The position numbers were made by a program, and so were the translations under genes. The notes beneath the pieces are model-generated. The model was not told the DNA's origin. It worked only from the letters and a program-made list of their open reading frames with translations, and ran no database searches. 35,922 nt of DNA from Deltaproteobacteria bacterium (GTDB lineage Bacteria; Desulfobacterota; Anaeroferrophillalia; Anaeroferrophillales; Tharpellaceae): the NCBI GenBank assembly GCA_016938065.1, contig JAFGVI010000112.1:1-35922 (forward strand). Reading direction: 5' to 3'. Below, one piece after another: positions 1-35,922 of the stretch. Within the stretch, counting starts at the first letter, position 1; each line of letters begins with the position of its first letter.

Positions 1-145
1 GATATTCAGTCAAGTCGTTAAAAATATTCTCGATTCGGCTGAGAACTTTGTCCGCGTTATTCGGTGAATCGTGCCGGGCGATATAATTGTATAATTCGTG
101 GAGATCCCGGTTTGCGTCATCACTTAGAAATACTGAATATCGCAT
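1..145 (-). CDS. ParE/RelE-family toxin, partial (C-terminus off the window)
   Basis: The reverse strand from the ATG at 145-143 reads MRYSVFLSDDANRDLHELYN and continues open to the window edge, giving 48 residues. The start (a short strand, then D-A-x-x-D-L and a helix with YNYIARHDSP, then A-x-x-x-L-x-R-I) matches the N-terminal half of ParE/RelE-type toxins, which inhibit gyrase (ParE) or cleave mRNA on ribosomes (RelE). Which activity applies cannot be told because the catalytic C-terminal half is missing. The ATG overlaps the antitoxin stop by one base (TGATG), which is the usual coupled arrangement for these modules. Confidence 0.8.
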   Translation of the reverse strand, partial: MRYSVFLSDDANRDLHELYNYIARHDSPNNADKVLSRIENIFNDLTEY

Positions 146-420
146 CAATCATGCTCTTGTTTTTCACGTAGTTGCCGGATGCATTCAGTTGCCGGTTTAA
201 ATCTACCTTCTTCGATTTGGCGATTGCCGAGGGCCAGGATTTTCAGCAGAGCTAAAGTCGCCTGGGTCTGTTCGTAGCTTTCAATGTCCAGCATGACCAC
301 TTTGGCTTCACCGTTTTGAGTTATTACCAATGGTTGTGCCTGTTTGTGGAGATTGCGGACGATTTCCGCGGTATGAGACTTCAAATAACTGATCGGTTTT
401 ATTTGATTCGATAATTTCAT
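145..420 (-). CDS. Phd/YefM-family antitoxin
   Basis: This 91-residue protein starts MKLSNQIKPISYLKSHTAEI. It has the Phd/YefM pattern: an N-terminal DNA-binding fold with the ISYLKSHTAEIVRNL helix, the strand LVITQNGEAKVVMLDIESYE, then a helical C-terminal tail expected to wrap the toxin. Such antitoxins neutralise their partner and repress their own promoter. I chose the ATG at 420 because AGAGGG lies just upstream; an in-frame start at 477 would add 19 unlike residues and fall inside the promoter. The toxin gene follows with a one-base overlap. Confidence in the family is high; the toxin subtype is uncertain. Confidence 0.85.
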   Translation of the reverse strand: MKLSNQIKPISYLKSHTAEIVRNLHKQAQPLVITQNGEAKVVMLDIESYEQTQATLALLKILALGNRQIEEGRFKPATECIRQLREKQEHD

Positions 421-454
421 AATTCCCTCTGTTTGGCGATTAAGTTTATGTCTG

Positions 455-484
455 AATATAGACTGAAAACAGGTCAACTGTCAA
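455..484 (-). promoter_or_regulatory. Promoter of the antitoxin-toxin pair
   Basis: On the minus strand TTGACA (484-479) and TATATT (460-455) are separated by 18 bases, about 35 bases before the antitoxin ATG. The -35 lies in a tandem repeat (GTTGACA GTTGACC), a plausible binding site for autorepression by the antitoxin. The promoter is seen in the sequence; the operator role is inferred. Confidence 0.6.
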
Positions 485-762
485 CTGTCTTGGTGGTAAG
501 GTGAAATCGAGATAAAATCGATGATAGCCACTGACTCGTTATGAGTAGGGCGGTAATCCAGGTCGTCTGCCGCTATGTCAAAAAAGTCAATAATTGAGCC
601 ATTTTGCTGTTAATATCTTGGCTTGTCCAGGAGGGGAGGCGAGGGGGCTGGAGTGATGGAAACGCGTTGTTGTGAAAGTTTCTGTTGTGCGCATTTATGT
701 TTTCAATTTCAGATTATTCTGCTGGCAGTAAAAAATTACATCGCCAAATTTACACCAAGCAC
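485..762. other. Intergenic stretch with no gene recognised
   Basis: The stretch between the toxin-antitoxin promoter and the tRNA terminator has no open frame with a family signature. A plus-strand frame starting at 623 runs into the terminator and the tRNA and is probably spurious. I see no repeat array or RNA gene here. Confidence 0.5.
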
Positions 763-798
763 AAAAAAAGGGTATACGCGCAAAACGCGTATACCCTT
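763..798 (-). terminator. Rho-independent terminator of the initiator tRNA
   Basis: GGGTATACGCG (770-780) pairs perfectly with CGCGTATACCC (786-796) around a 5-base loop, and two further A-T pairs extend the stem. Read on the minus strand it is followed by seven U (positions 769-763). It lies just downstream of the tRNA 3' end at 807. Confidence 0.9.
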
Positions 799-806
799 GA
801 ATTTTT

Positions 807-883
<77 letters not shown>

Positions 884-919
884 ACATTTGCCGATCGAGT
901 TATTGTCGAAAGGAGCGTG

Positions 920-949
920 CTTATAGCAGGTCTCGAGCGTGCTTGTCAA
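920..949 (-). promoter_or_regulatory. Promoter of the initiator tRNA
   Basis: On the minus strand TTGACA (949-944) and TATAAG (925-920) are 18 bases apart, with the tRNA 5' end about 37 bases beyond the -10. A 10-base direct repeat GAGCGTGCTT (913-922 and 935-944, plus-strand reading) abuts both promoter elements at a 22-base interval. Confidence 0.7.
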
Positions 950-994
950 GGAAAAGATTTGTTGAGAAACACGTGGCGGGGCAAAAGGCTGTGG

Positions 995-1023
995 TTGCAT
1001 TTCCTTTTTCAACAGGCTATTAT
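995..1023 (+). promoter_or_regulatory. Probable promoter of lptG
   Basis: TTGCAT (995-1000) and TATTAT (1018-1023) are separated by 17 bases, 43 bases before the lptG ATG. It is divergent from the tRNA promoter at 920-949. Confidence 0.55.
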
Positions 1024-1066
1024 GGTCGATCTTTGGTCGTAATCGTAAAGGTTTTTCGTTTTTATC

Positions 1067-2164
1067 ATGCGCATTTATTCCCGATATCTTTTAAAAGAGA
1101 TGCTTGCGGTTTTTCTTCTAAGTCTGCTGGCTCTGCTCTCGGTCTATCTGCTCGTCGATTTTTTTTCCAAGGTTGATAATGCTCTGGAAAATCACGCGGG
1201 GATGCTGCCTCTGGTGATGTTTCTGGCTAATCAGATACCGTTTGTTCTGGGGAAATTTATTCCTCTGGCTCTGTTGCTGGCAACCATGCTGGCTTTGGGG
1301 GGGATGGCCCAGCATAATGAGATTGTGGCTTTTCAGGCGGGCGGTCTGAGTCTGCTCCGCCTGGCGCGCCCCATGGTCGGAGCCGGTCTGGTGCTGGCGT
1401 TGCTAACTTTTCTGATTAATAATTATATTGTGCCGGTTACCAGCCTTAAAGCCGACCATATTAAAGACGTGACAATAAGAGGAGATAAAGAGGATAATCT
1501 TTACAATCTTAAGAGTTTATGGTATCTCAGCGGCGATGCGGTCTACTTTTTTGAGGACCTTGATCCGGCCAGAAAAACTATCGCTAAAGCCCTGATTTAT
1601 CGTTTTGCGAAGGATCGGCGTCTCAGTCAACGTTTTGATATTGAGGGACTGGTTTATCATCCTGAGGATAAAAAATGGATCGGAGAGCGGGTTAGAATTA
1701 CAGCTTTCAGATTTCGTGACGGTTTTACCGATGTGGTCGGCGTCGATCAGGAAAAGAATCTGGAGCTCGCGATAAATGAAACCTTTCAGGATTTTATGGT
1801 GCCGCGCAAAGATCCGGACCGGATGTCTTTAAGGGAGTTGAGAAGTTATATCGGTAAGGCCAAGAATGCCGGACTCTCGTATATGGAGTATACCGTTGAA
1901 ATATTTAATCGGATGCTGTTTCCGTTTTCGTGTCCCTTGATGGTGCTGCTGGCGATTCCCTTTTCCCTGGCGGCTCGGCGCCATGGGGGGGCGGCTCGCG
2001 GAGTGGCCATCAGTCTGGGACTCGGTTTTTCCTTTTGGGTAACCCTTTCGCTGTCTTTGGCTTTGGGTCAGGGTAAGATACTGGGCCCTTTGCCGGCGGC
2101 GATACTGCCCTATATTCTCTATACCGGGCTTGCTCTTTTTATGTTTCGGCAAAAGATTGGGTGA
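1067..2164 (+). CDS. lptG: LPS export ABC transporter permease, LptG/LptF family
   Basis: This is a 365-residue inner-membrane permease of the YjgP/YjgQ family, which with LptB drives lipopolysaccharide from the inner membrane toward the periplasmic bridge. Hydrophobic segments near residues 10-30, 60-80 and 100-120 precede a periplasmic domain (about 130-270), and three more follow to the C-terminus, as in the family. The N-terminal YLLVDFFSKVDN is typical of LptG-type members. Length is normal. The start ATG has only a weak upstream AAAGG. The sister permease (LptF) is not adjacent, so the F/G assignment rests on similarity only. Confidence 0.85.
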   Translation: MRIYSRYLLKEMLAVFLLSLLALLSVYLLVDFFSKVDNALENHAGMLPLVMFLANQIPFVLGKFIPLALLLATMLALGGMAQHNEIVAFQAGGLSLLRLARPMVGAGLVLALLTFLINNYIVPVTSLKADHIKDVTIRGDKEDNLYNLKSLWYLSGDAVYFFEDLDPARKTIAKALIYRFAKDRRLSQRFDIEGLVYHPEDKKWIGERVRITAFRFRDGFTDVVGVDQEKNLELAINETFQDFMVPRKDPDRMSLRELRSYIGKAKNAGLSYMEYTVEIFNRMLFPFSCPLMVLLAIPFSLAARRHGGAARGVAISLGLGFSFWVTLSLSLALGQGKILGPLPAAILPYILYTGLALFMFRQKIG

Positions 2165-2192
2165 GAGTGGTATCGTCAGGATAAAGGATGAA

Positions 2193-2218
2193 ATTTTGTC
2201 TCTTTCTCGGGACAAAAT
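2193..2218. repeat. Inverted repeat between lptG and prfB
   Basis: ATTTTGTC (2193-2200) pairs with GACAAAAT (2211-2218) around a 10-base loop, and the stem can extend by two pairs inward. It lies 28 bases after the lptG stop and 59 before the prfB start. No U-run follows on the plus strand, so a terminator role is weak; it could be an RNA hairpin or a protein site. Confidence 0.5.
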
Positions 2219-2276
2219 GAGCAAAAGTTTTCAATTTGATAATTTATATATGGTTGTGTCGAATTAGGAGCAATAA

Positions 2277-3387
2277 ATGTCAATACCACAGGATACGATT
2301 GATCTTTTGAAGGAACTTGCCGAAACCGTTGAGACCTACAGGGGGTATCTTTGATCTGGCTCAGATGCAGGAGCGGATCAGCGAAATTGAAGATATAAGT
2401 TCAGGGGGAAATTTCTGGAGTGAGCCGGATAAAGCTCGCGAGATTCTGAAAGAGGGCACTCAGTTAAGTCGCGAAGTTGAGCGCTGGCTGGGGATTGAAA
2501 AAGGCCTCGAAGAGGTTGGTCTGCTGGCCGAAATGCTGCAGAGCGAGGATGATAGCGAGAGTTTGCAGGAGTTGCAAAGCTCTCTGGTCGGGCTTAAGCG
2601 GCAGCTGACCATGATGCGTCTGGAAAAGATGATGTCGGGCGAGCATGACGGCGGTAATGCGATTGTCAGCATCAATGCCGGAGCCGGCGGCACCGAAGCG
2701 CAGGATTGGGTGGAGATGCTGTTGCGGATGTATCTGCGCTGGGCGGAAAAACGCGGTTGGAAAAGCAGTATTGTCGATATCCTGCCGATGGATGAGGGGG
2801 GCATTAAAAGTGTTACCTTTACGGTCAGTGGTGATCATGCTTACGGCAACTTTCGCTCGGAAAGCGGTATTCATCGTTTAGTGCGGATTTCTCCTTTTGA
2901 TGCCGGAAATCGACGGCATACCTCTTTTGCCTCGGTCTATGTCTGTCCCGAAATCGATGATGATGTCGAGGTCGAAATTAACGACAGTGATTTGCGGGTT
3001 GATACTTACCGCGCCAGCGGCGCCGGGGGTCAGCATGTTAATAAAACTGATTCGGCGGTGCGCATAACCCATCTGCCCAGCGGTATTGTCGTGCAGTGTC
3101 AGAATGAGCGTTCGCAGCATAAAAACCGCGCGTATGCCATGAAAATTCTCAAAGCCCGGCTCTATGAAAAAGAGATGGAAGAGCGCCGTCGGGCGCAGGA
3201 TAAGGTTGAGAATGCGAAGATGGAGATTGCCTGGGGCAGCCAGATTCGTTCCTATGTTCTGCATCCTTATCAGCTCATTAAAGATCACCGGACCGACTGT
3301 GAAACCGGCAATGTCAATCAGGTTCTAGACGGAGGCCTCGACGCTTTTGTCGAAGCCTTTTTGTTGCAGCAGATGCAGAAGCAGTAG
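2277..3387 (+). CDS. prfB: Peptide chain release factor 2, made by programmed +1 frameshift
   Basis: RF2 releases the peptide at UGA and UAA codons. Translation starts at the ATG at 2277 behind AGGAG and reads 25 codons to CTT (2349-2351). An in-frame TGA follows (2352-2354); skipping T2352 continues at GAT 2353 and gives 369 residues in total. The anticodon-like SPF motif falls at residues 205-207 and the catalytic GGQ at 250-252, the same numbers as in E. coli RF2. Low RF2 slows termination at this UGA and raises frameshifting, so the gene is autoregulated. Calling only the downstream frame from an ATG at 2317 would give a wrong N-terminus. Confidence 0.97.
2340..2354 (+). promoter_or_regulatory. 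prfB programmed +1 frameshift site
   Basis: The run AGG GGG TAT CTT TGA matches the conserved RF2 recoding signal: an internal Shine-Dalgarno-like AGGGGG three bases before the slippery CTT, followed by the in-frame UGA and a following T... of the +1 frame GAT codon. The reading frame continues without a break after the slip, so the element appears functional. Confidence 0.96.
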
Positions 3388-3458
3388 TCAGTGGCCAGTA
3401 ATCAGTAGCTTTTAAAACTGACGGTTGGTCCCGGCGACCGGCAAAGGAGTTTCAGTTA

Positions 3459-5156
3459 GTGTTAAGCGACCAGATCTTATCAGAGTTTACGGCCGACGCT
3501 AATCCGGACGGGCTGCGTCTGCTCCCTCTGGGTGGCCTCGGTGAGATCGGCATGAATCTGATGGTGCTGGAATATGGCACTGAGATCTTTATCGTTGACT
3601 GCGGCCTGATGTTTCCTGAGCCTTATATGCTCGGGGTAGATATCGTGATTCCCGATATCAGCGCCCTGTTGCCGGAAAAAGAGCGGATCAAGGGAATTGT
3701 GCTGACTCATGGGCATGAAGACCATGTCGGGGCCCTCTCTTTTATTCTGCCTCAGCTTGAGGTGCCGGTTTATGGCACCGAGCTGACGATTGCCATGGTC
3801 AGGCGGCGGCTGGAAGAGCATCAGCTGCTCAACGGCAGTGAACTCTGTGTGGTTAAGCCGGGTGAGACCATTGACAGCGAAAATTTCTTAATTGAATTTA
3901 TCTCGGTGGCGCACTCGATTCCTCAGGGGGTGGCCCTGGCGATTACCACGCCGGCCGGTATCGTGGTCCATTCCGGCGATTTCAAAATAGATTATACCCC
4001 TTTGGATGGTGAATCGACCAATCTGAACCGTTTTGCCGAACTTGGTAACGAAGGGGTTGATCTGTTGCTGGCCGACAGTACCAATGTTGAAAGCGCCGGT
4101 TATTCGGCTAGTGAAGCCGAGGTTAAAAAAGCTTTAGCGGCGCTTTTTTCAGACTCTTCCGGGCGGATTATCATTACCCTCTTCTCATCCAACCTTAATC
4201 GTATTCAGGAAATTATCCGGCTTGCCCACGAACGGGGTCGGAAAGTGGCAATTTTGGGGCGCAGCCTTCATAATAACACGCAAATAGCGCAGGAAATAGA
4301 TCTGTTGCAGATTCCGGACGAGATTCTGGTTGATATTGAAGAGATCAACGCTCTGTCCCCGCATGAGGTTCTGGTGATCACGACCGGCAGTCAGGGCGAA
4401 CCTTTTTCCGGTCTTTCCCTGATGGCCTCCAACAGCAGTAAATGGCTGAGTCTGGGGCCGGGTGATACGGTAATTTTTTCGTCCCGATTTATTCCCGGCA
4501 ACGAGAAGGCTATCAGTAATCTGCTCAATCGTCTGACCCGTCTGGGCGCCCGTGTACTCTATCGGCCGGTTGCGTTTACGCATGCTTCGGGCCATGCTTA
4601 CCGGGGTGAGCTCTCGCTCCTGCTCAATCTGGTTAAACCGCGCCATTTTATGCCGATTCATGGCGAGTATCGGCATCTCGATCTGCATGCCCGGCTCGCC
4701 GTTGAACAGGGGGTCGCCGCGGACAAAGCCCTGGTAGTGACTGATGGGGAACTGGTTGAACTTGATGATAACGGCTTTCGGCGTCTGGGCCGGGTGGAAC
4801 ACGGCAAGGTACTGATTGATGGTAAAGGGGTCGGCGAGATCGATTTTGCGACCTTGCACGATCGTCGTCATCTATCTAATAACGGCATGGTTATTATCGT
4901 CGTCGGTCTGAACGAGACCAGCGGCGAGGTGGTTTACGGGCCGGAGATGACGACCAAGGGTTTGATTGCCGAGGATAATGAGACTATTATTGCCGAGGCG
5001 CTGAAAGTCGTGGAAGAGGCGCTGCTGCAGATTCCGGCCGTTGAACGTAAAGACTGGCTTGAGGTCAAGACCGTTTTGCGGCGGGCGGCAAAAAAATATT
5101 TTCGGCTTACCTTGAACAAAAAACCGATTATCCTTCCTGTAATAATTGAGCTTTAG
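3459..5156 (+). CDS. rnj: Ribonuclease J
   Basis: A metallo-beta-lactamase/beta-CASP ribonuclease of 565 residues with endonuclease and 5'-3' exonuclease activity in mRNA decay and rRNA maturation. The zinc motif HGHEDH lies at residues 84-89. Other family marks are LLPLGGLGEIGMN near the N-terminus, the VHSGDFKID strand, LLADSTN, the FSSRFIPGNE segment and the HxSGHA motif (HASGHA), followed by a C-terminal domain. Length is typical. Translation starts at GTG 3459, nine bases after AAAGGAG. It stands 71 bases after prfB and may be co-transcribed with it. Confidence 0.93.
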   Translation: MLSDQILSEFTADANPDGLRLLPLGGLGEIGMNLMVLEYGTEIFIVDCGLMFPEPYMLGVDIVIPDISALLPEKERIKGIVLTHGHEDHVGALSFILPQLEVPVYGTELTIAMVRRRLEEHQLLNGSELCVVKPGETIDSENFLIEFISVAHSIPQGVALAITTPAGIVVHSGDFKIDYTPLDGESTNLNRFAELGNEGVDLLLADSTNVESAGYSASEAEVKKALAALFSDSSGRIIITLFSSNLNRIQEIIRLAHERGRKVAILGRSLHNNTQIAQEIDLLQIPDEILVDIEEINALSPHEVLVITTGSQGEPFSGLSLMASNSSKWLSLGPGDTVIFSSRFIPGNEKAISNLLNRLTRLGARVLYRPVAFTHASGHAYRGELSLLLNLVKPRHFMPIHGEYRHLDLHARLAVEQGVAADKALVVTDGELVELDDNGFRRLGRVEHGKVLIDGKGVGEIDFATLHDRRHLSNNGMVIIVVGLNETSGEVVYGPEMTTKGLIAEDNETIIAEALKVVEEALLQIPAVERKDWLEVKTVLRRAAKKYFRLTLNKKPIILPVIIEL

Positions 5157-5170
5157 TGCCTTACAGGTTA

Positions 5171-5284
5171 TTTTATTGTTTTTTTTCAACATTTTTTTCA
5201 ACAATAAAAACAAGAAAATGTTCTGATAAGAGCACTTATTTGCGGGCCGTAAAGGCCCCTTGGGTTGCGGGGCTTACCCCCGCA
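5171..5284 (+). repeat. Series of inverted repeats in the ftsK leader
   Basis: Four perfect short dyads follow one another between the RNase J stop and the ftsK ribosome-binding site: TTTTATTGTT (5171-5180) with AACAATAAAA (5200-5209); ATAAG (5226-5230) with CTTAT (5235-5239); GGGCC (5244-5248) with GGCCC (5254-5258); TGCGGGG (5266-5272) with CCCCGCA (5278-5284). The last ends two bases before AGGAG. They could fold as an mRNA leader, or mark a weak terminator followed by a processed leader; the function is unknown. Confidence 0.6.
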
Positions 5285-5294
5285 TTAGGAGAAG

Positions 5295-7613
5295 ATGCCC
5301 CTTTCCAAATTGACAATCAAACGTCAGGAGTGGAAAACCGAGATGGTCGGTATTCTCTTTCTGGGTTTGGCCATCTTTTTTCTGATGGCGCTGTGCTCCT
5401 ACTCGCCGCGGGACCCTTCCTTGAATCACAGCGGCGGCAGTGGGCTGGAGATCGCCAATCTGGGCGGTCGCATCGGGGCGATGGTGGCCGATCTGTTGCT
5501 CCAGGGAGTCGGTCTCGGGGCTCTGATTCTGCCGCTCTATCTGGTGGCTGTTTTTATCGGTGTCGTGGCCGGCAAACGCTATCCCCCTCTAAGCAGTATC
5601 GGCGGGGCTTTCTTTCTGATTCTGGCGACTGCGGTCTGGAGTTCTCTGCTGCTGCCGGTCTGGGTGCTCCAGGGTACCGAAGTTCTGACCGGCGGGGTTT
5701 TTGGCGAAATTGTCGGCGAATATCTGGTAACTTTTTTCAACCCCATCGGCACCTACCTGTTGATGAGCGTTATCTTCGCGCTCGCTCTGATTGTCACCAC
5801 TCATATATCACCCCTGCGCATTGCGGCTCTGCTGGTGACCGGCCTGCTCGTGGCCGGGCGGCTGCTGCTGCGAACGCTCAAACATCTAAGCGATCTGCTG
5901 CTGCGTCTGGGGCGCCGGCGGCCGCAAAGTGAGCCGGCGAATTCTTTAGACAACCTGACGGATACGCCGGAGAAAACTAAAAACCGTCTCAAAAAAGTAA
6001 AGATCGGCCGGCCCCATGATGAAAAACCCAAAGCTCCACCCATGAATCAGGGGCGACTGCCCTTTTTTCGCGAGCATGGCCAGATTACTCTGCCGAGTCT
6101 GGATCTGCTCGATGATCCTCCGCCGCGGCGCAAAAAGGGTACCGATAACGATAGTTTACGGCTTAAATCGCAGCAGCTCGAAAATAAGCTCAGAGATTAC
6201 GGGGTCGTCGGCCAGGTTCTGGAGGTACATCCCGGTCCGGTGGTGACGATGTATGAGTTTCAGCCGGCGGCCGGGGTTAAATTAAGCAAGATAAGTTCAC
6301 TGGCGGATGATCTGGCCCTGGCCATGAGCGCCATGTCGGTGCGGATCGTGGCCCCGATTCCGGGCAAAGCCGTGGTCGGGATTGAGATTCCCAATCTGGA
6401 AAGAGAGGATGTTAATTTCAAGGAGCTGCTTTTAAGTTCGAGCTTTCAACGGGGTCAGAGTATTTTACCTCTGGCTCTCGGTAAGGAGATCGATGGTGTG
6501 CCGATGGTTGCCGATCTGGCCAAAATGCCCCATCTGTTGATTGCCGGCTCGACCGGTTCGGGCAAGAGTGTCGGTATCAACTGTCTGATCTGCAGTATTC
6601 TGTTCAAACTGACGCCGGAGTCGGTCAAATTTATCATGGTTGATCCCAAGCGTCTTGAACTTTCGGTCTATGATCATATTCCGCATCTGCTGATGCCGGT
6701 GGTGACCAATCCGAAACGGGCCGCGGCCGCTTTGAGCTGGGCCGTGGAAGAGATGGAGCGGCGTTACAGTCTGATGTCGCTTTCGGGAACCCGTAATGTC
6801 GCCTCCTACAACCGCTATGTCGAAAAACAGCTCTCCCTGCGCAATCAGTCAACGGCGCCGGCTCCCGAAAATGGCGAGGATGATGAAGTTGGCGTCGAGG
6901 CGATCCCACCACTGGAAAAATTTCCCTATATTGTTATTATCATTGATGAACTTGCGGATCTGATGATGGTTGCCTCGAAAGAGGTGGAAGAGTACATTAC
7001 GCGGCTGGCGCAGATGGCGCGGGCCGCCGGGATTCATCTGATTCTGGCGACCCAGCGGCCTTCGGTGGATGTCATAACCGGTTTGATCAAAGCCAACTTT
7101 CCGGCCCGGATCTCTTTCCGGGTCTCCTCGAAGATTGATTCCCGTACCATTCTTGATGCTTCCGGTGGCGAGCAGTTATTGGGTAATGGTGATATGCTGC
7201 TGCTAAGTCCCGGCAGCTCCACTTTTACCCGTCTGCACGGCGCGTTTATCAGTGATGACGAGATTAAGGCGCTGGCCGATTATCTGCGTAGTCAGGGGGC
7301 GCCGGAATATCAGGAAGGGATGCTGAAAAAACATGAGGAGGCCCTGGCCAGCAAAACCAAGGGCAAGGGTAATGGCGCGCGCACGACCGAGGATCTGGAA
7401 ACTGAAGATGAAGAAGGTTATGACGAGCTTTATGACCAGGCCGTAGAATTTGTCGCCCGTTTGAAGGGTGCCTCCTCCTCAATGATTCAGCGCAAATTCA
7501 GAATCGGTTATAACCGGGCCGCCCGCATTGTTGAGACCATGGAGCGGGAAGGAGTCGTGGGCCCGGCCGAAGGCAGCAAGCCGAGAAAGGTTCTGATTCA
7601 GCCGGTTGATTGA
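5295..7613 (+). CDS. ftsK: DNA translocase FtsK/SpoIIIE
   Basis: FtsK is a hexameric septal motor that pumps chromosome ends apart and activates XerCD at dif. The 772 residues comprise four membrane segments (about 20-180), a short charged linker (about 210-280), and the motor domain with Walker A GSTGSGKS at 418-425 and Walker B VIIIDELADL near 550. A C-terminal winged-helix gamma domain (about 700-772) with QRKFRIGYNRAARIVE reads KOPS sites. The linker is short compared with E. coli. The ATG at 5295 follows AGGAG. A possible recombinase partner, xerC, lies at 30727. Confidence 0.96.
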   Translation: MPLSKLTIKRQEWKTEMVGILFLGLAIFFLMALCSYSPRDPSLNHSGGSGLEIANLGGRIGAMVADLLLQGVGLGALILPLYLVAVFIGVVAGKRYPPLSSIGGAFFLILATAVWSSLLLPVWVLQGTEVLTGGVFGEIVGEYLVTFFNPIGTYLLMSVIFALALIVTTHISPLRIAALLVTGLLVAGRLLLRTLKHLSDLLLRLGRRRPQSEPANSLDNLTDTPEKTKNRLKKVKIGRPHDEKPKAPPMNQGRLPFFREHGQITLPSLDLLDDPPPRRKKGTDNDSLRLKSQQLENKLRDYGVVGQVLEVHPGPVVTMYEFQPAAGVKLSKISSLADDLALAMSAMSVRIVAPIPGKAVVGIEIPNLEREDVNFKELLLSSSFQRGQSILPLALGKEIDGVPMVADLAKMPHLLIAGSTGSGKSVGINCLICSILFKLTPESVKFIMVDPKRLELSVYDHIPHLLMPVVTNPKRAAAALSWAVEEMERRYSLMSLSGTRNVASYNRYVEKQLSLRNQSTAPAPENGEDDEVGVEAIPPLEKFPYIVIIIDELADLMMVASKEVEEYITRLAQMARAAGIHLILATQRPSVDVITGLIKANFPARISFRVSSKIDSRTILDASGGEQLLGNGDMLLLSPGSSTFTRLHGAFISDDEIKALADYLRSQGAPEYQEGMLKKHEEALASKTKGKGNGARTTEDLETEDEEGYDELYDQAVEFVARLKGASSSMIQRKFRIGYNRAARIVETMEREGVVGPAEGSKPRKVLIQPVD

Positions 7614-7660
7614 GTCGAAAGTCGCCGGTCGGCGGATTGCTGCTGACGGGCTCTGTCAGG

Positions 7661-8359
7661 CTACAGAAGCAGGGTAAGAAACATGGTTGACATATTGAAG
7701 ATGAGATTGGGCGGGTTGCCGCCGCGCATGTAGATATCATCTTCAATCCGGGTCAGCACCTTGGTCAGCAGGACTTCATAGCCCATGTTGAGGTGACCTT
7801 CCGGGGCCAGGGCGTTGGTCTGAAAATAGAGTTTCTGCTGGTCATCGCGCGAGACCTTGAGGCGCCATTTAACCTGACTTATATTACTGTAGAGACGTTT
7901 AAGCAGTTCCAGTGAAACCTGAAGACTGGTGACCATGCTGCCCTCTTCAGGCCCCGCCTGTCCGTAACCCTCATCAATGCTTTTCCTTAACCCCAGACCC
8001 AGCAGGGCCACCCGGTCGTAATAATCGGGACCTTCGGAGAAAACCGCGGTCAGAACCTCGTGCGAGGCCAGTTTGTCGTAGTCACAGTCGGGCAGGGTGC
8101 GGTTTTTGAAAATACCGGCAAGCTTATCTCTTCGTTTTTTTACATCACTCTCATACTTGGGGTTCTTGAGATAGAGGCGGCGGCAGAACTCCTCCAGACA
8201 GCGATAATGCTGGCGCAGATGGTGCTGAATGATCAAGACATCGGAAGAGGTCAGAAGGCCCTGCATGCCGCCCCGGCTGCCGCAGGCGCCAAGGGCGAAG
8301 AGGATTGTGAGCAGTGAAAATAATTTTTTAATGTGGCGTGACTGCAGATTAAAAGGCAT
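7661..8359 (-). CDS. Unknown lipoprotein, third gene of the RND efflux operon
   Basis: I do not recognise this 232-residue protein. It starts with basic residues, a hydrophobic stretch (13-25) and a lipobox L-G-A-C with the modifiable Cys at residue 26, so it should be a lipoprotein. The rest is soluble and mostly helical, with a small cluster of cysteines (HYRCLEEFCRR, LPDCDYD) and no motif I can name. It begins 18 bases after the stop of the RND pump gene and is surely co-transcribed with it. It is too short and too unlike TolC to be the outer-membrane channel; an accessory role in the pump is an inference from position only. Confidence 0.75.
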   Translation of the reverse strand: MPFNLQSRHIKKLFSLLTILFALGACGSRGGMQGLLTSSDVLIIQHHLRQHYRCLEEFCRRLYLKNPKYESDVKKRRDKLAGIFKNRTLPDCDYDKLASHEVLTAVFSEGPDYYDRVALLGLGLRKSIDEGYGQAGPEEGSMVTSLQVSLELLKRLYSNISQVKWRLKVSRDDQQKLYFQTNALAPEGHLNMGYEVLLTKVLTRIEDDIYMRGGNPPNLIFNMSTMFLTLLL

Positions 8360-8377
8360 TATTTACTACCCACTGAA

Positions 8378-11300
8378 TCAATCCTTGATGAAAAAAGAGA
8401 GCAGGGCTGGAACCATGAAAATAGTAAACACGGTCGAGAGAGCGAGGCCGCCCAGGACGACACTGCCCAAACCCCGGTAGAGTTCGGCGCCGGCGCCGGG
8501 GAAGAGAACCAGGGGCAGCATGCCGAGAACACTGGTCAGAGAACTCATGAAGATCGGACGGATGCGGCTTTCGACCGAAGCTTTTAAGGCTTCCCGTGCC
8601 GGCAGGCCATCTTTTTTGAAATTAAGGGTCTGGTGGACAATGAGGATTGCGTTATTGACGACCAGACCGATGAGAATGATGAAACCGAGCATGGTCAGAA
8701 TGTCCAGAGGCTGGGGCGCGATGAAACGGTTGACCAGGGCGAGCCCGATAAAACCTCCGGCCGCCGCCGGCGGTACGCTGACCATGATGATCAGCGGGTA
8801 GAAAAAACTTTCAAAAAGAGCCGCCATCAGCAGGTAGGTGATGATCAGGGCGATAATGAAGTTATTCTGCAGGGCGAGACGGGTCTGCGTCAGCTTGTCG
8901 GCGGTACCGGACATGGAAATCTCGACGCCGTTACCGGAAAGGCCCATCTTTTTGAGCTGGGGCAGGAGTTTTGTCGCTAGAATATCCATGGCCTCTTCAA
9001 GCGGAACATCCTCCGGCGGGGTTACCTGCAGGGTGATATCGCGGCGTCTTTCCAGGTGGTTGATCTGGGTCGGGCCCGAACTTTCCGTCAAGCTTGCCAG
9101 CGAGGCCAGGGGTACCTGTGTGCCGTTGTTGGTGACCATGGGCAGGTTGATGATCTGATCCGGACTGGTGATGGCTTCGGTACGCCCCATTAAGGTGAGG
9201 TCGATCTGGTTACGGCCCGGGGCTTTGAAATCGTCGATTTTTCGGCCGTCGAGGAAGACATCGACCATCAGGCCGAGTTCCCGGGCATCGACACCGAGGG
9301 CGGCGCTGCGGTCGCGTCGGGGGATAATCGTGACTTCGGGACTGGTCAGCTCCAGCGACGGCACCGGTCTGATCTGGGTGCCGGGCAGGGCCTGGCGAAT
9401 CATGCCGAAGAGGGCGCCGCCGGCTTTAACCAGGTGGGTCAGTTCGGGGCCGCTGATGTCGACTTCAATGGTGCGGCCCTTGCCGAGGCCCTGCTCGAAA
9501 ATACCGCGCTGCATGGTGACGCCGTACATGCCGGGAATCGAGGCGATGATTTTCTGCAGCGGCGGAATAATTGAGCGCACCCGTTCAGGATGAACCGATT
9601 TGGCGCCGACAAAAAGCATCTGGCCGCGACCGATATAGAAATAGTCTGAAACCCGGTCGGCCCCGTCTATCTCTTTCTCCATATAGGGTTTGAGCTGGCG
9701 CCCGATCTCATTGCCGACGGCTTCTCGTTCCGCATCGGAATATCCCGGCGGCGGTACGAGAATGCTTAAAATGAGGTTGCGGTTGCCCAGCGGCAGATAT
9801 TCCATCTTGGGCCACAAGAGCCAGGCAACCAGCAGCGCGCCGCCGCCGAGCAGGCCGACCACGGCAATTCGGCGATACCAGCGCAGGGCAACCCAGCCGA
9901 CCAGGGCCGAGGTCGAGCTGGTGAAAAGGCTGCCGAAGGCATTCAGGGGATCGTGGCGGGTCGGCTTCGGTGTTCGGCCCCGCTTTCTCTTTTCTCTCAG
10001 GTTAAAAAGAATCTGACTTAAGGTCGGAATGAAAGTGATCGAAACCACCAGGCTTAAAGCGATGGAACCGCAGATGGCGATAGCCAGATCTTTAAAGAGC
10101 TGGCCGGCTTCCTCCTTGATGAAGACGACCGGCAGAAAAACCGCCAGGGTGGTGATGGTTGAGGCCAGAACCGCGCCCCAGACCTCGGCGCTGCCGTCGC
10201 GGGCCGCAAGGTAAGGGTCTTTCCCCATCTTGCGATGGCGGTCGATATTTTCCATAACCACAATCGCGTTATCGACCACCATGCCCACCGCAAACGACAT
10301 GCCGGCCAGGCTGATGACGTTGAGATTGCGATGGCCCATCAGAAGAAAGAGAAAGGTGCCGATAACGCTGACCGGAATCGCGGCGGCAACCACCAGGGTT
10401 GCCGAAAGGCTGCGCAGAAAGATCAGCAGCACGATAATCGCCAAAGCACCACCGATCCAGATATTCTGTTTAACCAGGCCGATGGCGCTGTCGATGTAAG
10501 GGGTCTGGTCGTAGATCCAGTCGAGGAAAAGGCCGTTATCTTTGAGAATGCCCTGGTTGAGGCGATCGACCTCCTGGTGTACCCGGCGGGTCATCTCCAG
10601 AACATTGGCGCCGGCCTCTTTTTTGATGCCGACGGCAATCGCTTTCTCGCCATTATGAAAAATGGCGGCATTGATTTTTTTGTAGCCGAGTTTGACCTCG
10701 GCCACGTCCCCGACGCTGACTACGCGGTCGTTTTCACTTCTTAAAATTACTTTGTTGATGTCGGCCGGACTGCGGTATTCGCCCATGGTGCGGACCAGAT
10801 ATTTACGTTTTTCCGTGCTGATATCCCCGCCCGAAATATTGACATTCTCACCGCGCAGCCGCTCGGTGATCAGGCTTAAGGAAAGATTCTGGGCCGCCAG
10901 CGTATAAGGGTCGGTCATGACCTGCATCTCATCTTCGGTGCCGCCGACGATATAGAGCTCCGCGACTCCGGGTACCCTTTCCAGGCTCTGACTGATATGG
11001 TCGTCAAAGTAGGTGCGGTAGGTATTGATGTTACGCTGGTTGCCGGGCAGGGTTTTAAAGATCGTCCAGATGACCGGCGAGGCGTTGGCCCCGGAGGCGG
11101 TGATGACCGGTTTTTCGACATTTTCCGGATATTTGTTGACCTCGTTGAGCTTGTTGGAGGTGCGCAGCATGATATCTTCAAGCTTGGCGTCGAGCGAGAA
11201 GGTAAGAATGATGCGGCCCTGATCGTTGACGCTCTCACTCTCCATCTTGATCAGGTAGCGCAGGCCTTTCAGGACATCTTCCTGAGGCTCAATGATTTCC

Positions 11301-11482
11301 CGCTCAATTTCATAGGCCGTGGCCCCGGGCCAGTTGGTGCTGATGGTCAACTCCGGCAGCGCAACATCCGGCGTCAACTGAATGGGCAGGGAGGTCAGTC
11401 CCAGCATCCCGAACATTAACACCAGAATAACCCCGACCGTAACGCTGACGGGCCGTTTAAGGCAGAATTCTACCGGATTCAC
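8378..11482 (-). CDS. RND-family efflux pump, inner-membrane transporter (AcrB-like)
   Basis: A 1034-residue proton-driven RND transporter of the hydrophobe/amphiphile efflux class. It shows the twofold layout: TM1 at the N-terminus, a large periplasmic loop, six TM segments (about 335-560), a second periplasmic loop and a final TM bundle. In TM4 the motif is VVDNAIVVMENI, so the second Asp of the AcrB pair is Asn. In TM10 it is VVNNAILIVHQ, with Asn where AcrB has its relay Lys. These changes occur in many AcrB relatives and the pump is probably active. Its start overlaps the stop of the fusion-protein gene (ATGA). The substrate cannot be told. Confidence 0.93.
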   Translation of the reverse strand: MNPVEFCLKRPVSVTVGVILVLMFGMLGLTSLPIQLTPDVALPELTISTNWPGATAYEIEREIIEPQEDVLKGLRYLIKMESESVNDQGRIILTFSLDAKLEDIMLRTSNKLNEVNKYPENVEKPVITASGANASPVIWTIFKTLPGNQRNINTYRTYFDDHISQSLERVPGVAELYIVGGTEDEMQVMTDPYTLAAQNLSLSLITERLRGENVNISGGDISTEKRKYLVRTMGEYRSPADINKVILRSENDRVVSVGDVAEVKLGYKKINAAIFHNGEKAIAVGIKKEAGANVLEMTRRVHQEVDRLNQGILKDNGLFLDWIYDQTPYIDSAIGLVKQNIWIGGALAIIVLLIFLRSLSATLVVAAAIPVSVIGTFLFLLMGHRNLNVISLAGMSFAVGMVVDNAIVVMENIDRHRKMGKDPYLAARDGSAEVWGAVLASTITTLAVFLPVVFIKEEAGQLFKDLAIAICGSIALSLVVSITFIPTLSQILFNLREKRKRGRTPKPTRHDPLNAFGSLFTSSTSALVGWVALRWYRRIAVVGLLGGGALLVAWLLWPKMEYLPLGNRNLILSILVPPPGYSDAEREAVGNEIGRQLKPYMEKEIDGADRVSDYFYIGRGQMLFVGAKSVHPERVRSIIPPLQKIIASIPGMYGVTMQRGIFEQGLGKGRTIEVDISGPELTHLVKAGGALFGMIRQALPGTQIRPVPSLELTSPEVTIIPRRDRSAALGVDARELGLMVDVFLDGRKIDDFKAPGRNQIDLTLMGRTEAITSPDQIINLPMVTNNGTQVPLASLASLTESSGPTQINHLERRRDITLQVTPPEDVPLEEAMDILATKLLPQLKKMGLSGNGVEISMSGTADKLTQTRLALQNNFIIALIITYLLMAALFESFFYPLIIMVSVPPAAAGGFIGLALVNRFIAPQPLDILTMLGFIILIGLVVNNAILIVHQTLNFKKDGLPAREALKASVESRIRPIFMSSLTSVLGMLPLVLFPGAGAELYRGLGSVVLGGLALSTVFTIFMVPALLSFFIKD

Positions 11483-12609
11483 TGTTTGGGCTCCTCGGTT
11501 TGGCGGCTGGCAGCGGGAACGACCGTGACCGGCTGACCCGGCCGCAGGCGTTCATTGCCGCGGATGACCACGGCCAGGCCCGGGGTCAGTGGTGTTCCTG
11601 CTGCCGTCCGGCCTGAGGCGATAATCGCATCATTGCCGTCGTAGCCGGAGATAACGACCGGAATAATTTCAGCCCGGTTGTCAGTGATGGTGACGATGGT
11701 GGTCTGTTCACCATTGCGGACAATGGCGGCGCGCGGCGCCAGCAGGGCTTTTTCGGGTTTGCCCGTAGGCACCAAAACTTCAACATCATATCCCGGCAGA
11801 AGCCGGGCTGCGGCCGGAAGATCCAGACGCAAAGGAAAGGTGCGGGCTTTAAAATCACCGGCCGGAATAATCCGGTTGAAACGTCCCGCAATCGTGGCGG
11901 CATCCGGGCCGACGCGGACCGTGAAAACCGTGCCCGGTTCAATAAAGGGGAGGTAGCGGGCCGGTACCGGAATTTCTGCAGCAAGCGTGCTGAGATCGAT
12001 CAGGTGGCAGACGGTAGACCCGACCGCCAGCCACTCCCCGATTTCACACAGACGTTCGGCAACAACCCCGGAAAACGGAGCGCGGATGGTTTTACGGTTG
12101 AGTTCAATCTGCAGCTGGTCGCGCCTGACCCGGGTTATGGCGAGTTTGGCCTCAAGTTCCTTGAGCCGGTAAAGGCGGTCATCATAGGTCTGTTTGGAGG
12201 TTGCCTGTGATTCAAAAACCGGTTTAACCCGTTCGAAGTCGAGGTTGCCTTTTTCGAGCAAAATCTTGGCTTCATCAATCTCACGATTGGCGACCTCGAG
12301 ACTGCGCTGCAGAAGTTCACCGTCGAGCTGGCAGAGGATGCCGCCTTTTTTCACAAAAGTTCCCTCTTTGGGCGGGGCACTGATGACCTGGCCGGAGACT
12401 TCAGCCGCGACGCGACTTTCAAGTTCGGCGACGACGCTGCCGGTCAGGGCAATGGTGGGTGCGACCTGACGTTCAATTAAAAGCGCGGTTACCACCCGCG
12501 CCGGAGGTGGTGCGGGGGGGTCGGCGCTGAAGGCGCGGCCGGGGAAAATTGTAATTATGCAACTGGCTATTAAGAGGAGGGGTGTGATGCTGCGGGTGTT
12601 CAAAGTCAT
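11479..12609 (-). CDS. RND efflux periplasmic adaptor (membrane fusion protein)
   Basis: A 376-residue HlyD/AcrA-type adaptor linking the RND pump to an outer-membrane channel. A signal peptide covers about residues 1-29 (hydrophobic run ending GRAFSA). Next come the split biotinyl-lipoyl half-motif (AAEVSGQVISAPPKEGTFVKKG), an alpha-hairpin coiled coil (about 105-175), the second lipoyl half (TIRAPFSGVVAERLCEIGEW), a beta-barrel and a membrane-proximal domain. The ATG at 12609 follows TGAGG. It is first in a three-gene operon with pump and lipoprotein. No TolC-like gene is in the window, so the channel must be encoded elsewhere. Confidence 0.92.
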   Translation of the reverse strand: MTLNTRSITPLLLIASCIITIFPGRAFSADPPAPPPARVVTALLIERQVAPTIALTGSVVAELESRVAAEVSGQVISAPPKEGTFVKKGGILCQLDGELLQRSLEVANREIDEAKILLEKGNLDFERVKPVFESQATSKQTYDDRLYRLKELEAKLAITRVRRDQLQIELNRKTIRAPFSGVVAERLCEIGEWLAVGSTVCHLIDLSTLAAEIPVPARYLPFIEPGTVFTVRVGPDAATIAGRFNRIIPAGDFKARTFPLRLDLPAAARLLPGYDVEVLVPTGKPEKALLAPRAAIVRNGEQTTIVTITDNRAEIIPVVISGYDGNDAIIASGRTAAGTPLTPGLAVVIRGNERLRPGQPVTVVPAASRQTEEPKQ

Positions 12610-12637
12610 CTATTTGCCTCAAAAAAAGATTGCCATC

Positions 12638-12666
12638 TTAGGCTGTTTCAAGTAGTCGCTTATACT
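12638..12666 (+). promoter_or_regulatory. Possible promoter of gmd
   Basis: TATACT (12661-12666) is a good -10 box; the TTAGGC 17 bases upstream is a poor -35. It overlaps, on the other strand, the -10 of the efflux promoter, so the two divergent transcripts would compete or be co-regulated. Confidence 0.35.
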
Positions 12667-12687
12667 CTGCCCAATATTGTTGGGCAA
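12659..12687 (-). promoter_or_regulatory. Promoter of the RND efflux operon with an internal palindrome
   Basis: On the minus strand TTGCCC (12687-12682) and TATAAG (12664-12659) are 17 bases apart, 50 bases before the fusion-protein ATG. The spacer is largely a perfect dyad, TGCCCAA (12668-12674) and TTGGGCA (12680-12686) with five bases between. A repressor bound there would block polymerase. Promoter and palindrome are visible; a repressor is inferred and no regulator gene is adjacent. Confidence 0.55.
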
Positions 12688-12760
12688 GTATTTTTTAAGT
12701 AATGAAAATAAGTGTTGCACAGTTTTCTATGGACAAAACAGCAAGTTCAAGAGGAAAAAA

Positions 12761-13846
12761 ATGAAAAAAGCATTGATAACCGGGGTTACAGGTCAGGATG
12801 GGGCCTATCTGGCGGAATTCCTTCTGGAAAAAGGCTACGAAGTACACGGTGTAAAACGGCGATCTTCCTCCTTTAATACGGCCCGGATCGATCATCTCTA
12901 TCGGGATCTGCATGAAGCGGATGTGCGTTTTAAGATGCATTACGGCGATCTTACGGATGCGACCAATCTGATTCGCATAATTCAGGAGGTGCAGCCCGAT
13001 GAGATCTATAATCTGGCCGCCCAGAGCCATGTGCAGGTCTCCTTTGAAACACCGGAATATACGGCCAACAGTGATGCTCTGGGAACCCTGCGTCTGCTTG
13101 AGGCGATCCGGATTTTAGGGTTAGAGAAAAAGACCCGTTTCTACCAGGCCTCAACCAGTGAGATGTTCGGTCTGGTTCAGGAAACCCCGCAGCGCGAAAC
13201 CACCCCCTTCTATCCTCGCAGTCCTTATGGTGCGGCCAAGGTTTACGCTTACTGGATTACGGTGAACTATCGCGAAGCCTACGGTATGTTCTCCTGTAAC
13301 GGTATTCTTTTCAATCATGAATCCCCTCTGCGCGGCGAAACCTTTGTCACCCGCAAGATCACCCGGGCCGTGGCCCGCATCAAACTCGGTTTTCAGAAAA
13401 AGCTCTATCTCGGTAATCTTTCGGCCAAACGCGACTGGGGCCATGCCGCAGACTATGTCAAAGCGATGTGGCTGATGCTGCAGCAGGATCAGCCTGAGGA
13501 TTTTGTCATTGCCACCGGCCAGACCCGGACGGTGCGGGAATTTGTCGAGAACGCTTTTGCCGAAATCGGGGTCGAGATCGGTTGGCGGGGAGAGGGGCTG
13601 GCTGAGGTCGGTTATGACCGGCGCGACGGTGCGATCCGCGTCGAAATTGATCCCCGTTATTTTCGTCCGACTGAGGTTGATCTCTTGCTGGGTGATCCGA
13701 CCAAGGCCAGAGAAAAACTGGGTTGGCAGGCGGAGACAAGTTTTGCTGAGATGGTGAAAACCATGGTGGCTGCAGATCTTATGGAAGCCGAACGCGATCA
13801 CTACTGCAAGCGCCAGGGCTTTAAAATCTATGCCCATGCAGAGTAG
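12761..13846 (+). CDS. gmd: GDP-mannose 4,6-dehydratase
   Basis: A 361-residue short-chain dehydrogenase/reductase family enzyme that turns GDP-mannose into GDP-4-dehydro-6-deoxymannose, the precursor of GDP-fucose, GDP-rhamnose and similar sugars for surface polysaccharides. The NADP-binding [11 protein letters not shown] is at the N-terminus, followed by [19 protein letters not shown] and the active-site region STSEMFG with [32 protein letters not shown] and [12 protein letters not shown] are signature segments of this enzyme. I chose the ATG at 12761 behind AGAGG; an in-frame start at 12677 would add 28 unlike residues. The usual next enzyme (fcl or rmd) is not adjacent. Confidence 0.96.
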
Positions 13847-13867
13847 CCGCAGTTCACAGTAAAACCG

Positions 13868-13917
13868 AAAAAACCCGCCTCTTCAGATTAATTCTCTGCA
13901 AAGGCGGGTTTTCTTTA
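13868..13917. terminator. Bidirectional terminator between gmd and tRNA-Ala
   Basis: AAAACCCGCCT (13870-13880) pairs with AGGCGGGTTTT (13902-13912) over 11 bases, with a 21-base loop that can form a small inner stem (CAGA/TCTG). U-rich runs follow on both strands, so it can end gmd from the left and tRNA-Ala from the right. Confidence 0.85.
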
Positions 13918-13923
13918 TGAAAA

Positions 13924-13999
13924 TGGTGGAGGATAAGGGGGTCGAACCCTCGGCCTCAGCATTGCGAACGCTGCGCTCTCCCAACTGAGCTAATCCCCC
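13924..13999 (-). tRNA. tRNA-Ala (CGC)
   Basis: The reverse strand folds as a 76-base tRNA with encoded CCA. The anticodon loop TTCGCAA gives anticodon CGC, reading GCG. The acceptor stem holds the G3-U70 wobble pair that identifies alanine tRNAs. Confidence 0.96.
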
Positions 14000-14011
14000 A
14001 TTGAGGCTGCC

Positions 14012-14057
14012 TGTAACTGACCGTTACATTACTACTAAAAAAGGGGTCGGCTGTCAA
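14012..14057 (-). promoter_or_regulatory. Promoter of tRNA-Ala with a downstream dyad
   Basis: On the minus strand TTGACA (14057-14052) is a consensus -35, and TAGTAA (14034-14029) lies 17 bases on. A perfect dyad TGTAAC (14012-14017) and GTTACA (14023-14028) lies just downstream of the -10, near the expected transcript start. Confidence 0.55.
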
Positions 14058-14094
14058 ATCTATTTTCCGGCTGTTTCCGGGTTTTGTTTTCCTG

Positions 14095-14475
14095 CTACTT
14101 TGGGGAATAACGTTTGCTCAGAACCTCCAGGATCGCTTTTTTCAATTCGTCGAGGCTGGCCGCTTTGACGACATAGGCATCAGAGGCCCAGGTTGTGAAA
14201 TCCTGTTTATAGTCGCCGTAGGCGGAACAGAGAATAACCGGAATATTTTTGTCGATCTCCTTAATTTTGATGAGGGTCTCGACGCCGGACATGCCCGGCA
14301 TCTTGATGTCCATGACGATCAGATCCGGATTGGTTGCGGGCAGTATCTGCAATGCTTCCTCACCACTGGCCGCGGCCGCGACGATATAGCCCTCGTCTTC
14401 AAGCTCCTCTTTATAAAGCCAGCGAATGTTCTCTTCGTCGTCGACTACCATGATTGTATATTGCTGGTTGCTCAT
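14095..14475 (-). CDS. Receiver-only response regulator
   Basis: A 126-residue CheY-like receiver domain with no output domain. The acidic pair D12-D13, the phosphoacceptor D56 in VMDIKMPGMSG, the conserved S after LCSAYGD and the K in VVKAASLDELK are in place. It should be phosphorylated by the adjacent histidine kinase and act by binding another protein. It starts within the kinase stop codon (ATGA overlap), so the two are translationally coupled and are most likely cognate partners. Confidence 0.93.
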   Translation of the reverse strand: MSNQQYTIMVVDDEENIRWLYKEELEDEGYIVAAAASGEEALQILPATNPDLIVMDIKMPGMSGVETLIKIKEIDKNIPVILCSAYGDYKQDFTTWASDAYVVKAASLDELKKAILEVLSKRYSPK

Positions 14476-16907
14476 ATCGATACCTCGCTGTTGGGTTGTC
14501 CTGCTGGTGTGGTTGTTGGTTTATGTCTGAAAGGCAATGAGATTGAAACTGTAACCCCTTTACCTTCACGATTATGAATGCGGATGTCACCCTGATGATT
14601 AAGAATGATGCGATGGCAGATCGGCAGCCCCAGGCCGGTGCCGTCGTGTTTGGTGGTGAAGAACGGGTTGAAGATGTCATGAATAAACTGTTCCTGAATA
14701 CCTTTGCCATTATCTTCGATTTCGATCAGGGCCCGTTCCTGTTTTCTCTGCAGGTCGCAGTAGTAAGAGGTTCGTACCGAAATGCAGTGTTTCGTGCCGC
14801 TGGGTTTATTGGTCATGGCCTGCATGCTGTTGTTAAAGAGATTGATAAAGACCTGTTTTAACTGGTTGCCGTCACATTCAACCTCTTTCAGCTCGGCGCA
14901 GAGGCGGAGCTGAAGCTTGATTTTTAACCTCTTTAGTTCACGGGCAAAGAGGGCGGCAGTTTCATTAAGCAGCAGATTGAGATTATTGGGTTCGAATTTA
15001 TTGTTTTCCGGTCGCGAAAATGAGAGCACATTGTTGACTATCTCTTCCAGCCTTTCAATCTCTTTGGTGATGATATGGCTGTAAGCTTTTTCCCGGCTCT
15101 GTTCGGGAATTCTCTTGTGCAGGCGACGGGCAAAGCCGCCGATTGAGACCAGCGGATTTTTTATTTCATGGGCAATACTGGAAGCCATCTCTCCTAAAGC
15201 CATCAGTTTTTCGCTTTGTGCAAGGCGCAGCTGAGCGCTGTTCAGGCTGGCCAGTGAACTCTGCAGTCGTTGATAGAGTCGGGCGTTGTCGAGGGCCAGG
15301 GCCGCGGCATCGGTAAAAAGTGTAATATAGGCAAGATCATCGAGGGTGATCTGGTCGGCATTGGCCAGGATCAGGCCCTGGAGTTGATCCTGACTCATAA
15401 TCGGGATGACGGTGAGATTGCGGCCGGGCAGCAGATCTTTCAAATGGGCATGGTTTATAGTGACAAAATCAGCCGGGATGGTGGTCGGTTTCTTCCCGAT
15501 GACGGCCTGCTGAAAACGGCTGGGAGCCTGCTTGAGACTGGGTACTTTCAGATTTTTGAGTTTTTCTTCGATCTCCTGCGAAATTCTGCTGCTGGCCTCA
15601 AGCAGATGGTTGGTCATGGTGCTGAGCTGATTGTCCGGTTGCAGTTCCAGATTGAGCAAAGAGCCGTCGGGGGCGCTGGCGTAGTAGAGTCCCTGCCAGG
15701 AATCATCTTTTTCCTGCAGCTCAAGGTAGAGGGCCGGCGAGGAGGTGAAGCCTTCCCGGCTGACCAGGGCACCGAGGGTCAGGCGAATAATTTTTTCCGG
15801 GGTGTCGGCGGCCAGCAGCGCATTTTTCATCTGGTGTGAGAGGGTTAACTGCTGGGTTCTCAGGAGGGAGGCCTGGTTGATCATTGAGAGTTGATTCTGG
15901 GCCCGGGTTCTCTCCAGGGTGGCGGCAAGATGATCCGCGAGGATTTCAAGAAGTTCCAGATCCTCTTTGGCCAAGGGCAGAAGTTCCTGGCTGCCGGGTT
16001 GGTCGGCCAGGAAAAATTCCAGGCAGCCGACAAGGCGGCCCTGGCTGCTTAGCGGCAGAATGATATGCGCGCAGAACTGCTGGAAAAAATTCTGATAGAT
16101 TTCGGTCGCCGCCGGCAGGTTCTGTCTGTCAATGATCTGCGGCGGGGAGCTTGCTTTAATGCGGGCCGCCTGGTAACGGCTGACCGGAAGGATCGATGTG
16201 TAATGTTCGTCGCTGCGAAAACCCTGACTGATGGTTTTGTTCTGGTCCGGTTCGTTTTCAAAAATATGCAGAATCGCCGCTGATTCGGAAAAAAAAGCGA
16301 GAGCTGACTGCGGAAGCCGGGCGAAAACACTCTGGACATCGGCGCTGGCGTTGAGTTGAGCCCCGATCTGATGGAGAAATTTCAAACGTCTGACCCTTTG
16401 CTGATCCTGATTTTTCAGGATCGAGCTGCGCAGGGCCAGGGTCAGCTGCCGGCAGACGACCAGAAGAAAGCGGATGGTTTCATTGTCGACGCTGAACGGG
16501 TTTGAGCCGAGCAGAACCATGGTGCCGTAAGCCTGATTTTCGTCGGCCAGAGGCAGGCTCCAGCCGTGGGGTTGCTCCTGTCTGAAAAGATCATCCGAGC
16601 CCGAAGACTCAGGTTTGAGAGGGGACGGCAGGAGGGTGGTCAGAGGCCGGCACAGCCGATCTTCGGGCTGGGGCAGTTTGTAGCTGCCGGGCGGCGTCGG
16701 CAATTGCCGGCCGCCGGCGGCATCGGCGGCCAGCCGCAGGGTCAGTTTTCGACCGCGGTGCTGCAACAGGTAGAAGGCGACGGTCGGAGCCAGGTTCATG
16801 CGGCAGAGAAAATTGGCGGCCTGGGTCAGACGGTCGTTGATCTGTGCGGTGGAGCTGCTGATCTCGACGATCCTGGTCAGGATATCATATTTTTGCTGAC
16901 TGTCCAT
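14472..16907 (-). CDS. Soluble histidine kinase with three GAF-like domains
   Basis: An 811-residue kinase without membrane segments. Three GAF-like regions (about 5-155, 170-335 and 360-545) lead through a helical linker to a HisKA domain with H580 in MASSIAHEIKNPL. A HATPase_c domain follows with the N box (INLFNNSMQAM), G1 (IEDNGKGI), F box (NPFFTTK) and G2 (GTGLGL). GAF domains bind small ligands such as cyclic nucleotides, haem or iron, but nothing here shows which. It is 52 bases downstream of glgA and could share the galT-glgA transcript. It is followed by a receiver-only partner. There is no clear ribosome-binding site before the ATG at 16907. Confidence 0.92.
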   Translation of the reverse strand: MDSQQKYDILTRIVEISSSTAQINDRLTQAANFLCRMNLAPTVAFYLLQHRGRKLTLRLAADAAGGRQLPTPPGSYKLPQPEDRLCRPLTTLLPSPLKPESSGSDDLFRQEQPHGWSLPLADENQAYGTMVLLGSNPFSVDNETIRFLLVVCRQLTLALRSSILKNQDQQRVRRLKFLHQIGAQLNASADVQSVFARLPQSALAFFSESAAILHIFENEPDQNKTISQGFRSDEHYTSILPVSRYQAARIKASSPPQIIDRQNLPAATEIYQNFFQQFCAHIILPLSSQGRLVGCLEFFLADQPGSQELLPLAKEDLELLEILADHLAATLERTRAQNQLSMINQASLLRTQQLTLSHQMKNALLAADTPEKIIRLTLGALVSREGFTSSPALYLELQEKDDSWQGLYYASAPDGSLLNLELQPDNQLSTMTNHLLEASSRISQEIEEKLKNLKVPSLKQAPSRFQQAVIGKKPTTIPADFVTINHAHLKDLLPGRNLTVIPIMSQDQLQGLILANADQITLDDLAYITLFTDAAALALDNARLYQRLQSSLASLNSAQLRLAQSEKLMALGEMASSIAHEIKNPLVSIGGFARRLHKRIPEQSREKAYSHIITKEIERLEEIVNNVLSFSRPENNKFEPNNLNLLLNETAALFARELKRLKIKLQLRLCAELKEVECDGNQLKQVFINLFNNSMQAMTNKPSGTKHCISVRTSYYCDLQRKQERALIEIEDNGKGIQEQFIHDIFNPFFTTKHDGTGLGLPICHRIILNHQGDIRIHNREGKGVTVSISLPFRHKPTTTPAGQPNSEVSI

Positions 16908-16959
16908 TAATCTGCTCGCGGCGGTCGTTATAAAAGCGGCGGCCTTATCCGGGCCCTTA

Positions 16960-18408
16960 TCAAGCTGAGGCCATTATTTGCGTATAAAGTGCCTCATATT
17001 GAGCCGCACTGTGGATCCAGGAAAAATCATCGCGCATGCCGTTCTGGCGGAGTCGGTGCCAGAGCCGGGGCTTCCGGTAGAGTTGTAACGCCTCTTTGAG
17101 GGTCAGTGTGAGCGCGGCTAAGGTGTAGTCGTTAAACTTGAAACCGTTGCCGTGGCCGGTTTCCGGATTGAAAGCGGTGATGCTGTCGTCAAGCCCGCCG
17201 ACCGCTCTGACCAGGGGAACCGTGCCGTAACGCAGGCTGTACATCTGATTGAGACCGCAGGGTTCATAATGTGAGGGCATCAGGAAGATATCAGCTCCCG
17301 CCTCGATCAGATGGGCCAGACGGTTGTCATAGCCCCGCTTGAAAGCTATTCGGGCCGGGTGGGCAAGGGCCAGTTTCTGCAAGGCTTCCTCGATCTCCGG
17401 CTCTCCGGTGCCGAGAAAGACAAATTGTGCTTCAATCTCGGAGACCTGTTCTAAAAGGGGCAAAATCAGGTCGAAGCCTTTCTGGGTTACGAGGCGGGAG
17501 ACCATGCCGATCAGCGGCAGCTGGGGTTCAGGCGGCAGCTGGAAAATTTCTCCCAGTTTTTTTTTGCAGATCTTCTTGCCGGCCATGTGCCCGGGGCGGA
17601 AGTGGTTGTCGATAAAAGGATCGGTGGCCGGGTCCCACTCCCGGTAATCGACGCCGTTAAGAATGCCGAAAAGATTGTCCCGCCGCTGCTGCAGAACCGT
17701 TTCCAGACCGAATCCGAATTCGGCCTGAAGAATTTCCCGGCTGTAGGCCTGACTGACGGTATTTAAGGCGTCGGCGTAGACTATTCCTCCTTTAAGCAGA
17801 TTGAGGCGGTCAAAAAATTCAAGCCGTTCAAAGGTGAACTCCTGCCAGCCCAGGCCCGTCAGCGGCAGCAGCTCTTTGTCCTGAATGCCCTGATAGCCGA
17901 GATTATGAATGGTAAAAAGTGAGCCTCCCTGAAATTGGGGCCGGTCTTGGTAAAGGGTTTTAAGATAAACCGGAATCAGGGCCGTCTGCCAGTCATGGGC
18001 ATGAAAGATATCTATCTTTAAAGCAAGAGTTGCAACCGTCTCCAGAACCGCCCGGCAGAAGAAAGTAAAGCGGATACCGTTATCCGGGTACTCTTTATCG
18101 GTGGGTCCGTAGAGAAAGGGACGGTCGAAAAAGTCGTCCCGGCGTATGGTGAAAATAGTCAGGTTGGGGTGCTCTGAGGCCAGCTTGACGATGCCGCCGG
18201 CAAGCTCTTCAGGGCCCAGGGGCACTGTGACGGCGGCCGTTTCGGTAAGCTTTTTCTGCCGGGCCATGATCTCCCGGTAGAGCGGGAGAAAGAGGTAGAC
18301 CTGATGGCCTCTGGCGGCCAGTGCGAGCGGCAGGGCTCCGGCGACATCAGCTAAGCCCCCGGTTTTGGCAAAGGGGGCGGCTTCGGAAACGGCGAACAGA
18401 ATATTCAT
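16960..18408 (-). CDS. glgA: Glycogen synthase (ADP-glucose)
   Basis: A 482-residue GT5 glycosyltransferase that extends alpha-1,4-glucan from ADP-glucose. The N-terminal KTGGLADV (15-22) binds the nucleotide sugar. HAHDWQTALIP, FTIHNLGYQG, the GILNGVDYREWDP segment, the MVSRLVTQKGFDL motif and MPSHYEPCGLNQMYSLRYGTVPLVRAVGGLDD are family marks. I start at the ATG at 18408, because MNILFAVSEAAPFAKTGGLA is the canonical N-terminus; a GTG at 18471 would add 21 residues and overlap galT. Ribosome binding at either start looks weak. The gene follows galT by 46 bases. Confidence 0.95.
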   Translation of the reverse strand: MNILFAVSEAAPFAKTGGLADVAGALPLALAARGHQVYLFLPLYREIMARQKKLTETAAVTVPLGPEELAGGIVKLASEHPNLTIFTIRRDDFFDRPFLYGPTDKEYPDNGIRFTFFCRAVLETVATLALKIDIFHAHDWQTALIPVYLKTLYQDRPQFQGGSLFTIHNLGYQGIQDKELLPLTGLGWQEFTFERLEFFDRLNLLKGGIVYADALNTVSQAYSREILQAEFGFGLETVLQQRRDNLFGILNGVDYREWDPATDPFIDNHFRPGHMAGKKICKKKLGEIFQLPPEPQLPLIGMVSRLVTQKGFDLILPLLEQVSEIEAQFVFLGTGEPEIEEALQKLALAHPARIAFKRGYDNRLAHLIEAGADIFLMPSHYEPCGLNQMYSLRYGTVPLVRAVGGLDDSITAFNPETGHGNGFKFNDYTLAALTLTLKEALQLYRKPRLWHRLRQNGMRDDFSWIHSAAQYEALYTQIMASA

Positions 18409-18454
18409 GGCATGCCCGAGTGGTTGCTCGTTCGGTAAAGATTGGAAAGCTGGT

Positions 18455-19456
18455 TCAAATCTTGGCGTCACGCAGAAATTTAGCCGACTCTTCCGGCGGG
18501 GTCGGGTTTATATAGAAGCCCGAGCCCCATTCGAAACCGGCTACCCGGGTCAGTTTGGGGATGATTTCAATATGCCAGTGATAAAAGGTCGAGGTGTCCA
18601 GATAGTTGACCGGAGCCGTATGCAGAATGAAATTATAGGGTGGGGTATCAAGCACCCGGTTGAGTCTTTTCAAAGTGTCGGAGAGCGTCAGCGCAAGCCC
18701 TTCAATCATGTTTTTACTGTTGCTCTGATAGTCATGGGTATGACGTTTGGGGAGAATCCAGGTTTCAAAAGGAAAGCGCGGGGCATAGGGACAGATGGCG
18801 ATAAATTCATGATTTTCACTGACCATGCGCACGCCCTGATTGATCTCCTGCTGAATAATGTCACAGAAAACACAGCGCTCTTTATAGTTGTAATACTTTC
18901 TGGCCCCTTCGACCTCTTCTTTGGCCCGTTTCGGGACGATCGGCAGGGCGATAATCTGAGAGTGGGAGTGTTCGACGGTGGCCCCGGCGGCCTGGCCCTG
19001 GTTCTTGAAGACCAGAATGTAGCGGAAACGGCCGTCGCCGGCAAGGTCGCGAATACGGTCCCGGTAGGCCCAGAGAACATCTTCAACCGCCTCAATCGGC
19101 ATGGTGGAGAGGGTCGCGAGATGGTCCGGGTTCTCAATGACAACCTCGTGTGCCCCGATGCCGTTCATCATATCATAGACCCCGTCCCCCTGCCGCACGA
19201 GGTCGCCTTCGATGTGCAAAGCCGGAAATTTGTTGGGAACCACCCGCAGGCGCCAGTTGGCGTCATTGCTCTGGCTGCCGGGCTGCCGGTAGGCCATGAT
19301 TTCAGGCGGGACAACATCTTCGTTGCCGGGGCAGAAAGGACAGAAGCCGCTTTTCTTTTCCTGTTTCAGACTGCTGAATTCAGAGGGTCTTTTACCACGT
19401 TCCCGGGAAATGATGACCCAGCGGTCGACGATCGGATCTTTGCGTAATTCAGACAT
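18455..19456 (-). CDS. galT: GalT-family nucleotidyltransferase (galactose-1-phosphate uridylyltransferase or ADP-glucose phosphorylase type)
   Basis: A 333-residue HIT-superfamily enzyme that swaps a nucleotide between a sugar phosphate and a nucleotide sugar through a histidine intermediate. Zinc ligands C39 and C42 (CPFC) and the active-site motif HSHSQ (163-167) are present; E. coli GalT has HPHGQ, with the second His as nucleophile. A second CxxC lies at 195-198. Gene position next to glgA, with no other Leloir gene nearby, makes an ADP-glucose or glucose-1-phosphate role possible. The family is certain; the substrate is not. Confidence 0.88.
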   Translation of the reverse strand: MSELRKDPIVDRWVIISRERGKRPSEFSSLKQEKKSGFCPFCPGNEDVVPPEIMAYRQPGSQSNDANWRLRVVPNKFPALHIEGDLVRQGDGVYDMMNGIGAHEVVIENPDHLATLSTMPIEAVEDVLWAYRDRIRDLAGDGRFRYILVFKNQGQAAGATVEHSHSQIIALPIVPKRAKEEVEGARKYYNYKERCVFCDIIQQEINQGVRMVSENHEFIAICPYAPRFPFETWILPKRHTHDYQSNSKNMIEGLALTLSDTLKRLNRVLDTPPYNFILHTAPVNYLDTSTFYHWHIEIIPKLTRVAGFEWGSGFYINPTPPEESAKFLRDAKI

Positions 19457-19509
19457 GGCGCTACTTTCTCAATTGAAGGGTTTGGTGATTTTTGCTGATT
19501 TCACTATCT

Positions 19510-19537
19510 AATATAACCTTTGTGGTCTGTCCGTCAA
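19510..19537 (-). promoter_or_regulatory. Promoter of galT
   Basis: On the minus strand TTGACG (19537-19532) and TATATT (19515-19510) are 16 bases apart in the 97-base gap between mltG and galT. It would make galT, glgA and perhaps the kinase and receiver genes a separate transcript. Confidence 0.55.
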
Positions 19538-19553
19538 CTGTTAAGCACTCAAT

Positions 19554-20552
19554 TCAACGCTTGAGCTGATATTTTCTGACGGCCTGATTATGCTCCTTAA
19601 GGGTGCGGGAAAACTGATGTCGACCGTCATTGCGGGAGACGAAGTAGAGATAATCGGTCGGGACCGGTTTGAGAGCGGCTTCAAAAGCTGCGGTTCCGGG
19701 GCTGCAGATGGGGCCCGGCGGCAGGCCGTAATGGCGGTAGGTGTTGTAGGGAGAGGGGTGGTTCAGGTCGCGGCGGCGTAGATTGCCGTCAAAGTTTTCC
19801 CCGAGGGCGTAGATTGTGGTCGGGTCGCTGGCCAGTCGCATATGCTTGCGCAGACGGTTGTGAAAAACCGACGAGATCAGGGGCATTTCCTCATTATTGC
19901 CGGCCTCTTTCTGAATCAGGGATGCCATGGTCAAGATTTGCAGTTCAGTCAGAGAGCTGGCAGGAGCCGCCGCCGTAAGGCTCTGTCTTTGCTGCAGGCT
20001 GGTGGCAATCATGATGTCGAGAATTTCCCGGCATGAGGTCTGGCGGCTGTAGTTGTAGGTGCTGGGAAAGAGATAACCCTCCAGGGTCTCTCCGGCAATC
20101 TGCCAGTTTTTCAAAGCCTGCGGGGATGTCGTCAGACTCTTGAACTCCTCGCTGCGGCAGAGGCCCAGGGCTTCCAGCCGGGCTCCGATCTGCGTCAGGG
20201 TAAAGCCCTCAGGAATAGTGACCTGTCGTTGATAAACCCGGCCCTCCTGCAGCGCGGCAATGATCTCCAGAGGAGTGCTGGCTGCGGCAATCTGATACTC
20301 TCCGGCCTGAAGTCGGGCCGAACTGTGTAAGATGCGATTCAGCATGATGAAGCGCCGGCGGGAGTTTATAAGGTTATGCTCTTTAAGTTCACCGGCAATT
20401 TTTCTAAGTGAGCTGCCTGGTGTAATAAGAATGAGGGTCGCGGGCTGGGCGTTTTTCTGTCGGGCAAAACGGTAGAGGTCAAAACCGGCCAGGCCAGCCA
20501 GGATGACGCTCAGGCCGGTAATAAGCAGCACTATGATCAGGGTTCGTCGCAT
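19554..20552 (-). CDS. mltG: Endolytic murein transglycosylase
   Basis: A 332-residue YceG-type enzyme, anchored by one N-terminal membrane helix (about 5-24), that cuts nascent glycan strands and sets their length. A LysM-like region (about 40-110) precedes the catalytic domain, with the catalytic Glu at residue 216 in ASLIQKEAGNN (E218 in E. coli) and SDPTTIYALG, NTYRHYGLPPGPICSPG and YLYFVSRNDGRHQFS. It starts three bases after murJ, so the two peptidoglycan genes form one unit. Confidence 0.95.
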   Translation of the reverse strand: MRRTLIIVLLITGLSVILAGLAGFDLYRFARQKNAQPATLILITPGSSLRKIAGELKEHNLINSRRRFIMLNRILHSSARLQAGEYQIAAASTPLEIIAALQEGRVYQRQVTIPEGFTLTQIGARLEALGLCRSEEFKSLTTSPQALKNWQIAGETLEGYLFPSTYNYSRQTSCREILDIMIATSLQQRQSLTAAAPASSLTELQILTMASLIQKEAGNNEEMPLISSVFHNRLRKHMRLASDPTTIYALGENFDGNLRRRDLNHPSPYNTYRHYGLPPGPICSPGTAAFEAALKPVPTDYLYFVSRNDGRHQFSRTLKEHNQAVRKYQLKR

Positions 20553-20555
20553 GTT

Positions 20556-22181
20556 TCAGAGGCCAGGGTTTTGTGGGGGCTTGGTTGCTGCCTTTCTGCG
20601 CCGTCGGGTCAGCAGACTCTGCAGTTCGCTCAGCTCCGGGCTGTGAAGCAGGCGCGCGCAGAGAAAATAGGCCGCCAGGCCAAAAATAATTCTGATGGCC
20701 AGGCGCAGGCTTTCCTCAAGGTGACTGTGGTAGGTGGTGGTGATCAGTGGCAGTCGGTCAAGGCTCATGATGATGATCACCATCGTCGTGGTCGCCAGCA
20801 GGCTTTGCCCGAAGGCCCGACCGCAGCCGCGCAGTTGAATGTCGGGGCCTAGGCGTTTTTTCAGCATTGCCAGCAGCAGCAGACAGTTGACGGCGCTGGC
20901 GATGGCGGTGGCCAGGGCCAGGCCTAAGTGCTGCAGATAGGGCATCAGGCCCACCGCGCAGATCAGGTTGCTGATAAGAGCAATAGCTCCGACCTTGACC
21001 GGGGTTTTGGTGTCCTGCAGGGAGTGGAAAGCTGGGACGATAATTCTTAAGCCGGCATAAGCCCAGAGCCCGCAGGCGTAGGCGATAATGGTCTGGGAGA
21101 CCATGTCGGTTGAGTGGGCACCGAAATGACCGCGTTGAAAAAGAAGAAAAACGATGGGTTTGCTTAACATTATCAGTCCGGCCATAGCCGGCAGGGTAAT
21201 AAACATGAGAAGGCGCAAAGCCAGGGAGAGGGTGTCGGAAAAATCGTGCCAATCCAGGCCCGCGGCAGCCCGGCTTAAGGCCGGCAGGACGGCTGTGCCC
21301 AGAGCGACGGCGAAGATGCCTAAGGGAAATTGAATCAGGCGGTCGGCAAAGTAGAGAAAGGAGATGCTGCCGTCGGCCAGGTAGGAGGCCAGCAAGGTGT
21401 TGACGAAGATCGTAATCTGGGTGATCGCCAGTCCCAAAAGGGATGGTCCCATGAGCACGATAACCCGTTTGATTGCCGGATGGCGGAAATGAAAGCGCAA
21501 ACGCCAGGGGAAACCGTGTTTTTTTAAAACCGGCAGCTGCATCAGAAGTTGCGCCAGGCCGCCGGCGAGAACCCCGACGGCCAAAGCCAGGGCCGGATTG
21601 CCCAGTACCCGGCTCAGTCCCAGCGCGGCGCCGATCATGCAGAGATTGAGCAGAACCGGGGCCAGGGCCGGGGTCAGGAAATGGCCATCGGCATTGAGAA
21701 TTCCCATGGCCAGGGCGACCAGGCTGATGAGCAGAATGTAGGGAAACATGAGCCGGTTGAGAAAAACGGCGATCTCATATTTTTCCGGGGTATCGGCAAA
21801 GCCCGGGGCGATGAGTGAGATGATCACAGGGGAGAACAGAATGCCCAGCAGGGTGACGACGGTCAGGCATAGTGCCGTCAGGGTCATGGCGGTCTGGGCA
21901 ATTTCCCTGGCTTCCTGGCGTTTGCCCGCAGCCAGGTAGGTGGCAAATACGGGAATGAAGGCGGCGGTTAACGAGCCTTCACCAAACAGGCGGCGCAGGA
22001 GGTTGGGAATGCGGAAGGCGACAAAAAAAGCGTCGGCATAAATTGAGGTGCCCAGATAACTGGCGGTTACCATATCCCGGACAAAGCCGAGAAGTCGGCT
22101 CAGCAGGGTAGCCGCACCGATAATCCCGGCATTCCTGATGAGACTGCCGGACTGGTTTCTGGGTGAACCGGCAGACATCAA
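20556..22181 (-). CDS. murJ: Lipid II flippase MurJ (MviN)
   Basis: A 541-residue MOP-superfamily transporter that moves lipid II to the periplasmic face for cell-wall synthesis. About 14 hydrophobic segments are visible. The N-terminal AATLLSRLLGFVRDMVTASYLG and FFVAFRIPNLLRRLFGEGSLTAAFIPVF are strongly conserved in MurJ, including arginines needed for activity in E. coli. The start has a double Met (MMSAG), and the next gene, mltG, is three bases downstream. It lies 71 bases after fapA and may share its transcript. Confidence 0.96.
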   Translation of the reverse strand: MMSAGSPRNQSGSLIRNAGIIGAATLLSRLLGFVRDMVTASYLGTSIYADAFFVAFRIPNLLRRLFGEGSLTAAFIPVFATYLAAGKRQEAREIAQTAMTLTALCLTVVTLLGILFSPVIISLIAPGFADTPEKYEIAVFLNRLMFPYILLISLVALAMGILNADGHFLTPALAPVLLNLCMIGAALGLSRVLGNPALALAVGVLAGGLAQLLMQLPVLKKHGFPWRLRFHFRHPAIKRVIVLMGPSLLGLAITQITIFVNTLLASYLADGSISFLYFADRLIQFPLGIFAVALGTAVLPALSRAAAGLDWHDFSDTLSLALRLLMFITLPAMAGLIMLSKPIVFLLFQRGHFGAHSTDMVSQTIIAYACGLWAYAGLRIIVPAFHSLQDTKTPVKVGAIALISNLICAVGLMPYLQHLGLALATAIASAVNCLLLLAMLKKRLGPDIQLRGCGRAFGQSLLATTTMVIIIMSLDRLPLITTTYHSHLEESLRLAIRIIFGLAAYFLCARLLHSPELSELQSLLTRRRRKAATKPPQNPGL

Positions 22182-22252
22182 AGAGATTGTTCCTGCAACT
22201 TGATTTCTGCCCGGAAAGAGGTGTGGATCGGTAGGGCCATCAGGACAAACTC

Positions 22253-24025
22253 CTAGGTCATCCGGTTGACGGCGGCCAGCGCCCGGGGGCTTAAATCGCT
22301 GAAAAGGCGTTGATGCGTGACGGCGCCGAACTTTTTCAGGCCGAGTATCCTGCTTTTTTTGGCATCATAGCAGAAGAGCATCTTCTGGTTGAAGACAACC
22401 GGGGAAAGGGATTCGGCGCGATAGCAGACCTTGATCTCACCGGAGCTGTCATCGGCAATCAGAATCAAACCGCGGGTGTGGGATTCTTCCATTGCTAGCT
22501 GGATTTTCTCGGCATCGTGATAGGTCTGCCTCACGCCTTCAACCTCGGCGGCTGATTTCTGCAGTTGTCTGAGGCTGGCGGCACAGTTCTCCAGATGTTT
22601 GCGAGTAATCGTGTGCAGGGTGAAGTTGAGCCGGTTACCGATGTCATCGATAAGATCCTGGGCGAGCAGTTGTTCAATGGCTTTTCTCTGTTTGCCGTGC
22701 AGGGTTACGCCTTTAAGTTCTTCCACCTGTCGGTAGAAATTGTCGAGGTGGGATTGATGCCGGCCCTTATGCTGCATTTGCTCCTTTTCAAATTCCTTGA
22801 GACGCTCCTGGTAAATCTGTCGGCAGATGTCGACCTGTTTCTGCTGTTCCGCCAGCTTTTTTCTGAAGCTGGGGATGGCCATCGGGTCGATGCACAGGGT
22901 TGAATGGGTGGTGCCGGTGACCTGATTGCAGAAGATGAAGCTGGAGGCGGTGACCGTCCCCGAACGGAGTTCCCGGTTGATGAAAACCTCTTCGCCGCTG
23001 ATGGTTGAAGCCATGCAGGTACTGAGTCTGACACTTTGGCCGATAACCGTGGCGTTCTGCAGGACGGCATTGATTTTGATATCGGAACCTTCGATGTAGG
23101 CGCCGACAACTTTGCCGATTTCAATCTGACGGCCGATAATGCGCGCCTGGGTGTCGACAATGCCGGTGACGACAATCCTGTCACCTTCGAGCGTGGCTCC
23201 GCGTCCGACATTACCTTCGACCAGGATCTCCCGGGCCTTCAGGGTAAATCCCGGTTTGACCGAGTCATGCATGATATCGTTGCTGCCGGAGACCTTGATA
23301 AAGGTGTCGATCTCATCAAAATCATCAACTTCGATATTGCCGGTTGAAAAGTCAACCTGTCTCGTCAGAACATCTTTGTCGATGAAATAGCCGCGACCGG
23401 GATCCTGGTAGAGAAAACCGGTAATTGCGGCTTTTAAAACAGTCCGGTTATTGTCGGGGTCCTCTTCGCAGACAATGCTCTTACGGTCGTAAGCCGGGAT
23501 TTTCTGTTCGGTTCCGGGTTTGGCTTTGATGGGTTTCTTAAAGATATCCAAGCCATCCACCCCGGGAGTCGCATGGTTTATCAGGACCAGAGGCTTGCCT
23601 GCGTGAATCAGGGTCTCGCTGAAACCGAGATCGTAGTAGTCGATTTTGCCGGTTTTTTCATCCCGGATTTTACCCGGTTTCAATTTCAGGTCGATCAGAA
23701 CCTCAAGTGTGCCGTCGTCACCCTTCCGGGGCAGGGTCGGGCTGGCCACGGGAAAGGTGTATAAAGTTTTATTGGCTTCAATCTTCCGGTAGTCATCCAG
23801 GTAGTGGTTGACGGCCGAGGTTATAACTTTACTTTTGTGAATGCCGTGGCGCAGCCCTCTTTTTTTGAGCTCTTTTTTGATCTCTTCGATTATGGTCTGA
23901 AAAACCAGGGGATCATGGGGTTCCTTGATTCTGGTGTTGGGTCGGATCGAAATGAAGGCATACTTCAAGCCCTGGCGCTCATCCAGATGCAGCAGAAGTT
24001 CTAAATGTTCGATGTTGTCAGTCAA
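22253..24025 (-). CDS. FapA-type DUF342 protein
   Basis: About 590 residues. The middle part (about 230-370) is a run of short beta turns with repeated GxxxxG and V-x-G patterns, the beta-helix fold typical of FapA/DUF342 proteins. A long charged coiled coil (about 390-500) follows. FapA proteins have been linked with flagellar assembly in Vibrio and with polymer or cell-shape functions elsewhere; no flagellar gene is nearby. I chose the TTG at 24025 because AAGGGA lies six bases upstream; the longest frame begins at a TTG at 24118 that has no ribosome site and sits inside the likely -35 box. Confidence 0.8.
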   Translation of the reverse strand: MTDNIEHLELLLHLDERQGLKYAFISIRPNTRIKEPHDPLVFQTIIEEIKKELKKRGLRHGIHKSKVITSAVNHYLDDYRKIEANKTLYTFPVASPTLPRKGDDGTLEVLIDLKLKPGKIRDEKTGKIDYYDLGFSETLIHAGKPLVLINHATPGVDGLDIFKKPIKAKPGTEQKIPAYDRKSIVCEEDPDNNRTVLKAAITGFLYQDPGRGYFIDKDVLTRQVDFSTGNIEVDDFDEIDTFIKVSGSNDIMHDSVKPGFTLKAREILVEGNVGRGATLEGDRIVVTGIVDTQARIIGRQIEIGKVVGAYIEGSDIKINAVLQNATVIGQSVRLSTCMASTISGEEVFINRELRSGTVTASSFIFCNQVTGTTHSTLCIDPMAIPSFRKKLAEQQKQVDICRQIYQERLKEFEKEQMQHKGRHQSHLDNFYRQVEELKGVTLHGKQRKAIEQLLAQDLIDDIGNRLNFTLHTITRKHLENCAASLRQLQKSAAEVEGVRQTYHDAEKIQLAMEESHTRGLILIADDSSGEIKVCYRAESLSPVVFNQKMLFCYDAKKSRILGLKKFGAVTHQRLFSDLSPRALAAVNRMT

Positions 24026-24088
24026 TTTAATCCCTTCAGGTAGTAAAGCTGTTTGCGGAAAAGCCTGCGGCTGCCTGTTTAATCGTGT

Positions 24089-24118
24089 TATATAACATGA
24101 TTTCAGGTTCGCTAACAA
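24089..24118 (-). promoter_or_regulatory. Promoter of fapA overlapping a palindrome
   Basis: On the minus strand TTGTTA (24118-24113) and TATATA (24094-24089) are 18 bases apart. The -10 lies inside a perfect 12-base palindrome TGTTATATAACA (24086-24097), a possible protein site. The transcript would start downstream of the TTG at 24118, which supports the shorter fapA start. Confidence 0.45.
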
Positions 24119-24160
24119 GAAGATTAATTGATTTCTTCAGGGATCGTCCGGACAATTTAT

Positions 24161-24189
24161 TTGACAGCTGACCGGCAACCGGTTATATG
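24161..24189 (+). promoter_or_regulatory. Promoter of the arsR-fmdB pair
   Basis: TTGACA (24161-24166) and TATATG (24184-24189) are 17 bases apart. An AT-rich stretch just downstream (about 24192-24214) contains imperfect dyads such as ACAATATA/TATATGT-like arms, where an ArsR-type repressor would be expected to bind. The promoter is clear; the operator is a guess. Confidence 0.65.
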
Positions 24190-24218
24190 AGATTACAATA
24201 TATACATATGTCATGTTT

Positions 24219-24247
24219 TCTGGTGCGCCGTGGCGGTGCGCTTCAGA
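24219..24247 (+). other. Hairpin in the arsR leader
   Basis: TCTGGTGCGC (24219-24228) can pair with GCGCTTCAGA (24238-24247) with one mismatch and one G-U pair, followed by five A and three T. It lies between the promoter and the ribosome site. It is too weak in U to be a firm terminator. Confidence 0.35.
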
Positions 24248-24277
24248 AAAATTTAAGTTCAAAATTGGAGGTTACTC

Positions 24278-24604
24278 TTGGAAAGAGATCAGGTGTGTTG
24301 TCGGGTTGCCGAGGTTCTGAAAGTTCTGGGTCATCCCGTGCGTCTGCAGATTGTGCAGACCCTGCTGACGCAGGAGAGCTGCGTAAAGAACTTGTGGAGT
24401 TGTTTGGAACTTTCCCAGGCCACCGTCTCGCAGCACCTCTCCGTGCTTAAAGGGAAGGGGATTGTTGATTCCGCCCGTGAAGGTGTAGCGATGCGTTACT
24501 GGGTATCTGACGAGATCAGTAAATTGCTGGTCGGCAGCCTGATGGATCATTTCGGTATGGACTGTCGTGAAGCTGCCGCAGATTGTTGTAAAGAGGTGGG
24601 TTAA
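24278..24604 (+). CDS. ArsR/SmtB-family repressor, cysteine-rich
   Basis: A 108-residue winged-helix regulator. The recognition helix LSQATVSQHLSVLKGKGIV and the wing AREGVAMRYWVS are typical. ArsR proteins leave DNA on binding metals or other ligands. The CVCDLC site of E. coli ArsR is here CVKNLW: only the first Cys (C35) remains, with C42 nearby. Further cysteines occur at 7-8 and at 96, 103 and 104, seven in all, so the sensing site probably differs. Translation starts at TTG 24278, seven bases after GGAGG. The fmdB gene begins one base after its stop. Confidence 0.9.
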   Translation: MERDQVCCRVAEVLKVLGHPVRLQIVQTLLTQESCVKNLWSCLELSQATVSQHLSVLKGKGIVDSAREGVAMRYWVSDEISKLLVGSLMDHFGMDCREAAADCCKEVG

Positions 24605-24605
24605 G

Positions 24606-24803
24606 ATGCCGTTGTACGAGTATGAATGTCCTCAGTGCGGGACGCGGGTTGAGGTGTTGCAGAAAACCGGCGAGGACGGCAGCTTGCTGAAATGTCGGCA
24701 TTGCGGGGCGGAGGGGTTGAACCGGTTGCTCTCCGGTTGTGTGGTCAAGACCGGAGGATCGGGGAAAACCGCCTGCTCCCCGGGGGCGGGCGGCTTTACT
24801 TGA
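24606..24803 (+). CDS. Small FmdB-family zinc-ribbon protein
   Basis: A 65-residue protein starting MPLYEYECPQCG, the FmdB hallmark, with a zinc ribbon formed by C8, C11, C30 and C33. Two more cysteines (C45 and one in TACSPG) lie in a glycine-rich tail. The function of FmdB-type proteins is not established; the name comes from a putative regulator near a formamidase gene. The ATG follows GAGGTGGG. It is the second gene of the unit started by the ArsR repressor, which suggests it is controlled by the same signal. A related 95-residue protein is at 29230. Confidence 0.88.
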   Translation: MPLYEYECPQCGTRVEVLQKTGEDGSLLKCRHCGAEGLNRLLSGCVVKTGGSGKTACSPGAGGFT

Positions 24804-24811
24804 AACTGAAA

Positions 24812-24845
24812 CGCCCGGCAGTTGCCGGGCGGGCTTGTTTTTGTT
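24812..24845 (+). terminator. Terminator of the arsR-fmdB unit
   Basis: CGCCCGGC (24812-24819) pairs with GCCGGGCG (24824-24831) around a four-base loop, followed by a T-rich run (TTGTTTTTGTT). It begins nine bases after the fmdB stop. Confidence 0.85.
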
Positions 24846-24922
24846 GCTGAAGTTCGAGCCGGGTTTGCTGGCCGGTAAAGTTCGCTGTCGGCCGTGAGGC
24901 CGCTCTTTCGCCCTGTTTTTCT

Positions 24923-25741
24923 TTACTTTTTCTGACTTGACTCCTCAAGATCGATAATCAGACTGCCGTTGACATAGGGCCGGGTTTTGTACTCAACCAG
25001 CTGTTCCATCTGTTTGATTATTTCAGCCATGCGCAGACATTGCTTCTGAATTGTCTGAAAGCGTTTGTTCAGCTGTATGTTGTTCGCAACATAGGCATCT
25101 TCATCAAGCAGTTCGATGTTGCCGATAATGGTGGTCAGTGGTTGGCGCAGCTCGTGGGCGACCGCTCCGGCGGTTTCAATCATGGCTGCTTTCTTTTCGC
25201 TCAAAATCAGCTGTTCCTGCACAAATTCCAACTCTTTATTTTTTTCATCAACCAGATTTTCCAGGCTGTCGGTATAATGCTGATCGGCGGCGATAAGGGT
25301 TTCGCTGAGACTTAAGTCTTCAAAAAAGATCAGGATGCGGGTTTTATGCTCCGGGCTTTCCTGAAGGACGCTTGCCTGCAGGGAGAGGTGCGGGTGATCC
25401 GTCTCACGGCCCGTCTGGTTTACCGAAAAAGGCATGCTGATGCTGTTTTTATCGCCCGTCAGTAAATTATCCCAGGCCTCTTTTAAATCGGTTTCCGTGG
25501 TCAGAAAGGTGAGTAGATTATGGCCGGCCAGAGGGTTCTGGCGCAGGAGAAAATGTGCCAGCTGGTTGGCAAACAGAATCGTTGCGACTTCATCACAGAC
25601 TACGATCCCGTAAGGAGCATGGCGCAGAATTGCCAGACAGAGGTTGCATTCAGGCTCATTGTTCGGCGTTAAACTTGATTTCATGGTTGGATTTTTGCTG
25701 GGAATAGGGTAATACTGTTTAATCATCTTTTTAGAATACAT
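24923..25741 (-). CDS. PAS-HisKA protein without an ATPase domain
   Basis: A 272-residue soluble protein. A PAS domain (about 35-145) is followed by a coiled coil (about 150-185) and a HisKA dimerisation helix pair with H196 in GAVAHELRQPLTTIIGN. After the second helix it ends with VEYKTRPYVNGSLIIDLEES. There is no N, G1, F or G2 box, and none is encoded in the 119 bases downstream in any frame I read, so this is not a simple frameshift. It may act as a phosphotransfer or dimerisation partner of another kinase. The start is uncertain: no ribosome site precedes 25741, and Met codons at residues 6 and 20 are alternatives. Confidence 0.82.
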   Translation of the reverse strand: MYSKKMIKQYYPIPSKNPTMKSSLTPNNEPECNLCLAILRHAPYGIVVCDEVATILFANQLAHFLLRQNPLAGHNLLTFLTTETDLKEAWDNLLTGDKNSISMPFSVNQTGRETDHPHLSLQASVLQESPEHKTRILIFFEDLSLSETLIAADQHYTDSLENLVDEKNKELEFVQEQLILSEKKAAMIETAGAVAHELRQPLTTIIGNIELLDEDAYVANNIQLNKRFQTIQKQCLRMAEIIKQMEQLVEYKTRPYVNGSLIIDLEESSQKK

Positions 25742-25807
25742 AGTCGTTTAAAAAATAAATGGCAAGTAATAGTTGCCGCGATTGTCCCGAAAAGAAGGAG
25801 GTCGAAG

Positions 25808-26602
25808 ATGGTGCAGGAGTCTGACAGGGAAGCCCGGATGCCGGTTGTTGAAGATGGCGGAGGGAAGATTTCGGGTTATTATATTGAAGAGGTCAGCATC
25901 TCGCTGGGTACCGGGGCCACCAAACGCAAAACTACGGGTGAAAATATCTTTCTGGCCGAGGAGTTGCCCTGTGGCAGAGTCAAGCTCAGTCTGCTCAACA
26001 TGGCCGGTCAGCCGACCACGATAGTCGAAGAGGTCGAGAAGGAGGAGTTTTTTCAGCGCTGTCGTCCGAAACCAGATTTTATTCCTCCGGACAAAACTGT
26101 AAAATTCGACCAGATCAAGGAAAAAGCCGACCGTCACGCCTCCCTGGGTAACCTGCATCTGCGGAAAAAAGAGTTTAACAGCGCCGAGTTTGAGTTTCAG
26201 AGTTCCCTGAAGCTTGATGAGGAACATGTGCGGGCCAACTACGGTATGGTCAAGCTGCACCTGGAGAAAGGTGAAGAGGAAAAGGCGAAAAAGGTTCTCA
26301 AAAAACTGACCAGTATTGAAGCTCTCTTTGAAGAAGATAATAAGCATATTTTTAATGAGTTCGGTATCGATCTGCGGCGTATGAAGATGTATGATCAGGC
26401 CCTGGACAGTTATCGTAAAGCCATGGAGATCAACGATAAGGATCCGATTTTGAAATTCAATATGGCCCGGGCGCTGATTGATAAAAAACTGTGGGCGGAA
26501 GCGCTGGAATGTCTCGAACAGGCCATCCTTCTCAAGCAAGAGTTTCCCGAGGCTGAGAAACTGGCCCGGCTGCTGCGGACCAAACTGGAGAAAATGGGCT
26601 AA
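25808..26602 (+). CDS. Tetratricopeptide-repeat protein
   Basis: A 264-residue soluble protein. Residues 1-95 form a segment I do not recognise (SGYYIEEVSISLGTGATKRK, then EELPCGRVKLSLLN and a charged stretch). From about 100 the sequence is helical repeats: LGNLHLRKKEFNSAEFEFQSSLKLDEEHVRANYG, a diverged repeat, then FGIDLRRMKMYDQALDSYRKAMEIN and FNMARALIDKKLWAEALECLEQAILL. These are TPR units, which carry protein-protein contacts. The ATG follows a strong AAGGAGGT. It is divergent from the PAS-HisKA gene, and the rluD gene follows five bases after its stop. Confidence 0.85.
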   Translation: MVQESDREARMPVVEDGGGKISGYYIEEVSISLGTGATKRKTTGENIFLAEELPCGRVKLSLLNMAGQPTTIVEEVEKEEFFQRCRPKPDFIPPDKTVKFDQIKEKADRHASLGNLHLRKKEFNSAEFEFQSSLKLDEEHVRANYGMVKLHLEKGEEEKAKKVLKKLTSIEALFEEDNKHIFNEFGIDLRRMKMYDQALDSYRKAMEINDKDPILKFNMARALIDKKLWAEALECLEQAILLKQEFPEAEKLARLLRTKLEKMG

Positions 26603-26607
26603 GGTTG

Positions 26608-27630
26608 ATGGTTGTGGAGAAAACATCTGCGGCAGGAGGCGCCGAGGGTTCGGTCTTTTCGGGTGAATTTACCTTCGTCGGGGCTGAACGCTGCCGTCTG
26701 GATCAGTTTCTGGCGCTGCGGCAGCCGGAGACCTCCCGCAGTCGACTGCAGGCGCTGGTTCGGGCCGAACAGGTTCTGGTCAACGGAGTCGCCGCTAAAG
26801 CCTCTTGCCTGTTGAAAAATGGTGATTGTGTCTCCCTCAGGATTCCGCCCCCAGAGCCCCTGGAACTGGAGCCGCAGGCCTTGCCTCTGGAAATTATCTA
26901 CGAAGACCGGCATCTGGTGGTGGTGAACAAGGCGGCCGGGATGGTGGTGCATCCGGCGGCAGGCAATCCGGATGGCACCCTGGTGAACGCTTTGCTTTAT
27001 CACTGCGGCGATCTTGCCGGGATCGGCGGGGTCATGCGCCCGGGGATTGTCCACCGTCTGGATCGGGATACTTCGGGTCTGCTGGTGGTGGCCAAAGATG
27101 ATCTCACCCATCAGGGCCTGGCCCGGCAGTTCAAGCTGCATTCGATTAAAAGAGAATATGTCGCTCTGGTCTATGGTCGGGTTCTGCCCCTCGGCGGGGC
27201 TTTTCAGTCGGCCATCGGCCGGCATCCGCAGCAGCGTAAGAAGATGGCCTCGGTGACGCGGGGCGGCAAGGCGGCGCGGACCAATTATCAGGTGCTGCGT
27301 CATTATCTGGGCGGGGCCTGCTCCTGGCTCTCTCTGCAGCTGGAAACCGGGCGGACGCATCAGATCAGGGTGCATTTGAGTGAGGCCGGCTATCCTCTGG
27401 TCGGGGATCAGATTTACGTAAAAAAGGGTATAAGGCGCGGTTCGTCCGGCTTTTCCGGGGCGATTCAGCTGGCAGAGTTTCCCCGTCAGGCTCTGCATGC
27501 CCGGAGTCTGGGATTTATTCATCCGGCAACTGAAAAGTATCTTGATTTTGCAAGTTCTCTGCCCGCCGATCTGGCGGGTTTACTTGAGGCTTTAAGTGAA
27601 TCTGAAAAACAGGCTTGTAGAGCGACTTAA
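26608..27630 (+). CDS. rluD: RluA/RluD-family pseudouridine synthase
   Basis: A 340-residue enzyme that isomerises uridines in 23S rRNA; RluD acts in helix 69. An S4 RNA-binding domain (about 28-80, LDQFLALRQPETSRSRLQALVRAEQVLVNG) precedes the catalytic domain with HRLDRDTSGL, in which D152 is the catalytic residue, and RTHQIRVHLSEAGYPLVGDQIY. I use the ATG at 26608; a TTG one codon earlier is possible. The S4 plus catalytic layout fits RluD, but RluC-like specificity is not excluded. The 3' end overlaps pgeF by 35 bases. Confidence 0.9.
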   Translation: MVVEKTSAAGGAEGSVFSGEFTFVGAERCRLDQFLALRQPETSRSRLQALVRAEQVLVNGVAAKASCLLKNGDCVSLRIPPPEPLELEPQALPLEIIYEDRHLVVVNKAAGMVVHPAAGNPDGTLVNALLYHCGDLAGIGGVMRPGIVHRLDRDTSGLLVVAKDDLTHQGLARQFKLHSIKREYVALVYGRVLPLGGAFQSAIGRHPQQRKKMASVTRGGKAARTNYQVLRHYLGGACSWLSLQLETGRTHQIRVHLSEAGYPLVGDQIYVKKGIRRGSSGFSGAIQLAEFPRQALHARSLGFIHPATEKYLDFASSLPADLAGLLEALSESEKQACRAT

Positions 27631-28432
27631 ATATCCTTTCAGCCTTGACATGGAGTCCGGGCCTGCCTACTTTAAAGTCGCTGCGCCGGGGCCGGTGGCG
27701 GCGGGATTTACCCTCGGCGGCACCGGGGCTGCGGCTCTTGCGGAAGCTCCGGGCCCAGAAGCGGATGCAACCCTCGCCGAGAACCGGCGGGCTCTGCTCG
27801 AAGGTCTGGGTCGGGACTCTTTTTCGACGCTGCTGACCGCGCGCCAGGTGCATGGCAAGCGCTCTCTGACCGTGGCCGATTGTCATCCGGCGACCCTGGC
27901 CGGGGTGGCCGCGAGTGAAGCCGATGCCCTTTTGACCGATCAGGCTGGTGTGCTGCTCGGGGTTCTGACCGCTGATTGCCTGCCGCTGATCATGGTTGAA
28001 CGGCAGGGCCGGGCCGTGGCCGTGGTGCATGCCGGCTGGCGTGGTCTGGCTCAGGCAATCGGGCCGGCGGCGGTGGCTGAGTTTGAGTGTCGGTTCGGAG
28101 TGGCTGCGGACGAGCTTGAGGTTTATGTCGGGCCGGCGATCGGTTTTTGTTGTTTTCAGGTCGGCCTTGAGGTTATCGATTGTTTTCGGGGACAGGCGGC
28201 ACTGGCCGGCAGCGAAGCCTGGTGGCGGCAGCGCCCATCAGGGTACTATGTTGATCTTACAGCCATTCAGAAAGCTCAGCTGCTGCAGGTCGGCGTTCCG
28301 GCTGAAAACGTTCATGTTCTCGATATCTGTACCTGCTGTCATGATTTCTGCTTTTCCTACCGGCGCGATCATGCTATAAGCGGCCGCCAGCTGGCTTTTG
28401 TCGGCATCAGAGAAAATACAGTTTCTGTTTAA
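27596..28432 (+). CDS. pgeF: PgeF/YfiH-family multicopper-like protein (purine nucleoside phosphorylase type)
   Basis: A 278-residue member of the YlmD/YfiH family, once called polyphenol oxidase or laccase. In E. coli it corrects peptidoglycan by removing wrong Ser residues from precursors, and some members cleave purine nucleosides. The metal site motifs are present: TADCLPL, HAGWRGLAQ and, later, CTCCHDFCFSYRRD with GRQLAFV. The usual IGPCCY is IGFCCF. It starts at GTG 27596, which lies inside the 3' end of rluD and follows TGAGG; coupling is likely. Confidence 0.9.
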   Translation: MNLKNRLVERLKYPFSLDMESGPAYFKVAAPGPVAAGFTLGGTGAAALAEAPGPEADATLAENRRALLEGLGRDSFSTLLTARQVHGKRSLTVADCHPATLAGVAASEADALLTDQAGVLLGVLTADCLPLIMVERQGRAVAVVHAGWRGLAQAIGPAAVAEFECRFGVAADELEVYVGPAIGFCCFQVGLEVIDCFRGQAALAGSEAWWRQRPSGYYVDLTAIQKAQLLQVGVPAENVHVLDICTCCHDFCFSYRRDHAISGRQLAFVGIRENTVSV

Positions 28433-28479
28433 CGTTATGACGGTCGCGGTCGGCTGCAAAGCCAAATCGTGAGTCAAAA

Positions 28480-28797
28480 GTGAGTTGGATTATGTATGTC
28501 TTAAGCAATCTCTTTGTCGCCATTGCCAAAGTTCTCGATATCGGTTTGAGCCTCTACTTATGGATCGTCATTATCCGGGCGCTTTTGTCGTGGGTCAATC
28601 CCGACCCCTATAATCCGATTGTCAGATTTCTTGGTCAGGTAACAGACCCGGTTTTTTATCGGATTCGCCGCTGGTTTCCCTGGACGGCGGTGGGCGGCAT
28701 CGATTTCGCACCGATGCTGATTATGCTGGCCATTTTCTTTCTGCAGTCTTTTCTGGTTCAGAGTCTTTTGCAGTTTGCTCAGAACCTGGCCCGCTAA
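28480..28797 (+). CDS. YggT-family membrane protein
   Basis: A protein of 105 residues (101 if it starts at the ATG at 28492) with hydrophobic segments near 8-40 and 75-100 and the family motif IRALLSWVNPDPYNPIVRFLGQVTDPVF. YggT proteins are small inner-membrane proteins, often near division or pyrroline-5-carboxylate reductase genes; their function is unclear. The GTG at 28480 has no clear ribosome site; the ATG at 28492 matches family N-termini better. It sits between pgeF and the DUF167 gene, as in many deltaproteobacteria. Confidence 0.9.
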   Translation: MSWIMYVLSNLFVAIAKVLDIGLSLYLWIVIIRALLSWVNPDPYNPIVRFLGQVTDPVFYRIRRWFPWTAVGGIDFAPMLIMLAIFFLQSFLVQSLLQFAQNLAR

Positions 28798-28838
28798 CAC
28801 CTGAGCGAGGCCCGTTTTTACGGGTTTCAGGGGGATTG

Positions 28839-29162
28839 ATGGCAGCAGCTTTGTGGTTTCGGGAAACCTCATCCGGAGTGACCTTCAAGGTGCATGTGCA
28901 GCCGCGGGCCGCCCGTAACCGTTTTCAGGGCATGCATGACGATGCCCTCAAGATAGCTTTGACGGCGCCGCCGGTCGAGGGGGCGGCCAATCGTCTCTGC
29001 CGGGATTTTGTCGCCGAACTTCTGGATCTGCCGCGGGCTCTGGTTGAGGTTGTCGGCGGCCATAAGTCCCGGCGTAAAATGATTCATGTTGAAAGCCTGA
29101 GTGCTCTGGAACTAATCGGGCGCCTGAAGATTGAAGGCCAGGAGGGGCGGAAGGTTATATAA
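28839..29162 (+). CDS. DUF167/YggU-family protein
   Basis: A 107-residue protein with the family pattern VHVQPRAARNRFQG, LKIALTAPPVEGAANRLCRDFVAELL and VVGGHKSRRKMIHV. The function is unknown; the gene commonly follows yggT, as here with a 41-base gap. I use the ATG at 28839, which follows AGGGGG; a TTG lies one codon earlier. Confidence 0.9.
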   Translation: MAAALWFRETSSGVTFKVHVQPRAARNRFQGMHDDALKIALTAPPVEGAANRLCRDFVAELLDLPRALVEVVGGHKSRRKMIHVESLSALELIGRLKIEGQEGRKVI

Positions 29163-29165
29163 TCA

Positions 29166-29185
29166 TCACCTCTTAACGGAGGTGA
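29166..29185 (+). promoter_or_regulatory. Hairpin that masks a Shine-Dalgarno sequence
   Basis: TCACCTC (29166-29172) pairs perfectly with GAGGTGA (29179-29185) around a six-base loop. The 3' arm is the strongest ribosome-binding sequence in this gap (GGAGGTGA). The ATG of the fmdB-like gene is 45 bases away and has only AAAGGA 10-15 bases upstream. The hairpin could control a short upstream frame or, through it, fmdB. Confidence 0.45.
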
Positions 29186-29188
29186 GAT

Positions 29189-29224
29189 TTGAGTAAGTCC
29201 AACTTTAAAGCTTTAAAGGATTAG
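29189..29224 (+). CDS. Possible leader peptide upstream of the second fmdB
   Basis: A TTG at 29189, a few bases after GGAGGTGA, opens an 11-codon frame ([10 protein letters not shown] after the start) that ends at TAG 29222-29224, six bases before the fmdB ATG. The good ribosome site has no other obvious use, and the short distance allows coupled translation. It is a speculative call based on spacing only. Confidence 0.25.
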
Positions 29225-29229
29225 ATGTT

Positions 29230-29517
29230 ATGCCGATTTACGAGTATCAATGCGAGGAGTGTGAGCACACTTTTGATATGCTGCGCAAAATTACGGATGA
29301 ACCGCTGAAAGAGTGTCCGGAATGTGGTGGTCCGGTTAACAAGCTGGTATCCTCAACCTCATTCATTTTGAAAGGCGGCGGCTGGTACGCCACTGAATAT
29401 GGTAAAAACCGGACCTTCCAGGGGGAAAATAAAAAATCTGCGGTCAAGCCGGTCACAACCGAGTCGAACAGCAATGCGGCCACGACTGCGGCCGATAAAT
29501 CTGCAGCTGCGGCTTAG
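29230..29517 (+). CDS. FmdB-family zinc-ribbon protein, second copy
   Basis: A 95-residue protein with the FmdB start [17 protein letters not shown] and zinc ligands C8, C11, C29 and C32. The family's [17 protein letters not shown] segment follows, then a low-complexity Ser/Thr/Ala tail (about 70-95). The role of this family is not established. It ends the plus-strand cluster that starts at the TPR gene and faces tonB across an 18-base gap. It is longer than the copy at 24606 and lacks that copy's cysteine-containing tail. Confidence 0.88.
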
Positions 29518-29535
29518 CCGCCGGTCTCACAGCTT

Positions 29536-30537
29536 TTAATGGACCGAACGGTAGGATAAGAGATACTCAAAGGTTGCGGTTACGGCGAGATGGTCGGTGT
29601 GCATGCGGGCCGGCAGAGGAGGGAAGGGTGCAGCGTTATGGAGTGCCCGGACCGCTTCGTGATCAAGCAGTTCGACGCCTGATGAGCGTAAGATGGTAAC
29701 GTCGGCTAAAGTGCCATCCTGATTGATGATAAAACGCAGCAGCAGGCGCCCTTGCAGGCCGGTTTGCCGGGCTTTGTAAGGGTATTCCCAGACCAGTTCG
29801 ATCTTTCTCTTCAGGGCCAGATAATAAGAGTGAAACTGGTAGTCGAGGGTATTGAGGGAGATCTCGGTGCTTGTTTTCAGCCGGTTGGGCAGATGGGGCT
29901 GGGACTTGCCCTCCTGCGCTGCCTGATGCTGACGCTCCTCAGTTATTTTCGTCAACTCCTCAAACGAGGGGAAGAGTTTTTTGAGGTTCGGCGGTGTCTC
30001 TGTCTCGGGGGGGGCGGGTTGGACATTTTCCCGGAAAAGTTCCTTTTCCGGTTGCGGTTTAATCTCTGCGGGGATGGGGCGGGACGGGCCTGGTTTGGCC
30101 GTTGCGGTCTCGTTCGGCCGCGGTATTGGCGCTGGTTTTGCCTGAGGTTCACTTTTGCTTTCGGGTTTGGCCGCGGGTTTAGCCGGTGGCCGGGTCGGTT
30201 GCAGTGCAGGTTTGGGTGAAGGCTTTGGTGCCGGCGCTGGGGTGGTTACAACCGTTTGCGGCCTGCTCTCTTCGGTCTTGGTTTCATTTTTGCTCTGCTG
30301 GTTGCGGTCGGCGAGGAATGATGGTTTGGGCGGAGGCGTTTGCGGCTCTTCCGGTTTTTTCTCTGGCGGCAGCTCAATGAGCTCAACCGGGGTTTCATGC
30401 TTCTGTTGCTGGCGAAGTGCCTCCAGGGCGTTGTCTGAGGGTTGCCAGGCGCGGAAACGGTAGACCAGTCCCAGATGCAGGAGTAGCGACAGTAAAAGAA
30501 AGATGATCAGGTAGGGAGGCTCTTTTTTTTCCGGCAA
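29536..30537 (-). CDS. TonB-family energy transducer
   Basis: A 333-residue protein with one N-terminal membrane helix (about 9-26), a long Pro/Lys/Glu-rich stretch (about 50-185) that can span the periplasm, and a C-terminal TonB domain (about 245-325; GRLLLRFIINQDGTLADVTILRSSGVELLDHEAVRAL). TonB passes energy from ExbB-ExbD to outer-membrane receptors; TolA-like roles use a similar layout. No exbB, exbD or receptor gene is next to it. The gene is divergent from xerC. Confidence 0.88.
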   Translation of the reverse strand: MPEKKEPPYLIIFLLLSLLLHLGLVYRFRAWQPSDNALEALRQQQKHETPVELIELPPEKKPEEPQTPPPKPSFLADRNQQSKNETKTEESRPQTVVTTPAPAPKPSPKPALQPTRPPAKPAAKPESKSEPQAKPAPIPRPNETATAKPGPSRPIPAEIKPQPEKELFRENVQPAPPETETPPNLKKLFPSFEELTKITEERQHQAAQEGKSQPHLPNRLKTSTEISLNTLDYQFHSYYLALKRKIELVWEYPYKARQTGLQGRLLLRFIINQDGTLADVTILRSSGVELLDHEAVRALHNAAPFPPLPARMHTDHLAVTATFEYLLSYRSVH

Positions 30538-30726
30538 AAGTCTATTTCTCTTGTGCCCTGCGGGCAGATGCAGAAGTGAAGGTGATTGGCGAAGCGGTAC
30601 CCTGCGAACGGCGCATCTACTAACCTATAGATTCGCAAAAAGTCAAGTTGGGCATGATTATATTTATCTAACCCGGGCGTTGTCGGTAGGTAATTGCCTG
30701 ATTCTGCTCAGCTTTAAGGTTATGAC
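30538..30726. other. Divergent intergenic region between tonB and xerC
   Basis: No gene is supported in these 189 bases. A consensus-like TTGACT on the minus strand (30646-30641) lacks a convincing -10, and TATATT on the plus strand near 30660 lacks a -35. The promoters of the two flanking genes must lie here, but I cannot place them. Confidence 0.4.
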
Positions 30727-31659
30727 ATGGCGGATCTGGTTACTCAGTTCTTATCCTATCTTGCAGTTGAGCGGCAGCTCTCGCCGCATACGGTTCGGGC
30801 TTACAGTTCAGATATCGTGCAGCTGCAGCTTTTTCTGGCGGAAGAGGGCCTGTCGGCTGCTGCAGACGGTGAAGCCGATAAACCCTGGTCGCAGGTTAAG
30901 GAAAAAGACCTTCTTAAATTTATCCGTTCCCGGATGGCCCTGGACGGAGCCGCTTCCGTGGGTCGTAAGGTCGCGGCGATTAAAACTTTTTTTGCCTATC
31001 TGAAAAACCGTCATAAGTTCTGGGAGAATCCCGCAGTTCTTCTGCGGGCCCCACGCAATCAACGGCACCTGCCGGTCTATCTTGAAGAGGAAGAAGTTGA
31101 TCAGCTGCTGACTTTCGCGGCCTCAGTCGATCTGCTGAAACTCAGGGATCGGGCTATTTTGGAGCTGATGTATGCCTGTGGCCTGCGGGTCTCCGAGGTG
31201 GTGGCTCTTGACCTGGCTCAACTTGATTTTGCCGGTGGCGTGGTGCGGGTAATGGGCAAGGGGCGAAAGGAGAGGCTGGTCCCTCTGGGCAAATTTGCCG
31301 CGACAGCCCTTAAAGCCTATCTCGAAAAAAGGCCCGGCACCGGCACCGGCGGTGCTCTCTTTCTGAATGCGCGCGGCGGACGTTTAAGTGCCCGCTCGGT
31401 TTCGACCCTGGTCAAGAAATACGGCCTCTTGACGGGTCTGCAGAAACCCCTGACGCCGCATGCCCTGCGCCACTCTTTTGCCACGCATCTGCTGCAGAAC
31501 GGCGCTGATCTCAGGGTTATTCAGGAGCTTCTGGGACACAGCTCGCTTTCCACGACGCAGCGCTATACCCATGTCGATGTCAAACGGCTGCTCGAAGTTT
31601 ACGATAAAGCTCATCCTTTAGCCTCCAGCGAGGCCCGACCGGCTGTGCCGGAGGCTTAG
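30727..31659 (+). CDS. xerC: Tyrosine recombinase XerC
   Basis: A 310-residue site-specific recombinase that resolves chromosome dimers at dif with a partner and FtsK. The N-terminal SAM-like core-binding domain (about 1-105) precedes the catalytic domain with R154 (CGLRVSEV), K178, H245 and R248 (HALRHSF), H271 (LGHSS) and the nucleophile Y280 (TTQRYTH), so all key residues are present. The order xerC-hslV-hslU is also seen in Firmicutes (codV-clpQ-clpY) and supports XerC over XerD. It is a housekeeping gene; no mobile-element genes surround it. Confidence 0.93.
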   Translation: MADLVTQFLSYLAVERQLSPHTVRAYSSDIVQLQLFLAEEGLSAAADGEADKPWSQVKEKDLLKFIRSRMALDGAASVGRKVAAIKTFFAYLKNRHKFWENPAVLLRAPRNQRHLPVYLEEEEVDQLLTFAASVDLLKLRDRAILELMYACGLRVSEVVALDLAQLDFAGGVVRVMGKGRKERLVPLGKFAATALKAYLEKRPGTGTGGALFLNARGGRLSARSVSTLVKKYGLLTGLQKPLTPHALRHSFATHLLQNGADLRVIQELLGHSSLSTTQRYTHVDVKRLLEVYDKAHPLASSEARPAVPEA

Positions 31660-31694
31660 ACCCGGTTTCTCAGCCATAAAAAACAGGAGAAAAA

Positions 31695-32258
31695 ATGTTT
31701 AGAGGGACAACAATCATTGCGGTTCGCCGTGGAAAACTGGTAGCCATGGGTGGTGACGGTCAGGTAACGCTGGGTGACACCGTGATGAAACATGGGGCCC
31801 GCAAAGTGCGCTGGCTCTTTGATGAACAGGTGTTGGCCGGTTTTGCCGGTTCGACTGCGGATGCTTTTACCCTTTTCGAGCGTTTTGAGGAGAAACTGGA
31901 ACTCTACAACGGCAACCTGACCCGGGCGGCGGTTGAGATGGCTAAAGACTGGCGTATGGATAAGATGCTGCGCCGCCTTGAGGCTCTGCTGATTGTTGCC
32001 GATGAAGATCATATGTTTGTGCTTTCGGGCAATGGTGACGTCATCGAGCCCGATGACGATGTTGTCGGCATCGGTTCCGGGGCTCCCTACGCCGAGTCGG
32101 CGGCGCGGGCTCTGCTGCGCTATACCGATCTGGAAGCGGCCGAGATTGTCAAAGCGGCGATGAAGATCACCTCTGAAATCTGTATCTACACTAACGATCG
32201 CTTAACCCTGGAGGTCCTGCCCAAAGCGCAGGAGGAAGAGTCCGAGGAAAATAAATAG
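31695..32258 (+). CDS. hslV: ATP-dependent protease, peptidase subunit HslV
   Basis: A 187-residue proteasome-like threonine peptidase that works with the HslU unfoldase. The catalytic Thr should be T5 in [13 protein letters not shown] after removal of the short leader. [36 protein letters not shown] and [16 protein letters not shown] are family signatures. The ATG follows AGGAG. hslU begins directly after its stop codon. Confidence 0.96.
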
Positions 32259-33692
32259 ATGTCGACCTTAACCCCGAAAGAGATAGTCATTGAACTTGAT
32301 AAATATATTGTCGGTCAGAACGATGCCAAGCGGGCCGTGGCCATTGCCCTGCGTAACCGCTGGCGGCGCCAGCAGGTCGATCCGGCGCTGCGCGATGAGA
32401 TTGCCCCGAAAAATATCATTATGATCGGTCCGACCGGGGTTGGTAAAACCGAGATTGCCCGGCGTCTGGCGAAACTCGCCAAGGCCCCCTTCATCAAACT
32501 CGAAGCCTCGAAGTTTACCGAAGTCGGTTATGTCGGTCGCGATGTTGAATCGATGATTCGCGATCTGACCGAACTCGCAGTGACCATGGTTAAACAGGAG
32601 GAGACAGAAAGTGTGCGGGCCAAGGCCAGAGATATTGCCGAAGAGTGCCTTTTGGACCTACTCCTGCCGCCGGTAAAGCTTCAGGAAGCGGAATCGGAAA
32701 CCGATTACGACGAAGAGGATGAAGGTGAGGTTGCCTTTGCAGAGACGTCAGGTGAAGCGGGGCAGGTATCGGCCTCTTCTCGCGAAGCCGATCTGCAGGC
32801 GGAGGAACGTCAGCACAAAACCCGGGAAAAGCTGCGTAAACTTTTTCACAGCGGCAAGCTTGATGAGCGCAGTGTCGATCTGGAGATTTCGCAGCAGATG
32901 ACGCCGGTGGTCGAGATCTTTTCGGCCGGTGGTTTTGAAGAGATGGACATCAATCTCAAGGATATGTTTGAAAACCTGATGCCGAAACAGACCAAAAAGA
33001 AGAAGGTCAAGGTCCCTGAAGCCTACGAGATTCTGGTGGAGCGTGAGGCCCAGCGGATGGTCGACATGGATAAGGTGATTACTGAGGCCAAAAGCCGGGT
33101 CGAACAGAACGGTATCGTCTTTCTCGATGAGATTGACAAGGTGGTGGCCCGGGAAGGCACCTCGACCCCTGATATTTCGCGGGAAGGGGTGCAGCGCGAT
33201 CTTCTGCCGATTGTCGAAGGCTCCTCGGTTAATACCAAATATGGCATTGTCAAAACCGATCATATTCTTTTCATTGCGGCCGGCGCTTTCCACGGGACCA
33301 AGCCCTCCGATCTGATTCCCGAAATGCAGGGCCGCTTTCCGATTCGGGTGGAACTTGACTCCCTTGACAAGGATGACTTTGTCCGCATTCTCCAGGAACC
33401 GGAAAATGCTCTGATCCGCCAGTATGTTGAACTGATGAAAACCGAAGGCGTGACCTTGGAGATCGGCGTGGATGCGATCGAACAGCTCGCCGAGATTGCC
33501 TGTCTGGTCAACGAAAAGCAGGAGAATATCGGGGCTCGGCGTCTGCATACGGTCTTGGAGTGTCTGCTCGATGAGGTCTCTTTCAACGCCTCGGAAATGA
33601 GTGGCGTGACCGTCAAAATTGATGCCGACGAAGTCCGGCGCAAACTGGATGATGTGGTTGAAGATGAAGATCTGAGTCGTTATATTCTTTAA
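32259..33692 (+). CDS. hslU: HslU, ATPase subunit of the HslVU protease
   Basis: A 477-residue AAA+ unfoldase that feeds substrates to HslV. Walker A GPTGVGKT is at 57-64, the pore motif GYVGRD at about 90, an acidic I-domain insert at about 140-235, Walker [10 protein letters not shown] near 290, and the sensor and C-terminal helices through the end (EDLSRYIL), which dock into HslV. The length is near normal. It starts with no gap after hslV, implying coupled translation and a matched supply of both subunits. Confidence 0.97.
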
Positions 33693-34595
<903 letters not shown>

Positions 34596-34596
34596 G

Positions 34597-35799
34597 ATGC
34601 GCCTGCTTGAAGGTCGTCACCATATCGTTATTCCCTGTTCTCCGGGGATCGCCCCTTTTTTGGCCCGGGAGCTGCGTGATCTTAAAATGCCGGTTATCGA
34701 GGAGCGGGCCACCTCGGTCAGCACCAAGGGCGATTTTGCTGATGTCGTCAGGCTTAATCTCAATCTGTGTACGGGTCAGCGCGTCCTCTGGCGCCTCGCT
34801 TCGTTTACGGCTTCCGATCCCGATCAGCTCTATGAAAAACTGATGCCCTTAAACTGGGAGGAGCTGGTTCCCGTGGACGGCTATTTTTCGGTGACTTCGG
34901 TCGTCGAAACCCCGACCATTCGCGACAGCCGTTTTGCCAACTTAAGGGTAAAAGATGCGATTGTCGACCGGCTGCGCCGCTGCCACGGCCGCCGTCCCGA
35001 CAGCGGGCCCTTGCGCGACCAATTGGTTTTTCACCTCTTCTGGCAGCAGGATGAGGTGAAGATTTATCTCGATACCTCGGGCCCGACCCTGGCCCAGCGC
35101 GGCTATCGGCTTGATCCCGGCAAGGCCCCTCTGCGCGAAACCCTGGCCGCCGCTCTGATTCTGGCGAGCGGCTGGCGGGGGGCGCAAACCTTCATTAATC
35201 CGATGTGCGGCAGCGGCACCCTGGCGATTGAGGCGGCCCTGCTGGCCCAGCGTCGTATTCCTGGTCTTCTGCGTCAGCACTACTCCTTTCAGTCGCTTGC
35301 CGGCTATAAGAATATGGAGCTTTTAAGTCTCAGGGCGCAAGCTCTGCGCGAGGCTCGTCCGGATCGCAAAATCCGCCTCATAGCCTCCGACCATGATCCC
35401 CTGATGATCAAGGTCGCCAAGGAGAATGCCGTGCGCGCCGGGGTCGCCGGGGTCATTGAATTCATCACCTGTGATTTTGCCGAAACCCCGGTGCCGTCCA
35501 GCGCTAACCCCGGCGGGGTTTTGCTCTGCAACCCCGAATACGGGGTGCGCCTCGGTGAAGAGGAAGAGCTTAAAATCACCTACCGGCGCTTGGGCGATTT
35601 TCTCAAACAGAAGGCGGCCGGTTATGAAGCTTTTATCTTCAGCGGCAACCGTAATCTTTTAAAAGAGGTCGGTCTGCGCCCGGCCCGGCGCTGGTTCTTC
35701 GATAATGGCGGCATTCCCTGCGAACTGGCGGCCTACCCGCTCTATGCCGGCAGTCAGACAAAACCCGAAACGGTTTCGGAGCCCGTAAATCCTGCTTGA
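34597..35799 (+). CDS. THUMP-type 23S rRNA guanine methyltransferase, RlmL N-terminal-half type
   Basis: A 400-residue SAM-dependent methyltransferase. The N-terminal part (about 1-160) resembles the ferredoxin-like and THUMP RNA-binding domains, and the Rossmann domain has MCGSGTLAIEAAL and the catalytic-loop motif NPEYGVRLGE, where E. coli RlmL has NPPYG. It corresponds to the half of RlmL that makes m2G2445 in 23S rRNA; the other half (RlmK) is not fused here. The substrate is therefore inferred. The ATG lies one base after the argB stop. Confidence 0.88.
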   Translation: MRLLEGRHHIVIPCSPGIAPFLARELRDLKMPVIEERATSVSTKGDFADVVRLNLNLCTGQRVLWRLASFTASDPDQLYEKLMPLNWEELVPVDGYFSVTSVVETPTIRDSRFANLRVKDAIVDRLRRCHGRRPDSGPLRDQLVFHLFWQQDEVKIYLDTSGPTLAQRGYRLDPGKAPLRETLAAALILASGWRGAQTFINPMCGSGTLAIEAALLAQRRIPGLLRQHYSFQSLAGYKNMELLSLRAQALREARPDRKIRLIASDHDPLMIKVAKENAVRAGVAGVIEFITCDFAETPVPSSANPGGVLLCNPEYGVRLGEEEELKITYRRLGDFLKQKAAGYEAFIFSGNRNLLKEVGLRPARRWFFDNGGIPCELAAYPLYAGSQTKPETVSEPVNPA

Positions 35800-35825
35800 C
35801 ACTGACCCCCCTTATTTGCTACAAG
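35796..35825 (+). promoter_or_regulatory. Promoter of tRNA-Leu, -35 overlapping a stop codon
   Basis: TTGACA (35796-35801) includes the TGA stop codon of the methyltransferase gene. TACAAG (35820-35825) lies 18 bases on and 12 bases before the tRNA 5' end. Confidence 0.55.
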
Positions 35826-35836
35826 CCAAAGCCCAC

Positions 35837-35922
35837 GCCGGAGTGGTGAAACAGGTAGACGCACGGGACTCAAAATCCCGCGGGGGCGACCCCGTGTCGG
35901 TTCGATTCCGACCTCCGGCACC
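35837..35922 (+). tRNA. tRNA-Leu (CAA), last base beyond the window
   Basis: The 86 visible bases fold as a class II tRNA with a long variable arm. The anticodon loop CTCAAAA gives anticodon CAA, reading UUG. The acceptor stem GCCGGAG pairs with CTCCGGC, followed by ACC; the final A of the encoded CCA would be at the next base. Confidence 0.95.

Follow-up and report, generated by a model that had tools for sequence, protein, structure and literature searches.

A conserved family of DHp proteins ending in a hairpin tail instead of an ATPase domain, and a possible role in phosphate exchange

The gene, its product and its neighbors

The window, the whole 35,922-nucleotide stretch of DNA that was analyzed, carries at positions 24923-25741 of the minus strand a gene for a protein of 272 residues. 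The plus-strand reading of this interval is interrupted by many stops. The true start may be Met20, at position 25684, which would yield a protein of 253 residues. This start is favored because residues 1-32 are poorly conserved (37%) and were modeled by AlphaFold with low confidence, and because an ortholog (G006) carries a stop codon upstream of that Met.

The AlphaFold model of the 272-residue protein had a mean pLDDT of 85.8 and contained a PAS fold over approximately residues 33-143 (25313-25645, minus strand). By sequence, the PAS domain was below threshold in Pfam (PAS_8, 14.4 bits). Using Foldseek, this part of the model matched solved PAS/LOV domains, and the whole-length model matched PAS/LOV-DHp kinases with FixL cores. 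A predicted signaling coiled coil (residues 144-189; 25175-25312, minus strand) leads into helix 1 of the DHp (HisKA) helical hairpin (residues 183-249; 24995-25195, minus strand), the model helices spanning residues 147-213 and 222-246. Pfam HisKA (PF00512) matched residues 190-248 at 48.2 bits, against a cut-off of 26.9. The predicted phospho-acceptor, His196 (codon 25154-25156, minus strand), lies within a standard H-box, AVAHELRQP, and the residue at H+4, the phosphatase position, is Gln200 (codon 25142-25144, minus strand).

Beyond the DHp, the model contained only a 23-residue hairpin tail, with no degenerate CA-like C-terminal domain. The conserved portion of this tail, EYKTRPYVNGSLIIDLEESS (residues 250-269; 24935-24994, minus strand), stands in place of the ATPase domain and is a predicted β-hairpin with strands at residues 253-255 and 261-263 (pLDDT about 92-95). 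Pfam searches of the protein matched neither HATPase_c nor the canonical HPt domain (PF01627), and a scan of the contig found no HATPase_c near the gene. The Pfam and AlphaFold results thus agree with an earlier note on this DNA, which had described a PAS domain, a coiled coil and an H-box histidine at residue 196 with no ATP-binding domain.

A TPR-protein gene (25808-26602, plus strand), kept as a neighbor across two families of the order, is divergent from the DHp-tail gene. The first ~95 residues of its product (SGYYIEEVSISLGTGATKRKTTGENIF...) had no Pfam family match. The earlier note had the two genes facing each other; in fact, their 5′ ends are adjacent, and the DHp-tail gene converges on the unit at its other side. 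This unit comprises genes for an ArsR-family regulator (24278-24604, plus strand) and a small FmdB-like CxxC protein (24606-24803, plus strand; ATG at 24606, TGA at 24803), both conserved neighbors. The FmdB-like gene is separated from the DHp-tail gene by 119 bases, the length given in the earlier note, which had also stated correctly that these bases do not encode the missing domain. Between these two convergent genes, at positions 24812-24846, a GC-rich inverted repeat runs into a T-rich stretch, an arrangement that is terminator-like by eye. Although the TPR, FmdB-like and ArsR neighbors are conserved, none of the three is a two-component protein; the earlier note had likewise found no explanation of the gene in the TPR gene or the ArsR unit.

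The sole HATPase_c on the contig (14526-14873) belongs to a different protein, a full kinase encoded roughly 8 kb from the DHp-tail gene. This kinase (14472-16907, minus strand) is a complete soluble protein with a DHp-HATPase core and a long N-terminal sensor region; no evidence connected it with the DHp-tail gene. Over the whole window genome, HATPase_c was matched 74 times, a count that will include ATPases other than kinases.

Conservation of the locus and spread of the tail

A search of 59 relatives revealed orthologs in most genomes of the genus and, beyond the genus, elsewhere in its family and order. Their identity falls to 36-44%, and nearly all align to the last few residues. Gene order is constant, the TPR gene flanking one end and the FmdB-like and ArsR genes the opposite end. 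No ortholog continues into a HATPase_c domain at this locus, a continuation that, according to the earlier note, would indicate a truncated kinase. Pairwise identity was 74-75% in the coil, DHp and tail and 48% in the PAS domain, the least conserved domain; one ortholog (L015) has lost the PAS domain entirely and kept the coil, DHp and tail. The dN/dS ratio was mostly about 0.1-0.2 over the gene, a rough estimate as synonymous sites are near saturation, and was lowest over the DHp and tail for nearer relatives, at 0.035-0.07. By these ratios, the orthologs are under purifying selection. Together with the shared end and gene order, this upholds the earlier view that the gene is not the product of a recent frameshift.

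The last 20 residues of the tail have the consensus Y-x-T-[KR]-x-Y-(V)-x-x-x-x-I-[IL]-D-[LI]-x-x-[AS]-S. A query comprising the DHp and tail was scanned over 84,980 species with the H-box forced, which makes His conservation circular in the resulting set. The best 80 loci were in Desulfobacterota, Myxococcota, Chloroflexota and Nitrospirota, and the tail was present in all of them. A second profile, A3, comprised only helix 2 and the tail (the last 44 residues), such that the phospho-His was not required. Profile A3 matched the window gene at 24935-25066 (E 2.4e-21) and the DHp-tail module in 73 of 247 genomes of the phylum, in 40 of 113 Myxococcota genomes (a single copy in each) and in 4 of 121 Chloroflexota genomes. 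Based on these profile matches, the protein is a member of a conserved family built around a coiled coil, a DHp and a hairpin tail, without a CA domain. The search for a shared C-terminal end that the earlier note had proposed thus found the same end in many genomes, as befits a family and not a remnant.

Profile A3 also revealed a second tail-family copy within the window's own genome (G000:C82, locus L165:1069-4073). It encodes a REC-DHp-tail protein; a gene for a membrane HAMP-GGDEF protein lies on one side, an overlapping gene for a single-domain REC follows it, and a chemoreceptor gene converges on these three genes.

Searches of Pfam and NCBIfam for a named family covering the DHp and tail passed only generic HisKA, the NCBIfam matches being far under cut-off. 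The tail had no confident match among solved structures. In a profile comparison (hhalign) with 55 full kinases from the same loci, the DHp regions aligned at 99% probability and the local match ended at Y-x-T; the tail may or may not derive from a former CA domain. When CA-less HisKA proteins with a conserved tail were sought in the open-access literature, only a P2CS class and individual cases such as RetS, ChpT and DivL came up. The same literature yielded no description of the tail-defined family, its spread or its kinase pairing, subscription papers being mostly outside that search. The components are known already, and the tail-defined family may have been described before.

Pfam analysis of 59 full-length members identified HisKA in all 59, PAS in 43, GAF in 33, REC in 20 and HATPase_c in 2. 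Among about 170 relatives, a HATPase domain never directly followed the tail. Across all loci, four tail proteins contained one (L090, L097, L173 and L175), and it belonged to a second, ordinary DHp downstream in the chain. Judged by this domain order, the CA-less module is naturally fused to a complete kinase in all four, which come from two separate clades. Fusions to receivers were of the type REC-(PAS/GAF)-DHp-tail or, in L024 and L101, REC-DHp-tail-REC-GGDEF. A further arrangement, in L229-L232, is DHp-tail-REC, with the H-box SHEINNPL (N at H+4) and a C-terminal receiver after the tail.

Partners, active-site residues and possible function

Kinase genes were frequent neighbors of the tail genes. 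A complete kinase gene was directly downstream on the same strand in 39 of 71 loci of one set (L026-L105) and in 22 of 38 loci of a tail-selected sample (22 of 36 Myxococcota, plus one fusion), counts that are not independent, as the pairs are mostly from a single clade, L048, L155 and L196 being examples from outside it. The start codon of the kinase was typically 4 bp inside the end of the tail gene. As a control, other genes in the same loci were followed by a kinase in 10 of 398 cases, as compared to 23 of 52 for tail genes under the same conservative gene calling. Locus L147, in a species that is sister to that of the window, has a single operon with genes for a hybrid kinase, a REC-DHp-tail protein and a lone REC. 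The partnership is inferred from such relatives because the window gene, like most members from Desulfobacterota, adjoins neither a kinase nor a REC gene (85 of 97; many flanks are short). Overall, profile matches and gene neighborhoods show a family with a fixed end, a putative phospho-His and, in other lineages, co-encoded or fused kinases and receivers. These pairings and fusions strengthen two roles that the earlier note had offered, a phospho-acceptor served by another kinase and a partner that modulates kinases.

Residues were counted in sequences selected by the tail or the whole protein, for which the His was not required. In the first 97 sequences, the His was present in 96 and the H+1 acid in 89; 88 had Q at H+4, and the other nine had T, N or S. 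In a further 38, from Myxococcota and Chloroflexota, the His was present in all 38, the H+1 acid in 37, and H+4 was Q in 34 and N in 4. Combined, the His was retained in 134 of 135 sequences and an amide or hydroxyl residue at H+4 in all 135; the H+1 acid was lost in 9, being replaced by N, Q, R, K or A. The complete kinases in the same loci had the H+1 acid in 50 of 51 cases, and N, T or S at H+4 in 50 of 51. The near-invariance of the His weakens the third role in the earlier note, that of an ATPase-independent sensor alone. The sole member with a replaced His (L193; G055:C67) has Gln in its place (VAQELNQP) and is a possible pseudo-DHp. A subclade of six (L111, L156, L173, L175, L179 and L190) has T or S at H+4 (HELNTP/HELNSP), and it includes two proteins with a complete kinase fused on.

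In CrdS, kinase activity depends on the H+1 acid and not on the H+4 residue, and for phosphatase activity the reverse is true; the His is only weakly needed for phosphatase activity, most of which the H371A variant retains (PMC3510030). Given these roles, the retention of the His in members that have lost the H+1 acid points to His-Asp exchange. Overall, the residue pattern fits chemistry on a receiver Asp, by exchange of its phosphate or by hydrolysis, and not autokinase chemistry.

Based on the abovementioned analyses, the product of 24923-25741 is most likely a CA-less phosphotransferase under the control of its PAS domain, with a receiver domain as its partner in phosphate exchange, an assignment we hold with middling confidence. 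It is supported by the same tail end being kept across the genus, family and order with low dN/dS, by the full kinases that adjoin or are fused to the module, by the REC fusions and by the L147 operon. In this mechanism, the DHp would dimerize into the usual four-helix bundle and dock a REC domain, and phosphate would move between the REC Asp and H196, as in Spo0B and ChpT. The phosphate would originate from ATP via a separate complete kinase, encoded elsewhere in the genome in the case of the window gene, and then the REC. The PAS domain would tune the activity of the H196 module through the coiled coil, and the tail would cap the DHp where a CA domain would otherwise be. Q200 probably also allows dephosphorylation of the bound REC, and the signal could then set whether the protein serves as a relay or as a drain. 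Several findings weigh against this assignment: the window gene and most Desulfobacterota members are orphans, the kinase pairs fall largely in one clade, and the window protein, like most members, retains the H+1 acid. The nearly constant H+4 amide, moreover, is something that a pure phosphotransferase would not need.

The main rival, to which the constant amide or hydroxyl at H+4 points, is a dedicated transmitter phosphatase, in which the CA-less DHp would bind the REC-P of a partner kinase or regulator and hydrolyze it via Q200 with no phospho-His step, as in the second mechanism of RetS. An H+4 amide is sufficient for phosphatase activity in HisKA proteins, Gln serves in RapH (PMC3510030), and RetS, whose HATPase is degenerate, acts in this way on GacS via a HExxT motif (PMC5992135). 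Moreover, the kinase-specific H+1 acid is dispensable in nine members. The retention of the His, however, exceeds expectation if phosphatase activity alone mattered, considering the CrdS variant, an argument qualified by PleC, which shows that the His can matter in some enzymes. We regard this function as unlikely, at perhaps one chance among several.

Less probable still is a heterodimer in which the DHp pairs with that of a complete kinase and either is phosphorylated in trans by the CA domain of this kinase or blocks that domain, wiring the PAS input into the kinase. The translationally coupled kinase genes, the tandem fusions, the relatedness of the DHp to that of the neighboring kinases and the kinase-kinase control of RetS/GacS, for which three mechanisms are known, all speak for it. 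Nevertheless, the Gln at H+4, versus N, T or S in the neighboring kinases, indicates that the helix faces differ, and RECs fused on both sides favor REC docking.

PAS-driven dimers without chemistry exist, and one family member, L193, has Gln for His. A structural or ligand-binding dimer without phosphate chemistry, binding REC-P in the manner of DivL, is nonetheless very unlikely for the family given how consistently the His is retained. Finally, a decaying kinase remnant or frameshift, suggested by the missing CA domain, was rejected as barely conceivable: all orthologs share one end at a conserved locus that holds no intact version, dN/dS is low, the tail-only profile has matches in several phyla, and the model tail is ordered.

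More broadly, there is about an even chance that the CA-less hairpin-tail DHp proteins form an unnamed class of dedicated phosphate-exchange partners of complete kinases in several phyla, by which a kinase pathway would gain the sensing of a second protein with no need for another ATPase. Proteins that have HisKA but no ATPase domain are usually catalogued as incomplete kinases; among them is a large coherent set with a shared ordered tail, a near-invariant phospho-His, and kinase partners next door or in the same chain. HisKA-only kinase counts would then include a functionally different class. The role of these proteins is directly testable, and a profile is available for finding members.

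Comparison with known systems

The window protein shares the DHp and phospho-His of HisKA-type sensor histidine kinases, from which it differs in the missing HATPase_c/CA domain. P2CS files HisKA proteins without HATPase as 'Incomplete HK' (PMC2716373); this is a residual annotation class, not a family, and neither the tail nor the pairing is described there. FixL-type kinases (H-box HELNQPL) share the PAS, coil and DHp arrangement and the HELxQP motif, and are among the nearest solved sequences and folds: the family profile matched 4gcz with an E of 6.5e-11, and the top Foldseek match was at 3.8e-11. In contrast to the window protein, FixL goes on into a CA domain, and sequence similarity, which covers query positions 5-85 of 108, does not reach the tail.

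In DivL, a weak sequence match to the family profile, the His is replaced by Tyr. DivL is a pseudo-kinase with a DHp; it reads a receiver and has another kinase under its control (PMC9430884, PMC4211667), and its catalytic domain is retained, repurposed as an input (PMC4211667). RetS of Pseudomonas aeruginosa is a kinase-deficient DHp protein that can act on a kinase as transmitter phosphatase, as phosphate sink or by inhibiting autokinase activity (PMC5992135). It has in common with the window protein a phosphatase-type residue at H+4 (Q200 here); RetS contains a degenerate HATPase and two RECs, whereas the window protein has neither.

In ChpT and Spo0B, phosphate enters from a REC, and a dimeric DHp with a shuttling His has no autokinase activity (PMC3433190). 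The family described here is similar in that it combines a DHp and phospho-His with the absence of an active CA domain. ChpT, however, keeps a degenerate CA-like domain, and such a tail is not described in it; the window family has no CA domain, and its input domains are variable (PAS, GAF or REC).
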